A stretch of DNA of 64,000 nt, from NCBI RefSeq assembly GCF_016446285.1, contig NZ_CP054140.1, forward strand, positions 849,501 through 913,500. The letters are read 5' to 3'. The DNA is from Desulfobulbus oligotrophicus. Its GTDB lineage: Bacteria > Desulfobacterota > Desulfobulbia > Desulfobulbales > Desulfobulbaceae. The position numbers were made by a program, and so were the translations under genes. Shown here piece by piece: positions 1-64,000 of this stretch (the stretch's first letter is position 1; every line of letters starts with the position of its first letter). Below the pieces are notes generated by a model, which did not search any database, had not been told where the DNA came from, and saw only the letters and a program-made list of their open reading frames with translations.

Positions 1-444
1 GCCCGGGATGAAGACAGAGCTGTCAGTCTAATTGATTTTGACACGGTCAAACCCGGTCTGCTCCTTCATGACCTTGCTGATTGCCTGCGTTCCTGCTGCA
101 ACCCTCAGGGAGAGTGGCAAACGACTCCGGAAAAGACACGCTTTCGCCCGGAACTGTTTGAAGCACTCATGGCCGGATATCTGGACCAGGCGGCCCATCT
201 TCTCTCAGCCGGCGATCGGGAACTGCTTGTCCCGGCAACCGCACTCATCAGTTTTGAATTAGGACTGCGCTTCTTCATCGACCACTTAGAAGGAGATCGG
301 TACTTCAAAATCACGAAGCACGGAGACAACCTGCATCGGGCCCTGGTCCAATTTCATCTGCACCGGTCGATCAGCAAACAGTACCATGCGCTGAACAAAC
401 GGCTGCTTCCTCTACTGGCACAATATGATATCGATCCACAGTAA
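1..444 (+). CDS. APH-family phosphotransferase, C-terminal part
   Basis: The reading frame is open from base 1, so the N-terminus lies outside the window. The visible 147 residues begin with the metal-binding part of an aminoglycoside phosphotransferase (APH)/choline kinase fold: LIDFD followed by a helix containing HDLADCLRS, as in APH-type sugar or small-molecule kinases. The catalytic HxD loop would lie just upstream, outside the window. The rest is the helical C-terminal lobe. The family transfers the gamma-phosphate of ATP to small hydroxylated substrates such as N-acetylhexosamines, homoserine or aminoglycosides. The substrate cannot be told from this fragment, and nothing suggests drug resistance. 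The next gene starts 154 bases downstream. Confidence 0.75.
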   Translation, partial: ARDEDRAVSLIDFDTVKPGLLLHDLADCLRSCCNPQGEWQTTPEKTRFRPELFEALMAGYLDQAAHLLSAGDRELLVPATALISFELGLRFFIDHLEGDRYFKITKHGDNLHRALVQFHLHRSISKQYHALNKRLLPLLAQYDIDPQ

Positions 445-598
445 GGGCATTGTAACCGGCCGGGACTGCAACCTTGCAATTGTTGATCAGCCGGTATATA
501 GCGTTGTACGCATGCTGCCACATTTTTTTTGAAGCTACCTCGGCTGTCCAGCTCGGAAGAGCGGGGCTATCAGCTAATTTTTTCCAGACGAGAACATC

Positions 599-1021
599 AT
601 GATCATCAGTCCAGGAAAAACCGTTACCATCACCTACACACTGACCCTGGACAATGGTGAAACCGTTGACAGCAATGTCGGGGATGAACCGCTTACCTAT
701 GTTCAGGGAGAGGAACTGCTCCTGTTTGGTTTGGAACAAAAATTGGCGGGCAAAAAAACCGGTGACAGTTTCAGGGTCAGTATTGCACCTGAAGATGGAT
801 ATGGTGAACTATCCGAGGATGCGGTACTTGATATTCCTCTGGAACAACTACCTGAACAGGGAAGGAAAAAAGATGCAATCGTCACGGCTGTGGGGCCGCA
901 GGGACAGGAGCTGCAAGGTGTGGTGATCTCGATCAGTAAAACATCGGCCACCCTTGATTTCAATCACCCTCTGGCCGGCAAGACTCTGTATTTTGAACTC
1001 ACCGTTCTTGATGTGAACTGA
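599..1021 (+). CDS. SlyD-like FKBP-type peptidyl-prolyl isomerase
   Basis: A 140-residue cytoplasmic protein, expected to be a proline isomerase and folding chaperone. The start matches SlyD-type FKBPs, with a beta-strand motif of the V-T-I-x-Y-T-L type and then G-E-x-V-D-S. The FKBP core is split by an insert-in-flap chaperone domain at roughly residues 65-120, containing the usual DGYGE and the GQELQG turn. The C-terminus matches the family pattern (NHPLAGKTLYFELTV). The histidine/cysteine-rich nickel-binding tail of E. coli SlyD is absent, so a nickel-delivery role is not supported. The ribosome-binding site (GACGAG) is weak. It sits 22 bases before tgt on the same strand and may share its transcript. 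Confidence 0.9.
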   Translation: MIISPGKTVTITYTLTLDNGETVDSNVGDEPLTYVQGEELLLFGLEQKLAGKKTGDSFRVSIAPEDGYGELSEDAVLDIPLEQLPEQGRKKDAIVTAVGPQGQELQGVVISISKTSATLDFNHPLAGKTLYFELTVLDVN

Positions 1022-1037
1022 CCCTGGATTACTCTGA

Positions 1038-2159
<1,122 letters not shown>

Positions 2160-2201
2160 ATCGTTTTTACACCCCAAACCAACTACAAAAAGGAGTACTT
2201 C

Positions 2202-2540
2202 ATGACAGGAGTTGCTTGGGCGGCCGATGCAGCCGCTGCACCCGGAGGAATGGCTGGTTTTGCCCAGTTTGTTCCGTTGATTCTTATTTTTGTTGTCTTT
2301 TATTTTCTGCTTATTCGACCGCAGCAGAAAAGAGCCAAAGAACACCAGAATTATCTGACAAATCTAAAACGAGGCGATCGCGTCATCACCGGTGGAGGAA
2401 TTCATGGGGTCATCACCAGTCTCACCGATACCGTTGTCACCCTGGAGATCGCTGAAAATGTTCGCATTAAGGTCAGCCGTAGTGCCATCGCCGGTTCTGC
2501 CACCGATACCGACAAGGTGCAGACCAAGAGCGCAGGCTGA
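2202..2540 (+). CDS. yajC: preprotein translocase subunit YajC
   Basis: A 112-residue inner-membrane protein, accessory to the SecDF-YajC complex that helps protein export. There is one transmembrane helix at about residues 18-40, followed by the family signature IRPQQKRAKEHQ and the compact cytoplasmic domain (LKRGDRVITGGGIHGVI). The start is supported by a strong AAAAAGGAG ribosome-binding site seven bases before the ATG. It lies directly behind tgt, the typical position. The expected secD is not downstream; a methyltransferase-like gene follows instead. Confidence 0.95.
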   Translation: MTGVAWAADAAAAPGGMAGFAQFVPLILIFVVFYFLLIRPQQKRAKEHQNYLTNLKRGDRVITGGGIHGVITSLTDTVVTLEIAENVRIKVSRSAIAGSATDTDKVQTKSAG

Positions 2541-2660
2541 AGCCTGAGAGGGTGCAATTGATTTTCATCGTGTATGAAAACCATGTCCAGGTAAATATCT
2601 ACAGTAGCTGCGGTCCAATGACCGGATTGCAGGGCATCCGCTGCTACAGGCAAACTCTTT

Positions 2661-3497
2661 ATGGACAGCCGTAAAGCTGATGATCAGTTTTACGGCTTTT
2701 CTTTCATGGAAGCAATGGAACAGGTGGTGTTCAACGGGCACACCGGCAACCACTCGGTTCAGGTGATCGACAAAAACGGTCTGCGAATCTTGAAATTCGG
2801 CACTGAGGAACAGCAAACCTGTCTTGATCTTGCTGAGCCGTGGGTTCTGCAACTGACCTACACCCAATGGATGGCCATGGCGTCACTTCTCCATCCTGAT
2901 CCAACCCGGTTCCTCATAGCCGGACTGGGAGGTGGTGCCATACCGCATTTTCTCCTTCATTTCTTTCCGCACGCTCGCATTGATGTGGTTGAAAAAGAGC
3001 AGTTGGTCATTGATGTGGCTCATGATTGCTTCGATCTGCCTCGCCACGGCAGATTACGAATCTTCTGCCAGGATGTGCTGACATTTTTGTCTGTTCATCC
3101 GACCAGTAGCTACGATGTCATTTTTCTTGATATTTTCGATCCTGGAGCCATGGCTCCAGCCCTTTTTGAACCGAGACTGTACCATGCCCTCCTGGCGAGA
3201 CTGGATAGCCGGGGGGTTTTAGCGGTCAACCTGTGGAGTGGACACAAAAAGATGTATCAACAGGCTTTGCAGACAATAACTGCAGCCAGCCGTGGTCAAC
3301 TGTTAAAGGTGCAGGAGCATCAACACACCAATATAATCCTGCTCGTCTTCCCGGACTCCATTCCCTTTGCTGCCATCAAACAGGCGCTTAAACGCAGTAA
3401 AGAGTATCAGCAGCGCTACAACCTGGATGCCCCTCGATTTCTTAAACGATTGCGCCGAACCAACCCTCTGCCGATACTGCGCTCTCTTCTCGGCTGA
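2661..3497 (+). CDS. spermidine-synthase-like methyltransferase-fold protein
   Basis: A 278-residue protein with the Rossmann fold of the spermidine synthase/SAM-dependent methyltransferase superfamily. The nucleotide-binding loop is IAGLGGGAIPHF (about residues 88-99). An acidic residue ends strand 2 (DVVEKEQ), and strand 4 carries FLDIFDPG, comparable to the DxxDP of aminopropyltransferases. The N-terminal beta domain of true spermidine synthases is short here, and the polyamine gate residues are not convincingly present. A role in polyamine synthesis is therefore unproven; many relatives are uncharacterised. The chosen ATG has only a weak ribosome-binding site, and an ATG 45 bases further in is possible. 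Confidence 0.7.
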   Translation: MDSRKADDQFYGFSFMEAMEQVVFNGHTGNHSVQVIDKNGLRILKFGTEEQQTCLDLAEPWVLQLTYTQWMAMASLLHPDPTRFLIAGLGGGAIPHFLLHFFPHARIDVVEKEQLVIDVAHDCFDLPRHGRLRIFCQDVLTFLSVHPTSSYDVIFLDIFDPGAMAPALFEPRLYHALLARLDSRGVLAVNLWSGHKKMYQQALQTITAASRGQLLKVQEHQHTNIILLVFPDSIPFAAIKQALKRSKEYQQRYNLDAPRFLKRLRRTNPLPILRSLLG

Positions 3498-3724
3498 CCT
3501 CTATCCGTCCAGCTACTCCTACCTCCGCCAAACTGACAAACCACTCCTTACAAAATTATGGGGATCAGACAGATAGCAGTGTTGTCGGCTATTAAAAAGA
3601 TGCTGCTCCGGTTATCGTGGAATGTACCGGAGACCAGAGACGATAGGCATGCTCTGCCCTGAAGATTACCCACGATACGATTCTCAATAATGGACCGTCG
3701 GGCTCAACGATAGCAGAGACGCGT

Positions 3725-4333
3725 TTAGATCGGCGATGTAGAGGAAGTACCCGGGAGCACTGTATAATACCGAAGCCCGGCACAGGCACGACAGACAGTG
3801 CCTCCGTCCAGTTGCTGCTCCCTACAGTCTTGCACCCAGTCACCGCACTGGCTGCACTGCACCCTGCGGATGGGACGTCCCGGCATATCACTGACAGGGA
3901 TCTGTACACCGACCTCCTGAAAACTGAACAGTTCAGTCAACGGCATGACCCTGTAGGCCTCTAACTGGCGACGATATTTATCTTCAATTTCAGGGCAGTA
4001 TTCTGCTGATAGATCTCGCGCTTCCTCACGGGCAACAACGCGGACCGCACGGCCGGTTTCAAGGTTAACAAAGGTGGCGGCCATAATGCCGAAATCAAAC
4101 CAGCGCAGAGTACGTTTGCCCAGGCTGCATCCGGTAACAGACTGAATGGCATCAGTCGCGCAACGATCAATTTCGACCATCACATACAGTTTTTTCCGAT
4201 CAGCACCTTTGGGATCGCGAATACCGATCCGCTCCAGGGCAGCGATGGTCATGCGCACACCAATCACCTGACCAGCACAGATATGACCGTGGATCCGGGT
4301 GGACTCAGCAAGTAACTCTTCAAATGTTTCCAT
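3725..4333 (-). CDS. FmdE-family protein with C-terminal zinc ribbon
   Basis: A 202-residue protein of the FmdE family, named after formylmethanofuran dehydrogenase subunit E but widespread in organisms without that enzyme. The N-terminal FmdE domain (residues 1-140) shows HGHICAG, then DRCATDAIQ and TGCSLGKRTL, whose cysteines and histidines probably bind metal. The C-terminus is a four-cysteine zinc ribbon (CSQCGDWV and CRACAG). In sulfate reducers such proteins are often linked to molybdenum enzymes. Here it sits downstream of two U32-type genes on the same strand, 104 bases away, so co-transcription is possible. No biochemical role can be assigned. Confidence 0.85.
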   Translation of the reverse strand: METFEELLAESTRIHGHICAGQVIGVRMTIAALERIGIRDPKGADRKKLYVMVEIDRCATDAIQSVTGCSLGKRTLRWFDFGIMAATFVNLETGRAVRVVAREEARDLSAEYCPEIEDKYRRQLEAYRVMPLTELFSFQEVGVQIPVSDMPGRPIRRVQCSQCGDWVQDCREQQLDGGTVCRACAGLRYYTVLPGTSSTSPI

Positions 4334-4437
4334 AAGGGTTGCTCTTTCAAAGTTTGAACAAAAGCTTTCCAGCCAATCTTCTCAAGAATACCAGGCGTTG
4401 CCAGACCCGGCTACCTTACTTGCGAGGCACCCTGATG

Positions 4438-5529
4438 TCAATCTGCAGTCGTCCGCAGATCCTGAATAGTCATGGGGAGCTCATGAGTAATGGTTGCAAA
4501 CAACTCCTGACAGAATCCACAGCAATCGCAACGATTATCACACAGAGACAGTATGTTGGCAAAATCAAATGACAGCAGACGGTTGTCGACATAAAGACGA
4601 TCAGCCAACCAGGCCATGGCGTCCATCAGGTCAAGCAGATTACCGTTATAGTTCCGATTGCGATAGGCTGTTATGGCATTGATCAGAAATGAGGCCCCAA
4701 GAGTGCGACCACAGAGTTTGATCGTATCCACATGAAAGAGGTAAAGATCAATATCCTCAGGGCGGATAAAAGGTGATTGCAGGATACGATAGGGTTGTTC
4801 GCCCAGCAGACGGATACAGCCGAGAGAACAGTTAATCGCGTGCGTATGGTCATGGCCGGTCATATTGGCCAGGGAGATATAGGCGTCATGGGATAACTTG
4901 AAGGGACAGAAGGCTAAACAACCCTCGTTCGCCAGCACCTCTATCCTGATGTCCGGTAACTGCTGCCGCAACTCCAGACATACGGCTGCAAGACCATCGA
5001 GGTTACGATTAAGAGAACGATCAAGGATAATTTTAGCAGGGCTTTTGAAACCGGTTGCTTGAATATAGTTCAACTGAAATTCTATTTTAGGCAGTGAATC
5101 CAGCATCATATTCACACCGGGCACAGCCTCCAGCCGGGCGGCAACCTCCGGATCCCTCTCAGCCAGCGCCTGGATCAGGTAATGATCACAGTAGATCAGG
5201 CCATCAAGCACTCCATGGTCGAGATAGTACTCCAGATCATGAATAAGCGGCACAAGACCGTCCTTTTCAAGCAGCATGTCAGGAGGGTAGAACCGGCTGT
5301 TGAGCAGGGCATACTTTTTAGGGCCGGACAGCCGTTTCAAATAACCAAGGTTTGTTTGTCGGGCAATGCCCGGTTCAACTTGAATACGGCTGTCAAGGTT
5401 TCTCTGATTGTGCAATAAACTGAAGTGAATACTGTCCAGATCCTCGATACAGCCGGTAAGAAACTCTACGTACCTGTCCTCGGGAAGAAAGGGGATATTC
5501 AGATAAGGCTTCATGCGGATGTGATACAT
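4438..5529 (-). CDS. U32-like TIM-barrel protein, possible Fe-S protein
   Basis: A 363-residue protein with no firm family name. The core resembles the U32 peptidase-like TIM barrel: an internal motif NEGCLAFCPFKLSHD (about residues 220-235) is like the cysteine motif of collagenase-like U32 proteins. Further cysteines occur at CSLGCIRLLG and in a C-terminal cluster CDNRCDCCGFC. U32 relatives such as UbiU/UbiV, RlhA and TrhP carry Fe-S clusters and act in hydroxylation rather than proteolysis; a similar role here is inference. The start overlaps the end of the upstream U32 gene by 19 bases, implying translational coupling. A second in-frame ATG lies 15 bases in. Confidence 0.6.
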   Translation of the reverse strand: MYHIRMKPYLNIPFLPEDRYVEFLTGCIEDLDSIHFSLLHNQRNLDSRIQVEPGIARQTNLGYLKRLSGPKKYALLNSRFYPPDMLLEKDGLVPLIHDLEYYLDHGVLDGLIYCDHYLIQALAERDPEVAARLEAVPGVNMMLDSLPKIEFQLNYIQATGFKSPAKIILDRSLNRNLDGLAAVCLELRQQLPDIRIEVLANEGCLAFCPFKLSHDAYISLANMTGHDHTHAINCSLGCIRLLGEQPYRILQSPFIRPEDIDLYLFHVDTIKLCGRTLGASFLINAITAYRNRNYNGNLLDLMDAMAWLADRLYVDNRLLSFDFANILSLCDNRCDCCGFCQELFATITHELPMTIQDLRTTAD

Positions 5530-6770
5530 TTACGTAACAGGGTGTACGGCTCAAGATCCAACAGAGGTGGATCGGTTTGGATGACAACCCGGGTGATCGG
5601 ATTAACCCGGTCAACCACTGTGCCGTCCTCAAGTTGAAGTTTGATAACGGTAACCGTGATTGGTTCAACAGTGGTGCGGTGCAGACATTCAATCGGATCG
5701 CCAAGCGCAAGAACATGACGAGCTTCGACCAGCAGAGGAGAGGTGGCGCGAACGATCCCCACGGGCACATACCGTTGATCACATCTCATTGTATCATACA
5801 ACATGTCGTCGGATGAAGGGGGTGCATGAAAAAAATTCTCCGTCTGACCACGGGTACCGATCTTGGCCAGTTCACTATCGAAAACCTCGGGAAACACAAG
5901 GCTGTCCAGGGGCCGTCCCGAAACAATCTGTTGTCTGAGCCAGTCAAGAGCCTGCCGGTAGACACGCACCACGGCACCAACATAGCCGATGGATTTCATG
6001 CGCCCTTCAATTTTGATGGCATTGACCCCTGCATTGACCAGAGCCGGAAGTTGCCTGAGTAAACAGAGATCACGCGAATTAAAAATATACGTCCCGCGAT
6101 TGTCTTCCTCCACAGGGAAGTACTCTCCGGGGCGCTTTGCCTCAACCAGTGCGTAGGAATAACGACATGGATGCGCACAGTCACCCTGGTTCGCATTCCG
6201 GCCGGTAAGATACGTGCTCAACATACACCTCCCGGAATAGGAGATACAAAGTGCGCCATGGACAAAGACCTCCAGTTCAGCATCAGTGGCCGTACGTATG
6301 GCCCTGATCTCCTCCAGACCCAGCTCCCGGGCCAGATTGAGGCGGGTTATTCCATGCTGGGCCCAGAAACGGGCACTGGCCTGGTTGGTGACGTTGGCCT
6401 GCGTTGACAGGTGGAGTGGCAAGTCAGGGACAACCTGTTGCGCTACAATCAATATTCCCGGATCACTGACGATGCAGCCATCAACATCGATTTCCTGCAG
6501 CAGACGTAAGTATGCTTCAAGATCATGAAAATCACGATTGTGAGCAAAAACGTTGACCGTCACATACACCTTCACACCGCGAGCATGGGCAAAATCCACG
6601 GCTCGTCGCATTTCCTCTGCATCAAAATTTGCTGCTCGAGCACGAAGACTGTACTTCTGCCCCCCAAGATAGACCGCATCAGCGCCGTAATGTACGGCTG
6701 CAATCAACTTCTCGAAGTTGCCGGCGGGAGCGAGTAATTCCGGGATCTGCGGACTCAAAAATTCGGCCAT
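5511..6770 (-). CDS. U32 family protein, TrhP/YegQ-like
   Basis: A 419-residue member of the U32 'peptidase' family. The N-terminus has the typical PELLAPAGNFEKL and YGADAVYLGG. The family signature appears as EVFVHGALCISYSGRCMLS, followed by NQGDCAHPCRYSY; these cysteines are expected to hold an iron-sulfur cluster. The layout and length best match TrhP (YegQ), which makes 5-hydroxyuridine at tRNA position 34 from prephenate, but RlhA-type proteins share the same core, so no symbol is given. It is the first gene of a minus-strand pair whose second member is also U32-like. Confidence 0.88.
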   Translation of the reverse strand: MAEFLSPQIPELLAPAGNFEKLIAAVHYGADAVYLGGQKYSLRARAANFDAEEMRRAVDFAHARGVKVYVTVNVFAHNRDFHDLEAYLRLLQEIDVDGCIVSDPGILIVAQQVVPDLPLHLSTQANVTNQASARFWAQHGITRLNLARELGLEEIRAIRTATDAELEVFVHGALCISYSGRCMLSTYLTGRNANQGDCAHPCRYSYALVEAKRPGEYFPVEEDNRGTYIFNSRDLCLLRQLPALVNAGVNAIKIEGRMKSIGYVGAVVRVYRQALDWLRQQIVSGRPLDSLVFPEVFDSELAKIGTRGQTENFFHAPPSSDDMLYDTMRCDQRYVPVGIVRATSPLLVEARHVLALGDPIECLHRTTVEPITVTVIKLQLEDGTVVDRVNPITRVVIQTDPPLLDLEPYTLLRKCITSA

Positions 6771-7022
6771 AACCAGTTGAATTAGGAACAGTTAATATTG
6801 ATAACGATCGATAAAGGGAACAACACCGGAAAGTCTCCACCCTTCCACCTGAAACAGATCTGGCTCTTTATAATTGTCACCTGTGTCGGCTCTGCGGGTT
6901 CATGACTGACCTGCAAGATAGTCCTTGCTCCTACGGATGAGCTGTTATAAAGTAACATTGCTACCTTAGCGACCTGTCTAATATTTTCACACACTGCTCA
7001 CCCGAGAGGGCAAGGAGACAAC

Positions 7023-7319
7023 ATGTTAAAAAAAAGTATTTCTAAAACAGGAGCGGCATGCCGTGTTACCTTTAAATATGAAAACGAAGAAAATGCCGAG
7101 ACAGCCGTGGTGGCGGGAGAGTTTAATGACTGGTCACTGCATGCAACTCCAATGAAAAAACTCAAAGATGGCAGTTTTTCCGTTACTCTCTCCCTACCAA
7201 CCGGCCATACATATCGCTTTCGTTATGTTCTTGACGGTGGGGTATGGGTTAACGACACTCAGGCTGACGATTACGCACCCAACGAATATGGTGAGACCAA
7301 TTCTGTCCTGGTTCTCTGA
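7023..7319 (+). CDS. stand-alone CBM48/isoamylase E-set domain protein
   Basis: A 98-residue protein made almost entirely of one early-set immunoglobulin-like domain of the isoamylase/AMPK-beta glycogen-binding (CBM48) type. The sugar-binding pattern is visible in VVAGEFNDWSLHATPMKK, then GHTYRFRYVLDGGVWVND and the closing YGETNSVLVL. No catalytic or second domain is attached. The ATG follows GGCAAGGAGACAAC, a good ribosome-binding site. Small free-standing proteins of this type are common in Desulfobacterota and are presumed to bind glycogen or to tether partners. There are no glycogen genes nearby. Confidence 0.88.
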   Translation: MLKKSISKTGAACRVTFKYENEENAETAVVAGEFNDWSLHATPMKKLKDGSFSVTLSLPTGHTYRFRYVLDGGVWVNDTQADDYAPNEYGETNSVLVL

Positions 7320-7351
7320 AAAGAAGTTAAATGACCCCCTGCACACTCTTT

Positions 7352-7906
7352 TTAAAAACAATCACCAACTCCGGCTCGATGATATTCATTTTTTAGAGCC
7401 ACATATCGCCGCCAGGATGCCCGCATTTCCTGAACCTGGGCTTCGCTGACCTCCTTGACCACCTTGGCGGGAGTTCCCATGATCAACGATCGCGGTGGAA
7501 ACTGCTTTCCCGGTGTAACCAGCGAACCGGCACCCACAATCGACTCGGAGCCGATAACCGCTCCATCCAGGATCACCGCACCCATACCGACCAGACAGAG
7601 ATCACCCACTGTGCACCCATGCAGAATGGCCCGGTGCCCAACCGTCACATCACAACCGATGATGGTCGGGTAACCGTCTTCATCATCCCGTACAGCACCT
7701 TCATGCTGGGTAATATGAAGTATTGAGAGGTCCTGGATATTCGTGCGGTCACCAATGCGAATCCGGTGAACATCCCCCCGGACAATAACGCCGAACCAGA
7801 GGGAGACATCTTCACCTAAAATTGCGTCACCGATAAGGGTGGCATTGGGTGCCACCCAGCCACCTTTACCGACCTGTGGTTGATAATCACGGTATGGCAG
7901 TATCAT
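7352..7906 (-). CDS. gamma carbonic anhydrase-like hexapeptide-repeat protein
   Basis: A 184-residue left-handed beta-helix protein of the gamma-carbonic anhydrase/YrdA/PaaY group. Hexapeptide repeats run from residue 18 to about 150 (VAPNATLIGDAI, VSLWFGVIVRGDV, IGDRTNIQD). The metal-binding histidines typical of the group appear in HITQHEG and GHRAILHGC. The start is set by AGGAGG five bases before the ATG at 7906; the frame extends 18 codons further upstream but has no such signal. Family members are zinc- or iron-dependent carbonic anhydrases or acyl-CoA-related enzymes, so activity must be tested. It ends 33 bases from the convergent CBM48 gene. Confidence 0.88.
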   Translation of the reverse strand: MILPYRDYQPQVGKGGWVAPNATLIGDAILGEDVSLWFGVIVRGDVHRIRIGDRTNIQDLSILHITQHEGAVRDDEDGYPTIIGCDVTVGHRAILHGCTVGDLCLVGMGAVILDGAVIGSESIVGAGSLVTPGKQFPPRSLIMGTPAKVVKEVSEAQVQEMRASWRRYVALKNEYHRAGVGDCF

Positions 7907-8163
7907 GGGGCCCTCCTGTTGAGAATGATCATAGAAAAAATGCCTTGGCAGACAGGTCAAGAGTTATGTACCACAAAGAGGTTGTCCATCTCCAGTGGAA
8001 ACGGCACTGACCAGCCCCTCTACTTTAAGAATGAAACGTCACATCTACAAGATCAGGGTGGAGATGACCTTGTTTTCAGTCGTCATAATCTCTACGGCAG
8101 CCCATGGTAACCCGGCAGACCCACGGGAGATTTCGATACCCCTCCTGTCCGCAAGATCATTGT

Positions 8164-9552
8164 TTAATGAAACTGGACCCGTTGTTTAAAAAAGTTCCGA
8201 TACTCGTCCGGTCGATGGCTGACATAGATAATGGTGGCAAGTTGTTCATCGGCGATACGCTCAAGAAAATCGAGCAGCGCCATGCGATGATTCTCGTCTA
8301 ATCCGTGGGTTGGTTCATCGAGAATGAGTAAAGGGGGGGCCTTGATCAGGGCCCGGCCGAGCAGGATCAGCCGCTGCTCACCAAAACTGAGCTGGCGGAA
8401 AGGAACAGCTGCCCTCTCAACAAGCCCTAAACGTTCGAGCCAGCGATATCCCAATCGTTGCTGTGCAGCACTGGGTTTGGTGTACAGGCCTATGGAATCA
8501 AAGAGTCCGGAGACTATGATCGCCAGAGCACTTCCTGATACGCGGTGGTTGCGATGAAGATCGGCACTGACAATACCCATCTGTTGTTTGAGATCCCAGA
8601 TGGATTCACCGCTTCCTCGACGACGGCCGAAAAGCGTCAGGTCATTACGATAACAAAGCGGATGATCTCCGATGATAAGTTGGAGCAAGGTGGATTTTCC
8701 GCAGCCATTTGGTCCGGTGATCAGAGTGTGATCTCCCTGTTTAACGGTGAGATCAAGACCTGAAAAAACTTCGATCTCACCGTAGTGAGCAAAGCCGTTG
8801 CGCAGCTGTATCAGCGGGATATCGGCCTTGCTTCGATCAACCACCTGAGCCTCCTGGCGTAAGTCATCAACCGCAACCTGAGAAAGCGACGACTGACCAC
8901 GTAACAGCTCGACAACCTCTGGGAAAACATCGGATCGCAATCCTTGCAGCGCCAGGCGACCGTCCTTGAAAACTGCCAGGTGGGTACACCACGAAGGGAT
9001 ATCACCTGTATTACTGACCAGGAGAAGCATGGTGAGTCCCTGCCCGTGCAATCCGGATAAAACCTGGTCCACATCCTGACAACTGCTGCGATCAAGTCCA
9101 TCATAGGGGTGTTCCAGCACAAGAAGATCCGCTCCTCTTGTGATATGGTGCAGTAACAGGAGCTTGCGGACCTGACCGGTACTCAGTTGACGGTACCCCC
9201 GATCGAGCAGTTCTGTCATCGCGAATCGATCGATAAGCTCCCGGTGCCGATCAACATCAGTCAGAAACAGACGTGCCGGTGTCCCTGGATCAAGCCGGTC
9301 GAGATGATCAGTGTCATCTTTACGCAACTCATCTTCGAAAACCGCCTGTTGCCGCTTAAACGAAAGAAGTCCGATTTTTTCGGGTAACTGCAGAGTGGCC
9401 GCATGCAACCGGTTCTTTTCGCCATCAATGATACCGGCAAACTGCTCAATACCTGATCCGAGACCACCGATCATGCACCAGGTTTCACCGGACTGTACAG
9501 CAAAACGGTCTATATGCAGCCCATCGGTCACAAGGTCTTCTATAGCAAGCAT
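8164..9552 (-). CDS. modF: ModF-like twin ABC ATPase with degenerate first domain
   Basis: A 462-residue protein with two ABC ATPase domains and no membrane segments, like E. coli ModF. The second domain is intact: Walker A GPNGCGKST (280-288), LSFGEQ signature (388-393), Walker B LILDEP (409-414), and the ModF-typical TLFGRRRGSGESIWD. The first domain keeps an LSTGQ signature (123-127), but its Walker A reads GGLGSGIE, without the GK[S/T], and its Walker B LEHP replaces the catalytic DE. It should bind or hydrolyse ATP poorly if at all. No molybdate permease genes are adjacent. It starts five bases after the aldo/keto reductase stop, so the two are probably co-transcribed. Confidence 0.75.
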   Translation of the reverse strand: MLAIEDLVTDGLHIDRFAVQSGETWCMIGGLGSGIEQFAGIIDGEKNRLHAATLQLPEKIGLLSFKRQQAVFEDELRKDDTDHLDRLDPGTPARLFLTDVDRHRELIDRFAMTELLDRGYRQLSTGQVRKLLLLHHITRGADLLVLEHPYDGLDRSSCQDVDQVLSGLHGQGLTMLLLVSNTGDIPSWCTHLAVFKDGRLALQGLRSDVFPEVVELLRGQSSLSQVAVDDLRQEAQVVDRSKADIPLIQLRNGFAHYGEIEVFSGLDLTVKQGDHTLITGPNGCGKSTLLQLIIGDHPLCYRNDLTLFGRRRGSGESIWDLKQQMGIVSADLHRNHRVSGSALAIIVSGLFDSIGLYTKPSAAQQRLGYRWLERLGLVERAAVPFRQLSFGEQRLILLGRALIKAPPLLILDEPTHGLDENHRMALLDFLERIADEQLATIIYVSHRPDEYRNFFKQRVQFH

Positions 9553-9557
9553 AGATG

Positions 9558-10520
9558 CTAATCCCTGCGCTCATCCCAGATGCCGGCAACTGTATAAGGA
9601 GACCCCTTACCTGTAAAAAAAGCACCGTCCACAAAGCGATACCCTCGATCAAGAGCGGCAATATCAGCCATATCCTGCTCATCGATAACCAGTTCGGCAG
9701 CAGAAAGATTTTGTTGTAAGCGCTCAGGATTGACTGATTTAGGAATGGCTGCGGTTTTTCGAGCCAAGGCCCAGGCAAGCAACACCTGGGCAGCCGTACA
9801 ACCATGTTTCTCAGCAATCCGAACAACAGTCGGGTTGTCCAGAAGGATCGGCTCTTCAGCTTTTTTCAACGCTGCCGGGCGGTCACCGGAACCAAGCGGC
9901 GAATACGCGGTGACCAGAATACCGTTGTCGCGACAGAAGTTGAGCATATCATTTTGTTGCAGATAAGGATGAAGTTCAACCTGATTCATTTCCGGCCGTA
10001 TTCCTGCCTCGGATTGAAGCGCACGAAGCTTGGCAACACTGAAGTTGCATACCCCGATATGCCGAACCAGCCCTGCTGTTTTGCATGCTTCCAGGGCCTG
10101 CCAGGTTTGGCTTAACGAATCAATGCTAAAGGGGAGATAGTCGTCCGCTCTGCGAGGGTAAGTAACACCTGATTTAAAGATCACCGGCCAGTGAATGAGG
10201 TAAAGATCGATATAATCGACTCCTAAATCTGTCAGAGATTTTTTCAGTGCCGGTTGTACCTGTTCCGGGCCATGGGAACCATTCCACAGTTTAGAGGTCA
10301 GCCAGAGCTCCTGACGATCCACCTGACCGGCGGCAAACGCTTTGGTCAACGCCTTGCCCACCTCTGCCTCATTCTGGTAAATAGGAGCGCAGTCTATATG
10401 GCGATAACCAATGCTTAACGCCTCCAGTACCGCCGTGTAAACCGCTCCGGGCGCCGCTTTCCAGGTACCAAGCCCGAGGGCGGGAAGACGGTCACCGTTT
10501 GCAAAAGAGAAGGTCAACAT
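9558..10520 (-). CDS. aldo/keto reductase
   Basis: A 320-residue NADPH-dependent oxidoreductase with a TIM barrel. The catalytic tetrad is complete: Asp43 and Tyr48 (HIDCAPIY), Lys77 (TSKLW) and His110 (LIHWP). The C-terminal cofactor loop IPKSVNPERLQQN matches the AKR family. Length and motifs fit the classical aldose reductase-like branch that reduces aldehydes to alcohols; the natural substrate cannot be deduced. It lies upstream of, and nearly touching, the ModF-like gene. Confidence 0.93.
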   Translation of the reverse strand: MLTFSFANGDRLPALGLGTWKAAPGAVYTAVLEALSIGYRHIDCAPIYQNEAEVGKALTKAFAAGQVDRQELWLTSKLWNGSHGPEQVQPALKKSLTDLGVDYIDLYLIHWPVIFKSGVTYPRRADDYLPFSIDSLSQTWQALEACKTAGLVRHIGVCNFSVAKLRALQSEAGIRPEMNQVELHPYLQQNDMLNFCRDNGILVTAYSPLGSGDRPAALKKAEEPILLDNPTVVRIAEKHGCTAAQVLLAWALARKTAAIPKSVNPERLQQNLSAAELVIDEQDMADIAALDRGYRFVDGAFFTGKGSPYTVAGIWDERRD

Positions 10521-10859
10521 TACTCCACACTCCCTTGGCTCCCCATGATATCATACCGGCTGCGGGGGAAATACGTCAGCCGGATGTTTTTGAAAGTACG
10601 CTGCCTGTTCACATGGCCTCTTACTGTAAAAAGCCGGTGAATATCCGTCAAATGTTATTCCGCTGTTTTCATATTGACAAGCGTGGGTACATTGGACAGG
10701 TTAGTTTTACCGCAGCATAAAAGAACAGTGTACAGCACCGGCAGTACAGTCTTCGTTGCAGAGTGGTGAAATATTGGTACAGTGCACAACCAAACAGCTC
10801 CTGATGATGCTCCTCAACGTATGGGCAACAACGATATCTCCTGGTCATCGAGGTGTACA
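10521..10859. other. intergenic region between divergent genes
   Basis: This 339-base region separates the aldo/keto reductase (minus) from the sulfhydrylase (plus) and must contain both promoters. A TTGACA occurs at 10675-10680 on the plus strand, but no convincing -10 follows at normal spacing. I looked for a SAM-riboswitch-like leader before the sulfhydrylase and did not find a recognisable one. No further gene is supported. Confidence 0.5.
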
Positions 10860-12143
10860 ATGACAACAGAGCAACGCAGTTTCGGCTTTTCAACCCGTCA
10901 GCTCCATTCCGGACAAACCATTGATTCGACGACCCACAGTAGAGCTCTTCCCCTCTACCAGACCACTTCATACATGTTTCGCAACACTGAGCATGCTGCC
11001 CAGCTCTTTGCTCTCAAGGAAGCCGGTAATATTTACACACGCATAATGAACCCCACCACCGATGTGCTGGAAAAAAGAGTGGCGGATCTTGAGAATGGCA
11101 TTGGTGGCCTTGCGGCCAGCAGCGGCCATGGTGCTCAGACCCTGGTATTCCTGACCCTGTGTCAAGCCGGTGACCATATCGTCGCCAGCAGCAGCCTCTA
11201 CGGCGGCACCTATAATCAGCTGTCCTACACCCTGCCCCGATTGGGTATTGAGGTAAGTTTTGCCGATCCGGCTGATCCGGAGAGCTTTCTCCAGGCCATT
11301 CAGCCCAGAACCAAACTCATCTACGGTGAAACCTTGGGAAACCCCGGTTTAACCGTCTTTCCATTTGAAGAGGTAGCCGCAATCGCCCAGGCACACGATC
11401 TACCCCTTGTCATCGACAACACGTTGGCAACCCCCTATCTTTGTCGGCCAATTGAGTGGGGAGCAAACATTGTTACTCACAGTACCACCAAATTTCTTAA
11501 TGGACACGGTACCTGTCTTGGCGGCTTGATTGTCGATGGTGGTACTTTTGATTGGGGTTGCGGGCGATTTACCGATTTTACCACACCTGATCCCTCCTAC
11601 CATGGTGTGGTGTACAATGACTTTGGGCCGCCAGCCTTTATCCTCAAGGCACGAGTACAGATGCTGCGTGATCTGGGCGTCTCAACCTCACCATTCAATA
11701 GTTGGCTGACTGTACAGGGAGTTGAGACCCTGAGCTTGCGGATGCAACAGCATGTGGCCAACGCCTGCGCTGTGGCACAATTTTTACAGACGCACCCCAA
11801 GGTGGCCTGGGTAAGTTACCCTGATCTCGATGATCACCCGGGCCACAAACGCGCCCGCCGCTATTTACCGCAGGGAGCCGGAGCTGTGCTGACTTTTGGG
11901 ATTAAAGGGGGGAGGGTTGCGGGGCAGCAGTTCATCAACAATCTTAAACTTTTCAGTCATGTGGCCAATGTAGGTGACTGCAAAAGCTTAGCCATTCACC
12001 CGGCCAGCACAACCCACAGTCAGTTGAGCGACGAGGCTCTGCACCAGTCAGGTGTCACTCCTGATATGGTTCGCCTGAGTGTCGGCCTGGAAGATGCGGC
12101 AGATCTTTTCTGGGATCTGGATCAGGCACTGACCGGGAATTAA
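10860..12143 (+). CDS. O-acetylhomoserine sulfhydrylase / Cys-Met metabolism PLP enzyme
   Basis: A 427-residue PLP-dependent enzyme of the Cys/Met metabolism family. The pyridoxal lysine is in THSTTKFLNGHG, preceded by the cofactor-binding SSGHGAQT and by IDNTLATPY. The long form, with the extra loop GCGRFTDFTTPDPSYHG, is typical of O-acetylhomoserine aminocarboxypropyltransferase (MetY-like), which makes homocysteine from sulfide and O-acetylhomoserine, rather than of the shorter cystathionine gamma-synthases. The start at 10860 follows GAGGTG; an in-frame extension of 26 codons lacks a ribosome-binding site. Direct use of sulfide would suit a sulfidogenic host. Confidence 0.88.
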   Translation: MTTEQRSFGFSTRQLHSGQTIDSTTHSRALPLYQTTSYMFRNTEHAAQLFALKEAGNIYTRIMNPTTDVLEKRVADLENGIGGLAASSGHGAQTLVFLTLCQAGDHIVASSSLYGGTYNQLSYTLPRLGIEVSFADPADPESFLQAIQPRTKLIYGETLGNPGLTVFPFEEVAAIAQAHDLPLVIDNTLATPYLCRPIEWGANIVTHSTTKFLNGHGTCLGGLIVDGGTFDWGCGRFTDFTTPDPSYHGVVYNDFGPPAFILKARVQMLRDLGVSTSPFNSWLTVQGVETLSLRMQQHVANACAVAQFLQTHPKVAWVSYPDLDDHPGHKRARRYLPQGAGAVLTFGIKGGRVAGQQFINNLKLFSHVANVGDCKSLAIHPASTTHSQLSDEALHQSGVTPDMVRLSVGLEDAADLFWDLDQALTGN

Positions 12144-12162
12144 CCACCGGCAGCTGCTGTCA

Positions 12163-13119
12163 TTAATCAGTGGGCTGTTGATACCCGGGGGCAACCCTGC
12201 TGCAGTCCTCAGTTATACCACAGCCGTCACTGGCGGGCAGGCCGGGGACAAGGGGATGAACAGCCGGAATTGAGCTTGATTGGCCAGAGGTCTCTGCTGA
12301 TGCAGGTAAACTGAGAAACGCCAGAATCGCACTCTCTCCCCGCCGGATCGTCCAGCCCTCAGGGGTTCTGGTCATGAGGACTGGAATCTCATCAATCCCC
12401 AGAGAGGTCAGTAAAGCCTTATTCAGCGTCTGATTGTACCTGGTATTGAACGTGACTTCCGGCAGATTGAGGGTGGTTACCAGATCAATGGGATTGAAAT
12501 GGATCGTCATGCGGGCATTGTCTTTCAAAAAGGAGATAACCTTTTCGCAGTGAGTACAGGTTGAGGAGTAAAAGAGGTAGTGTTCCGGATACTTCTGCAG
12601 GCCGGATCGGCTGGCAAAAACACCGTCAACAAACGGCTGTTTTCCTGCGATGGCCTGATGAAAGTCCAAACTGGCAAAACTTAAAGCCGCAGCACCAAAG
12701 ACCAGTACACCGGAAAGTATATGCCTCACACCCAGCAGGCAGTTGAGCACGACGATACAGCCAAAAATGGCAACACAGTAAAGACAGAACGTCTGCGCAA
12801 TGAGGTACTGAAAACTGACGAGGACAGCCTCCACAATCAGACCGGCCAGGAGCAACAGAGAAACTGCCGGAGACAGCCGCCGCTGTTCACCTCTGGCTGC
12901 ACGCAATCCCCAGTAAATTATCTGAAAATAGAAAAAACCGATTATATTGAAAACCAAGGGTGAAACCTTGATTAACACTTCTACAATCTCGCAACCGTCA
13001 TTGGGGCAAAAGGATGTACCCTGGTAGGATGAATAACCAATCTGGCCGGCAATAAGCAGACCGGCAATCAGGGCAACCAGTTGACCCGCTTGAAGCGCTT
13101 TGTTTTTTTTATTCAGCAT
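12163..13119 (-). CDS. VKOR-thioredoxin fusion (disulfide-forming membrane protein)
   Basis: A 318-residue integral membrane protein. The N-terminal vitamin K epoxide reductase-like domain (residues 10-150) has four to five helices, a loop cysteine pair Cys38/Cys43 and the active-site pair Cys112-x-x-Cys115 (CLYC). A thioredoxin-like domain follows, with Cys188-x-x-Cys191 (CTHC). Such VKOR fusions replace DsbA/DsbB, passing electrons from periplasmic proteins to quinone. The ATG at 13119 is preferred although no clear ribosome-binding site precedes it; a TTG 45 bases upstream is possible. The C-terminal 35 residues are Ser/Pro-rich with two extra cysteines. It converges with the sulfhydrylase gene, 19 bases away. 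Confidence 0.85.
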   Translation of the reverse strand: MLNKKNKALQAGQLVALIAGLLIAGQIGYSSYQGTSFCPNDGCEIVEVLIKVSPLVFNIIGFFYFQIIYWGLRAARGEQRRLSPAVSLLLLAGLIVEAVLVSFQYLIAQTFCLYCVAIFGCIVVLNCLLGVRHILSGVLVFGAAALSFASLDFHQAIAGKQPFVDGVFASRSGLQKYPEHYLFYSSTCTHCEKVISFLKDNARMTIHFNPIDLVTTLNLPEVTFNTRYNQTLNKALLTSLGIDEIPVLMTRTPEGWTIRRGESAILAFLSLPASAETSGQSSSIPAVHPLVPGLPASDGCGITEDCSRVAPGYQQPTD

Positions 13120-13481
13120 GCGGTAAGGAAAAGAGCAACCATCACGGATAATAGTACAAATCAAGCTTTAAATAGGGCTGAAAAAACGGGCCTACAATAA
13201 TGAACGATTCTCCACACGGTGTCAACCTTCCTTACCAGCCCTCCACTTTATGATGCAGCGAGCCGATCATACAGCGGGTTGGTTCGTTATTGGATAAACA
13301 ATCCGGATCGAATCTGGAAGAAAACCGCAGAGGTGGAACAGCAGTATCTTTTAACGATACTCCTGGCTTTTAACTCTGGAATGACAGCAAGTTAAACGAA
13401 AGCCCCTGAACAGGTACAACAAAAAAGCTCCAGTCTCCTGGGCGGGCAACTGGAGCTATGTCAGAAAAATTTATAAAATTT
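13120..13481. other. intergenic region between tpx and the VKOR gene
   Basis: This 362-base stretch lies between two minus-strand genes. It holds the tpx terminator at its upper end (13420-13456) and should contain the VKOR promoter, but no promoter stands out. Short frames in it have neither ribosome-binding sites nor recognisable products. Confidence 0.5.
13420..13456 (-). terminator. rho-independent terminator of tpx
   Basis: Read on the minus strand, an eight-base stem AGCTCCAG/CTGGAGCT encloses a GC-rich loop and is followed by a run of six T. It sits 26 bases after the tpx stop codon. Confidence 0.85.
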
Positions 13482-13982
13482 TTATTTCAGGGCGCCAAGA
13501 GCTGCATCATAATTTGGTTCTGCCGTGACCTCCGCGACCTGTTCAGTATAAATGACTTTACCGTCGGTATCAATGACAACGATTGCCCGTGATAACAAAC
13601 CAGCGATCGGTCCCGTGGTAATGGTTACTCCGTAATCTTTACCGAACGCCGGTGAACGGAAAACAGACAGAGGTTCTACATTCGTCAGTCCTTCTGCCCC
13701 GCAGAAGCGGGCTTGAGCAAAAGGAAGGTCGGCTGAAATGCAAAGAACAACGGTGTTGGTCAATTCGCTTGCTGCTTTATTGAAATGCCGCACAGAGGTG
13801 GCACAAGTTGGGGTATCAATACTGGGAAAGATATTTAAGATTACTTTTTTACCTTTATAATCAGCAAGGGTTCCCTCAGAGAGATCGGTTTTAACGAGAA
13901 CAAACCCGGGAGCAACAGAACCCTTGGCAGGGAGTGAACCACTGGTTTCAATAGTATTACCCTGCAAAGTGATGACAGCCAT
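13482..13982 (-). CDS. tpx: thiol peroxidase (Tpx)
   Basis: A 166-residue atypical two-cysteine peroxiredoxin that reduces hydrogen peroxide and alkyl hydroperoxides with thioredoxin. The peroxidatic Cys60 lies in DTPTCATS and the resolving Cys94 in ARFCGAEG, the spacing of the Tpx subfamily. The [11 protein letters not shown] motif near the C-terminus is also typical. The ATG follows AAGGAG at a good distance. A Fur/PerR-like palindrome lies about 50 bases upstream (14033-14046). The Fur-family gene at 14099-14554 is transcribed towards it, so peroxide- or iron-dependent control by that regulator is likely. Confidence 0.97.
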
Positions 13983-14032
13983 AGTGAATCTCCTTTATGA
14001 AGGTGGTGAAAAGTCTAAAAAACAAGATCTTT

Positions 14033-14046
14033 AAATAATAATCATT
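14033..14046 (-). promoter_or_regulatory. candidate Fur/PerR-type operator before tpx
   Basis: The minus strand reads AATGATTATTATTT, an imperfect palindrome close to the AATGATnATCATT sequences found before rubrerythrin, desulfoferrodoxin and the fused Fur-type gene in this window. It lies between the Fur-family gene and tpx, about 50 bases before the tpx ATG, downstream of a TTTACA that could be the -35 box. Confidence 0.55.
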
Positions 14047-14098
14047 CTCTAATGACTGTAAAGCAAATACGGTTAAAATACTGGGTCGCACGATATTA

Positions 14099-14554
14099 TC
14101 ACCTGGATCGGGCTGATGAAACACAGGCTGCACAGGTACCGTGCACCACCACATTTGCCTGGTCAACAGTACCGATATTGCTGAGATGCTCGGGAAGCTG
14201 CACAGCATCAAAGTACTGCCAGGTAAAGTCAACAAGCTTCCCACAGCCTTTACACAGAAAATGGTGATGCCGCGAGTTAAAAGCTTCGTACCGGGCCTGA
14301 CTTTCCAGTGTCTCAACCCGATGCACCAGGTTTAACTGATCGAAGGTGCCAAGCGTACGGTACACAGTGTCAAGAGACAGAGAGGGCAGTCGTTTTTTCA
14401 GCCGTTTATAAAGCGCTTCAGCAGAAGGATGGTCATGGGCCGCCAACACTTCGCGATAAATTTCCAAACGCTGGTGTGTCACCTTCAGGCCCGCATCCTT
14501 GCAAATCTGTTCAAAACGCTGCAGTTGCAGCTGATCATCATTTAAGGCGGTCAT
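14099..14554 (-). CDS. Fur-family (PerR-like) transcriptional regulator
   Basis: A 151-residue metalloregulator. The N-terminal winged helix (residues 10-85) contains VTHQRLEIYREVL and the recognition helix SLDTVYRTLGTFDQLNLV. The C-terminal dimerisation domain has the histidine-rich RHHHFLCKGCGKLVDF and a second CxxC (CAAC), expected to hold a structural zinc, as in PerR and several Fur proteins. The HHHF motif and the linkage to tpx favour a peroxide sensor, but Fur, Zur and PerR cannot be separated by eye. It is transcribed towards tpx with 116 bases between. Confidence 0.88.
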   Translation of the reverse strand: MTALNDDQLQLQRFEQICKDAGLKVTHQRLEIYREVLAAHDHPSAEALYKRLKKRLPSLSLDTVYRTLGTFDQLNLVHRVETLESQARYEAFNSRHHHFLCKGCGKLVDFTWQYFDAVQLPEHLSNIGTVDQANVVVHGTCAACVSSARSR

Positions 14555-14737
14555 AGCATCCTTTTAGAGTCGGCAGAAAGAACTGTCCTTTAGATTCTCA
14601 AGTGGCGCTGGGTTTTTTTTTTATAAATGATACCTTACTGGCGATAATCACCTTAACGAGATTTTTTTTCAACCCAAAAGACACATTGTGGTGCCAGACC
14701 TCCCAAAAAAGTACTGATTATGACAGACATGCGGAAC

Positions 14738-15652
14738 TTACGCAGCCGTATCAATGGTCGTCATGAGCTCCCTTATCGCATCTGTTTTTTCCATATCCAT
14801 CAACCATTGCTCGGGAATTGCTTTTTCTCCGAGATATGCACCAAGAACCATGCCGACCACCAGTCCTCGCGCAGCAGAATCGCCACCGGCCATCACGTTT
14901 TCTATCAGTGCGGCCCTGAGGTCATTGCTGTAGGTGAGAATAAGGTGAATCGCGCCGGGTAAAGCTGCTGCAATACCGCACACCTGACCAAATTGTTTGA
15001 TAACTGTACGGGTGTCCTTTCCCCCTGAATCCAATCCTCCACGGATACGGTTGTCGAGGTCGATATCTGCAACCCCCTGGTCCAGGGCCTGCTCCATGGC
15101 TTCTGCCGGTTCACTGCCCTGCAATACCCCCCATGCTGTTTTAGCAATGAAATCTGCACCGGCCAATGTCGCGGGGTTGTTGTGGGTAAGTTTTGTTTGT
15201 TCCTGCACAGCCGCAAGCAGGGCTTTTTTGTCGTGCTGATATCGGTATACCAGCGGTGCGATGCGGGCTGCACCACCCAGGTCGGAAGAAGAGGAACCGC
15301 AATGATCCAGTGGTAGGTTACGATTCATGTTTTCCAGGGTGGTGGAGGTTGCCCTGTCAATATATCCCTGGTATTCGGAAAAAAGACTCTTCCAGGAAGA
15401 CGCAAAATCAGCCAGCGAAAACACACCCTTACGTGCCAACGACTCCAGGAGAACCATGGTCTGGTCGCCATAGTGTGTAAATTGCCCTCTTTTTTTACCG
15501 GCATGAAATGAATCAGAAAGAGGGGCAAGCAGGCTTTCCACTCGCCCGATCCGTTGATCAATGACATCGGTCTCATAAATCCAATGAGCGCCCAGAGCCA
15601 GACTATCAGCGACGAAAGAGGCCAAAACCATAGCTGTTGCCTGTGTGGTCAT
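14738..15652 (-). CDS. ADP-ribosylglycohydrolase family protein
   Basis: A 304-residue protein of the ADP-ribosylglycohydrolase (DraG/ARH) family, which removes ADP-ribose from proteins or other acceptors using two Mg ions. Family motifs are visible: an N-terminal helix with VADSLALGAHW, GDQT near residue 70, and the metal-binding C-terminal motif MAGGDSAARGLVVGMVLGAYLG. There is no ADP-ribosyltransferase (DraT) or nitrogenase gene nearby, so the substrate is unknown. The start at 15652 follows CGGAG; the frame continues 53 codons further upstream without a ribosome-binding site. It is divergent from mgtE. Confidence 0.85.
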   Translation of the reverse strand: MTTQATAMVLASFVADSLALGAHWIYETDVIDQRIGRVESLLAPLSDSFHAGKKRGQFTHYGDQTMVLLESLARKGVFSLADFASSWKSLFSEYQGYIDRATSTTLENMNRNLPLDHCGSSSSDLGGAARIAPLVYRYQHDKKALLAAVQEQTKLTHNNPATLAGADFIAKTAWGVLQGSEPAEAMEQALDQGVADIDLDNRIRGGLDSGGKDTRTVIKQFGQVCGIAAALPGAIHLILTYSNDLRAALIENVMAGGDSAARGLVVGMVLGAYLGEKAIPEQWLMDMEKTDAIRELMTTIDTAA

Positions 15653-15975
15653 AGTATTCTCCGATACTTGTTGGTTATGGGAAAGTGCAGGGAAAAAACT
15701 TCTACAGACATACAGATAGGATGATTCCGCTGTTTTGTCAAACCCCCCGGGATTACGCCCTCGTGGGAACATAAAAGGCATCCCGGTTATGTTGAGCCAA
15801 GCGAACAGCAACCACCTCTAATCTTTGTAACTACTGCACAAAAGAACAGGAGGTTTTCATTTTTACTCTTTATTTTTTCTGTACACTTCACAAACTTACA
15901 TACGCAACACGTGTCCAATATCCGGCCGATTTTCCACCAAAGCGAACAGGCTGATGAAATTCTACACTATGCAGC

Positions 15976-16005
15976 TTGACAAAAGACGGTAAACGATGTG
16001 ATAAA
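15976..16005 (+). promoter_or_regulatory. sigma-70-type promoter for mgtE
   Basis: A perfect TTGACA at 15976-15981 is followed, after 18 bases, by GATAAA at 16000-16005. Transcription would start near 16012, leaving a leader of about 220 bases before the mgtE ATG. Confidence 0.5.
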
Positions 16006-16061
16006 GGCAACGTAAAAAAGAGTTCTCAGCATGCGGAACTCCAATGGCAGGCTTCGTTGCC
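16006..16061 (+). promoter_or_regulatory. structured element in the mgtE leader
   Basis: GGCAACG at 16006-16012 can pair with CGTTGCC at 16055-16061. Inside this, AGTTC at 16021-16025 pairs with GAACT at 16036-16040, giving a nested hairpin. It starts right behind the predicted promoter. It could be part of a Mg-responsive leader, but does not match an M-box by eye. Confidence 0.35.
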
Positions 16062-16235
16062 TTAAAATAACACCCGGAAAATGATGCGAGAAGAGCCCGA
16101 AGAAGACCCTGGACCCCATGGTATGTGCGCTACGCGATTTGTGAAGTGAACGGTCGGCACCTTCAGCCAACATAAGCCCACTGGTTCTCCTCCACACACG
16201 TAAAGCTCCCATCGTGCCCAAAATGGAGGTTAACC

Positions 16236-17627
16236 ATGACAATAGAAAATCCCCAACTCATCTCTGAACTGCGCGAGATACTCGCGACTGCAGATTCAAA
16301 ACAACTACAGGAGTTCTGTGTATCCGCACATCCAGCTTCTGTTGCCGAATTAATATCAACACTGTCCAGTCAGGAGGCCTGGGAGGTTTTGCGACATGCC
16401 CCTTATCCCCTCCGCTCCGAAATTCTCAGTCACCTCAACGAAGACCTGCAGATAGAAATCGTCGGAAGCTTACCCAGACATGAGGTTGCCCATCTGCTGG
16501 CCGACATGTCCTCGGATGACCGGGTCAGTCTGTTCAAAAAACTGTCTGAACATCTCCAGGAGTCTATTCTACCGGCACTGGCCCAGGCTGAACGGGAAGA
16601 TATCCGGCGGCTCTCTGCATATAGAGAGGGTACAGCAGGGGCGGTAATGACTTCCGATTACGCCACCCTGTCTCCGCAACTGACAGCCTCTCAGGCCATC
16701 GAGCTCCTGAGAAAAGTAGCTCCGGATAAAGAGACGATCTATTACACATATGTAGTGGACAAAGATCGAAAACTGCTTGGACTGGTATCGCTCAGGGAAT
16801 TGATCGTTGCCCATCGGGATGCCCGGGTCAATGACATCATGAATCCGGAAGTTATCTTTGCCAGGGTTGACGATGACCAGGAAGATGTCGCTCGAAAGAT
16901 GCAAAAATATGACTTGATTGCCCTACCGGTACTCAATGACGACGATGTCATCGTTGGCATAGTCACCTTTGATGATGTCGCGGACATCATTGTGGATGAG
17001 GCAACCGAAGACTTCCACGGTATGGCGGCTATTTCCCATAAAACACACCCGGTAATCGGAGATATCAACATGCGGGATGCCAGTATCCTCCTGCTCGTGC
17101 GTACACGACTCCCCTGGCTACTCGTGCTGGTCTTCGTGAACATTTTCTCAAGTGCTGGACTAGCCTACTTCGAAGACACAATCAAAGCAGTGGTTGCACT
17201 CGTTTTTTTCCTGCCTCTACTCATAAACAGCAGCGGCAATGCCGGCAGTCAGGCGGCAACACTCATGGTGCGTGCTCTCGCCACAGGGAAAGCCAGACTT
17301 TCCGATTGGTTTTTTTTACTTGGTAAAGAAGTTCTTGTTGCCGGAATTTTAGGGGTGATCCTGGGAGCGGCTGTTTCATTCATTGGTATATTTAGAGCCG
17401 GTCCGGAGGTCACGCTGGTGATATCAACAACCATGGTGCTCACCGTGCTGTTCGGCAGTCTGGTGGGAATGTCCCTGCCGTTTCTGTTGAGCAAATTGCA
17501 ATTGGATCCTGCTACAGCAAGCGCACCCCTGATCACATCCATTGCGGATATCGGCGGGATACTCATCTACCTGAATATAGCCACCTACATACTCAAGGAC
17601 ATGATTCAGGTAAACGGAGGCCTCTGA
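16236..17627 (+). CDS. mgtE: magnesium transporter MgtE
   Basis: A 463-residue Mg channel. Domains in order: the superhelical N domain with MgtE repeats (residues 5-125), a tandem CBS pair (about 135-255, with VSLRELIVAHRDARV and VTFDDVADIIVDEA), and a C-terminal membrane domain of five helices (about 285-455). The pore region contains NSSGNAGSQAATLMVRALA, the family hallmark for ion selection. Mg binding between the N and CBS domains closes the channel. The ATG follows ATGGAGGTTAACC, a strong ribosome-binding site. It is preceded by a long leader with possible secondary structure. Confidence 0.96.
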   Translation: MTIENPQLISELREILATADSKQLQEFCVSAHPASVAELISTLSSQEAWEVLRHAPYPLRSEILSHLNEDLQIEIVGSLPRHEVAHLLADMSSDDRVSLFKKLSEHLQESILPALAQAEREDIRRLSAYREGTAGAVMTSDYATLSPQLTASQAIELLRKVAPDKETIYYTYVVDKDRKLLGLVSLRELIVAHRDARVNDIMNPEVIFARVDDDQEDVARKMQKYDLIALPVLNDDDVIVGIVTFDDVADIIVDEATEDFHGMAAISHKTHPVIGDINMRDASILLLVRTRLPWLLVLVFVNIFSSAGLAYFEDTIKAVVALVFFLPLLINSSGNAGSQAATLMVRALATGKARLSDWFFLLGKEVLVAGILGVILGAAVSFIGIFRAGPEVTLVISTTMVLTVLFGSLVGMSLPFLLSKLQLDPATASAPLITSIADIGGILIYLNIATYILKDMIQVNGGL

Positions 17628-17678
17628 TAGGCTCTGCGGACAACGCACGTAACGAAAGTATCAGTACTCTCAAACAGA

Positions 17679-17707
17679 ACAGGCTCTGCAGTACATGCAG
17701 AGCCTGT
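17679..17707. terminator. perfect 12-base-pair hairpin between convergent genes
   Basis: ACAGGCTCTGCA pairs perfectly with TGCAGAGCCTGT across a five-base loop, midway between the stops of mgtE (plus) and rubrerythrin (minus). A weak T-rich tail follows on the minus strand only, so it may terminate mainly rubrerythrin transcription. Confidence 0.6.
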
Positions 17708-17736
17708 ATACAGCCTCTAGGAAAAGCCCTGGACAG

Positions 17737-18234
17737 TTAAGCGACCTGCGTAAAAACCGCCTGCTTCGCTCCACAGACCGGACATTTTTCAGGAGCTTTG
17801 CCTAGCTCAATATATCCGCATACCGGACAGAGATAAAACTCACTGACATCCAGATCAACGCCCTTTTTAACGGCATTCAGAGCCTTGGCGTAAATTTCTG
17901 CATGGACAGCTTCGGCATCAACAGCAAACTTAAACATCGTTTTTGCCTTGTGGCCGACGGCAACCGCTCGATCCAGCATCGGAGGATACATTTCTGTAAA
18001 CTCGTAGGTTTCACCATCAATAGCTGCCTGAAGATTCTCCGCGGTTGAAGCAATCATATCCATTGCTTTCAGGTGTCCTTCAGCGTGAATAAGTTCGGCT
18101 TCAGCCGTGGTTCTGAACAATTTGGCTATATTGACAAAACCGTCCTTCTCCGCTTTTTTTGCAAAAGCACGGTACTTTTGATTTGCTTGACTCTCACCGG
18201 CAAAGGCTTCTTGTAGATCCTGCTTTGTTGGCAT
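17737..18234 (-). CDS. rubrerythrin
   Basis: A 165-residue diiron protein that reduces hydrogen peroxide in anaerobes. The four-helix ferritin-like domain carries the iron ligands in ESQANQ, Glu47-x-x-His50 (AELIHAE) and Glu108-x-x-His111 (AEAVHAE). A C-terminal rubredoxin domain binds one iron through CPVCGY (136-141) and CPVCGA (151-156). The N-terminal ferritin, C-terminal rubredoxin order is the classical one. A palindrome of the Fur/PerR type overlaps its -10 box, so peroxide control is likely. Electrons probably come from rubredoxin or NADH oxidoreductases elsewhere. Confidence 0.97.
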   Translation of the reverse strand: MPTKQDLQEAFAGESQANQKYRAFAKKAEKDGFVNIAKLFRTTAEAELIHAEGHLKAMDMIASTAENLQAAIDGETYEFTEMYPPMLDRAVAVGHKAKTMFKFAVDAEAVHAEIYAKALNAVKKGVDLDVSEFYLCPVCGYIELGKAPEKCPVCGAKQAVFTQVA

Positions 18235-18275
18235 TGCTATCCTCCATCTTTTAATATTTATACAAACTTTCTTTT

Positions 18276-18315
18276 AATGAAAATTCATTCTATCACGATC
18301 GCTCGTACACCGCAA
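18276..18315 (-). promoter_or_regulatory. rubrerythrin promoter with overlapping PerR-type palindrome
   Basis: On the minus strand TTGCGG (18310-18315) and TAGAAT (18287-18292) are 17 bases apart. The palindrome at 18276-18289 reads AATGAATTTTCATT on the minus strand, with perfect six-base arms, and overlaps the -10 box, a position suited to repression. It lies 42-55 bases before the rubrerythrin ATG. Confidence 0.65.
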
Positions 18316-18356
18316 GGTGTTTAAGAACAAAACCGAATTAATATCAATTCTCACGT

Positions 18357-19004
18357 TTAGTTTTTACGGGTACCGAAAACCAACTTACCTCCTAGATGAC
18401 CGGCACCCCCGACTGCACCGACAAGGATTAAAGACAAGCCGAGAAAAACCCACCTTCCTGTTGAAGGTGTTGTAGCGATGTCCGGATCAACGGCCCGCCA
18501 AATCGTCAGCAGTAATAAGAGAAGCACAGCAACAACCGATGCACCGATTTTAATTTTAAAGACAGAAGTCAATGCACCGCGATAGCGTTTTTTCCAGGTC
18601 TCGTACCCGGTAAAAAGTACCAGGGGCATAGCCAGTAAGACGAAGAGATAGCTATAAAAAGCTGCTGTTTCAAACAGTGAAAAACCAAACAGGGCGGCGA
18701 TCAATAAAAAAATAAGTGCCATTGGTAATACACCGTTGGGTGTGTGCGACATGATGGGATGAAGATGATGCTTGAGGATCTGTTCCGATGCAAAATTGTA
18801 CAATCTGCTCTGTGGTTGTGATGTCGAAGGTTCAGAAACAGTGGTTACCGCAGCAGCCTCTACCGGTGTTGCCTCTTCAACACCAGAAGTTTCTTCAACA
18901 AGTTCGACAAACATACTTTTGTCAGCCAGACAGACTGGACACTCTTCTGGTGGTTCTTCACCCTCATGTATATAGCCGCAAACTGTGCATTCCCATTTTC
19001 TCAT
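18357..19004 (-). CDS. rubredoxin-domain membrane protein
   Basis: A 215-residue protein starting with a rubredoxin-like domain (Cys6-x-x-Cys9 in CTVCGY, Cys22-x-x-Cys25 in CPVCLA). A Val/Glu/Ala/Thr-rich linker (about 33-70) leads to a membrane domain of four to five helices. The conserved-looking LKHHLHPIMSHTPNGVLP sits just before the first helix, and its histidines could bind haem or metal. The start at 19004 is set by CCGGAGG; a frame extension of 22 codons has no such signal. It may pass electrons between a membrane quinone or haem pool and soluble rubrerythrin, whose gene is next downstream. This role is inference. Confidence 0.8.
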   Translation of the reverse strand: MRKWECTVCGYIHEGEEPPEECPVCLADKSMFVELVEETSGVEEATPVEAAAVTTVSEPSTSQPQSRLYNFASEQILKHHLHPIMSHTPNGVLPMALIFLLIAALFGFSLFETAAFYSYLFVLLAMPLVLFTGYETWKKRYRGALTSVFKIKIGASVVAVLLLLLLTIWRAVDPDIATTPSTGRWVFLGLSLILVGAVGGAGHLGGKLVFGTRKN

Positions 19005-19111
19005 AATAACCTCCGGATGAAATCTTTCCTGTCTTATGGAATAATATGCTTGTACTATCTCTTGCTGCAACTGCTCAAATAAAAAGATATCGGCAACTCA
19101 CCCTGCCGGCA

Positions 19112-20134
19112 CTAACAGATCAAGGGTTCAACCTCCTGTTTCAGTTCTCGTTGAAACAGTTCAATCACGGCATCCTGGCAACGTTTTCCGTGGTAAAGTA
19201 TCTGATACATCTGCTCAAGTATCGGCATCTCCACCTGTTTGGCTTGCGCCAAGTGATAACAGGACTTGGTTGTTTTAACACCCTCTGCCACCATTTTCAT
19301 TTCGCTCAACACCTGCTCTAATGACAGGCCTGAGCCAAGTTTCAGGCCAACGGTTCTGTTTCGACTCAGGTTGCCGGTACATGTGAGGACCAGATCTCCC
19401 AGACCTCCCAATCCGGCAAAGGTTTGCGGTTTACCTCCCATAGCGACGCCCAACCGGGTTATCTCTGCCAGACCCCGAGTGATCAGGGCTGCCCGGGTGT
19501 TAAGACCGTATCCAAGACCATCACTGATACCGGCGGCAATTGCTATCACATTTTTCATGGCGCCACTGACCTCAAGACCGATCACATCACTGGAAGTATA
19601 GACACGAAAGTACTCAGTTGAAAACAGTTGCTGTACAGCGGCAGCTGCCTGGGTATCAGCAAAGGCCACCGTCACTGCTGTCGGCTGCTGTTCAGCTGTC
19701 TCAGCAGCGAAACTGGGGCCGCTTAAGACACCGAAGAGAATATCGCGATCGTTTTTATCCTCTTTTGCCATGATCTGAGTCATTGTCTGGCCGGATTCAA
19801 TCTCTATACCTTTCACAGCAGAGACCACCAATGCGTTCTCTTCAAGGTGCGGATAAAGATCACGGTACACAGCCCGATACCCATGGGAAGGTACCACCAT
19901 GACAACGCACTCTGCTCCGGAGACACATTCAGCAAGAGCTGCACTCATCTGTAGCGTATCCGGAAACAGGTGACCGGGTTGGTGCCGTTTATTTTCCCGA
20001 TCCTTTGCTAGTTGTGCAACATGTTCTGCATTGAAATCCCAAAGAATCACCTGACAACCTTTACGCGCCAAAAGCAGAGCTAAAGCTGTCCCCCAACTGC
20101 CGGCTCCCACCACAGCCACCTTATTCATCGTCAT
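19112..20134 (-). CDS. gpsA: NAD(P)H-dependent glycerol-3-phosphate dehydrogenase
   Basis: A 340-residue enzyme that reduces dihydroxyacetone phosphate to sn-glycerol-3-phosphate for phospholipid synthesis. The Rossmann loop [12 protein letters not shown] is at the N-terminus, SAVKGIE contains the catalytic lysine region, and [20 protein letters not shown] is the family signature. The start overlaps the gyrA stop by about 14 bases; a second ATG (MNKVAVV) two codons in is equally plausible. It is the last gene of a minus-strand run dnaN-gyrB-gyrA-gpsA. Confidence 0.96.
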
Positions 20135-22613
20135 ATTCTTCCCCTGTCACAACTTCTTCATCATCAACAGCCTCTTCGCGAGCGAGCATGGACAGATCAA
20201 CAACATATTCGCTTTCTTCAAGGTTTATTAATCGCACCCCCTGGGTGTTCCGGCCAATGATCCGCACCGTATCCATCGGCATGCGGATGATCTGACCGGA
20301 GCTGGCAATCAACATTACCTGGTCGTCATCAACAACCGGTAACACCCCCACAACATCACCATTGCGCTCACTGGTTTTAATTGTAAAAACTCCTTTACCG
20401 CCACGATTTTGGAGCGGATATTCGGCAACATCGGTGCGTTTACCGTAACCGTTTTCAGCTACTGTCAAAATAGATCCAGCATCCTGCAACACGGCAACAC
20501 CGACCACCTCGTCCTCTTCCCCCAGACTGATACCCTTGACACCTGCGGCTAAGCGCCCCATGACACGAACATCCTTTTCATGGAAACGGATGGACAACCC
20601 TTTTTTGGTTGCCAGAAAAATTTCATCTTCTCCTGATGTAATGGCCGCGGTAAGAATTTCATCATCGTCCCGTATGGTCAGACCAAACTTGCCTTTTCGA
20701 AGGGGGCGTTTGTACTCGGCAATGGAAGTTTTTTTCACTCTCCCCTGTTTGGTGACCGTGAGCACAGATACGCTGTCGTCCATGTTGGCAAGATCAGCTA
20801 CCGGAAGAATGGCCGCTACTTTTTCTTTTTCACCAAGTTCGAGCAGGTTAATAATTGCCCTACCGCGTGCTGTTCTACCGGCTAAGGGGAGTTCATACAC
20901 CTTCCGCCAAAACACCCGGCCTCTGTTGGTAAAAAACAGGAACGTGTCAAGTGAAGAGGCTGTGTAAAGATTGACGACAAAATCATCCTCCAGGGTCACC
21001 ATTCCCTTAATCCCCTTTCCGCCCCTCCGTTGTGCCCGATAGAGGTTGATCGGGTTGCGTTTAATATAGCCGGAATGAGATACAGTGACGACCATCTCCT
21101 CCGGAGTGATCAAATCTTCCGGTAAAATTTCGTCCGGGGCATCAATGATCTCTGTTCGTCTTGCATCTCCATACTCTTCCAAAATCCTTTCAAGCTCTTC
21201 ACGGATAACCTGTACAACCAAACTGTCATCATTTAACACCTGGGTCAGCCAGGCAATTTTCTCGATTATTTCATTGTAATCAGCAATGATTTTGTCGCGC
21301 TCAAGACCTGTCAGCCGCTGCAAGCGCATATCAAGGATCGTTTGAGCCTGAACCTCTGACAACTCAAACCTGGCGACCAAGCCTTCTTTCGCCGATCCCG
21401 GGTCGGCAGAACGTTTAATAAGTTCCACCACTTCATCTAAATGGCTGATTGCTACCTTTAATCCTTCAAGAATATGGGCGCGTTCTTCAGCCTTTCGCAG
21501 TTCAAAGGCTGTACGCCGATAAACGACTGTTTTTCGGTGGATAAGAAAGTGCTGCAGAATCTGTTTGAGATTAAGTATTTCCGGCTTATTATTAACAATA
21601 CACAATAAGATGATGCCAAAACTTCTTTGCATAGGGGTCATCTTGTGTAACTGGTTGATGACCACTTCTGGAATTTCATCTTTGCGTAGATCAAGCACCA
21701 CCCGAACACCGTGCCGATCAGATTCATCGCGAATATCAACAATTGAGGTTATCCGTTTATCTTTCACCAACTGGGCGATCTTTTCTACCATCGTCGCCTT
21801 GTTCTGTTGAAAGGGAATCTCTGTTATGATGATGGATTCTCCATGTGTCCCTCTTTGCTCAATGTGAGTTTTAGAACGGATAACAACAACACCGCGACCG
21901 GTTTCATACGCTTCACGGATACCCGCTCGGCCGCAAAGAAAACCTCCGGTGGGAAAATCCGGACCGGTGATCACCTCCATTAACTGGTGAACCGTAATAT
22001 CGGGATTATTGATGAGTGCCAGAAGGCCGGTGATCACCTCCGTCAGATTATGCGGTGGAATCTTTGTGGCCATACCCACGGCGATCCCCTCAGAACCGTT
22101 GATGAGGATATTGGGTATTTTTGAAGGTAGAACCGCAGGTTCTTGTAAAGAGTTATCATAATTGGGTAGAAAATCGACAGTTTCCTTGTCAAGATCAGCA
22201 ACCAGCTCCTGGTCGAGTTTTGTCATCCTGGCTTCAGTGTAACGCATAGCCGCTGCCGGATCGCCGTCCATTGAGCCGAAGTTACCTTGCCCGTCAACCA
22301 GAGGATAACGCATGGAAAAATCCTGCGCCAGTCGGACCAAAGTATCGTATGCAGCAGTATCTCCATGGGGATGAAACTTACCGATGACGTCACCAACGAT
22401 ACGGGCTGATTTTATGTATGGACGGTTATAGGTGTTTCCAAGTTCACGCATGGCAAAAAGAGTGCGGCGATGAACAGGCTTTAATCCGTCACGTACATCG
22501 GGAAGAGCGCGACCGATGATGACCGACATGGCATAGTCCAGATAGGATTTTTGCAGCTCCTTTGTGATAGGTATAGTTGGATATTCTTTCTGTTCTGACA
22601 GTTGTTCAGTCAT
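20121..22613 (-). CDS. gyrA: DNA gyrase subunit A
   Basis: An 830-residue type II topoisomerase subunit that breaks and rejoins DNA. The catalytic tyrosine lies in [11 protein letters not shown]. The quinolone region reads [12 protein letters not shown], with Thr at the position of E. coli Ser83, a common natural variant. The gyrase-specific GyrA box QRRGGKG is present in the C-terminal beta-pinwheel ([11 protein letters not shown]), which separates it from ParC. The protein ends in an acidic tail rich in Asp and Glu. It lies 49 bases behind gyrB. Confidence 0.98.
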
Positions 22614-22662
22614 TATTTATTCCTGAGAGACTCTTGCTTCGTTAAATAGAGGGTGGGGGAGT

Positions 22663-25074
22663 TTAGATATCGAGGTCAGCTACTTCAAGGGCATGATTTT
22701 GAATAAACTCTCTTCTTGGTTCGACTTTGTCACCCATAAGTGTTGTGAACAAGTCATCAGTCTGCTCAAGATCATCAATTTTGACCCGGATCAACGTTCT
22801 GTTGACCGGATTCATCGTTGTATCCCACAGTTGTTCAGGGTTCATTTCACCCAAACCCTTATAACGCTGTAAATGACTGCCTTTAATAGTTTCATTTCGG
22901 ATCAATTCAATCAGCTGTCTCCAGTTTTCAGCCGTTAACTCAGTCTCCTGGCCGCTGGTCCCGATTCGGGTAATCGAGAAACCATCATCTAGATAGGGGT
23001 GTATGCTTTTATACAACTTAAAGGCATGACGATATTCTTTGATCAACGGTATATTGGGTCCCAACACTGTTGCAACATGTCCCTGTCCCTGAAAAATAAC
23101 TTCGCTCTCCTGGCAGGATGGTCGCCAGGAGCAGGATCTTGTTAAGCCGACTTTGACGTTCTTTTCGATGAGCTGAGAGGTCAGATGAGCGAAAAATTCC
23201 TTGTCTTCAAACTGGCGGGCTGAATGAACCCCGTTTGCCAGGAGAAATAAGACCATCCTCTCAGGTATGTTGAGGCGTTCAAGAAAAAGTATCACTTTTT
23301 CAAAATCGGATAGTTTGTACAGTATTTCAGCCAGTTCTGTTGAATCAATATCAACACCATCATCTGTCCGCACGCGCATCATCTGTCCGGCTTGCGAATA
23401 GAGATAGGCATTGAGCTCATCATCATTGAGGAAATACTGTTCTTTTTTTCCTCTTCCTAAACGGTACAGTGGTGGTTGTCCTATATAAATATGCCCGTTT
23501 TCAATAAGCGGCTGCATCTGCCGATAAAAAAAAGTGAGAAGCAGAGTTCGAATATGGGCGCCATCGACATCAGCGTCAGTCATGATAATTATTTTATGAT
23601 ACCGCAATTTGTCCAGATCAAACTCTTCGCCCCCTATTCCGGTTCCCAGAGAAGCTACCAGTTGTTTAATTTCCTCAGAATCTAAAATTCTGTCAAACCG
23701 AGCTTTCTCCACATTCAAAATTTTACCGCGCAAAGGAAGAATAGCCTGAATAGAACGATCTCTTCCCTGTTTAGCAGACCCTCCGGCTGAGTCGCCTTCA
23801 ACAATAAACAGTTCTCTTTCAACCGGATTCTTACTTTGACATTCCGCCAATTTTCCGGCCATCATAACTGAAAGACTGTTTTTAGTGCGGGACAGATCAC
23901 GGGCTTTACGAGCAGCTTCGCGGGCACGGGCAGCTTCAACGGCCTTGCTTAAAATACTTCGGGCAACTGCTGGATTTTGCTCAAGATAAGCACCAATTTT
24001 CTCGGTACAGATAGACTCCACAATAGACTTGACTTCAGAGTTTCCTAATTTAGTTTTTGTCTGCCCTTCAAACTGGGGATTTGGAACCCTGACTGAAATA
24101 ACACATGTGAGCCCTTCACGAACATCATCACCACCCATCTTTTCCTTAAGATGTTTTGGAACTACATCATCACTTGCATAGCGGTTGATGCATTTAGTTA
24201 AAGCCGCTCTGAAACCGGCAACATGCGATCCACCCTCTTTTGTATTGATATTATTGACAAAAGAAAAAAGACGTTCCGAATATCCATCAAAGTACTGAAA
24301 ACAGATATCAATTTGAACGTTCTCTTTTTCTCCCGTTATCTGAATAGGATAAGGATGAATACCGGTGCGTTTACGATTAAGATATTCAACATAAGAAACC
24401 GTCCCGCCTTCAAAATGGTAAGTGTTTTCAGCACCATCACGCTCATCTTTTAAAAAAACATGGATATTGCTGTTCAGAAAAGCGAGTTCCCGCATCCGGT
24501 TATTTACAATTTCATACTGAAAATCGGTCGTTTCAGTGAAAATTTCAGGATCAGGTTTAAAGGTGATACTTGTTCCGGTTTTGTTGCTTTCGCCAACTAT
24601 CTCCAGATCAGTAACTCTTTCACCATACTCATAAATCTGTTGGTAAATTTTACCGTTACGCTTAATCTCCGCTACAGTTCGACAGCTTAAGGCATTAACC
24701 ACTGAAACGCCGACTCCGTGTAATCCTCCGGAAACCTTATAGGTTGCATGATCAAATTTACCGCCGGCATGGAGAGTAGTCATAACCAATTCCAGAGCAG
24801 ATATCTTTTCTATTGGATGAATATCAACCGGAATGCCACGTCCATTATCTTCGATTGTTACCGCATTATCTTCATGAATAATAATACTGATCGTGTCACA
24901 GTAACCGGCCAAGGCTTCATCTATGGAGTTATCAACCACTTCATAAATTAAATGGTGCAGTCCTTCCGATGCAGTATTGCCAATATACATGGAAGGGCGT
25001 TTACGAACAGCCATCAGGCCATCAAGTACTTTTATATTCTCTGCGTCATACGACGTTGTATTTTTATCACTCAC
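22663..25074 (-). CDS. gyrB: DNA gyrase subunit B
   Basis: An 803-residue ATPase subunit of gyrase. The GHKL ATPase motifs are EVVDNSIDEALAG, DNGRGIPVDIH and GGLHGVGVSVVN. The TOPRIM domain shows EGDSAGGSAKQGRD and DADVDGAHIRTLL. The C-terminus has the gyrase-specific QRYKGLGEMNPEQLW. I place the start at the GTG at 25074, five bases after AAGGA, giving the same length as E. coli GyrB. The frame runs on to a TTG at 25098 without a ribosome-binding site. The protein is of the long type with the extra segment within TOPRIM, as in E. coli. Its DNA is noticeably AT-richer than gyrA. Confidence 0.97.
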   Translation of the reverse strand: MSDKNTTSYDAENIKVLDGLMAVRKRPSMYIGNTASEGLHHLIYEVVDNSIDEALAGYCDTISIIIHEDNAVTIEDNGRGIPVDIHPIEKISALELVMTTLHAGGKFDHATYKVSGGLHGVGVSVVNALSCRTVAEIKRNGKIYQQIYEYGERVTDLEIVGESNKTGTSITFKPDPEIFTETTDFQYEIVNNRMRELAFLNSNIHVFLKDERDGAENTYHFEGGTVSYVEYLNRKRTGIHPYPIQITGEKENVQIDICFQYFDGYSERLFSFVNNINTKEGGSHVAGFRAALTKCINRYASDDVVPKHLKEKMGGDDVREGLTCVISVRVPNPQFEGQTKTKLGNSEVKSIVESICTEKIGAYLEQNPAVARSILSKAVEAARAREAARKARDLSRTKNSLSVMMAGKLAECQSKNPVERELFIVEGDSAGGSAKQGRDRSIQAILPLRGKILNVEKARFDRILDSEEIKQLVASLGTGIGGEEFDLDKLRYHKIIIMTDADVDGAHIRTLLLTFFYRQMQPLIENGHIYIGQPPLYRLGRGKKEQYFLNDDELNAYLYSQAGQMMRVRTDDGVDIDSTELAEILYKLSDFEKVILFLERLNIPERMVLFLLANGVHSARQFEDKEFFAHLTSQLIEKNVKVGLTRSCSWRPSCQESEVIFQGQGHVATVLGPNIPLIKEYRHAFKLYKSIHPYLDDGFSITRIGTSGQETELTAENWRQLIELIRNETIKGSHLQRYKGLGEMNPEQLWDTTMNPVNRTLIRVKIDDLEQTDDLFTTLMGDKVEPRREFIQNHALEVADLDI

Positions 25075-25177
25075 GAAAATCCTTTTTGTACTCTGCAAAA
25101 AATTAAACTATTAAAATATACTGAATAATATGAGTTAATCATGTAGAATTATTGTATAATCACATAAAGTATATATC

Positions 25178-26308
25178 TCATATTTTCATAGGCATAATAA
25201 TACTAAGAAAACCTTCATCCTCTTTTGAAGTTATCATACATGGGCTTTCTTCACTATTGATACTTATTGTTATAGTAGATCCTTCAATAACCTGAAGAGT
25301 CTCGATAAAATATCTACAATTAAATCCAAGTGAAAGAGGTTTTGAAGAATATTCAATTGGTAATTCATCTTTTGCTGATCCAAAATCAGCATTTTGTGAA
25401 GTAAGTATCATATTATTTTCTTTAATATCTATTTTAATAGCATGAAATAAATCTTCTGTGAATAAATTTATTCTTTTTAATCCCTCTAAAAAACGAAGAC
25501 GATCAATATAAATTGGATTATCTTTAGACAACATATTGAGTAATCCTTGAAAATCAGGAAAATCACCTTCCATTAAACGGATAATCAATAAAGAATCCTC
25601 ATTTTTAAGCACTGCCTGTTTTGGTTCGATACCAAACGAAAAAGATGTTTTATTTTCACAAAATTTACGTATTTCTTGAATTCCACGTCTTGGAATAAGA
25701 GTAGTCGGCTGTACCATTAAATTTTCAACACTTTTATCAACCTCCTTACTCATGATGGTGAGGCGATGTCCATCAGATGTTATCATCTTTAGAAAGAGTT
25801 GATCATTTTTTGTAATTTTTTGTAGTAAAGATGCTGTTAAAGTAAACATGTTTTCTTTGTCGAGAGCCATTGAAAAGCTGGTTTTATCAACCAGATCTGT
25901 CAGTATTTCACTCTCTATATGAACCATATGTTCCTCATCATAGATAGGAAACTGAGGAAATTCTTCAGCAGTCATACCAGCTAAACGATAAACACTTGAT
26001 CCAGCAATAATCTCTACCCAATGATTTTCCTGTTCCTGAAAAGTGATATCAGTCGATCCTGATTCCCTGGCTAATTCAAATAATTTCTTTGAAGGTAAAG
26101 TCAGAACACCTGTGTTCATTACCTCTGCCGGGATGACCAACTTAAGACCTATTTCTAAATCAGTAACGGTTAAGATGATTTTATCTGTTTCACCTTCGAT
26201 CATCACATTGTCAAGTATAGCTAAAGTACCTTTTTTATTGGTTATGTTTTGTTGTGAAGCAAGAGCTTTAAGAAATGCCTCTCTGTTGACATTGAAATGA
26301 AGGCTCAT
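25178..26308 (-). CDS. dnaN: DNA polymerase III sliding clamp, beta subunit
   Basis: A 376-residue protein forming the ring that holds the replicative polymerase on DNA. It shows the three-fold repeated clamp fold from the start (NREAFLKALASQQNITN, with TLAILDNVMIEG) to the C-terminal SIIMPMKI, which ends in the MPM[KR] typical of the family. The coding sequence is strongly AT-rich with A- and T-ending codons, unlike most of the window. It is the first gene of the dnaN-gyrB-gyrA-gpsA run. The usual dnaA upstream and recF between dnaN and gyrB are absent here. Confidence 0.96.
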   Translation of the reverse strand: MSLHFNVNREAFLKALASQQNITNKKGTLAILDNVMIEGETDKIILTVTDLEIGLKLVIPAEVMNTGVLTLPSKKLFELARESGSTDITFQEQENHWVEIIAGSSVYRLAGMTAEEFPQFPIYDEEHMVHIESEILTDLVDKTSFSMALDKENMFTLTASLLQKITKNDQLFLKMITSDGHRLTIMSKEVDKSVENLMVQPTTLIPRRGIQEIRKFCENKTSFSFGIEPKQAVLKNEDSLLIIRLMEGDFPDFQGLLNMLSKDNPIYIDRLRFLEGLKRINLFTEDLFHAIKIDIKENNMILTSQNADFGSAKDELPIEYSSKPLSLGFNCRYFIETLQVIEGSTITISINSEESPCMITSKEDEGFLSIIMPMKI

Positions 26309-26585
26309 AACAAATATCCTTTTATAAATAATTATGTTGTCGTTATTACAGGGTTTAATTTGTTTAAAAGCAGACTAACTGATTGAAATAATATATAAAC
26401 TTTTGTTAAAGTTTTGTGAGCTGATTGCGAGTCGTTTTGGCAGAAGCTTCTACAGGATTTTTTTCCTTTTATTTCTGAATTTCATGCACAGATTTATCAC
26501 AAATTATCCACAAACCGAACTGTCTAAGATACTCTATCTGCGTTGAAAGATCAAACGAATTGTTCATATTTTACAGTATAAAATA
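26309..26585. other. AT-rich region with DnaA box, candidate origin or dnaN control region
   Basis: This divergent intergenic region between dnaN (minus) and a serine hydrolase gene (plus) is rich in A and T runs (26320-26420). It contains the exact DnaA box TTATCCACA at 26504-26512 and a one-mismatch box TCATGCACA at 26482-26490. Position next to dnaN-gyrB-gyrA and the local switch in gene direction fit a replication origin, but only one perfect box is present, and a dnaN promoter controlled by DnaA is an alternative. Confidence 0.4.
26504..26512 (+). promoter_or_regulatory. consensus DnaA box
   Basis: TTATCCACA is an exact match to the high-affinity DnaA binding sequence. It lies 74 bases before the serine hydrolase ATG and about 200 bases before the dnaN start. 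Confidence 0.6.
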
Positions 26586-27695
26586 ATGGAGAATCAGATA
26601 AATAGATTGCTCGCAGATGTTTGTGAGCAAGGGTTGAGAAGGGGAGTTTTTCCTGGTGTTGCAGCAGCAGTCAGTGTGTACAGAGAGGGTGAATACTGCC
26701 GTGGAATATACAGTGGAGGAATAACCCGGACAGGGGGTAACTTTTCCAAGGTCAATGGCATCACATACTTTGACCTGGCTTCTCTTACAAAACCTTTGTG
26801 CACCACTTTGTGTGCTCTTGCATTATTGCAATGCGGACTTTTGGATTGGAACGAACCGTGTCTTTTACAGCTTAAAATCGATCTGCCATCTGAAAAGAGA
26901 GTAATTACCTGCCGACACATTTTACATCATTCTTCAGGCTTAGCAGCATACCATCCGTATTTTTCTCAGTTTGTCCCCCAAGCTTCCCCCGATAACAAGA
27001 TCATCATTCAAAATTTAATATTAAAAGAACCCTTACTTTATGAACCTGATACACAATGTCTTTATAGTGACTTTGGATTTATCTTACTTGGTCAGATTAT
27101 TGAACAGATAACGAATTTGACGTTAGATAGCTTCTATCAAAAAATTATTCTCAGTCCTTTTAAACTGGAAAAAAAAATAATCTTCCTGCCTGTACAGAGT
27201 AGTGGGAAAAGCGTTCAAACAGCAGCAACAGAACTGTGTCCATGGCGTCATAAGGTTGTGCACGGTGAAGTTCATGATGAACACTGTTGGTTCATGGGTG
27301 GAGTCTGTGGTCACTCCGGGTTATTTGGAAGAATCAAGGCAGTGCAGAGTTTGTGTGAACAGTTGCTTGATTGCTGGCAAGCACGCGCAACCCACCCGGC
27401 TTTTTCTACAGATTTACTCCGTTATGCTTTGGAGTGGAAAGATAAAAAGAGTAGCTGGCGGCTTGGATTTGACAGTCCAACACCCGGACTGTCAAGCAGT
27501 GGTCAGTACTTATCGCCAGACAGTGTTGGTCATTTGGGGTTTACAGGCACTTCTTTCTGGATAGATCCGGAACAGGAAATGCTTATTGTTTTACTGACAA
27601 ACCGGGTACATCCTTCACGAAAAAATAGTAAGATACGGGAATATCGCCCGTTTTTTCATGATTATCTCATTGAGGGGCTGCGAAGAAGGCTTTAA
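26586..27695 (+). CDS. beta-lactamase-fold serine hydrolase
   Basis: A 369-residue protein of the class C beta-lactamase/penicillin-binding-like serine hydrolase family. The catalytic Ser66-x-x-Lys69 is in LASLTKPL. The second motif, usually YxN, reads Tyr160-Ser-Asp. The third is HLGFTGTSF with an HxG motif. No signal peptide is evident, so it is probably cytoplasmic. Relatives act as esterases, D-aminopeptidases or amidases, and true antibiotic hydrolysis is unlikely. Its neighbours give no hint of substrate. The ribosome-binding site is weak. It faces away from dnaN. Confidence 0.87.
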   Translation: MENQINRLLADVCEQGLRRGVFPGVAAAVSVYREGEYCRGIYSGGITRTGGNFSKVNGITYFDLASLTKPLCTTLCALALLQCGLLDWNEPCLLQLKIDLPSEKRVITCRHILHHSSGLAAYHPYFSQFVPQASPDNKIIIQNLILKEPLLYEPDTQCLYSDFGFILLGQIIEQITNLTLDSFYQKIILSPFKLEKKIIFLPVQSSGKSVQTAATELCPWRHKVVHGEVHDEHCWFMGGVCGHSGLFGRIKAVQSLCEQLLDCWQARATHPAFSTDLLRYALEWKDKKSSWRLGFDSPTPGLSSSGQYLSPDSVGHLGFTGTSFWIDPEQEMLIVLLTNRVHPSRKNSKIREYRPFFHDYLIEGLRRRL

Positions 27696-27710
27696 ATTTT
27701 TAATATAAAA

Positions 27711-27750
27711 AAATAAAAAAAGACCCTGTCATTTTTACCATGACAGGGTC
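27711..27750 (-). terminator. terminator of the DsrE/TusA gene cluster
   Basis: Read on the minus strand, a perfect 11-base stem GACCCTGTCAT/ATGACAGGGTC is followed by a long T-rich tract. It lies 30 bases behind the last gene of the sulfur-relay cluster and also separates it from the convergent serine hydrolase. Confidence 0.88.
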
Positions 27751-27780
27751 GATAAAAAAATTAATTACTGAGAACTAAGC

Positions 27781-27954
27781 TCACCACCAACACACGGTTT
27801 TGTCGTTCGCAAAAATTTTCTGCACCAAAGTGTCGTAGTTTGGCTCACCTAGATACAGACGAAACTCGTCAGCCTCACGATCACGATTGAGAATTTCAAC
27901 CAGTTTTTTAACATCCTCTGTGGGCTCGGATCTATATACTTGCAGTATTTTCAT
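27781..27954 (-). CDS. very small TusB/DsrH-like protein
   Basis: A 57-residue protein (62 if the GTG at 27969 is used) at the end of a run of sulfur-relay genes. It starts MKILQVYRSEP and ends KTVCWW. TusB/DsrH proteins also open with a short beta-strand and end in tryptophan, and they normally accompany two DsrE-family partners as here. At barely 60 residues it is shorter than TusB (about 95), and it carries a cysteine directly before the two terminal tryptophans. Assignment as a reduced TusB/DsrH is inference from context, order and the terminal Trp. The ribosome-binding site is weak. Its upstream neighbour ends 32 bases before. Confidence 0.5.
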   Translation of the reverse strand: MKILQVYRSEPTEDVKKLVEILNRDREADEFRLYLGEPNYDTLVQKIFANDKTVCWW

Positions 27955-27986
27955 GCTATTCACCACCACTTTAGAACTTTCTCGGG

Positions 27987-28334
27987 TTATTCACCACAGG
28001 CCGCCGGCGGCTCATGGGATTGTTTAGGAAGACCATAGGGAATGATAAAGTCTGCTTCCCGCATTTTTTCTCCGAGTTCTTCCAAGGTGATATTGGCAAT
28101 CTCGGTTCCTTCCGGCAAATCGGTGGGAGCATCAGCCCCACAACTGAACACTTGCCCTTCCATGTCAGCTATCCACGCGATGTTTTCCGACATATAATCG
28201 GAAAACCGCGGAAATTCGCCATTCATGATAACCGGATACGCATAGTGATTTTCAACCGCAAGTCCTAAACCTGAACGTATACCGTCATTGTAAACACGGT
28301 TGGCTATCAGTATATATACTTTTAATGATTCCAT
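27987..28334 (-). CDS. DsrE/DsrF-family sulfur relay protein
   Basis: A 115-residue DsrE-like protein, of the fold that carries persulfide sulfur between TusA and downstream acceptors. The central strand-loop has SENIAWIADMEGQVFSCGADAP, whose cysteine is placed like the sulfur-carrying cysteine of DsrE/TusD proteins, and the C-terminus ends PPAACGE with a second cysteine. GGAG precedes the ATG. It is third in the order TusA, DsrE, DsrE, small TusB-like protein. It differs from the next DsrE protein in sequence, suggesting hetero-oligomer partners as in TusBCD or DsrEFH. Confidence 0.8.
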   Translation of the reverse strand: MESLKVYILIANRVYNDGIRSGLGLAVENHYAYPVIMNGEFPRFSDYMSENIAWIADMEGQVFSCGADAPTDLPEGTEIANITLEELGEKMREADFIIPYGLPKQSHEPPAACGE

Positions 28335-28346
28335 CTCCGCTTCTCC

Positions 28347-28679
28347 TTACATGACAATATACTTGGCGCATTCATCTAGAATGGCACCATGAAAAGCCTG
28401 GGTTCGCATCTGTTTGTCGGTCAGACCACGGGGAATGTCTTCCACATTGTCAAACCCTTCACAGATATAACTGTCGGCGCAGATAGCTACGTCTTCAACA
28501 GCACAGTACTGGGTCAATTCATAAAAGAGAGGGTTTTTGGTGAGGTGGATCGATTTAAAAGTAAAGAAGACCATTACTTTTTTTCCTGCACGCACAGCAG
28601 CCTTGGTAATACCAAGGATATGACGCATATGCTGAGGAGACGTTACAAAAATTCCAAGTTTATTTGGATCAGCAGCCAT
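28347..28679 (-). CDS. DsrE-family sulfur relay protein
   Basis: A 110-residue member of the DsrE/peroxiredoxin-like family, with the typical start KLGIFVTSPQHMRHILGITKAA and a Rossmann-like core. Cysteines occur in LTQYCAVEDVAICADSYICEG, where one would be the persulfide carrier, and near the C-terminus (DECAKYIVM). GGAGG precedes the ATG. It lies between tusA and another DsrE-like gene, 12 bases from the latter, and is presumably co-translated with it. Confidence 0.82.
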   Translation of the reverse strand: MAADPNKLGIFVTSPQHMRHILGITKAAVRAGKKVMVFFTFKSIHLTKNPLFYELTQYCAVEDVAICADSYICEGFDNVEDIPRGLTDKQMRTQAFHGAILDECAKYIVM

Positions 28680-28720
28680 GGATTTTTTCCTCCCGCAAAA
28701 GGATAGTATTTAGGAAGCTA

Positions 28721-28978
28721 TCATCCTTTTTTAATAAAAAAACTCATGAAGCCGGCCTCTTCCTTCTCTCCCATGTACTCGTGACCAGCGCGCTGACACC
28801 AGCCCGGGATATCATTGCGTGAGCCGGGATCAGTCCCCTGGACCTGCAAGATTTCTCCGGATTTAATTTTACCAATTTCCTTTTTTGTCCGCAGAAGAGG
28901 CATGGGGCAGCTCAATCCTTTTGCATCTAAAACCAAAGCGACATCCAAACCTTCAGGTGCTACTTTTACGTCACTCAT
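28721..28978 (-). CDS. TusA/SirA-like sulfur carrier protein
   Basis: An 85-residue sulfur carrier with the family signature GLSCPMPLLRTKKEI; the cysteine of CPMP accepts persulfide sulfur. The second half has the conserved TDPGSRNDIPGWCQRAGHE. The ATG is preceded by AAGGAGAACGCAC. It is the first gene of a minus-strand cluster with two DsrE-like proteins and a short TusB-like protein. It is divergent from a YedE/YeeE-type transporter, and TusA-YeeE pairs are known to work together in thiosulfate or sulfur-compound uptake. Confidence 0.92.
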   Translation of the reverse strand: MSDVKVAPEGLDVALVLDAKGLSCPMPLLRTKKEIGKIKSGEILQVQGTDPGSRNDIPGWCQRAGHEYMGEKEEAGFMSFFIKKG

Positions 28979-29278
28979 GTGCGTTCTCCTTAAGAAATAT
29001 AATTGTTCAAAGAAGCTTTATACCCAAAAAACGACGTATCAGTTTATAGATATATGCCAAGATTGTCAAGACAGAAACAAAAGTTAACAGTTTCCTTCCT
29101 GGAAAATCAGGATAGGCAGCACTTTCCATATCGTCCTTGTTTTCGAATAGTTGCTTTTATTGACAAACGAAGAGCGCAAAGGTATTTTCTGGAAGTTGTG
29201 GAGCATAATAGGCCTGTTTTGAGCTGATCGAGCTGGTTACAGTTATTTTTTCAGGGAAAAAGGAGGTTATGGAGAGAC
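28979..29278. other. divergent intergenic region between tusA-like and yedE-like genes
   Basis: This 300-base region carries the plus-strand promoter at 29160-29188 and must hold a minus-strand promoter for the tusA cluster; the minus strand has TATATT about 40 bases before the tusA ATG, without a clear -35. No coding sequence is supported here. Confidence 0.5.
29160..29188 (+). promoter_or_regulatory. sigma-70-type promoter for the YedE-like gene
   Basis: TTGACA at 29160-29165 and TATTTT at 29183-29188 are separated by 17 bases, about 90 bases before the ATG. Confidence 0.55.
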
Positions 29279-30547
29279 ATGGAAGATTTGAAGGTTTTTT
29301 GGGAGAAAGTTAGGCACCTTTACAAAGTGCTTTGCCAGGAGGAATGGAACCCGGTTTTGACCGGTATAATCGTAGCACTTTTAAGTATCTTCATCATGGC
29401 CTGGTGGCGTCCCTGGGGCATTGTTGGAGCTATTCGAAACTGGGGAGATTGGATGCTCTGGCATGCTGGCATCTTCAATGGAGACCTTGCCGAACTGGTC
29501 GGTTTTGTTGATGAAGATGGTGACATGGTTCTCACGAAATCACTTCTTTTCAACACCGGCTCAGTTATTGGTTTAGGTTTTGTCGGTGGATCATTTATAT
29601 CAGCCTGTCTGGGTGGCCAGTTCGCTTTTCGATTTCCTCCTATCCGTGAGTACGTTAAAGCCATTATCGCCGGTATCCTGATGGGTGTTGGTGCAGCTTT
29701 GGCCGGTGGTTGTAATGTCGGCGGCATGTACAATGCCATCGGTAACCTCGCGGCGAATGGTTTTGCCATGTGGGTAGGTCTGGTTCCTGGTGTTTTGTTC
29801 GGACTATGGCTGCTGTACAAGGAGATGGAACATGTTTCCTGGGGTAGTGGTGGTTCATGGACCCTGGAGGTTCCGGTAGCGCTGCAGTGGATTTTAGGAG
29901 TGGCAGCTGTCGTAGGGGTCATTTGGAGTGCGGTATACTACTCTAATTTTGATGGTGATGAGTATGTTGACTATATCACCTCTCTTTCCGGTATCTTGCT
30001 GATTGCAGTGGGCTTAGGCTATACAATGCAGAGAGGTCGCTGGTGTATGATTCAGGGTTTTCGCGAACCACACATGACCGGCGACTGCACCATGGCCAAA
30101 TCCGTTGCCCTGTCGATCGTCATTGTCGCTGTTGGAGCGGCGATCCTCAAGTTCGAGGTTGCTAATCGCTTAGGTGGTGAACCTGTGCTTGATCCGATGA
30201 ACTACGTTCGTGGAACCTTTGGCTGGGGTGGCGTGGTCGGTGGATTTGTCTTTGGTCTTGGCGCCATGTTGGCTGGTGGATGTGGGTCCGGGACACTGTG
30301 GCGTGTTGGTGAAGGTCAGATAAAACTGTTGGTGACCGTGCCTTTCTTTTCGCTTTCCAACTCACTGATGGTGGCCTGGTTTTCAGCGTATAATTTCGAA
30401 GAAGAGGGCTACCTGGGTAAATACATTTACCTGCCGGATGTGTTTGGTTATGGATTCACACTGGCCCTGATTCTGGGTTTTTGTACGTTGTGGTACCTGG
30501 TTGTCACTTGGAACGAAGATACCAACAAGCTGTTGTTACCAATGTAA
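29279..30547 (+). CDS. YeeE/YedE family membrane transporter
   Basis: A 422-residue inner-membrane protein with about ten helices in two similar halves. Each half has the family loop: ALAGGCNVGGMYN (about residue 142) and MLAGGCGSGTLWRVGEG (about residue 338). The cysteines of these GGC motifs relay thiosulfate through the pore in characterised YeeE. The extra region between the halves includes QRGRWCMIQGFREPHMTGDC. A TusA-like gene is divergent and adjacent, supporting uptake of thiosulfate or a related sulfur compound feeding the DsrE/TusA relay. The start is supported by GGAG four bases before the ATG. A terminator follows. Confidence 0.88.
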   Translation: MEDLKVFWEKVRHLYKVLCQEEWNPVLTGIIVALLSIFIMAWWRPWGIVGAIRNWGDWMLWHAGIFNGDLAELVGFVDEDGDMVLTKSLLFNTGSVIGLGFVGGSFISACLGGQFAFRFPPIREYVKAIIAGILMGVGAALAGGCNVGGMYNAIGNLAANGFAMWVGLVPGVLFGLWLLYKEMEHVSWGSGGSWTLEVPVALQWILGVAAVVGVIWSAVYYSNFDGDEYVDYITSLSGILLIAVGLGYTMQRGRWCMIQGFREPHMTGDCTMAKSVALSIVIVAVGAAILKFEVANRLGGEPVLDPMNYVRGTFGWGGVVGGFVFGLGAMLAGGCGSGTLWRVGEGQIKLLVTVPFFSLSNSLMVAWFSAYNFEEEGYLGKYIYLPDVFGYGFTLALILGFCTLWYLVVTWNEDTNKLLLPM

Positions 30548-30570
30548 ACTTTGCTTGTTCAACACATCTC

Positions 30571-30607
30571 AAGGTGGCTCCCTCTTTTAGGATGCCACCT
30601 TTTTTTG
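30571..30607 (+). terminator. terminator behind the YedE-like gene
   Basis: AGGTGGC pairs with GCCACCT around an AT-rich loop and is followed by seven T. It lies 24 bases after the stop codon and just before the folate cyclo-ligase start. Confidence 0.88.
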
Positions 30608-30614
30608 TCTGCTC

Positions 30615-31262
30615 ATGGATTGTAAAAAACCGATTGCCTGTACTGTCGAGCAAGAACGAAGTCGACTTCGACAGCTGATCATGCGTGAACGCGACAGTTT
30701 GTCCCCGGAGGAACGCGAACAACGCAGTAAACAAATAGCCGAACGGTTACTGACAGATCCATTGGTAAAGCGCCATCAAACATTTTTTATATACTGTTCG
30801 TATCGAAGTGAGGTTGCCACAAACGACCTGATCAAGGGGTTTCTTCAGGCAGAGAAGATTGTTGCCGTACCCCTTTGTCTGCCGGAACAGGCCGGCATGC
30901 AGGCTGTGACCATCACGGATGCAACCCGTGACCTCTGCTGCGGGTATCGGAGTATTCCAGAACCCATACCCTCTATTGCAAGAAAACAAACACTTACTCC
31001 TTCACAGATTGATGTGGCAATTATCCCAGGTGTTGTTTTTGATAGATCCGGTCACCGCCTGGGATACGGTGGCGGGTATTACGATCGGTTCCTGGGTGGT
31101 CTGGCACCGCAGGCTGTACGAATAGGTTTGGCTTTTTCCTGTCAGCTGGTGCACCTGCTTCCCGCGCTCCCCCATGATATTCCCATGGATGTCGTGATTA
31201 CAGAGGAGGAATTGCTTCGTTGGCCGAGGTTGGAAAAGGTGTTGAACAGCAGTGTACAGTAG
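30615..31262 (+). CDS. 5-formyltetrahydrofolate cyclo-ligase
   Basis: A 215-residue enzyme that converts 5-formyl- to 5,10-methenyl-tetrahydrofolate using ATP. The N-terminal helix SRLRQLIMRERDSLSPEERE, the segment IYCSYRSEVATNDLI and the phosphate-binding RLGYGGGYYDRFL near residues 148-160 are family hallmarks. The ATG chosen has no clear ribosome-binding site, but the helix it includes is needed for the fold. It starts only eight bases behind the upstream terminator, so its promoter may lie inside the YedE gene end or it may be read through. I see no 6S RNA next to it, unlike in gamma-proteobacteria. Confidence 0.92.
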   Translation: MDCKKPIACTVEQERSRLRQLIMRERDSLSPEEREQRSKQIAERLLTDPLVKRHQTFFIYCSYRSEVATNDLIKGFLQAEKIVAVPLCLPEQAGMQAVTITDATRDLCCGYRSIPEPIPSIARKQTLTPSQIDVAIIPGVVFDRSGHRLGYGGGYYDRFLGGLAPQAVRIGLAFSCQLVHLLPALPHDIPMDVVITEEELLRWPRLEKVLNSSVQ

Positions 31263-31451
31263 CGGCACCATAAGCAGCAACTCGACGGTATGGATAGTCG
31301 GATAATGCCAAAGGTAATAAATAATTAATCATCATTTGCCAGAAGTGTTTGCAGATATTGTTCTTTCTGCCCATTGACTGTATAAAATACCGGCTGTGTC
31401 TGCAGATAAACCAACAAACTCAATCCGCATTGCTTGCCAACTCGTCTACCC

Positions 31452-31739
31452 ATGAAGATAACCAAAGAAGAAGTGCTCCACGTTGCTCAACTTGCCCGTC
31501 TTGATCTAGATATCGAAGAGGCTGAACGCATGACTGATCAGCTCGGCAGTATTCTCACCTATGTTGCCAAGCTGGATGAATTAGATACGACTCAGGTGGC
31601 TGTGGCCACGCACACCAACGGACAGAATAACGTTTTTCGGGAGGATGAAGTGCACGCTTCGTTACCAAGAGACCAGGCTCTGGCCAACAGCGCTGTCCAG
31701 AACGGTGAAGCCTTTGTCGTTCCCCGGATAATAGGTTAA
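31452..31739 (+). CDS. gatC: Asp-tRNA(Asn)/Glu-tRNA(Gln) amidotransferase subunit GatC
   Basis: A 95-residue subunit of the GatCAB complex that turns misacylated Glu-tRNA(Gln) or Asp-tRNA(Asn) into the amide form. Typical pattern: EEVLHVAQLARLDL, then LGSILTYVAKLDELDT, and FREDEV with a C-terminal FVVPRII. The ATG at 31452 gives the usual family length; an in-frame TTG 18 bases upstream is less likely. gatA follows after 32 bases. gatB is not in the cluster. Confidence 0.95.
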   Translation: MKITKEEVLHVAQLARLDLDIEEAERMTDQLGSILTYVAKLDELDTTQVAVATHTNGQNNVFREDEVHASLPRDQALANSAVQNGEAFVVPRIIG

Positions 31740-31771
31740 TTTTCAAATTTCTTCTGCTTAAGAATGAACGC

Positions 31772-33235
31772 ATGAGTATCATCACAATCACCCTTGCCGA
31801 GGCCTTAAATCGACTCCGGAACCAAGAGGTAACTTCCGTTGCCTTGACCGAAGCTGTTCTTGACCGGATAACTGCTGTTGACCCCCTCATCCAGGCCTAC
31901 CTGACCCTTGATCGAGAAGGGGCACTACGTCAGGCGGAACAGGCCGATGTTGCGAGAAAAAAAGGTGCGGCCGGTCCGCTCTGCGGTATACCTCTGGCAG
32001 TAAAAGATAACTTCTGCACCAGATCTTTGCCGACGACCTGTGGTTCAAAGATGCTTGAAAACTTTGTTGCTCCGTACGATGCGACGGTGGTGACAAAACT
32101 CAGACAGGCTGGCGCTGTTCTGCTTGGGAAGTTGACCATGGATGAGTTTGCCATGGGTTCGACCAATGAGAACTCTGCCTTCACGATACCGCATAATCCC
32201 TGGAATCGTGACTTCATCACCGGTGGATCCAGCGGTGGTTCAGCTGCAGCTGTGGCAGCAGACGAGTGTTTTGCCGCACTTGGTTCCGATACCGGTGGCT
32301 CGATTCGCCAACCCGCCTCACTCTGTGGTGTTGTCGGCATGAAGCCGACCTACGGTCGAGTCTCTCGATACGGACTGGTCGCCTTTGCCTCTTCCCTTGA
32401 CCAGGTTGGACCACTGACCAAGGATGTCCGCGACTGCGCAATACTCATGGACGTTATCAGCGGACACGATCCATTGGATTCGACTTCGCAGAACCGATCG
32501 GTTCCTGACTATACGGAAGCCCTGCAAGAAGGGTTGCACGGTGTAACCATCGGTATTCCACAGGAATATTTTAAATCCGGGTTACTTAATCCTGATGTGG
32601 AAAAGGTCGTTCAAGAGGGTATTGCACAGCTTAAGGAGGCCGGAGCCGAGCTGGTTGAGGTCAGCCTGCCGCATACCGACTACTGCGTAGCAGCCTTTTA
32701 TCTCATCGCCCCGGCTGAGGCCAGCTCCAACCTGGCACGCTTTGATGGAGTGCGGTACGGTTACCGTGACTGTGACGCGACATCCTTGCTGGAGATGTAC
32801 AGCCGCAGCCGCTCCGGGGGGTTTGGTGACGAGGTTAAACGCCGTATTCTCATCGGTACCCATGCTCTTTCAGCCGGTTATTACGATGCCTACTACAGGA
32901 AAGCTTCACAGGTACGTACCCTGATCAGGGAAGATTTCATGAAAGCCTTTACTCGCTGTGATCTGCTGGTCTCTCCGGTCAGTCCGACTCCGGCCTGGAA
33001 GTTGGGTGAAAAGATCAACGATCCGTTGGCTTTGTATCTTTCCGATATTTTGACTATTTCGGCAAACCTTTCCGGAATTCCGGCGATGTCGGTTCCCTGC
33101 GGATTCAGCCGCGACGGATTGCCGATCGGCTTGCAGCTCCAGGCTTCGCACTTTAATGAACCTGTTTTGTTTAAAGCGGCCTTCAATCTTGAACAACGTG
33201 CCGGCGTTACAGGAAAAAAACCGGTCATCGTCTGA
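31772..33235 (+). CDS. gatA: Asp-tRNA(Asn)/Glu-tRNA(Gln) amidotransferase subunit GatA
   Basis: A 487-residue amidase that releases ammonia from glutamine for the GatB subunit. The Ser-cisSer-Lys catalytic set is visible: the lysine in AVKDNFCT, GGSSGGSAAAVA, and the nucleophilic serine in GSDTGGSIRQPAS. Length and C-terminus (FNLEQRAGV) fit GatA rather than other amidases. It lies directly behind gatC and immediately before hisC, with one base between stop and next ATG. Confidence 0.97.
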   Translation: MSIITITLAEALNRLRNQEVTSVALTEAVLDRITAVDPLIQAYLTLDREGALRQAEQADVARKKGAAGPLCGIPLAVKDNFCTRSLPTTCGSKMLENFVAPYDATVVTKLRQAGAVLLGKLTMDEFAMGSTNENSAFTIPHNPWNRDFITGGSSGGSAAAVAADECFAALGSDTGGSIRQPASLCGVVGMKPTYGRVSRYGLVAFASSLDQVGPLTKDVRDCAILMDVISGHDPLDSTSQNRSVPDYTEALQEGLHGVTIGIPQEYFKSGLLNPDVEKVVQEGIAQLKEAGAELVEVSLPHTDYCVAAFYLIAPAEASSNLARFDGVRYGYRDCDATSLLEMYSRSRSGGFGDEVKRRILIGTHALSAGYYDAYYRKASQVRTLIREDFMKAFTRCDLLVSPVSPTPAWKLGEKINDPLALYLSDILTISANLSGIPAMSVPCGFSRDGLPIGLQLQASHFNEPVLFKAAFNLEQRAGVTGKKPVIV

Positions 33236-33236
33236 T

Positions 33237-34355
33237 ATGCAACTTCCTATTCAACAGCATATTGCTGCTATTGTCCCTTATCCACCAGGTAAACCCATAG
33301 ATGAGCTGGAGCGTGAATACGGGGTGACGAACGCCATCAAGTTGGCATCCAATGAGAACCCGTGGGGTCCTTCTCCCGCGGCTGTGGCTGCTATTACCGC
33401 CATGCTTTCCAATCTGCATCGCTATCCGGATGGGTCCAGTTATTCACTCACCGCGGCAGTGGCCCGGTGGATTGGTGCCAATCCCGAAGAAATCGTCCTT
33501 GGCAATGGATCCAATGAGGTTATCGAGTTTTTGGTCAAGGCCTTTGTCAACAACGATGATATGGTCCTGACCAGTCATCCTTCCTTTTTGATGTATCAGA
33601 AGTTTGTCCAGGTTCGCGGCGGTGTCAATGTGATTATTCCGCTTAAGAAGATGCGCCACGACCTGGAGGCGATCACAGCGGCGGTGACGGATCGAACCCG
33701 GTTGATATTTATAGACAATCCCAATAATCCGACCGGGACGTTGATTGGCCGGGAAGAGTTTCATTCTTTTCTCACCGGTCTGCCCGAGTCGGTGATTGTG
33801 GTGGTGGATGAGGCCTACGTTGACTTTGCTGAACATGAGCAACGGATCGATATCCTCGAATATATCCGTCGATCCGAAGCCCTGCCGGCCGTGGTTTCAC
33901 TTCGTACCTTTTCCAAGGCCTTTGGTCTTGCCGGGTTACGGGTTGGGTTCGGCGTGATGCATTCACGGGTTGCTGATCAACTCCACCGGGTGCGTCAACC
34001 CTTCAATGTCAACCTCTTGGCCCAGACCGGAGCGCTTGCCGCCCTGGAAGACCTTGATCATTATCAACACACACTGCGGTCAACCACTGAAGGCCGAAGG
34101 TGGTTGAGTAAAGCAGTGACAGAGCTCGGCTGTCAGGCGTACCCGTCTCATGCCAATTTTTTCCTCATCGATGTTCGTGGTGATGCAACTCGTCTTTACG
34201 AGGCGATGTTGTACAAAGGCGTGATTGTCCGTTCGATGAAGGCCTATGGGTATCCGGATTTTATCCGGATCACCGTAGGTACTGCTGATGAGAACAAGCG
34301 GTTTGTTACCGCGCTTCGTGACTGCCTGCAGGACTTGGGTTATGTCCGGACGTAA
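33237..34355 (+). CDS. hisC: histidinol-phosphate aminotransferase
   Basis: A 372-residue PLP aminotransferase of histidine synthesis. The N-terminus (HIAAIVPYPPGKP, then ELEREYG and IKLASNENPWGPSP) is typical for HisC. The PLP lysine is in RTFSKAFGLAGLRVGFG, and NPNNPTGT and VDEAYVDFA are the cofactor-binding motifs. The ATG follows the gatA stop by one base; the frame extends 27 codons upstream inside gatA but without family similarity. The last 14 bases overlap cmk. No other his genes are present, so it is an isolated member of the pathway. Confidence 0.95.
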   Translation: MQLPIQQHIAAIVPYPPGKPIDELEREYGVTNAIKLASNENPWGPSPAAVAAITAMLSNLHRYPDGSSYSLTAAVARWIGANPEEIVLGNGSNEVIEFLVKAFVNNDDMVLTSHPSFLMYQKFVQVRGGVNVIIPLKKMRHDLEAITAAVTDRTRLIFIDNPNNPTGTLIGREEFHSFLTGLPESVIVVVDEAYVDFAEHEQRIDILEYIRRSEALPAVVSLRTFSKAFGLAGLRVGFGVMHSRVADQLHRVRQPFNVNLLAQTGALAALEDLDHYQHTLRSTTEGRRWLSKAVTELGCQAYPSHANFFLIDVRGDATRLYEAMLYKGVIVRSMKAYGYPDFIRITVGTADENKRFVTALRDCLQDLGYVRT

Positions 34356-35037
34356 ACCGATTGTTACCATCGATGGTCCTTCCGGCGGGGGTAAATCAAC
34401 GGTATCCCGGCTGCTGGCAGCCAAGCTGCAATTTACCTATCTCGACACTGGGGCAATGTACCGGGCAGTGGCCTACCAGTGCCGTGAACAGGGTATCGAT
34501 CCTGACGATAACGCCAGGGTGACAAACTTGTTGAGTATGTTGCGTATCACACTCTTACCACCCGATCCTGGTGAGGATGATGTGCGCGTACTGATAAACG
34601 ATCGGGAGGTGGGAACGTCTCTTCGAACTCCCGAGATGGGAATGTTGGCGTCAAGGGTCTCGGCCATGCCATTGGTCCGAGCCAGTTTAACCGGAATGCA
34701 GCAGGAAATGGGGGCAGCCGGGTATATTGTTGCCGAAGGGCGCGATACCGGCACCGTGGTTTTTCCGCAGGCTGCCTGGAAGTTTTTTCTGGATGCGAGC
34801 CCTGAGGTGCGAGCCCACAGGCGTGCTGCTCAACTGCGAAGCAAGGGGATGGAGGTGGATGAACAGGCGTTGCTTCAACAGATTGTTCAACGCGATAAAG
34901 AGGACAGTGAGCGTTCCATAGCCCCGCTTATGGCTGCAGCTGATGCCCATATTATAGATTCAACTGGTCTGGACGTTGCGGAGGTGGTCAACCTGATGCT
35001 CCGGATAATTCAGGAAAACCCCTGCAGCACCCATTAA
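34342..35037 (+). CDS. cmk: cytidylate kinase
   Basis: A 231-residue kinase that phosphorylates CMP and dCMP. The P-loop IDGPSGGGKSTVSRLLA is at the N-terminus, followed by YLDTGAMYRAVAY, the CMP-binding insert (about residues 60-100), and AEGRDTGTVVFPQA. Cmk-specific LRSKGMEVDEQAL and DSERSIAPLMAAADA follow. The ATG at 34342 overlaps the hisC end by 14 bases, implying translational coupling. Shared hairpin 35044-35069 lies just after it. Confidence 0.96.
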   Translation: MSGRKPIVTIDGPSGGGKSTVSRLLAAKLQFTYLDTGAMYRAVAYQCREQGIDPDDNARVTNLLSMLRITLLPPDPGEDDVRVLINDREVGTSLRTPEMGMLASRVSAMPLVRASLTGMQQEMGAAGYIVAEGRDTGTVVFPQAAWKFFLDASPEVRAHRRAAQLRSKGMEVDEQALLQQIVQRDKEDSERSIAPLMAAADAHIIDSTGLDVAEVVNLMLRIIQENPCSTH

Positions 35038-35069
35038 AAAAACTCAGTGTTTCCAGAGTGGAAACACTG
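35034..35069 (-). terminator. terminator of the ROO gene
   Basis: On the minus strand a perfect stem CAGTGTTTCCA/TGGAAACACTG with a three-base loop is followed by seven T. It lies between the convergent cmk and ROO genes; the T-tract makes it a terminator for the minus strand. Confidence 0.85.
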
Positions 35070-35096
35070 AATTAAAATCGAAAAAACGTCCACTTT

Positions 35097-36314
35097 CTAC
35101 AGGACGGATTCAACTTTTTCACCGGCCATCATGGCCTGCATTGCCCTGCCGACCGTGCGTCCAAGCTCCACACACTGCCCAAGTTGACCATGTTCAGGTA
35201 CATATGGCACTTTGAGTCCCTTGTGACAGAGGACGATGTCCAGCTCTTTGATAATAGCATTCATCATGCCAACCGCCTCACCAGACCATCCATAAGAGCC
35301 AAATGTGGCGGCAACCTTTTTGGCAGGCCGCAGACCGCGCATATACATGAGAAAGTCGACCATTCTCGGCAGCATACCGTTGTTGAGAGTGGATGAACCA
35401 AGAACCAGAGCGCTGGCCTCGAGCACATCTGTCATGACATCGCTGCGGTGGTTGACCTGCAGATCAAACAACTTGTATTCAACACCCTGCTCATGCAGCC
35501 CTTCGGCCACTGCCCTGGCCATCATTTTAGTGGAGTCCCACATGGTATCGTAGATCACCAGGGCCTTGCCGTTCCCCTGGTGAGTACACCAGCGGGAGTA
35601 TGCCTCAATGATTGCAGCAGGGTTGCTTCTCCAGACAACACCATGATCCGGAGCCAGCATCTTTATCGGGAGTTGCATCTCCTGCACCTGGGCCAGCAGC
35701 TTCTGGACAAAAGGTGAGTAGAGGGTGAGGATATTTGCGTAGTATTTGGTCGCCTCACGCATGAGGATATCTTGACTCACCTCATCGTCAAAGCGCTCGC
35801 TGCTTGCAAAGTGGGCACCAAAGGCGTCACTGCTGAACAGAATCTGATCTTCTTTCAGATAGGTGAACATTGAATCCGGCCAGTGTAACATCCGAGTTTC
35901 GAGGAAACTGAGTGTCCGTTGCCCAAGACGTATTTCCTCACCGGAAGTGACCACATGATACGGCCAGTCCGGACGATGGAAGTGTTGTAACAGCGCCTTG
36001 TGCCCCATCTTTGAGCAGATGACTTTTTCCGGGTTGATGGCTTCCATTATTTCCGGGAGCGCTCCGGAGTGGTCCATTTCAACGTGGTTCACCACAAGAT
36101 AATCAATTTTTTTCGGATCAATGATGTTCCGAATCCGGTGAAGCAGCTCGCCTGTATACGGCCCCTTAACCGTATCGATCAGGGTGACCTTGTCATCGAT
36201 AATAAGGAAGGCATTGTACGTGGTGCCGTTGATGGAGTACCCGTGGAAATCCCGGGTGATCCAATCAACTGCACCTACCCAGTAGATATTGTTCGCCAGT
36301 TTAATTTTTCTCAT
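35097..36314 (-). CDS. flavodiiron protein, rubredoxin:oxygen oxidoreductase (ROO/FprA)
   Basis: A 405-residue A-type flavoprotein that reduces oxygen to water (or nitric oxide to nitrous oxide) with electrons from rubredoxin. The N-terminal metallo-beta-lactamase domain holds the diiron site, with NHVEMDHSGALPE as the HxExDH motif. The C-terminal flavodoxin domain starts with VIYDTMWDSTKMMA and has the flavin loop GSSTLNNGMLP. The ATG at 36314 lies behind AGAGGA at a good distance; an upstream TTG is too close to it. Neighbouring DsrE-like, rubredoxin and desulfoferrodoxin genes form an oxygen-defence cluster. Confidence 0.95.
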   Translation of the reverse strand: MRKIKLANNIYWVGAVDWITRDFHGYSINGTTYNAFLIIDDKVTLIDTVKGPYTGELLHRIRNIIDPKKIDYLVVNHVEMDHSGALPEIMEAINPEKVICSKMGHKALLQHFHRPDWPYHVVTSGEEIRLGQRTLSFLETRMLHWPDSMFTYLKEDQILFSSDAFGAHFASSERFDDEVSQDILMREATKYYANILTLYSPFVQKLLAQVQEMQLPIKMLAPDHGVVWRSNPAAIIEAYSRWCTHQGNGKALVIYDTMWDSTKMMARAVAEGLHEQGVEYKLFDLQVNHRSDVMTDVLEASALVLGSSTLNNGMLPRMVDFLMYMRGLRPAKKVAATFGSYGWSGEAVGMMNAIIKELDIVLCHKGLKVPYVPEHGQLGQCVELGRTVGRAMQAMMAGEKVESVL

Positions 36315-36339
36315 GAGCAAATTCCTCTGAACAGGTGAA

Positions 36340-36687
36340 TTAAAAGGTCAGAATGGTGTACCCCTGATCAATGAATGCAGACATCGCCGGATGACCGGAC
36401 ATTTCACCGATTAACGGTATATTTTCTTTTGTTATGGCGTCGGTCACGTTGAGTTTGGCGGAGCAGGCCCGACAGGCCCCGATGAACAGATTCTGCTCCC
36501 GTGCCTTACGGTACAGAGGGTGAAGGAAATGGCTGCTGTCGGCCATAATGGGTACCAGGGTAACGGCTTCTCCTTCGAGGACAATTTTACCTTCCATCCC
36601 CTTGGCAGCCATATCAAGACTGTTCAATAGCACGTGGATAAAACAGAGCGGGTTATCGCGGAATGCGAAAAAGACATGCTTCTTCAT
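36340..36687 (-). CDS. DsrE-family protein linked to ROO
   Basis: A 115-residue DsrE/DsrF-fold protein, starting KKHVFFAFRDNPLCFIHVLLNSLDMAAKG. The cysteines in FIGACRACSAKL are placed like the sulfur- or redox-active cysteine of the family. GGAGATACTTC precedes the ATG. It lies 25 bases before ROO on the same strand, so both are likely from one transcript. It is not closely similar to the two DsrE proteins at 28 kb. A role in sulfur transfer is uncertain; a redox or Fe-S repair function during oxygen exposure is an alternative. Confidence 0.75.
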   Translation of the reverse strand: MKKHVFFAFRDNPLCFIHVLLNSLDMAAKGMEGKIVLEGEAVTLVPIMADSSHFLHPLYRKAREQNLFIGACRACSAKLNVTDAITKENIPLIGEMSGHPAMSAFIDQGYTILTF

Positions 36688-36765
36688 GAAGTATCTCCGA
36701 GAAGTTGGGTGTCGATCAGGAGTGATCTGATTAACTACAACAGGTGGTGCGGTGTCTGAGGTTGG

Positions 36766-36810
36766 TCAATAAAGGAAAATGACGGCATCTCTTGGGCGAG
36801 ATGCCGTCAT
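36766..36810 (-). terminator. terminator behind rubredoxin
   Basis: On the minus strand a perfect 13-base stem ATGACGGCATCTC/GAGATGCCGTCAT is followed by a T-rich tail (TTTTCCTTTATT). It separates the desulfoferrodoxin-rubredoxin transcript from the DsrE-ROO pair. Confidence 0.85.
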
Positions 36811-36861
36811 CAACAGATGTATAAACACGTACACAATGACAGTGTCGGTCAGCTCCGATAG

Positions 36862-37020
36862 TTACGCCTCTTCGAACTCATCTTTACCAACACCGCAAAC
36901 AGGGCAGGTCCAGTCTTCGGGGACATCTTCAAAGGCGGTTCCTGCGGCCACACCGTTGTCGGGGTCGCCTTGAGCCGGATCGTATACATAACCACAAACA
37001 GTACAGACGTATTTTTTCAT
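36862..37020 (-). CDS. rubredoxin
   Basis: A 52-residue one-iron electron carrier. Iron ligands are in [10 protein letters not shown] (Cys6, Cys9) and [11 protein letters not shown] (Cys39, Cys42). It is expected to donate electrons to the neighbouring ROO and to desulfoferrodoxin or rubrerythrin. The ATG at 37020 follows AAAGGATACAAC; an extended frame upstream has no such signal. It follows desulfoferrodoxin with 26 bases between, the classical rbo-rub pair of sulfate reducers. Confidence 0.97.
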
Positions 37021-37046
37021 GTTGTATCCTTTTGTTGAATTACAGT

Positions 37047-37421
37047 TCAAGCTTTCCACAAGCCATGCAGGTTACAGTATTCTCGTACGGTTATCTGATC
37101 TGCCTGAACACAAAATGTGGCTTCCGGTGCGTCTCCCGGGTTGAGATCCTGGCGGTACACCTTACCATCGGCAATCAGCTCAATAAATTCAATCCAGTGC
37201 TTTTCTTCCATGGGGTGAGGGGTTGATCCCACTACAACTTTATATCCATCAGCGACTTTCGTGACAACCGGTACGTGTTTTTCTTTGGATGCATCAACGG
37301 TGTTTTCAGTCATCAGGGCCATCGGCTGGCCGCAGCAGACCAGTTCACCGGCACCGATGTGAAGAACCTCAGTTATGTTTCCACAGAGGGCGCATTTGTA
37401 GACTTCGTTCTTCTTGGTCAT
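37047..37421 (-). CDS. desulfoferrodoxin (class I superoxide reductase)
   Basis: A 124-residue superoxide reductase. The N-terminal desulforedoxin-like domain binds an Fe(Cys)4 centre through YKCALCGN and ELVCCGQPM. The catalytic Fe(His)4Cys site is in [20 protein letters not shown], and the C-terminal [10 protein letters not shown]. All ligands of both centres are present. It detoxifies superoxide without producing oxygen. AAGGAGAACATGCC precedes the ATG. A PerR-type palindrome lies about 20 bases upstream and a promoter 30 bases beyond that. Confidence 0.97.
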
Positions 37422-37438
37422 GGCATGTTCTCCTTGTC

Positions 37439-37492
37439 AGATGATAATCTTTGGTTTCTGATGAGTAATAGTGCAACAACACTGCTTATCAA
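37439..37492 (-). promoter_or_regulatory. desulfoferrodoxin promoter and PerR-type palindrome
   Basis: On the minus strand TTGATA (37487-37492) and TATTAC (37465-37470) are 16 bases apart. Downstream, 37439-37452 reads AAAGATTATCATCT, matching the palindrome found before tpx, rubrerythrin and the Fur-type gene, here placed in the transcribed leader. Confidence 0.5.
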
Positions 37493-37692
37493 CGCCAACA
37501 CGTCTGCAGTGCAACATAAAACATCTTTGTTTGCAGGGAAAGGGACAATTGTCCACCTGCACCTTCATTCTCGTGGTATCAGCACTCCCCGACAGGGCTC
37601 GTTGGAGCCGGCAAACATGGTGAACTCTGTGCTGAACAGGGTGGAAAGACGGGAGTGGAGATTTTTTCGACCACTTGACAAAGGTGCAGCAT

Positions 37693-38343
37693 TTACGCAA
37701 GTGCACCTTCACCCTGTTGGGTGATTTCGTATTTGCAGCGGACAGGACTGGCCACATACCCTTTGTTTTTGAGGGCGGTTATCTGACAACTGACCTGTTT
37801 GGTTTCAAGTCCCGTAGCAGCAGCCAGTTCCTTGCTGCCGCAAGGCTCAGACGTTTTTGCAAGTGCTTCAAGGACAAGCCGTTGCTTTTCGTTGAGCGGG
37901 GTGGTTTTACATGTGGTATCGGCCATATCTTGTTCTCCCTTACGGTTGGTTTGATGTTTCTGAGAGCATTGCGGACAAATTCCGTAGAATTCAATCCTGC
38001 ATCCGGTAACGTGATACCCCTGTAGCTGTGTCGGCTCAATCAAAGGAAGGGTGCGGGGTACAGTGTCAATATTATCAATCCGATGACATTTGACACAGTA
38101 CACATGATCGTGATCGGTTGTATCCCAGTCAAACCGATTGTGCCGGCCGCTGACCTCCAGTTTTTTAATGATACCAACATTGGCCAGGGTTTCGAGGTTC
38201 CGGTATACAGTTGCCAGACTGATCCGGGGCAGTTTTTTTTTGATGCGTTTATACAACTCCTCTGCTGTCGGGTGATCTTTACACCTGGCCAGTTCCTGGA
38301 GAATGGTTTCGCGCTGATGTGTTCTACGTGGAAATTGTCGCAT
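37693..38343 (-). CDS. Fur/PerR-type regulator fused to a second winged-helix domain
   Basis: A 216-residue protein. Residues 1-125 form a complete Fur-family repressor: HQRETILQEL, the recognition helix SLATVYRNLETLANVGI, HDHVYCVKCHRID, and CPQC near residue 125. An additional domain follows (about 140-216), NEKQRLVLEALAKTS then KELAAATGLETKQVSCQITALKNKGYV, a typical winged helix. Inside the frame at 37926 an ATG follows AAGGGAG eight bases away, so a separate 77-residue second-domain protein may also be made. The start at 38343 is preferred because the upstream GTG at 38370 lies in the predicted -10 box. Location suggests control of desulfoferrodoxin. Confidence 0.85.
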   Translation of the reverse strand: MRQFPRRTHQRETILQELARCKDHPTAEELYKRIKKKLPRISLATVYRNLETLANVGIIKKLEVSGRHNRFDWDTTDHDHVYCVKCHRIDNIDTVPRTLPLIEPTQLQGYHVTGCRIEFYGICPQCSQKHQTNRKGEQDMADTTCKTTPLNEKQRLVLEALAKTSEPCGSKELAAATGLETKQVSCQITALKNKGYVASPVRCKYEITQQGEGALA

Positions 38344-38369
38344 AGTAATATCTGTGAAAATATCACCCA

Positions 38370-38398
38370 CATGTAATTGATAATCATTTTCATGTCAA
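38370..38398 (-). promoter_or_regulatory. promoter with PerR-type box before the fused Fur-type gene
   Basis: On the minus strand a perfect TTGACA (38393-38398) is followed after 17 bases by TACATG (38370-38375). The spacer holds AATGATTATCAATT (38375-38388), the best Fur/PerR-like palindrome of the window, suggesting autoregulation. Confidence 0.65.
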
Positions 38399-38594
38399 GG
38401 CGAAAAGGTCAAAACTTTACCATTCTAAATCTATATCTCTACTTTTAATTGAGGTTGTTATATGTAGTAGTTACGATTTGCTCTGACTGTTGAGCAGGGA
38501 GGCGGCGGTGGGGGTGACCGTTACCCGTTTCTTTAAAGTGTGGTTTGTTCAGAGATTTCTGAGGGGAACCGGTCGCAAGGAGGGGATCGCGGAG

Positions 38595-38628
38595 AGTCAG
38601 TGAGCCAACACAGGCCGGCTCACTGACT
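38595..38628 (-). terminator. inverted repeat behind the Pal-like gene
   Basis: AGTCAGTGAGCC pairs with GGCTCACTGACT around a ten-base loop, 14 bases beyond the stop codon of the Pal-like gene. No T-tract follows on the minus strand, so termination would be imperfect or rho-dependent. Confidence 0.5.
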
Positions 38629-38641
38629 GGTGATCAGGCAA

Positions 38642-39256
38642 CTATTCGAGGATAAAATCATCACGGCGATTATAGGTGTGGTCGTCTTCACTCTGACCGG
38701 TGAACAGCGGTCGTTCTTTGCCGTAACTGACGGTCCGGATACGGCTTTCGTCAACACCATATTCACGGAGATAGTTTTGAGCGGCCACTGCTCGTCTTTC
38801 GCCAAGGGCAAGGTTGTACTCACTGGTTCCGCGAATGTCGGTGTTCCCTTCAATGAGCACGTGGGCTGACGGATTGTTTCTCAGGTAATCACCGTTGTGT
38901 TCCATGTTGGGAACCTGATCGCTCCTGATGCCTGATTCATCAAAGTTAAAGTAGACAGGTTTAAACTCAGGCGAACTGCGGCCGTGCTCTCGCTTATACG
39001 CATCGCTTTGCTGGTCAGCGTCACCGTACAGGCTGCCACCGCCATCACCATTACCACGTCCTGTGGAATCAAGTCCTTCGGTTCCGGAGCTGAACTCTTC
39101 AGTGATGGTGCCCAGGCGGTTGTCACCGGTGTCTTCCGTCGCGGCTCCGGTCCCCCCTCCGGCGTAAGGAGCAACAGTCTTGGGTCCGCAGGCGCCTAAC
39201 AGCGCCAGGGTGCAAAAAAGAGTTACTGCAAGGAAAAGACGGGAAAGCACATTCAT
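38642..39256 (-). CDS. Pal/OmpA-family outer-membrane lipoprotein
   Basis: A 204-residue lipoprotein. The signal peptide ends in the lipobox LLGAC with Cys23 as the lipidation site. A low-complexity Gly/Thr/Ser-rich linker (about 30-90) leads to an OmpA/Pal domain (95-204) that binds peptidoglycan, with VYFNFDESGIR, VLIEGNTDIRGTSEYNLALGERRA and RIRTVSYGKERP. It ties the outer membrane to the cell wall. The ATG at 39256 follows GAGG; the longer frame upstream is not likely. It is not next to tol genes, so calling it pal is unsafe. Confidence 0.9.
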   Translation of the reverse strand: MNVLSRLFLAVTLFCTLALLGACGPKTVAPYAGGGTGAATEDTGDNRLGTITEEFSSGTEGLDSTGRGNGDGGGSLYGDADQQSDAYKREHGRSSPEFKPVYFNFDESGIRSDQVPNMEHNGDYLRNNPSAHVLIEGNTDIRGTSEYNLALGERRAVAAQNYLREYGVDESRIRTVSYGKERPLFTGQSEDDHTYNRRDDFILE

Positions 39257-39465
39257 GAGTTGACCTCGCGGTAAGGGTGAATAACGTAAAAAATCCATTT
39301 CATCTATACCTAGAACCAACCGGAGACGTCAAGAAAAAGCTCGCCTCTCTTTTTTTCGATTTTGTGCTGGTGCTGACATGCGTTTCTTTTACCTTTTTCT
39401 TGCGGGTCTTTTTGGGGGATGGTAGATGGAAGAACAAACATCATAACCTTTGCTGCGGGGAAGCC

Positions 39466-40203
39466 ATGTCCAAAACCTTATTTGCCGCTGTTTCGCTCTT
39501 TCTGTTGACTTTATGCGGTGCTGTTTATGCTGAGACCACTATTGTCTTTGCCACCGACGCCACCTGGCCGCCCATGGAGTTTGTTAATGATCAGAAGCAG
39601 GTCGTCGGGTTTTCCATTGATTTTATGACGGCCGCCGGTCGGGAAGCCGGGTTTAAGCCGGTTTTTAAAAACACCGCCTGGGACGGCATCTTTTCCGGAT
39701 TGGCCTCCGGAAAATATGATGCTGTTGTCAGTTCTGTCTCCATCACCAAGGAACGAAAAAGGGTCATGGACTTCAGTGAACCGTATTACACGGTTCGTCA
39801 GGCATTGATTGTCAACAAGGCCTCCCAGGCAACAAGCCTGGCCGATCTCAAGGGGCGGAAGGTCGGTGGTCAGATCGGGACGACCGGGTACTTTGCCATC
39901 AAGGCTGCGGATGGTGTTGAGGCCAAATCGTATGATGAGGTTGGTTTGGCCATGGAAGATCTGAACGTGGACCGTATTGCCGCCGTGGTCTGCGATGATC
40001 CGGTCGCTGCCAACTACGCTTTGGATAAGTACAAAGACAGGTTGAAGATAGTTGCGGTTATTGAATCAGGGGAAGCTGAAAACTATGGTGTGGCTGTTAA
40101 CAAGGGAAACAGCGAGACACTCGCCTTGATTAACAGGGGCATTGCAGCTGTTAAGGCCAAGGGGATCGACAGAGAGTTAAAAGAGAAGTGGATTGGTCAA
40201 TAA
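39466..40203 (+). CDS. polar amino-acid ABC transporter, substrate-binding protein
   Basis: A 245-residue periplasmic protein of the family-3 solute-binding type. The signal peptide covers about 22 residues and ends VYA before ETTIVFATDATWPPMEF. The substrate-binding arginine region and SVSITKERKRVMDFSEPYY are the family signature. It delivers an amino acid to the permease and ATPase encoded downstream. The start at 39466 is set by the signal peptide; the open frame upstream (from 39277) is not signal-like. The exact amino acid is not predictable; the KAKGIDRELKEKWIG end is common in glutamine/arginine-type proteins. Confidence 0.93.
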   Translation: MSKTLFAAVSLFLLTLCGAVYAETTIVFATDATWPPMEFVNDQKQVVGFSIDFMTAAGREAGFKPVFKNTAWDGIFSGLASGKYDAVVSSVSITKERKRVMDFSEPYYTVRQALIVNKASQATSLADLKGRKVGGQIGTTGYFAIKAADGVEAKSYDEVGLAMEDLNVDRIAAVVCDDPVAANYALDKYKDRLKIVAVIESGEAENYGVAVNKGNSETLALINRGIAAVKAKGIDRELKEKWIGQ

Positions 40204-40281
40204 TCGCCTGTCAGTGCGTTTGGTAGTCGGAATGGACGAGTTGCGTTGCAACACCATGGCTCAAATAAGGTGAGGCCGGCC

Positions 40282-41070
40282 ATGTCAGAACCGGAAAGGA
40301 CCACAATCGAGATCGGAGACGGAGCGGCCATACCAAGGGCGGAAGACAGGGGTCTGGTTTCTGCCTGGTGGCTGGCTTTGATCGGTGCCGCTACACTCCT
40401 TGTCGTGCTGCCCTGGATAAAGCCGGATCCGTATCTCACTATTCTTCGTTTTGTTCCCGATGGTGTTGTGATCACTTTCAAGGTGACAGTGCTGTCGATT
40501 TCGCTGGCGATCTTCATCGGGCTGGTAACCGGTCTTGGACGTATCTCCCGCAACCGTTTTATAAACCTGATCGCTTCGCTGTATGTTGAGGTGGTTCGTG
40601 GCATCCCCTTACTCGTTCAGTTGTTTTACATCTATTACGCTCTGGGCCGACTTGTCCGGGTTCCGGATCTGGTTGCAGCGGTGATCGCCATGGCTTTTTG
40701 TTATGGTGCCTATATGGGCGAGGTTTTTCGGGCCGGTATTCAGTCCATTGATTATGGACAGTCCGAAGCCGCACAGTCTTTGGGGTTCAACCCGCGCCAA
40801 ACCATGACCTATGTTGTTTTGCCGCAGGCCTGGCGAACCATACTGCCTCCGGTGGGAAATGAGTTTATCGCTTTGCTGAAAGACACTTCGCTGGTGTCCA
40901 TTTTGGCGGTATCCGATATCCTTCGGCGGGGGCGTGAATATGCGTCTGAGAGTTTCAACTACTTTGAAACCTATACCATGATCGCTTTAATCTATCTGGT
41001 GATCACTCTAATCCTGTCCAAACTCATCAGTTTAATGGAATACCGGTTGAGTTACTATGACCGCCGCTGA
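40282..41070 (+). CDS. polar amino-acid ABC transporter, permease
   Basis: A 262-residue inner-membrane permease of the HisM/GlnP type. After a 40-residue cytoplasmic N-terminus there are about five to six helices. The ATPase-docking EAA loop is visible in [24 protein letters not shown], and [20 protein letters not shown] is the family signature. The ATG at 40282 follows AAGGTGAGG. It overlaps the ATPase gene by 14 bases, so translation is coupled. A single permease gene suggests a homodimer. Confidence 0.94.
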
Positions 41071-41833
41071 TCCGATTATCCGTCTGCACCGTGTCACAAA
41101 ATATTTTGGTGACTTCCGGGCACTCAGCGAGGTCAGCCTTGATGTCAAGGCCGGCCAGAAGGTTGTTATCCTGGGGCCGTCGGGGTCAGGCAAGTCGACT
41201 CTGCTGCGTACCATCAATCGACTTGAATCCATCAATGCGGGGACCATTCATATCGATGGTCGCAATCTGTACGGTGAAGGAGAAGATATCAATCGTATCC
41301 GTATGGAAGTGGGCATGGTTTTTCAAAACTTCAATCTTTTTCGCCATAAAACCGTTTTGGAGAATCTGACTCTTGCACCGATTAAACTGAAAAAGATGAA
41401 AAGAGAGCAGGCTGAAACCCTGGCAATGGCCTTACTTGACAAGGTTGGTATGCGTGACCGGGCTGCTCATTTCCCTGTTCAGCTTTCCGGTGGACAGCAG
41501 CAACGGGTTGCCATTGCCCGCGCTCTTGCCATGGAACCAAAGATCATGCTTTTTGACGAGCCGACTTCAGCCCTGGACCCTGAAATGACCAGCGAGGTGC
41601 TGGCGGTTATGATGAGACTGGCGAGCGAAGGTATGACCATGGTGGTGGTGACGCATGAGATGGGGTTTGCCCGTGAGGTGGCGGATACCGTTGTTTTCAT
41701 GGATGCCGGTGCCATTGTCGAGGCGTCTTCGCCCCACCGGTTTTTTACGAGTCCCGAGAACCCTCGTACCCGAAACTTCCTGAAGCAGACCCTTGTTTAT
41801 CCGACCAATGACTCTTCCCAACCGTTTGATTGA
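41057..41833 (+). CDS. polar amino-acid ABC transporter, ATP-binding protein
   Basis: A 258-residue ATPase of the GlnQ/HisP type. Walker A is [12 protein letters not shown], the signature [16 protein letters not shown], and Walker [16 protein letters not shown], with the switch histidine in VVTHEMGFA. All motifs are intact. It powers the importer formed with the two preceding genes. Its end overlaps a small cupin-like gene by about 26 bases. Confidence 0.96.
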
Positions 41834-42230
41834 GATCTTCCATTACGACAGCCCCGGCTACAGGCCCCTGGTTGATTTTGAGAGTTGGCGGGTTGCACTG
41901 CTCAACTTCAGTCCGGATTTACTTCCCGGCAACCTGACCCGTATGCAACGTCACAATGAGACTGATGAGGTCTTTGTTCTGCTTGCCGGCCGCTGCATTC
42001 TTTTTGTTGGGGAAGGCGATGAGTCCGTCACCAGGATTCATGGAGTAGATCTTGCCCCAGGGCATGTGCATAATGTCCGTCGGGCTGTCTGGCACACACA
42101 CACCCTCAGTGTTGATGCCAAAGTGCTGATCGTGGAAAATCGTGACACCACGTACGACAACTCCCCCTTTATTGCTTTGACTCAAACACAACAGCAGTCT
42201 ATTCTTGATCTGGTCGCCATGTTCTGGTGA
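41808..42230 (+). CDS. cupin-like protein coupled to the amino-acid importer
   Basis: A 140-residue protein that I cannot place in a named family. The centre looks like a cupin barrel: [24 protein letters not shown] has the HxxxxDE arrangement and [21 protein letters not shown] the second histidine motif, both possible metal ligands. It overlaps the ATPase gene, so it is translated with the importer and probably acts on or senses the imported compound. The start is uncertain: MTLPNRL at 41808 is used, and an ATG 15 bases upstream is possible. Confidence 0.7.
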
Positions 42231-42419
42231 TTGTAAAAGACCGGGCTGGACCTTGAATCCTAAAGTTTTTTCCTGAAAAAACAGGAGATTGCAGCAAGTG
42301 GTTTCCAGATGGGGGAGGCTTGTAAAGCCGGATACGATCGTGTATATTTTGCTCCCAGCCAGTTTACATTCATGCGGCATTACGCCGCTCTCTTTTTTTC
42401 GCCGGAAAGGAACATGTGC

Positions 42420-44081
42420 ATGAAAGCCTCTTTGAGCAAAAAGACGAAATTTATTTTTATTACCGGTGGCGTGCTTTCCTCTCTTGGCAAGGGGTTGTCC
42501 GCGGCCTCCATTGGTTCTCTTCTTGAGTCCCGCGGCCTCACTGTCACCTTCCAGAAGCTTGATCCGTATATCAACGTTGATCCCGGCACCATGAATCCGT
42601 TTCAACACGGTGAGGTGTATGTGACTGATGATGGAGCAGAGACGGATCTGGATATGGGCCATTATGAGCGTTTCACCAGCGCGGTGATGGGCAAAAAAAA
42701 CAACTATACCTCGGGACGGATTTACTTCTCGGTGATCATGAAGGAGCGGCGGGGGGAGTATCAGGGAGGAACGGTGCAGGTTATACCCCACATTACCGAT
42801 GAGATTAAAGAGGCGATCGTTCAGTTGGACGGCTGCGCCGATGTCGCAATCATTGAGATCGGCGGAACGGTCGGTGACATCGAAGGGTTACCGTTCATTG
42901 AGGCCATACGCCAGTTGCGCACTGATCTCGGCCGGGAGTACACCCTGTTTATTCACCTGACCCTGGTTCCCTATATTAAGACCGCAGGAGAGGTGAAAAC
43001 AAAACCAACACAGCATTCGGTTAAAGAGTTGTTGGCTTCCGGCATTCAGCCGGACATCCTGATGTGTCGGGCCGATGTTTCGCTGACCGAAGATTTGAAA
43101 AAGAAAATCGCTCTTTTTTGTAATGTCGACGCTAACGCCGTCATTTCTGCTGTTGATGTTGATTCGATTTATGAACTGCCGCTTAAGTTGCGGGAAGAAG
43201 AGGTGGATGACCGTATCCTTGAAAAACTTGGAATCTGGACAGGTGCACCAAATCTGGAACCCTGGGAACGGCTGGTTCGGCGGATCAAGAACCTCAAGGA
43301 TACCGTAACCATCGGGATCACCGGGAAATATGTCGATCTGACAGAGTCTTACAAGAGTCTGCATGAGGCTCTGGTCCATGGCGGCATTGCCAGTGATGTG
43401 AAGGTTGCCCTGCAATATATCAGTGCCGACGGATTAGAGGACGGTACCGATCAGGAAAAACTCGAGAACTGCGATGGTATCCTGGTACCCGGCGGGTTCG
43501 GGAGCCGTGGTATGGAGGGGAAAATCAAGGCGGTTCAGTATGCAAGGGAATGCAGGATTCCTTTTTTCGGTATTTGCCTGGGAATGCAGCTGGCCGTGGT
43601 CGAATTTGCCCGTAACATCGCTAAAATCGAAGAGGTTCACTCAGAAGAGTTTGATCCGACTACACCGCATCCAGTCATCTACCTGATGAGTGAATGGTTT
43701 GATTTTCGAACCGGGAAAACTGAAAAACGCAGCCGAGAAACCGGCATCGGCGGCACCCTTCGTCTCGGTGCCTACCCCTGTATCCTCAAGCCCGGCACCT
43801 TTGCTCGCGCTGCTTATGACCGTGAAGAGATCAGCGAACGGCATCGTCATCGCTATGAGTTTAATAACAGTTATCGTGACCGACTGGAGAAGGCTGGTCT
43901 GGTTGTGAGCGGCACTTCACCCGACAACTCTCTGGTGGAGATCATTGAACTGGCCGATCATCCCTGGTTTGTGGGGTGTCAGTTTCATCCCGAATTTCAA
44001 TCCAAACCGATGCGCCCGCACCCTTTGTTTCGCGATTTCATTAAAGCGGCAATCAATCACAAAAAAAACAGGAATGTTTGA
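42420..44081 (+). CDS. pyrG: CTP synthase
   Basis: A 553-residue enzyme that aminates UTP to CTP with glutamine. The N-terminal synthetase domain starts [22 protein letters not shown] with the nucleotide loop and contains [14 protein letters not shown]. The C-terminal class I glutaminase has the catalytic cysteine in [17 protein letters not shown] and the His-Glu pair in CQFHPEFQS. The ATG at 42420 lies eight bases behind AAGGA; an ATG six bases earlier is too close to it. kdsA follows without a gap, so pyrG-kdsA-kdsC-lptC form one operon. Confidence 0.97.
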
Positions 44082-44082
44082 A

Positions 44083-44931
44083 ATGCTTACCTCTGTTACC
44101 CTGAATGCCACGCCGTCCGGCCAGATCACCATTGGCCCTGGATCACCGTTTTTGCTGATTGCAGGCCCCTGTGTACTGGAGAGTGGTGATCTTGCCTGGG
44201 AGATCGCGCGCGAAGTGAAGGCTATTGCCGATCGGCTTGGTATTGCCTATATATTCAAGGCCTCTTTTGATAAGGCGAACCGAACCTCTCTTTCCTCATT
44301 TCGCGGTCCTGGTGCAGAAAAAGGGCTTCGTATTCTTGGCCGGTTACGTGAGGAGGTCGGAGTGCCGGTAACCTCGGATATTCATGAACCGGCTCAGGCC
44401 GAGATGGCTGCCGATTATCTTGATATCCTGCAGATTCCTGCCTTTCTCTGCCGTCAGACCGACCTGCTTGTAGCCGCTTCCCGCACCGGCAAGGTGGTCA
44501 ATGTCAAAAAGGGGCAGTTTGTCTCACCCTGGGAGATGGAGTATGTGGTGAATAAGGTGCGAAGTGCCGGCAATGAGCGGATTTTACTCACCGAGCGGGG
44601 TACCAGCTTCGGCTACAATAATCTTGTGGTGGACATGCGGTCCCTGCGGGTGATGCGGAGCTTTGGTTACCCGATTGTTTACGATGCCACTCATTCGGTG
44701 CAGTTACCCGGGGGTGCAGGCGGCAGTTCAGGAGGACAGCGTGAGTTTATTCCAGCCCTGGCCCGTGCAGCAGTTGCCGTTGGTATTGATGGACTTTTTC
44801 TGGAGGTACACCCAAAACCGGACAGTGCCCTGTGTGATGGGCCTAACTCTTTACCGCTTGCCGAGGTTGAACCCCTGCTGAAACAACTGCTGGCGGTGCG
44901 CGAGGCGGTAGCCGGAGTGACCGATGTCTAG
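44083..44931 (+). CDS. kdsA: 3-deoxy-8-phosphooctulonate synthase
   Basis: A 282-residue TIM-barrel aldolase that joins PEP and arabinose-5-phosphate to KDO-8-phosphate for lipopolysaccharide. Motifs: [14 protein letters not shown], the phosphate-binding [23 protein letters not shown], and [18 protein letters not shown]. The cysteine in IAGPC is the metal ligand of metal-dependent KdsA, and CDGPNSL at the C-terminus also agrees, although the Asn-type can share parts of it. The ATG at 44083 has AGGA nine bases upstream; a second ATG at 44074 overlaps pyrG. Confidence 0.96.
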
Positions 44932-45565
44932 CCGGGACTGTGGTGTGGCCAATGGTGGATATCCCACGGACTGTGAGCTGACCGAAGCCCTTCGCAGCCG
45001 AGCCTTATCTCGCCAGGTGTCAATGGTGCGCAGTGATGCCTGGCAAGCGGCTTTACCCCGCGCCCGGCAGGTACGGCTGTTGTTGCTTGATGTTGACGGG
45101 GTGCTCACGGATGGGAGCATAACCTATATCTCTGATCATGTTGAGGCGAAAACTTTTCACACTCAGGATGGGATGGGAATTAAACTTTTACAGGACAGTG
45201 GTGTTGCTGTGGGAATCATTACTGCCCGCAGTTCTGAGGCGGTTGAGCGCCGTGCCCGTGACCTGGGGCTTACCCATGTTTTTCAGGGCAAGAAGGATAA
45301 GCTCGCTGTGTATGAAACTATTCTCAAGGAAACCGGATTACGACCACCCCAGACAGCATACATGGGTGATGACCTGTTGGATTTACCTGTTCTCAATCGA
45401 GCCGGCTTTGCCGCTGCTCCTGCTGATGCGGTGATGGAGATTCAACAGCGCGTTCATTATGTGACCGGTCGCGGTGGAGGCCGGGGGGCAGTACGTGAGG
45501 TGTGCGATCTTATCCTGGAATCCCAGGGGAATCTCGTGCGGATGCGAGCCAGGTTTGACCGATGA
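44924..45565 (+). CDS. kdsC: KDO-8-phosphate phosphatase
   Basis: A 213-residue HAD-superfamily phosphatase that removes phosphate from KDO-8-phosphate. The nucleophile motif is [15 protein letters not shown], motif [13 protein letters not shown], and motif [14 protein letters not shown]. It lacks a large cap, as expected for KdsC, which forms tetramers. The start at 44924 has GGAG six bases upstream and overlaps kdsA by eight bases. It adds about 45 residues before the HAD core compared with E. coli KdsC; an ATG at 45023 would give the more usual N-terminus. Confidence 0.92.
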
Positions 45566-46131
45566 TCAAAAATCCTCGCAACCTCCTCTGGTTGCTCCCC
45601 TTGCCGCTGTTCATAACCTATCCTTTGTGGCAGCCGCCGTTAAGCGCCTTTCTGGCCCCTCGGGGAGGGTACAATCTTAAGCTGGTGCAACCGCAAGATG
45701 AGTCACCAATGCAGAACTTCGTTATGGATGCTGTGGTTATAACCATGACCAGCGAAGGGAAGGAAGAGTGGCTGATCGATGCCGACCGTGCATATACCAC
45801 CGGCAACGAGCATGAGTTGGCAATGGAGACGGTCAGTGCCATGTACATCGGGGCTGATCGTGATCCCGTCAATATCGAAAGTCGCAGAGGAACCTACTTT
45901 ATTAACCAACGTCACCTGATCCTTGTCGATCACGTCAAGGTGACAAAGCCGACCAAAAACCAGGTCCTGCTGTCTGATCGTCTCGAGTATGATGATGCCG
46001 ATAAGATGTTGGTCAGTCCTGGTAAAGTAACCATCGACACACCGAACATGCGGTTGCATGCCGGCCGCATGGACTATGATTTTGCCACCGAAGGATTTGA
46101 GTTCAGCGATCGGGTCAAGGTTACTCTTTAG
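45562..46131 (+). CDS. lptC: LPS export ABC transporter periplasmic protein LptC
   Basis: A 189-residue bitopic protein that passes LPS from the LptBFG transporter to LptA. One N-terminal transmembrane helix (about residues 8-25) is followed by a beta-jellyroll ([50 protein letters not shown]) typical of the LptA/LptC fold. It overlaps kdsC by four bases. lptA and lptB, usual next genes, are not in the window. Confidence 0.88.
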
Positions 46132-46187
46132 GTGGCTTGTTCAAACTATTGCTGTGCAGGCAGCTGTTTCACAGAAGGAATGAATCC

Positions 46188-47411
46188 ATGTTAACAATTA
46201 ACGAACATTATCTGAAATTACAGGCCTCTTACCTTTTTTCCGACATCGCCAGGCGTGTTGCCGCGTTTCAGGCTGCACACCCTGACGTTGAGATCATCAG
46301 GATGGGTATTGGTGATGTGACCAATCCTCTGCCACAGGCGTGCATCCAGGCCATGCACCGGGGCGTGGATGAGATGGGGACAGTTGCCGGGTTTCGTGGC
46401 TATGGGCCGGAACAGGGCTACGGTTTTTTACGTGAAGCAATTGCCAAACATGACTTTCAGGCACATGGTGCTGCAATCCAGGCTGATGAAATTTTTGTCT
46501 CCGACGGAGCGAAGTGCGATACCGGCAACATCCAGGAACTGTTTGCCACAGATGTTAAAGTTGCCGTTCCTGATCCGGTTTATCCTGTTTATCTTGATAC
46601 AAATGTTATGGCAGGGCGTACCGGACAGTTCAGAGATGGTCGCTACGAGGGAATAGTGTATCTGGACTCAACCAGGGCCAATAACTATGTGCCTGCATTG
46701 CCGGAGGAACAGGTAGACCTGATCTATCTCTGTTTTCCCAACAACCCAACCGGATCCACCATCACCAGGGAGCAGTTACAAACCTGGGTGGAGTTTGCCA
46801 GGGAGAACAGGGCACTGATTTTGTTTGATGCCGCTTACGAGGCCTATATCCGTGATCCCGAATTACCCCGCTCAATCTATGAGATTGAAGGGGCGCGCGA
46901 GGTGGCGATAGAGTTTCGCAGCTACTCCAAAAGTGCCGGATTCACCGGTACCCGTTGTGCTTTTACCGTGGTCCCCAAGGAGTGCAGGGCATTTGACAGC
47001 CAGGGCAACAGACAACTTATTCATCCCCTCTGGAATCGCCGGCACAGCACCAAGTTCAACGGTGTCTCTTACCCTGTACAACGAGCTGCCGAAGCTACCT
47101 ATTCACCTGAAGGCAGGGAGCAGTGCAAGGCGTTAATCGATGGATATATGGCCAACGCCAGGATCATTCGCCAGGGCATGGCGGCGTTGGGATTTCATGC
47201 CGTTGGTGGTGATAATGCACCCTATGTGTGGATCGAAGCCAAGGAGGATTCCTGGGATTTTTTCGATCTGCTGTTGAGCAGGGCCGGGGTGGTGTGTACA
47301 CCGGGGGCCGGGTTTGGAAAGTGTGGCCAGGGATACATCCGTTTGTCGGCGTTCAACTCAGAGGCCAATGTGATCACGGCGATGACGCGGATTAAAGAGG
47401 CGTTGAGCTAG
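46188..47411 (+). CDS. dapL: LL-diaminopimelate aminotransferase
   Basis: A 407-residue PLP enzyme that makes LL-diaminopimelate directly from tetrahydrodipicolinate, a short lysine/peptidoglycan route found in plants, Chlamydia and many Desulfobacterota. Typical parts: [51 protein letters not shown] and the PLP lysine in [15 protein letters not shown]. The ATG at 46188 follows AGAAGGAATGAATCC. It is set apart from lptC by 56 bases and may be read from its own promoter or from the LPS operon. Confidence 0.97.
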
Positions 47412-47945
47412 GGTCAGATAATGTCATTGGTAGCTATATGGCCTGTCCGGTCAGTCCGATGAACAGGACTGGTTATTATACATTCTTCACCTGCCGTGGA
47501 CATGCATCCGGGTTGATAGAATATGCAGACGCTGATCTCCCGGCAGTGATTCCTGGCGGATCTTAACTGCATTTCTTTTTTATCTTTCGCTTTTTTGCTC
47601 TGGTCATTATGACCGGGAGAACCGTGGACTGTAAGGTCAGATATCGATGAGGAGATATAGTTAATATCTTCAGGATACTGGCACTGAATGGTGAATCATT
47701 GTTTGGCACGCTTAAAAAAATATGGGGTCTAAAAAGTGCGGAAACAGCCCCAAATCCTTGATTTTGTTCGTTGACAGCACTTTCCAACTCTTTTATAGTC
47801 ACCGGTACGTGGCCTAAAGTGGGGAGAAGACAGATAACCTTAAGATTATTCAGCATGAAAGGAGGAGGAAGGATCAGCTAAAGCCAAAAAACATTCCTAC
47901 GCAGTAAGCAGTTCAACAAAACTTCAAAAGAGGGGGAGTGCATAA
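47412..47945. other. 534-base intergenic region before the MFS gene
   Basis: A good promoter lies at 47771-47799, giving a leader of about 140 bases. Within it an eight-codon frame (ATG at 47856, ending TAA) could be a leader peptide but has no clear ribosome-binding site. The minus strand has a 97-codon frame at 47563-47856 with basic C-terminus, no similarity and no signal; it is not called. Nothing else is recognised. Confidence 0.5.
47771..47799 (+). promoter_or_regulatory. strong sigma-70-type promoter for the MFS gene
   Basis: A perfect TTGACA at 47771-47776 and TATAGT at 47794-47799 are exactly 17 bases apart, the best promoter match in the window. Confidence 0.65.
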
Positions 47946-49316
47946 ATGTCAGAACAAACTACATTTCCAAGGTGGATACCACTACTTGGAGGACTTTTGG
48001 GCAGCACCACTTGCGGTTTATTGTTGTACGCCTTTAGCGTTTTCATCAAGCCTCTGCAAGCACAGTTCGGTTGGACAGTACCGCAGGTCGCTTTGGCTTA
48101 TGCCATCATCTGTTTAATTTTCGGCTTGATGACCTTTCCTGCCGGACGTTTAAGTGACAAGTTCGGTCCACGAAACGTTGTCCTCATCGGCGGTATTATC
48201 ATGGCCTTTGGCTTTTACATGGTTTCTACAATCAGTCCTCCGGACCCGGCGGTGATCGCTGCCGGTGGTGATGCAGCCAAGGCTGCCGGACAAAAACCAC
48301 TCTATATGCTCTACCTGTACTATGGTGTCATTGCCGGATTTGGCGGTGGTTGCGTATATCTTCCACCGATCGCCACTGCGCCCAAATGGTGGCCTGATCG
48401 TCGCGCCCTGGCTACAGGTTTCACCGTTGTCGGTCTTGGACTGGGCTCCTTCATCATGGCGCCGATGGCTACGTACATGATCAACTCGCCTGGTATCGGC
48501 AATGGGAGTGCTCTCCCGGTATTTAAGTATGTTGGTATTGCTATGGGGATCATGGTTGTTTTGGCCGCCCTCTGCCTGAAGGTACCGCCTCCTGGTTACA
48601 AACCGGCGGGCTGGAACCCTCCGGCTCCTGCTGCCGGTAGTGGCGGGCCGAAAGCGTATCGTGATTACACCTATGAGGAGACCAAAAAAACCGCACAGTT
48701 CTGGCTGTTGTGGGTTGCATACTTCTGCGGTTCTTTTGCCGGTCTGATGGTTATCGGTCTGATTGCCGCCCATGGTATTGATGCCATGAGCCTGGCCTAC
48801 AAGGCGAAAAATGCACTTGATGCCGCTGCTGAGATTCCGGCTCAGGAAGCGAAGAACATTGCCATGGCCGCTGCCGGTGCGCCCAGTACCCTGGCTATCT
48901 TCAATGCTCTGGTTCGTATTCTGATCGGCCCGTTGGCGGACAAGATCGGCACCAAGAAAATATTCGTCACGCTGTTTATCCTGCAGGTGGGTGCAATGCT
49001 TCTGCTCTCCCCCGCAGGCTCCAATGCCACTTTCTTGGCGGCAATTGCGGCTCTGATTGGTTGGAACTACGGTGCCATGTTTACTCTGTTCCCGGCAACA
49101 ACGCTGCAGTACTACGGGCCAACCGCCCAAGGATCCAACTATGGTCTGCTGTTTACCGCCTGGGGTGTGGCTGGCTTCTGTGGTCCTTACTTTGGTGGTC
49201 AGCTCAGGGCTATGACCGGATCTTTCCTTATACCTTTTGTCGTATCAGCTGTGATCCTGGCAGTTGCGGTTATTATCCTGAGTACCTTGAAGGCGCCGGA
49301 GAAGAAGCCCGCCTAA
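47946..49316 (+). CDS. OFA-family MFS transporter (oxalate/formate antiporter-like)
   Basis: A 456-residue carrier with about twelve membrane helices. The MFS signature between helices 2 and 3 is visible as [17 protein letters not shown] and its repeat in the second half as [14 protein letters not shown]. The start [24 protein letters not shown] and [12 protein letters not shown] match the oxalate:formate antiporter (OFA) group, which carries small carboxylates such as oxalate, lactate or pyruvate. A long central loop (about residues 220-240) is rich in Pro, Gly and Ala. No catabolic genes are nearby, so the substrate is unknown. Confidence 0.88.
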
Positions 49317-49349
49317 GAGACGGGTTTTAAAACGATTCCTCTTGTTAAA

Positions 49350-49374
49350 AGCTCCAGCTCGGCTTGCTGGAGCT
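49350..49374 (+). terminator. first hairpin behind the MFS gene
   Basis: AGCTCCAGC pairs with GCTGGAGCT around a small loop, 33 bases after the stop codon, without a T-tract. Confidence 0.5.
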
Positions 49375-49376
49375 AC

Positions 49377-49420
49377 AAAAAAAGCCACTGTCCGTTATTT
49401 TCCGGATAGTGGCTTTTTTT
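49377..49420. terminator. bidirectional terminator between MFS and PP2C genes
   Basis: A strong hairpin (GCCACTGTCCG with CCGGATAGTGGC) is flanked by seven A on the left and seven T on the right, so it can stop transcription from both strands. It ends the MFS gene and the minus-strand amyloid/kinase cluster. Confidence 0.9.
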
Positions 49421-49506
49421 ATTGTGCCGTCCCCTCCTTCAGTTCGTTTTCAGCAAAGGGGTGAAAGGCCCCCCGGCGTCTGGCGATTATTCTCCTTTCG
49501 ACACGA

Positions 49507-50256
49507 CTATGTTGTTATCACCACCACCGTGATGTTATCCCGCCCTCCGGCTCTGTTAGCCAGGCTGACGAGTTGTTCAACCGTGTTCCCGGCTCTGGTT
49601 GACCGGGCCATACAAGAAGTTATAACCTCTTCATCCACCATGGAGGTCAAACCGTCGGTGCAGAGTAGGAGCGTATCTCCCGGCGCACATTCGAACTGTG
49701 TGATACTGGGCTGAACAACTGCTTCAGCTCCGATGGCACGGGTGATGACGTGACGTTGTGGAAAATACTGTGCCTGGTGGGCTGTCAAGACGCCTTGCGT
49801 GCAGAGATCGTTAACCAGGGAATGATCATGCGTCAGTCTTACCAGGTTGCCATCATGCAAGTGATAGATGCGGCTGTCACCAACATGGGCAACAGATACG
49901 GTATGATCAAAAAAACGGACCATTGCCAGAGTCGTGGCCATTTTTTTTCCTAAAGCCATGCGTTGTCTGTAGGTGTATTGATTGACATCCATAACCATGG
50001 CCTGTATCTGATCGCGGGGATCTGCAGAGACTCTCTCCTGACGGAAACTCAGATCGCGTAGACGGGAGAGTGCTATGGTACTGGCAAGGTCACCGGCATC
50101 AAGTCCTCCCAGGCCATCGGCTACGGCAAACACACCGGTTTCAGGAGCAAGGAGCAGGTTGTCTTCGTTGCAGGGACGAACACGACCTTTATCTGTGGCA
50201 CCGGCATAAGTAGCGGGTATTCCAAGAAGTTGACAGGTTCCCTCGACAAGTTGCAT
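49507..50256 (-). CDS. PP2C-type Ser/Thr protein phosphatase
   Basis: A 249-residue metal-dependent phosphatase (Stp1/PppA-like). Metal-binding and catalytic motifs: RPCNEDN (30-32 NED), FAVADGLGG with Asp47-Gly48, VAHVGDSRIY, LCTDGLTSMV and GGRDNITVVV. All aspartates are in place. It is the last gene of the minus-strand cluster and would remove phosphate groups placed by the Ser/Thr kinase two genes upstream. The start at 50256 is chosen because the domain begins soon after; the frame extends 54 codons upstream into the preceding gene, and no strong ribosome-binding site is seen. Confidence 0.92.
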   Translation of the reverse strand: MQLVEGTCQLLGIPATYAGATDKGRVRPCNEDNLLLAPETGVFAVADGLGGLDAGDLASTIALSRLRDLSFRQERVSADPRDQIQAMVMDVNQYTYRQRMALGKKMATTLAMVRFFDHTVSVAHVGDSRIYHLHDGNLVRLTHDHSLVNDLCTQGVLTAHQAQYFPQRHVITRAIGAEAVVQPSITQFECAPGDTLLLCTDGLTSMVDEEVITSCMARSTRAGNTVEQLVSLANRAGGRDNITVVVITT

Positions 50257-50311
50257 GCTATTGCTGTCTTGATTGGTGGAGTGATTGACGGGGCAGGGTA
50301 TGCACGGTTGC

Positions 50312-50893
50312 TCAATGGAGGACAGTAAAGGATCGTCGGGCCCGGGTGCTTTTCCCCTGACTGCTGAGCTGCAGTGTGACCGAATAGTTCCCGGATTTTG
50401 CTGAGGTGGGAACTGCAAAGCTCAACGTATTTTCCCAGGTACCGTTTGTCTTCAGCGTTGTTTCATCTTTTAGCACTGTGAGCTCCTTGCCGTCTTTGCT
50501 TAATGCACTTCGCTCTCTCACCTTTAATCCGGCAGCAGGTGCACCGTGAACCACGTAACGCAGAGTGAGTGTCACCTGTTCGCCCTTATAGACCTCTGTT
50601 GGTGCCAGGGTTGACCGATTGATGCTCACGGCTGGTTCTTTTCGGTGTTTGCGGGTTGTAGATCGTGTCTTTGGCCGGGAACTCCCGGTTAGTTGACGGG
50701 TTGTCTGCCGGATTGATCTACCGAGATCATCAAAAAATACTTCAACAGTGTTCCGTGATTTGCCTCTACCTGCCGCGTATCCGGTTTCTGCTCCGATGGT
50801 AACCATGATCGGAGTAGAGACAATGAAGGAAAAAAAAATAAAAGGAACAAGAGAAAACAGTGTTTTACGCAACATGAAAATTTGAGCAGTCAC
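50312..50893 (-). CDS. secreted protein with Ig-like domain, unknown function
   Basis: A 193-residue protein without a known family. The N-terminus is a signal peptide or membrane anchor (about residues 7-40), followed by a basic Arg/Lys/Thr-rich linker (about 45-85). The C-terminal part (88-190) looks like an immunoglobulin-type beta-sandwich, with GEQVTLTLRYVV and SGNYSVTLQLSS. It starts with a GTG that overlaps the kinase stop (GTGA), so translation is coupled; an ATG six codons further is an alternative. Placed between kinase and phosphatase genes, it may be a periplasmic ligand or sensor partner for the kinase. This is inference. Confidence 0.6.
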   Translation of the reverse strand: MTAQIFMLRKTLFSLVPFIFFSFIVSTPIMVTIGAETGYAAGRGKSRNTVEVFFDDLGRSIRQTTRQLTGSSRPKTRSTTRKHRKEPAVSINRSTLAPTEVYKGEQVTLTLRYVVHGAPAAGLKVRERSALSKDGKELTVLKDETTLKTNGTWENTLSFAVPTSAKSGNYSVTLQLSSQGKSTRARRSFTVLH

Positions 50894-52344
50894 TGTATTT
50901 TGCGGGTATGATTTTCAGTCACCCGCCACTCACTGGCACGTCTGATGACGGGGGCGGATGTGCCTTGCGGTGGTGATAAGACTGTTTGAGCAGGAACGAC
51001 AGGTGGTGGTGGTTTGACAGTATTTTGTTGGCGGGCCTGTTCAAGGGCCTGCAGAGCTGCCCCGGCCTCGACCGGTTCTGTTTTTTCCGTGGAGGGAGGA
51101 GAGGGAGCAGGGGCTGTGGTTCCAGTTGATGGGGACGGGGTCGAAGACAAGGTTTCGTTGGGTGCCGGAGGAGAGGCCGACACGGTCGGCTGTCTGCTCA
51201 ACTGGTATACACCAGCCATGACGAGGCCGATCATCAGGGGAATGGCCCACCACCATTTTCGAAGCAGGGCGGGTGATGTGTGGCCGAGTGGTAATGCATG
51301 GCTAAGATCAGAACTCAGGACGGTTGCGTCGGGGATGGGCGACACTGTCTGATATTCTTCGACAGCCAGCACAGTAGCCTCGCAGAAGGCGGCACGTTCG
51401 GGCAGAGGTGAGGTGTCTTCCCTGATACCTGCCAGTGCAGCAAGAAAATCTCCTGCAGCTTGAAAGCGTTCAGCTGGTTGTTTGGCAAGACTCCTGGTGA
51501 GCACCTGGGCAAACTGAACCGGGAGGTCTGCCGGCAGAACGTCCAGATTCGGTGTATGCAACAGGTGACCGGTGAAAACTTCAGTCATGCTTCCGGTAAA
51601 TGGTGGTGAACCGGTCAGCATTTCATAAAGAATGATCCCGACCGCATACAGATCAGTGGCAACACTGATGCTACCAAAGGTTTGCGGATCAATCCGCTCC
51701 GGAGCCATATAAACTGGGGTTCCGGGTCCCTGAGTGTCAAGCGAGGTCAGTCGGGTGACAATGGCTGCATCAACATCGGGTTGGGCGATACCAAAATCGG
51801 TCAACTTGGCAAGATACTGCCCATCATCCTGTTTTTGCAGGAGGATGTTTGAGGTTTTGATATCGCGGTGCACGATATCCCGATCATGAATACACGTCAG
51901 AGCCTGCAGGATTTGCCGGACAATATCCAGAGCCAGGTGCAGAGGTAATCTTTTTGCCTCGTTGCCGGCAGTCAGTCGAGCCGCCAGGGTTTGACCGGCA
52001 AAATATTCCATCACCAGATAGATGTGCCCGTTTTCCTCAATCGTGTCATACAGGGTGACGATATTGGCATGGGCACCGATGGCCGCGTGAAGACGGCACT
52101 CTCTCTTGATACGGGTGCGTAACTCCTCATTACCGCTTAATTCTGAACGGACGGTTTTTATTGCTACCTGGCGTTCTAAAACCAGATCGTTGGCTAAATA
52201 GACGTTTCCCATACCTCCTGAGCCAACCGATCGTAACAGACGGTATCTGTGGGCAATCAGACTGTCTTTATCACCGGTAATGTTTACTGACTGGCCGGGG
52301 ATAACACCGCTGGTATCGAGAAGTGTAGGCGCATCATTCAGCAT
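50890..52344 (-). CDS. membrane-anchored Ser/Thr protein kinase
   Basis: A 484-residue Hanks-type kinase. The catalytic domain (about 34-305) has the Gly-rich loop SVGSGGMGNVY, Lys63 in AIKTV, the catalytic loop HRDIKTSN (Asp161), DFG at 183-185 and GTPVYMAPE. A transmembrane helix at about 364-382 leads to a Pro/Ser/Thr-rich outer segment without a clear sensor domain. The gene overlaps the FHA-ABC transporter by seven bases. Its likely targets are Thr/Ser in proteins recognised by the FHA domains encoded in this cluster, in the manner of PpkA-Fha-PppA circuits. The PP2C gene provides the reverse reaction. Confidence 0.93.
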   Translation of the reverse strand: MLNDAPTLLDTSGVIPGQSVNITGDKDSLIAHRYRLLRSVGSGGMGNVYLANDLVLERQVAIKTVRSELSGNEELRTRIKRECRLHAAIGAHANIVTLYDTIEENGHIYLVMEYFAGQTLAARLTAGNEAKRLPLHLALDIVRQILQALTCIHDRDIVHRDIKTSNILLQKQDDGQYLAKLTDFGIAQPDVDAAIVTRLTSLDTQGPGTPVYMAPERIDPQTFGSISVATDLYAVGIILYEMLTGSPPFTGSMTEVFTGHLLHTPNLDVLPADLPVQFAQVLTRSLAKQPAERFQAAGDFLAALAGIREDTSPLPERAAFCEATVLAVEEYQTVSPIPDATVLSSDLSHALPLGHTSPALLRKWWWAIPLMIGLVMAGVYQLSRQPTVSASPPAPNETLSSTPSPSTGTTAPAPSPPSTEKTEPVEAGAALQALEQARQQNTVKPPPPVVPAQTVLSPPQGTSAPVIRRASEWRVTENHTRKIQ

Positions 52345-54977
52345 GAGTGATAGTCACGAAAATGCAGGAATCCTGCACAGAGAAACAGCCAGAGAACAGA
52401 AAGAACCAACAACCTTACGGCACCACTATAATAAACTGCAACTCCAAAGTCAAAACCAATAACTTCTCTGACAAAAGGCGGAATCCAATCCACACCTTCC
52501 CCTTGAAAGGCACCGAACAGGGCCGTACACATCATTTCCAAACCCCATCGCGCCGGCAGAAGATCGGCTATCCACTGGTGGCTGCTGGACATTTGCCCAT
52601 AGTAATCAGGGCCAAGCCCTCCTGAGAGAAGCAGTTGCGGCAGGACCACGGCCACAGCCAGCATAATTGAGAATCTGCCGCCGCTGCTGTCCACGGCACT
52701 GAGCACAAGTCCGATGGACACGGAACACCAGGCCGTTGCAATCATGACACCGAGAACCAGCGGCAGTGCGGCAAGGGGGAGTGCCGGTTGCAGCCAGCAG
52801 AGAGACACGTAAACAAGACACTGCAATCCGGTCATTAGCATACAGAAGGGGAGTTTAGCAGACAGATAGGGAACAATTCGCAAAAAGGACAGGCGTTCTC
52901 TGCGATAAATTGATTGTTCTGTCGAAATTTCAAGGCAGGACAGCAGGGTTCCGGAAAAGACAGCGGTCATGACCATCATGAGCAAAGTGCTCATGGGTAC
53001 CGGTAAATTTGCGACCCCTTCATAGCGAAGACTGTACAGGAGTTCGGCAGCAGAACGGGGATCGTGGGTGCCCGATGGTGAGAGCAGCTGTTTGAGCACT
53101 ATTTCCACGGGCGGACCGCCCCGGCTGACCGATTCCTGGAGAGTTGTCCGGCGGGTGTGCACTGTTTCGTCGGATGCCACGCCCTTAAAGGGTTGTGACA
53201 GGGTTGCCAGGGCGAGAACCACCGGGACGAGTAAAAAAAGAAGTAACCTTCGCATCGAGTGGCTGCGGATATGCAGATGTCTTCGTGACAAAACATGCCA
53301 GGATCGGCAGGACTCAACAAGGGATATCCACTTTATCTGCTTTGACAGTGACCGGGCAACGGTATGCAACAGCTGCCCCGGTCTCCGGTCTTTTGACGGG
53401 GGGCGCGCTGGTTCTGCCAATGCTGTGTAGATTTTTCGGGCGGCTGAAGAAAGGTGTTGGCCGATATGCTCTTGAGACAGGGCAGATGTGGTGTATCGGT
53501 TTGCATAGTACAGGGCAATGTGTTCTTGATCGCCATGATGGAGGACTTCGGTTGTGTCTGGCAGATGGTCTTCTCCGGTGAGCAGATCAAAGATTCTGGT
53601 CGGTTGCCGCAGCGGTTGTCTTTCTGTTCCGAAAAAAATAAGTGCTTCGGCAGGAGTTCCGAAAAAGACCAGTTTCCCCTGAGAGAGAAAGGCCACCTTG
53701 TCCAAAAGACGAAGATTGTAGAGGACGTGGGTCGTGATGATGACGGTGGTGCCGTTATGTGTAATCGCTCGAAAATACTGCATCAGCCGTTCTTCAGTAC
53801 TGGGATCAAGACCAGAGGTGGGTTCATCAAGGAAAAGCAGGCTGGGCCGGACAAGAAGTTCTGCACCGATGGAGACCCGCTTCCGTTGTCCGCCGCTTAA
53901 ACGATGAATTGGTGTTTGTCGTATCTGACTAAGTCCCAGTGTCTCAATGGTACTGTCCACGATGTCTGCCCGTCTGGATGCTGTCAGGTCGGGAGATAAA
54001 CGGAGACGGGCAATATAGTTGAAGCTGGTTTCCACGGTGAGTTCAGGATGAAGGATATCATCCTGCGGTACATACCCAATTGTATTGCGAAACATTGCAC
54101 CCGTGGCGTCCAAGGGGGTTTCGTCAATAAGAACCTGACCCTGATCAGGACGAACCGCGCCAGCCAAAGTGGTCAACAGTGTGGTTTTACCGGCCCCTGA
54201 AGGGCCGAGGATGCCGACAAATTCGCCAGGGGCGATGGACAGGGTGATACTGTCCAGGAGTGTCCGCTGGACACCAGCCAGCTGGATCGAGCGGCTGAGG
54301 CAGACTGCTTCCAGGTGGACGGCTTGGCCATAATCACGCTGATGAACCTGCAAAGAACCATTTATGGTCAGTTTCAGCTGGAAGCGGGTGGCACCGATTA
54401 TGACTGTTTCCGTTCCGGTGAGGATGCAGTGTTCGATTGGTTTACCGTTGACCCAGGTGCCGTTGAGGCTGCGATTATCGGTGAGATGCAACACACCGTT
54501 GTGATTGACCAGTTCGGCGTGCCGGCTGCTTACCGCGGGTTCAAAGGGGAGGGAAAGATCACAGTCCCGACTGCGGCCGATACTCCATTTGGTTTGCATG
54601 GGGAGTGTAAACAGGCGAGGTTCACGGCTGCTGTGCCGTTGAAAACGAAGATGTGAGACAGCAGGGGAACCAAATCCAATCAGGTCTCCATCCTTCAGGA
54701 TGCGTGAACCGGCAAGTTTATCGCCGTTGACAAAGACCCCATTGGTTGAGTCAAGGTCAAAGAGCCGGTACCGATCAGTTCCGTCGCTGACAATGCGGGC
54801 ATGACATCTTGAGACGGTTTTATCAACAACCACGATGGTACAGATATGACCATCCCGGCCGATAGTGACACCTTGGCTGCCCACTCGATATTCTCGGTGG
54901 GCAAGACCGGTGTACAGGGCCACTAAATAGGCGTCATCCGTAATGATAGGCGCAGGCTGTTCAGATTGCATGGGCAT
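52338..54977 (-). CDS. double-FHA ABCG-type ABC transporter
   Basis: An 879-residue fused transporter. Two FHA domains (about 30-100 and 125-200) show GRDGH with SRCHA and STNG, and GRSRD with SRHAEL and SLNGTWVNG. Their phosphothreonine-binding residues are intact. An ABC ATPase follows with GPSGAGKTT (258-266), LSGGQRKRVSIG (360) and LLFLDEPTSGLDP, in ABCG style. The C-terminal membrane domain (about 600-879) has six helices. Such proteins act in export in some bacteria and are often phosphorylation-controlled. It probably responds to the kinase immediately downstream. The substrate is unknown; a fibre component or a lipid/polysaccharide is possible. Confidence 0.9.
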   Translation of the reverse strand: MPMQSEQPAPIITDDAYLVALYTGLAHREYRVGSQGVTIGRDGHICTIVVVDKTVSRCHARIVSDGTDRYRLFDLDSTNGVFVNGDKLAGSRILKDGDLIGFGSPAVSHLRFQRHSSREPRLFTLPMQTKWSIGRSRDCDLSLPFEPAVSSRHAELVNHNGVLHLTDNRSLNGTWVNGKPIEHCILTGTETVIIGATRFQLKLTINGSLQVHQRDYGQAVHLEAVCLSRSIQLAGVQRTLLDSITLSIAPGEFVGILGPSGAGKTTLLTTLAGAVRPDQGQVLIDETPLDATGAMFRNTIGYVPQDDILHPELTVETSFNYIARLRLSPDLTASRRADIVDSTIETLGLSQIRQTPIHRLSGGQRKRVSIGAELLVRPSLLFLDEPTSGLDPSTEERLMQYFRAITHNGTTVIITTHVLYNLRLLDKVAFLSQGKLVFFGTPAEALIFFGTERQPLRQPTRIFDLLTGEDHLPDTTEVLHHGDQEHIALYYANRYTTSALSQEHIGQHLSSAARKIYTALAEPARPPSKDRRPGQLLHTVARSLSKQIKWISLVESCRSWHVLSRRHLHIRSHSMRRLLLFLLVPVVLALATLSQPFKGVASDETVHTRRTTLQESVSRGGPPVEIVLKQLLSPSGTHDPRSAAELLYSLRYEGVANLPVPMSTLLMMVMTAVFSGTLLSCLEISTEQSIYRRERLSFLRIVPYLSAKLPFCMLMTGLQCLVYVSLCWLQPALPLAALPLVLGVMIATAWCSVSIGLVLSAVDSSGGRFSIMLAVAVVLPQLLLSGGLGPDYYGQMSSSHQWIADLLPARWGLEMMCTALFGAFQGEGVDWIPPFVREVIGFDFGVAVYYSGAVRLLVLSVLWLFLCAGFLHFRDYHSC

Positions 54978-54999
54978 TGGTTATGAAACCGGCAAGGGG

Positions 55000-55041
55000 C
55001 ACAGCCTTTCTGTTGCTGATGAGCAACAGAAAGGCTGTGCA
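55000..55041. repeat. perfect 19-base inverted repeat between VWA and FHA-ABC genes
   Basis: GCACAGCCTTTCTGTTGCT (55000-55018) is the exact reverse complement of 55023-55041, with a four-base loop. It lies in the 105-base gap between two genes of the same direction. No T-tract follows on the minus strand. It could be a rho-dependent terminator, an mRNA stabiliser lowering expression of downstream genes, or a binding site. Confidence 0.75.
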
Positions 55042-55082
55042 GAGGGCTGAAGGGTAAAGAGCGGTGAATCCGATAGATATTT

Positions 55083-56240
55083 TTACTGTTTACCGGCCCC
55101 GGGTGGTTCGGCTGGAGGAGCAAATGGATTTTTTATATACAGTTCGTCGTTTTTGTTCAGAGCCGGGATCAACCTGTCGATCTTCTGCTGGATCTCAAGA
55201 ATCTGAGGGAAGGTCGGCGGTTCAATGGCTTCAAATGATGAGGTGTCATAGTACATGATACCGCTGCCGGTGGGATACTCTACTCCTACTTTTATGTTGT
55301 GGCTTTCACCATCCACTGGAATGTAGGCACGGAAGGTGAGCACATAATCGCTTTGCATGATATGCTGGATGTCTTCAATACTCCGGGTAATGGTATCGTG
55401 TGCACTGCTGATCGGATAATGCTTGCCAAAGGAGTTTTTTGATAAAGCCTGAAGATTGCGCTGTTCCTTGCTCTCAGATTCTCCAAAACCGAGACAGTAG
55501 ATCGGAACAGGAATTTTCAGGTTGGAGATTCGAGTCATCAGGTCTGAGCGATTAATGGCGCTGTCATCATCTCTGCCGCCGGCAAGGATAACAATCGAGG
55601 TGGAAACCACGTAATCAACATTACTGGATGAGTCACCACCACCGGCACTTGCAGCCATCTGCATGGCCGCAACCACGCCATCGTACAGCCTGGTCTTTTC
55701 GCTGCGAGGTTGCAGATCTGCCAGGCGACGGCCCAGGGTGGAGGGCTCCCGGTCGAAGTTGGAGAGTATGGAGTAGCCCTCTGTGCTGCTGTCAAGGGCC
55801 AGCAACGCTACCTGGTCCTGTGGCCGTTTGGCGTCAATGAAGCGGGCAGCTGCCCGGATCATGGCTTCAAAATCAGCTCCCTTGATGGTTTTATTCGTAT
55901 CGAGCACCAGAATAGAACGGGTTGCCTCTTCTCTGGCTCGTAGGGGGTGAATCAGGTACTGTTTTTTTCGTGGATCATAGGCTCTGCCCTCGACCATAAC
56001 GCCGATGTTCAGGACGTTGAGGTTAACCAGAGGGTTCATCTCCTGGTCAAACGTGCGCATGTACACATGCACGAATGGATAAAGAGCTGATTCAACACGA
56101 AAGATCTTAAGGCCATAGCCCTGGTTGCCAACCGTTCCTGGTGCAGCATGGCTGATATGGGCAGCCAGTACAACTGCGAGCACCAGTGCCAGGATTATTA
56201 ATTCTTTTGCAATAATCTGTAGTCTGTTCCACAACTTCAT
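55083..56240 (-). CDS. VWA-domain protein of the amyloid cluster
   Basis: A 385-residue protein with an N-terminal signal/anchor (residues 12-33, ending SHAA) and therefore outside the cytoplasm. After a short beta-rich part, a von Willebrand A domain spans about 108-290: SILVLDTNKTIKG at the first strand and LLALDSSTEGY, SIVILAGGRDDDS. The MIDAS motif DxSxS is changed to D-T-N-K-T, so metal-dependent adhesion may be altered. A C-terminal beta domain and a Pro-rich end follow. The ATG at 56240 has GGGAG five bases upstream. It could help assemble or present the fibre at the surface. Confidence 0.75.
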   Translation of the reverse strand: MKLWNRLQIIAKELIILALVLAVVLAAHISHAAPGTVGNQGYGLKIFRVESALYPFVHVYMRTFDQEMNPLVNLNVLNIGVMVEGRAYDPRKKQYLIHPLRAREEATRSILVLDTNKTIKGADFEAMIRAAARFIDAKRPQDQVALLALDSSTEGYSILSNFDREPSTLGRRLADLQPRSEKTRLYDGVVAAMQMAASAGGGDSSSNVDYVVSTSIVILAGGRDDDSAINRSDLMTRISNLKIPVPIYCLGFGESESKEQRNLQALSKNSFGKHYPISSAHDTITRSIEDIQHIMQSDYVLTFRAYIPVDGESHNIKVGVEYPTGSGIMYYDTSSFEAIEPPTFPQILEIQQKIDRLIPALNKNDELYIKNPFAPPAEPPGAGKQ

Positions 56241-56279
56241 GACTGCTCCCTTTTGCCGACTTTTCATAAATGACTGTTG

Positions 56280-56618
56280 TTACATCTGTTGAAAAGGTTT
56301 ACCGAGATTGTTGATCTGTTTACTGTTCGGCCCTGCGGACCTGTACGCAATTTTGGTGGTACCGTTGACCGTATCGATGACAAAGGCGCCATAGCTTCCA
56401 CCACTTTGCCAGGTGGCGAGCTGATAACGGCCGGCAGCGCCGCCGTGAAGGGGAAGAGGACGGGGGCTGAGCGGTCGGTCGACAGCCAGCTCATGGGCAG
56501 GTACCGCCAGGATGGGTCCACTGTTGCCTGTGGCCCCCATGAGCAGGCAGGTGAGCAACGCTAACAAGCAGCCCGCGAATATTCCACCGGTAAAATTATT
56601 CAGCCGTCCGCCTTTCAT
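56280..56618 (-). CDS. small membrane-anchored protein, unknown
   Basis: A 112-residue protein not recognised as any family. One hydrophobic segment near the N-terminus (about 8-30, GGIFAGCLLALLTCLLMGA) is a signal or anchor. The rest contains two short beta-like stretches (GRYQLATWQSG, GAFVIDTVNGTTKIAYR), the second with a pattern seen in small secreted proteins. The start overlaps the end of the CsgG-like gene by 23 bases, suggesting coupled translation and a role with that secretion component. Confidence 0.55.
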   Translation of the reverse strand: MKGGRLNNFTGGIFAGCLLALLTCLLMGATGNSGPILAVPAHELAVDRPLSPRPLPLHGGAAGRYQLATWQSGGSYGAFVIDTVNGTTKIAYRSAGPNSKQINNLGKPFQQM

Positions 56619-58053
56619 TGATTAACGCCTCCGCTGTTGATTTATTACCCAGAATCGGCTGTGTACGCAACACCTGGACGATATCGTGTGATTCGTCCCG
56701 ATTTTTTGTCGTTTGGTCTGTTTCCTTTGCTGCAGGCGTTGTAACAGGTGCTTTGGCTACAGCGGTCGGTCCTTTTACGGTACGTTCTTCCCGTTGCTCT
56801 TTTTTCGGAGTTACTTTTGACTTACCCGGTTGATCGCTGGCCACCTTGTCGGCGGTTTTGGTCGTGGCTTTTTTTGCCGGCGCAACTGCAACTCGTTGTA
56901 CCGGGGCATCCGTTGCAAAGGCCCGGGCAAGCATCTCACGGCGGTAAGCCACCTGCTCCATGTTCTCACCCAGAGAGCTCCACAGTTCAACATACAGTTC
57001 AGTATCATTGTGCACCGCCCGGCTATCATCCATTCGCATCTTGAAACTGTTCAAAGCTGCCTGAGTTCCAGCATCCATCTGGCCGGTTACCGGTACATCG
57101 TAGCCCTTGAGATAGAGACAGGTCTGTATTTCGCCGATTTTGTCAGCCTGGCTCAGATAGCGGAAGTCCTGGCGGATTTTGTCCAGCACAACCTGGTCCG
57201 GTTGCATCTCCGGAATGAGTTTCCAGTAGGGCAAATGAAGATATTTACCGACAATCTGCAGGACACTGGTCTGCACCAACAGACGGATGGCTGCATGTCG
57301 TCCCTGTATTTTTTTGACCGTTCCTCTGAGGCCGAACGTCGGACCGAAGATGGTGAATCCCAATTCCTTTTCTGCGGCCGCCTTATATACGTTGATTGAA
57401 TTAACGGTTTGCATCCTGGCCACACCTGCCATGGTCTGGAAATCGAGCAGATTGAAGTCCAGAGTGATCCGTGCCAGGCTGTCTTTGTCTTCCTGATTGT
57501 AATCAACTGAAATAACATCCCCCGGTACCCAGGATCGATTAACATTAAAAGGATTCGTGGTAACGCCGAAATCGGTATTACTGCCCCGGGTTTCCAGACC
57601 CCGGTCAAATTCGGTGATGCCGCCGGACAAGACGATGTCGGGAATGAGCTTGCCCTGGAAGTTGGAATAACCGGTCACCATCTGGTTGTTGATGTACACC
57701 GGTGTGTAGGGGATGTAGACAACATTGCCACCAATGGCATTGAGGGCGCTTTTGGTCATTTCGGTGATATCACGTGGAATCTCTCCAAATCCATAGGTGG
57801 ACAGCCCTGTGTAATCGGTGATATCTTTGCCTTGGATAAACACTCTTTTCCCGTAGACCTGGGTCATCTTGCCGAGATCTGCCAAGGGTTTATCAAAGTT
57901 TGTTTCCTTGACCTCCGGCATCTCATTGGGCGGATCCACATCCACCTGCCGGGGATCAAGCGTGGCGCAACCGGTCAGGTTGAGGATCACGAAGGGGAAA
58001 AAGAACAGGATTCCCAAAATGAATCGGGCCCGGATTATTGTATATGTTTTCAT
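56596..58053 (-). CDS. CsgG-like lipoprotein with peptidoglycan-binding-like segment
   Basis: A 485-residue outer-membrane lipoprotein (lipobox NLTGC, Cys29). Residues 35-275 resemble CsgG, the pore for curli subunits: an LADLGKMTQVYG region, VYIPYTPVYINNQMVTGYSN, PDIVLSGGITEFDRG and TLDFNLLDFQTMAGV, with a membrane-crossing pattern. CsgG of E. coli is only about 277 residues. Here an extra segment at 306-343 (IGEIQTCLYLKGYDV, GTQAALNSFK) looks like a peptidoglycan-binding domain, and the C-terminal 100 residues are Lys/Thr/Pro-rich and disordered. It lies behind genes for curlin-repeat proteins, supporting a secretion role. Confidence 0.8.
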   Translation of the reverse strand: MKTYTIIRARFILGILFFFPFVILNLTGCATLDPRQVDVDPPNEMPEVKETNFDKPLADLGKMTQVYGKRVFIQGKDITDYTGLSTYGFGEIPRDITEMTKSALNAIGGNVVYIPYTPVYINNQMVTGYSNFQGKLIPDIVLSGGITEFDRGLETRGSNTDFGVTTNPFNVNRSWVPGDVISVDYNQEDKDSLARITLDFNLLDFQTMAGVARMQTVNSINVYKAAAEKELGFTIFGPTFGLRGTVKKIQGRHAAIRLLVQTSVLQIVGKYLHLPYWKLIPEMQPDQVVLDKIRQDFRYLSQADKIGEIQTCLYLKGYDVPVTGQMDAGTQAALNSFKMRMDDSRAVHNDTELYVELWSSLGENMEQVAYRREMLARAFATDAPVQRVAVAPAKKATTKTADKVASDQPGKSKVTPKKEQREERTVKGPTAVAKAPVTTPAAKETDQTTKNRDESHDIVQVLRTQPILGNKSTAEALINERRTAE

Positions 58054-58074
58054 GGTGCTCGTCTCTTGGCGCGG

Positions 58075-58404
58075 TTATTTGGCGATCACAGTCTTGTCAC
58101 CCTTGGACTCATCGATGATGATAATGTCACCGGTAATTTTAGCCCCGGCATCCAGGATAACGCTATTGAGTGCTCCGCTGTCGGAAAGGACGACCCCGCC
58201 ATGGCCGGATCTGGCGAGACTTTTAGCCCGTTGCTTAAGGTATGAGTAGTTCCTGTTTGAACCATCGAGTTCTCCATACTGGCTGCTGCTTTCCTCAAAA
58301 TCAATACCGTCGTTAAAATCATCCGCCAGGACCGGTGTTGAGTACAGACCTGTGTATGCACCCAGAAGGAGAGCCATCAGCAGGGGCGTTATCCATGTAC
58401 GCAT
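58075..58404 (-). CDS. small secreted protein of the amyloid cluster
   Basis: A 109-residue protein with a signal peptide (MRTWITPLLMALLLGAY to about residue 28, VLA). The remaining 80 residues are acidic and then Gly/Ser/Ala-rich, with SGALNSVILDAGAKITGDIIIIDES at the C-terminus, a pattern of short repeated strands. The ATG at 58404 follows GAGGAAAGGACG. The 29-codon frame extension upstream is unlikely. It lies between an amyloid-like gene and the CsgG-like gene and may be a CsgE/CsgF-like accessory, although no sequence similarity to these is visible. Confidence 0.6.
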   Translation of the reverse strand: MRTWITPLLMALLLGAYTGLYSTPVLADDFNDGIDFEESSSQYGELDGSNRNYSYLKQRAKSLARSGHGGVVLSDSGALNSVILDAGAKITGDIIIIDESKGDKTVIAK

Positions 58405-58426
58405 CGTCCTTTCCTCCTCCCTCTTC

Positions 58427-59023
58427 TTAATTCGCAACCACAGAATCGATGGCAATGTTCGAGTTGCTGCCGGACATCGACACCGAGACATTATTCAGAT
58501 CCGCTTTGGTGGTTATGTCGCCCCGATGCGCATCGTTCATCTGGACCGAACCTATATTCAAATGATTATTGTTGCCGTCGATAATGCCGCTGAGAGCCTG
58601 TCCGGTCACCTCTGAGGTGACCTTACCAGCCCTGGAGTTCACCATCTGTACAGAACCGATATTGGATACGTTGTTATTCCCATGGACTGCGTTGTTAATT
58701 GAATCCACTTTTACCGTATTGCTCACTGTTCCAGCCTGGGAGTTGAGCATCTGTACCGAAGCACTGTTCACCGTGTTGTTGTTACCGGTCGCCGAAGCTG
58801 ACACCGTACCTGTGGCTGTAACCCGGTTGGTGACCTCACGGGCTTTACTGCCGGTCAGGTTGATGGAGGCAGCATTGGCTGTGTTGTTATGTCCCTTGGT
58901 CTGGGCCGTATATTCACCACCGTGCAGGCGATTTTCTGCCCGGATGCCAAGAAGATCAGCGGTATGGCCGATTATGGGAACAGTCAGAAAAGTTGCAACA
59001 GTCAGCATATGTATGAGTTTCAT
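58427..59023 (-). CDS. curlin-like repeat protein B
   Basis: A 198-residue secreted protein with a signal peptide of about 22 residues (ending GHTA). It has five imperfect repeats with the core G-[NHS]-N-[NS]-x-x-N-x-x-S-[IV]-x-[ML] (GHNNTANAASINL, GNNNTVNSASVQM, GNNNVSNIGSVQM, GNNNHLNIGSVQM, GSNSNIAIDSVV), spaced about 35 residues. This recalls the Asn/Gly/Ser-rich strand-loop-strand units of curli subunits CsgA and CsgB. The ATG at 59023 is seven bases behind GGAG. It follows the larger repeat protein and precedes a CsgG-like gene; it may be the nucleator or a minor subunit. Confidence 0.7.
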   Translation of the reverse strand: MKLIHMLTVATFLTVPIIGHTADLLGIRAENRLHGGEYTAQTKGHNNTANAASINLTGSKAREVTNRVTATGTVSASATGNNNTVNSASVQMLNSQAGTVSNTVKVDSINNAVHGNNNVSNIGSVQMVNSRAGKVTSEVTGQALSGIIDGNNNHLNIGSVQMNDAHRGDITTKADLNNVSVSMSGSNSNIAIDSVVAN

Positions 59024-59121
59024 GTTCATTCTCCGTAAAACGTGTTGCCTTGTCAGTGTGGAAAGATTCCCAAAGCACTGCCTGTACAGGAGTACCGGAA
59101 GTACTTTGGGAAAAGGAAGTT

Positions 59122-60153
59122 TTAGTTGATGGCGATGGAGCCGGCATTGGCGATGTTGTTGTTTCCGCCTTCAACTGAAGAGGTGATATTGCCGGTGTTT
59201 TCCACCTCGTTGATCACCTTGCCCTTGACAACCATATTACCACCCATGGAGATCGAAGCAGCGTTTGCCTGGTTGTTGCTGCCGTTTTTGATTGTACTGC
59301 TGATGTTACCGGCGGTGTTGACCCTGTTGAGGATTGAATCTGTGGTTTGAGTGGAGCCGTTGACTGAAATAGAGGCAGCATTGGCCAGATTGTTATTACC
59401 GCCAACGATGGTGCTCGATATGTTGCCGGCACGTTTGATCTCGTTGCGGATCTCTGCCTTCATGCCCTGCTGGCCATCAGTTTGATCCTGAGTCGATTCG
59501 GTGGCAGTGGTATCGCTGCTGCTGTCGGTTGAAACTGTGGTGTCGGATGCATCGGTGTTATCAGCCCACTTATCCTTTCCGTCGGATTTGTCAGCCCACT
59601 TGTCCTTTCCATCGGACTTATCGGCCCACTTATCCTTTCCGTCGGATTTATCGGTCCACTTATCCTTTCCATCGGACTTATCGGTCCACTTATCCTTTCC
59701 GTCGGATTTATCGGTCCACTTATCCTTTCCATCGGACTTATCGGTCCACTTATCCTTTCTGTCGGATTTATCGGTCCACTTATCCTTTCCGTCGGATTTA
59801 TCGGCCCACTTGTCCTTTCCGTCGGATTTATCGGCCCACTTGTCCTTTGATGGCTTGTTGCGGTCGATCCCAGAAGGTTGACTTGTTCCTGCTGTTGTTT
59901 GCGTGTTCGGCACAGTGGTTGTACTGGCCAACTTCTGTGTTGCCGAGGTATTGATGGTGATGATGTTCGTATTTGTGTTGGTGATTGGGTTTGCAGTATA
60001 GGTGCTGTGCTGGACAGGCATCTGGTGCATGGTTGGAGCCTTACCCTTATGGTCAAAGGTACCGCGCAGGGTGGTATCTTTGCTGTTGGCATGGGCTACA
60101 CCAGCGGTAAGGGCAAGAGAGAGAGCTGTAACAAGAAGAGTTTTTTTCAACAT
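59122..60153 (-). CDS. curlin-like repeat protein A with charged tandem repeats
   Basis: A 343-residue secreted protein. A signal peptide (MLKKTLLVTALSLALTAGVAHA) is followed by a Thr/Asn-rich region, and by ten tandem copies of a ten-residue unit KDKW[AT]DKSDG (residues 103-202). A Ser/Thr/Asp-rich linker leads to three C-terminal curlin-like repeats (GNISSTI with GGNNNLANAASISV; GNISSTI with NGSNNQANAASISM; GNITSSV with GGNNNIANAGSIAI). It is probably the main fibre subunit, with the Trp/Lys/Asp block displayed outside. CTGGAGGATACC precedes the ATG at 60153. A sigma-54 promoter lies about 60 bases upstream. Confidence 0.75.
   Translation of the reverse strand: MLKKTLLVTALSLALTAGVAHANSKDTTLRGTFDHKGKAPTMHQMPVQHSTYTANPITNTNTNIITINTSATQKLASTTTVPNTQTTAGTSQPSGIDRNKPSKDKWADKSDGKDKWADKSDGKDKWTDKSDRKDKWTDKSDGKDKWTDKSDGKDKWTDKSDGKDKWTDKSDGKDKWADKSDGKDKWADKSDGKDKWADNTDASDTTVSTDSSSDTTATESTQDQTDGQQGMKAEIRNEIKRAGNISSTIVGGNNNLANAASISVNGSTQTTDSILNRVNTAGNISSTIKNGSNNQANAASISMGGNMVVKGKVINEVENTGNITSSVEGGNNNIANAGSIAIN
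59548..59847 (-). repeat. ten tandem 30-base repeats in the fibre gene
   Basis: Ten consecutive copies of a 30-base unit without spacers, differing mainly at a few positions and in Ala/Thr at the fifth codon. All encode the KDKW[AT]DKSDG unit in frame. The near-identity suggests recent expansion by slippage or recombination, so copy number is likely to vary between strains. Confidence 0.92.
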
Positions 60154-60210
60154 GGTATCCTCCAGATATAAAGTTATGGGCAAGCGTAAAGCATATGCTC
60201 CTGCTCATTT

Positions 60211-60226
60211 TGCAAGAGTGGTGCCA
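60211..60226 (-). promoter_or_regulatory. sigma-54 promoter of the amyloid-like operon
   Basis: The minus strand reads TGGCACC-N4-TTGCA, against the sigma-54 consensus TGGCACG-N4-TTGC[AT]. GG and GC of the -24 and -12 elements have correct spacing. Transcription would start near 60200, giving a leader of about 47 bases. A sigma-54-type activator is encoded just upstream. Confidence 0.75.
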
Positions 60227-60440
60227 GGATGAAAAGGGACGGGTATTTGTCGGAAAAATAGCGTTATTTCAGCAGGTTGAGCAGATTGTTTCTGCCGGCA
60301 ACCAGGCCCGGGTCTGTGAAATTTCCCGGGTGCAGCCTCTGTAGCCTGAATTCGTGTTTGAAAAACGGACAGTGGAAAACCCTGTGTTGGGTTAACGTGT
60401 TGAAAAAATGTATAAAAGAGGGAGGGCGGTTGTGTAGGAA

Positions 60441-60472
60441 AACCGGACAAGCAGCAGAGTGCCTGTCCGGTT
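60441..60472 (-). terminator. terminator of the activator gene
   Basis: On the minus strand AACCGGACA and TGTCCGGTT form a nine-base stem followed by TTTCC, 17 bases after the activator stop. It makes the activator and the amyloid-like genes separate transcripts. Confidence 0.65.
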
Positions 60473-60488
60473 CCAAGACAACCGGAGA

Positions 60489-62348
60489 CTAGGCGGATAG
60501 CTTGTATTTTTTCATTTTCTGATACAGGGTCGATCGGGCAATTCCAACGAGGAGAGCCGCGTCGGAAATATTACCGCTGGATCGTTCCAGGGCTGCTTTG
60601 ATGTGTTGTTTTTCCACCTCTTCAAGGCTGGGGAAAACCTCAATTGCGGCTTGATCCGTGATGTTGAACTCGTCGGACAGGCTGTGAATATCACGCTCGG
60701 TGATCACTCTTCCCTGTGACTGCACGGCTAAGCGTAACAGCACATTACGCAACTCCCGAACATTGCCCGGCCACTGATACTGGGCAAGCAGCTGGAGAGC
60801 TCCGTCGGTTGTCCGCGGTTCCGGCCAGTTGTATTCTCTGGAAAATTTACGCAGGAAGTAACGGGTCAGCGGCTCGATATCCTCCTCTCTTTCCCGTAAA
60901 GGCGGCACTTTAAGGGTAAAGCAGGAGAGTCGTTGAAACAGGTCGTCACGAAACAGATTTTCTTGAATCATGGTGGTAACATCACGGTTGGTAGCAGCGA
61001 CAACCCGCACGTCAAGTCGACGACTGCGGGTATCACCTAAACGGCTTATTTCCCCATTTTCAAGGAAACGCAGCAACTTGGGTTGCAGAGTCAGCGCCAT
61101 ATCTGCAACCTCGTCGAGAAACAGAGTGCCGCCTTCGGCCAACTCCAGCTTGCCCGGTTTATCCACCGCTTCATGGTAGGCTCCTTTTTTGGAACCAAAC
61201 AGCTCACTTTCAAATATACCTTCGGGTATGGCGGAACAGTTTATGGGAATGTAGGCTCCTTTGCGGCTGGAAAAAGTATGGAGTGCCGCGGCTACAAGTT
61301 CTTTGCCCGATCCTGCCTCTCCCAGTATAAAGACCGGCACATTGATGGCGGCAATGGTTCGGATATCCTCATAGAGTTTGACCATCTTATCACTGCGGAC
61401 AATGGTTTCGTCCTGGGTTGCCAGTCGTGATTGCAATGATTCGCGCTCGCGCTGCAGGCGCTGCCGATTTGCCAGATTATCAAGCAGGACAGCACCGTGT
61501 AGGGCCAGAATTTCAAGACTGCTCTGCCTGAGAGCAGTGAATATTGTACTGCAACAGTCATCAAGGTAGAGACAGCCAATGGCCTTATTCTCTCGCAATA
61601 AGGGGACGGCGAGCACCGACCGTACCCTGTCCTTACGTGTCTCCTTCGCTGTCCCGGCTATTCGGATCGATCGGCCGAGATCCATTACCTGATGCACCAC
61701 CTCCTGACGGACCTCATGACTCTCGTTGCGTGGATCAAAGCTGTGTGTGGCCGTGTAGAGCAGTTCTCCCTTGTCGTTCAGCAGGGCCAGAAAACCGCGT
61801 TGAGCTTTGGTGAGCTGCAGAGCTCCTGCCAGGAGTAACTCGCCGAGTCCTGTCTCGCTGTCTGCACGCTGCAGTTCCTGCAGCTGTTGGGAGATTGGGG
61901 TAATCGATCCTGCTTCTGATACATCTTCTCTCTCTGTCCGGATGTCTGCTATCGGTTCAGATTCCAAATTGAAGAGAATTGTCTCATCAGTCATCGGCTG
62001 TCGGCCTGTCGAGTATGATGCACCGGAATCGCTGAAAACGCGGGAGGGACGGCTGTCATGACGTTCATCGATGAAGGTGAAAAAATAGTTGACAATCCGA
62101 AAGCTCATCCCGTGCTGGAGCCGGACGCCGGTGACCCGCTGGTTGTCCAGCCACACACCATTGGTACTTTCATGATCAAACAGCATGAATTCGTTGTCTT
62201 CCCGGTGAACAATGGAGGCATGACGCCGTGATACCTGAGGTGAGGCAAGTACGATATCGTTGTCGCTGTCTCGACCGATGGTGAGCGATGCGGTGAATTC
62301 GACGACCCGGTAATTCTGGGCATCCTGGCTGACTATCACACTGGGCAT
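60489..62348 (-). CDS. FHA-GAF-AAA+-Fis type sigma-54 activator
   Basis: A 619-residue regulator. FHA domain at 20-90 (TIGRDSDNDI, SRRHASI, STNGVWL), GAF-like domain at about 165-290, AAA+ domain at about 318-545 with Walker A GEAGSGKE (343-350), Walker B GTLFLDE (407-413) and WPGNVRELRN, and a Fis-type helix-turn-helix at 580-615 (ISDAALLVGIARSTLYQKMKKY). The loop that normally reads GAFTGA and contacts sigma-54 is GAYHEA (389-394). The FHA domain would sense phosphothreonine, probably from the kinase of this cluster. A sigma-54 promoter lies directly downstream. It is monocistronic, with its own terminator. Confidence 0.9.
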   Translation of the reverse strand: MPSVIVSQDAQNYRVVEFTASLTIGRDSDNDIVLASPQVSRRHASIVHREDNEFMLFDHESTNGVWLDNQRVTGVRLQHGMSFRIVNYFFTFIDERHDSRPSRVFSDSGASYSTGRQPMTDETILFNLESEPIADIRTEREDVSEAGSITPISQQLQELQRADSETGLGELLLAGALQLTKAQRGFLALLNDKGELLYTATHSFDPRNESHEVRQEVVHQVMDLGRSIRIAGTAKETRKDRVRSVLAVPLLRENKAIGCLYLDDCCSTIFTALRQSSLEILALHGAVLLDNLANRQRLQRERESLQSRLATQDETIVRSDKMVKLYEDIRTIAAINVPVFILGEAGSGKELVAAALHTFSSRKGAYIPINCSAIPEGIFESELFGSKKGAYHEAVDKPGKLELAEGGTLFLDEVADMALTLQPKLLRFLENGEISRLGDTRSRRLDVRVVAATNRDVTTMIQENLFRDDLFQRLSCFTLKVPPLREREEDIEPLTRYFLRKFSREYNWPEPRTTDGALQLLAQYQWPGNVRELRNVLLRLAVQSQGRVITERDIHSLSDEFNITDQAAIEVFPSLEEVEKQHIKAALERSSGNISDAALLVGIARSTLYQKMKKYKLSA

Positions 62349-62654
62349 GGGTATATTTCTGCGGGTAAATGGTTACAGTACAGGAACGTTGGTTGCAACA
62401 ATAGCCCCTTCGATCCAATTTTCAAGCCGGAATACGTGAGGATGTCGTAAGCTGACATTTCGCCTGTTCGAGATATCAACGTGGGAGCGCCATGGTGCCA
62501 CGCTGTTGATTCCGATGAAAAATCGTACCGATCTTATTCGTGTTTGCGAAATCCTCTGTTTCAGGATAATACTTAAAATTATAAATCAGTCGACAACTGT
62601 AAATAGAACAACTTCTGAGACCACGGTAGAGAGGAAATTCCCGGAGGAAGGATG
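62349..62654. other. divergent intergenic region before the PEP carboxykinase gene
   Basis: This 306-base region separates the activator (minus) from the PEPCK gene (plus). The 3' part is AT-rich; GATAAT at 62565-62570 could be a -10 box with TTTGCG 16 bases upstream. No other feature is recognised. Confidence 0.45.
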
Positions 62655-64000
62655 ATGGAATTTAAAAAAGGTGTGGATATTTTATCAGCGGTTGGCGGTA
62701 TTGCCACTATCGAAGAGGCGCAGAATTTATTGAAAGAGCGGCTTGATAGCGAGCATCTGCAACGCTTGGACGTGATCCGTCACCAAGAGGTCTTGCTGAA
62801 GATTGCCAACGCCATTTCCATGTGTGCACCGGAAGCCGTCTATATTCACACCGGTAGTGAAGATGACTGTGCATACGTGCGTCAGATGAGCCTTGAAAAG
62901 GGTGAAGAGCAACCATTGGCCATGCCCGGCCATACCATTCATTTCGACCTGCCTGAAGACCAGGGCAGGATGGTTAACCAGACCTTTTACATTGTGAACG
63001 AAGATGAAGAGGTGTCGTCACTGGCCAAAAAAGAGGTACGGGAGCACTCTCTTGTCTATATTCGTGAACATATGCGTGACATTATGCGCGGTAAAACCAT
63101 GTTTGTCGGTTTTTACAGCCGTGGTCCGGTCGGAGCGCAAACCTCTATTCCAGCCATCGAGATTACCAGCTCAACCTATGTTATGCACTCGGCTGAGTTA
63201 CTGTACCGCAACTGTTATGCGGACTTTGATGCTGAAGTTACACGGCGCGGTGAATTTTTCACCAATGTCCACTCCGAAGGAACGAACCGTTCTGAAGATG
63301 TTCCCAAAGCCCGCATCTATATGGATAGAAGCTGGCAGACAACCTTTTCGTGTTACTGCACTTACGCCGGTAACACGCTGCTGATGAAAAAGGGCAACCA
63401 CCGTTTTGCCTCGGACAGCGCCTTGTATAAATATAACGGTGAAGAGTTGTCAGAGCATATGTTCATCACCGGCATGACCGGCCCCGGCGGGCGAAGTACG
63501 TTTTTTGCCGGTGCCGCCCCTTCCGGATGCGGAAAGACCACCACGGCCATGGTCGGCGATGATTTTATCGGTGATGATCTGGCACAGATGTGGATTGGTC
63601 CTGACGGTACTCTGCGGGCGGTCAATCCGGAGATCGGCATCTTTGGGATTCTGGAAGATGTTAATCTGGAGGGGGACCCCTATCTGATGCGATGTCTGCG
63701 ACAGCCCGGTACGGAAGTGATCTTCTCCAATGTTCTGGTCGACGAACAGGGGAAGCCGCGTTGGACCGGTGACGGTGAACCGCCTGCAGACAGGGGAGTC
63801 AACTTTCAGGGGACATGGACCAGGGATATGGTCGGTGTGCCCATGTCTCATCCCAACTCACGCTGCACCCTGAAATCCGAGGCTGTCGGCAATCATAACA
63901 AGGCTGTCAATGCCGATCCTGCCGGCATGGTGATCAGGGTTGTCACCTACTCGGGACGCGATGCCGATACCATGCCGCCGGTCTGGGTGGCCGAGAGTAT
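62655..64000 (+). CDS. phosphoenolpyruvate carboxykinase (GTP-type), partial
   Basis: An open frame that runs off the window end, with 448 residues visible of an expected 600 or more. The PEPCK pattern is clear: a P-loop APSGCGKTTTAMV around residues 287-299 and GDDLAQMW as the second metal/nucleotide motif, at positions close to those of the GTP enzymes, with the active-site cysteine kept. The P-loop differs from the usual FPSACGKTN. It converts oxaloacetate to PEP for gluconeogenesis, or the reverse. The start is set by GGAGG seven bases before the ATG at 62655; an ATG three bases earlier is too close. Confidence 0.8.
   Translation, partial: MEFKKGVDILSAVGGIATIEEAQNLLKERLDSEHLQRLDVIRHQEVLLKIANAISMCAPEAVYIHTGSEDDCAYVRQMSLEKGEEQPLAMPGHTIHFDLPEDQGRMVNQTFYIVNEDEEVSSLAKKEVREHSLVYIREHMRDIMRGKTMFVGFYSRGPVGAQTSIPAIEITSSTYVMHSAELLYRNCYADFDAEVTRRGEFFTNVHSEGTNRSEDVPKARIYMDRSWQTTFSCYCTYAGNTLLMKKGNHRFASDSALYKYNGEELSEHMFITGMTGPGGRSTFFAGAAPSGCGKTTTAMVGDDFIGDDLAQMWIGPDGTLRAVNPEIGIFGILEDVNLEGDPYLMRCLRQPGTEVIFSNVLVDEQGKPRWTGDGEPPADRGVNFQGTWTRDMVGVPMSHPNSRCTLKSEAVGNHNKAVNADPAGMVIRVVTYSGRDADTMPPVWVAES

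Follow-up and report, generated by a model that had tools for sequence, protein, structure and literature searches.

A single gene of Desulfobulbus oligotrophicus joins a PerR-like repressor of the Fur family in frame to a winged helix-turn-helix (wHTH) domain and carries, in the linker between the two, a second translation start whose nucleotides are constrained in relatives with the same fusion. The fusion recurs across the order, and in other genomes the two domains are encoded by neighboring genes. We consider it fairly probable from these comparisons that an ancestral two-gene unit merged and the internal start was kept, such that one gene would give both the fusion and a free wHTH protein.

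Organization of the fused gene

The fused open reading frame occupies positions 37,693 to 38,343 on the minus strand of the window (the whole 64,000-nucleotide stretch of DNA analyzed here, from the single-contig, 3.10-Mb D. oligotrophicus genome). As judged from the reading frame and its homologues, it runs from an ATG at 38,343 to 38,341 to a stop codon at 37,695 to 37,693 and encodes 216 amino acids comprising a PerR-like Fur-family repressor, a linker, and a wHTH domain; a GTG upstream at 38,370 is an alternative start giving a 225-amino-acid form. The first-pass annotation had placed a Fur domain and a winged helix in one frame but gave no strand; the single frame is confirmed and now assigned to the minus strand. 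Among the matches listed, the closest named record, with 86% over the wHTH, comes from a metagenome assembly of Desulfobulbus.

The linker, delimited by AlphaFold prediction and alignment, spans residues 127 to 149 (37,897 to 37,965, minus strand) and holds the internal translation start. The internal ATG (37,924 to 37,926, minus strand) is Met140 of the fusion and Met1 of a 77-amino-acid short form (37,693 to 37,926, minus strand), a wHTH with an SPxRCKY motif that was characterized by Pfam, alignment, structural modeling, and Foldseek and that is likely also made alone. The Shine-Dalgarno (SD) sequence before this ATG, AAGGGAGAA at 37,941 to 37,933 on the minus strand, is read in frame as Lys-Gly-Glu, and its duplex with the anti-SD has an energy of -8.4 kcal/mol, compared with +0.4 kcal/mol at the main ATG, which is without an SD. 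The strong ribosome-binding site previously proposed for the ATG at 37,926 was thus borne out.

A PerR-like first domain

Residues 1 to 126 (37,966 to 38,343, minus strand) form the PerR/Fur domain, as defined by Pfam FUR, alignment to PDB 2fe3, and column counts over 79 fused proteins. Pfam FUR (PF01475) matched with 97.8 bits against a gathering score of 23.1 (profile positions 5 to 120 of 121), covering residues 15 to 128 of the 225-amino-acid form with an E value of 6.5e-28. Two PerR models headed the NCBIfam matches with 113 and 84 bits and the best Fur model scored 76, all below their own cutoffs; the 113 bits, to the PerR equivalog NF052545, fell short of the 180 needed. By sequence, the nearest solved structure was Bacillus subtilis PerR (PDB 2fe3; E value of 5e-24). 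The earlier description of this domain as Fur type was therefore correct at the family level, but the NCBIfam scores fit a PerR-like protein better than a plain Fur.

Cysteines C83, C86, C123, and C126 were present in 79 of 79 fused proteins; we take these two CxxC pairs to be the structural zinc site that is a feature of the PerR subgroup. At the positions of H37, D85, H91, and H93, the regulatory ligands of B. subtilis PerR, we found H24, H78, and H80 in 79 of 79 fused proteins and D72 in 77 of 79. The fusion thus has the Cys pairs and the ligand positions in common with B. subtilis PerR and differs from it in having a C-terminal wHTH with an internal start and at the position of D104, an Asp that is a feature of the PerR subgroup. 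This position is N91 in the window protein and is Asn in 70 and Asp in 9 of the 79 fused proteins. For this reason we term the domain PerR-like, and it need not sense peroxide in the way that B. subtilis PerR does; on the alignment, N91 in place of D104 may alter metal choice or peroxide sensitivity.

A winged helix behind a linker predicted to be disordered

The second domain had been described as a typical winged helix of about 77 residues. The whole protein passed the Pfam cutoff of 22 for both HTH_IclR (27.7 bits) and HTH_5 (22.9 bits); the 77-amino-acid form taken alone reached no Pfam or NCBIfam cutoff, scoring 21.5 bits for HTH_5, 20.0 for HTH_IclR, and 17.3 for MarR_2 (cutoff of 27). 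A structural model of the wHTH alone, predicted with 85 of 141 sequences in the alignment, had a mean pLDDT of 81.7, and its top Foldseek matches in the PDB were MarR-family regulators with E values near 0.001, just one of them below 0.001. The domain thus resembles small MarR- and ArsR-type wHTH proteins in fold and in its weak ArsR/IclR sequence matches, but it differs from them in staying below the family cutoffs as a 77-residue form and in carrying SPxRCKY. The SPxRC motif is almost invariant, with Cys64 found in 140 and Cys29 in 127 of 141 sequences. At least two cysteines lie within the 16 residues before the wHTH core in 106 of 140 sequences, and the window protein has one. A metal or redox role of the wHTH cysteines is possible from this pattern.

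AlphaFold prediction of the fusion from 79 sequences gave two folded domains with a pTM of 0.50 and no fixed placement of one relative to the other; residues 134 to 146 had pLDDT values below 50, and the linker is predicted to be disordered. A search by 8-mer counts upstream of perR found no target site for the wHTH. The possibility that another copy of the wHTH might take over was considered and rejected, as genome G000 gave one match only.

The wHTH profile also matched PscE (PDB 7ueb), one of the small subunits in the reaction-center supercomplex of Chlorobaculum tepidum, over 53 residues with an E value of 1e-9, and the two share the SPxRC motif. PscE is termed a helix-turn-helix subunit in the portion of the structure paper available to us (PMC9529944). 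A DNA-binding family may have given rise to this subunit of the photosynthetic apparatus.

Downstream genes and a candidate operator

The next gene downstream on the minus strand encodes desulfoferrodoxin, or superoxide reductase (37,047 to 37,421; TIGR00320, 210 bits), and it is followed on the same strand by genes for a rubredoxin (36,862 to 37,020; Pfam and NCBIfam), a DsrE-like protein (36,340 to 36,687; just under the Pfam cutoff), and a flavodiiron, rubredoxin:oxygen oxidoreductase-like protein (35,097 to 36,320; Pfam and NCBIfam). By these matches, the four downstream genes are an oxygen and superoxide defense cluster. Within the examined stretches, desulfoferrodoxin occurred in 66 of 80 fused loci, 9 of 39 loci with separate genes, and 1 of 23 loci with a wHTH and no PerR, indicating that the downstream genes vary between loci. 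Upstream on the same strand lies an OmpA-domain gene (38,642 to 39,319), which was found within the examined stretches in 36 of 80 fused loci.

A candidate PerR/Fur box, TGAAAATGATTATCA (38,378 to 38,392, minus strand), matches TGATAATNATTATCA at 13 of 14 positions and lies just downstream of a -35-like hexamer, TTGACA (38,393 to 38,398). Over the 119 fused and separate loci, the best match to the TGATAATNATTATCA palindrome upstream of perR averaged 11.1 of 14, compared with 8.8 in base-shuffled sequence, and the box follows TTGAC in 23 of 30 loci listed. Two other candidates fit less well than TGATAATNATTATCA and were set aside: the B. subtilis PerR box TTATAATNATTATAA (mean best match of 10.1 versus 9.0 shuffled) and the 19-base Fur consensus (12.2 versus 10.7 shuffled). 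PerR sites predicted for Desulfotalea psychrophila, as given in the accessible part of the source, are GTTAATGATAATCATTAct before roo1-roo2 and GaTAATttTTATtATTAAC before perR (PMC545781). The box TGAAAATGATTATCA, together with these similar predicted sites, suggests self-repression, and autoregulation of the fusion through positions 38,378 to 38,392 is probable on this comparison.

Fused and separate states across the phylum

The wHTH profile matched 166 of 257 genomes of the order. We classified loci of 144 order genomes chosen for matching, with 24 of the 166 matching genomes outside the classified set, and these, as in all genome counts here, represent related species and not independent events: 80 were fused, 39 had adjacent genes on the same strand, 23 had a wHTH without PerR in the stretch, and 2 were without a wHTH. 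The class of 23 wHTH-only loci partly reflects contig ends, as G192 begins inside an apparent PerR end and the wHTH frame of G171 begins 41 bases into its stretch. A search with the whole protein gave a match in 51 of 55 genomes, including that of the window, and 25 of 30 loci taken from it were uninterrupted fusions. Of 76 named records, many of which duplicate contigs already counted, 56 carry the fusion, 15 have PerR as a separate gene within the stretch, and 5 have no PerR there. Fused genes occur in Desulfobulbus elongatus DSM 2908, D. alkaliphilus DSM 24258, and Desulfogranum marinum, D. japonicum, and D. mediterraneum, and perR and the wHTH gene are separate in Desulfopila sp. IMCC35008.

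Outside the order, the phylum survey gave wHTH matches in 96 of 395 genomes, 85 of them beyond the order. Among the 26 best-scoring genomes of this group (29 loci, including three repeats; the other 59 of the 85 score lower), 22 had separate same-strand neighbors, 2 were fused, and 2 had no PerR in the stretch. Rubrerythrin is the next gene in 24 of these 26 genomes as judged by eye, with Pfam confirming one, plus one after a fused gene. A merger of two neighboring genes, as the first-pass annotation had suggested, agrees with the adjacent separate genes in 39 of 144 order genomes and in 22 of 26 genomes outside it. In 24 of 39 separate loci, the wHTH start with the best SD overlaps the perR frame. 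An SD precedes the separate wHTH start in 39 of 39 loci when TTG is allowed and in 14 of 15 loci of the named set with ATG and GTG only; in one separate locus (G021), the SD before the ATG is weak (-3.0 kcal/mol; L241).

Several other arrangements were observed. One single-contig genome of the same genus (G018; locus L030) has perR and a wHTH match nowhere. In some separate loci of family f12, a nitroreductase-family gene lies 3' of the wHTH gene (by Pfam at L160 of G154 and by eye at L136 of G132). Of the loci with a wHTH and no PerR, one (L097) has, by eye, the wHTH just before a rubrerythrin-like gene and two (L104 and L149) before a peroxiredoxin-like gene, and 10 of 23 have a rubredoxin-like match on the same strand, with L145 among those without one. 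The wHTH may be linked to oxygen defense independently of PerR.

By parsimony, the fused and separate states interchange 12 times on a quick, unrooted tree of 119 fused or separate pairs, of which at least 4 changes are forced by well-supported branches; since 48 of 115 inner branches are weakly supported, the figure of 12 is what parsimony gives, and 4 is the more cautious estimate. Because the tree is unrooted, gains and losses are not separable from it alone. The separate neighbors in 22 of 26 genomes outside the order suggest that separate genes are likely the older state. A fusion also arose in family f27.

Conservation of the internal start

An ATG or GTG before the wHTH with an SD of -5 kcal/mol or stronger was found in 67 of 80 fused genes (mean of -8.64 kcal/mol), 42 of them in the family of the window and 25 outside it. 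The start codon is ATG, or GTG in two genomes (G005 and G125), and G167 has a GTG directly before the ATG. Other in-frame ATG and GTG codons of the fused genes averaged -2.39 kcal/mol (n = 421), and 2.6% of them reached -7 kcal/mol versus 92.5% of the 67 internal starts, a contrast partly built in by choosing the 67 on SD strength. The glycine codon test and the alignment counts are free of this selection. The glycine codon within the SD was GGA in 63 of 64 genes, whereas five further glycines conserved in these genes used GGA in 17 of 59, 13 of 67, 15 of 63, 12 of 66, and 16 of 66 cases (18 to 29%). Three of the 67 genes had no glycine in the stretch; G002 and G086, which have an ATG with a weak SD, also have no glycine there, and no counterexample of this type was therefore lost from the codon test. 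When codons were reshuffled synonymously 200 times, the mean SD weakened from -8.64 to -6.70 kcal/mol, with all 200 trials weaker and the strongest at -7.26 kcal/mol.

In 54 of 67 genes, 8 nucleotides separate the SD core from the start, and the linker before the start ranges from 7 to 23 residues. In 79 fused proteins, Lys135, Gly136, Met140 (66 of 79), Cys142, and Cys145 stand out among the linker columns. Compared with control windows, the region around the start shows less pairing (0.60 versus 0.44), part of which lower GC may explain. A peptide-level reason could keep Lys-Gly and Met but not their codons, and the codon bias thus points to a nucleotide signal; together, the GGA and SD constraints indicate nucleotide-level selection on the internal start. 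The earlier proposal of one gene with two products is upheld as regards the SD and start kept in 67 of 80 fused genes and their codon constraint, and the short wHTH is probably made from this start.

Lineages without the internal start

Thirteen of the 80 fused genes are without a good internal start: nine have no ATG or GTG, those of G088 and G089 have only a GTG with an SD of -1.0 kcal/mol, and those of G002 and G086 have an ATG without an SD. Eleven of the 13 belong to genus g9 (four genomes) and genus g33 (seven genomes), where the Met is lost too. The start-less genes are those of G030, G088, G089, and G091 (loci L023, L158, L156, and L164), G092 to G097, and G099. Genus g9 includes the cable bacterium Candidatus Electronema aureum (G088) and Desulfobulbus sp. 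F5 (G089), and our guess is that g33 represents cable bacteria as well. KGD or KGE is retained in six of seven g33 proteins, showing that part of the motif can persist without the start. Mapped on the tree, presence or absence of the start in fused genes requires three changes. Of the f27 fusions, found outside the order, that of G340 keeps the SD and ATG, and that of G421 has lost both. The 13 genes without a good start suggest that some lineages can do without the short form, and the start-less lineages (g9, g33, and G421 of f27) are natural single-product controls.

Discussion

The comparisons described above favor a model in which perR, followed by a small wHTH gene, formed an ancestral unit at the head of oxygen defense genes. 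Loss of the perR stop in frame would have allowed ribosomes starting at the perR ATG to make PerR-linker-wHTH, and the ribosome-binding site and start of the wHTH gene, kept within the linker, would also yield a free 77-amino-acid wHTH. Free wHTH and PerR may act at the same promoters, with the wHTH as a DNA-binding partner or modulator of PerR; fusion would fix the contact between them, and free wHTH would supply extra subunits. By binding the box at 38,378 to 38,392, the fusion may keep its own cluster repressed until peroxide releases it. Repeated fusion of two genes is a classic hint of joint function, and the repeated fusion of perR with the wHTH gene suggests that their products work together. 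Retention of the start in fused genes likewise suggests that free wHTH is still needed.

An unlikely alternative is that the gene is a plain fusion making only the full-length repressor, with the internal SD and ATG as relics of the second gene. The in-frame joining of the domains across many species fits this view, as do the 13 of 80 fused genes that have no good start and still have open frames. Such a relic, however, would have had to survive in a variable linker, in two families, with GGA in 63 of 64 genes, the 8-nucleotide distance in 54 of 67, and Met140 in 66 of 79 proteins, and 11 of the 13 start-poor genes, those of g9 and g33, lost the Met along with the start. A pause of the elongating ribosome at the internal SD that aids PerR folding, with the Met conserved at the peptide level only, would account for the SD codon constraint and for the retention of KGD or KGE by six of the seven start-less g33 genomes. 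We nonetheless regard a pause as quite improbable, as it leaves unexplained the start codon at a fixed 8-nucleotide distance, the replacement of ATG by GTG in G005 and G125, and the SD before the wHTH start in separate loci (39 of 39 with TTG; 14 of 15 with ATG or GTG).

The fused frame could in principle be a sequencing or assembly error that hides a stop between two genes, and sister genomes do have separate genes, and many compared genomes are draft or metagenome assemblies. The first-pass annotation had asked for a check of positions 37,926 to 37,980 in this respect; no stop occurs there, and 80 of 144 genomes share the uninterrupted fused frame, including cultured strains and single-contig genomes (relatives G001, G014, and G027 among the latter), which leaves an error a negligible chance and led us to reject it.

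To our knowledge, PerR is usually described as acting alone. We tentatively raise the possibility, about which we have more doubts than about the merger itself, that the wHTH is an undescribed PerR co-regulator in this phylum that is needed both tethered and free, with relatives of Electronema using the tethered form only, and that the free form competes with or completes the repressor.

Internal in-frame starts, PerR, and domain fusion are each known already. Spa33 of Shigella is part of a secretion apparatus and not a regulator, and its short form reportedly comes from an internal in-frame start. A title on Spa33 states that multiple proteins are made from a single gene (PMC6925163). For a regulator, the available portion of a study of AerR from Rhodobacter capsulatus describes long and short forms produced via an internal start that act oppositely on photosystem genes, with a silent GGA change in the internal ribosome-binding site used to stop the short form (PMC6199135). 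AerR is a precedent for forms of one regulator acting differently; it differs from the fusion described here in being an unrelated protein with a CTG start and two promoters, and the same portion holds nothing on an origin as a two-gene fusion (PMC6199135). In delta-proteobacterial perR-rbr operons, perR leads rubrerythrin and roo genes, as here, but the accessible part of that work mentions neither a wHTH partner nor a fusion (Rodionov et al. 2004; PMC545781). Among the titles and abstracts of open-access papers listed by our literature searches, none reports a recurrent fusion of PerR to a wHTH that conserves an internal start or names a wHTH as a companion of PerR, and no listed paper concerns this gene. 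Within that scope, both the recurrent fusion with its conserved start and the wHTH as a PerR companion appear to be new.

The wHTH adjoins perR in several families, fuses with it repeatedly, and mostly keeps its start, which points to a partner of PerR. The natural set of separate genes, fusions with the start, and fusions without it makes the role of the free form testable. Recurrent fusion need not destroy the start of the downstream gene, and annotation with one protein per frame would then miss the short form. If the wHTH is indeed a co-regulator needed in both forms, free wHTH would set how sharply the oxygen defense genes are released, and evolution would alternate between a pair of genes, neighboring or overlapping, and a single gene giving two products.
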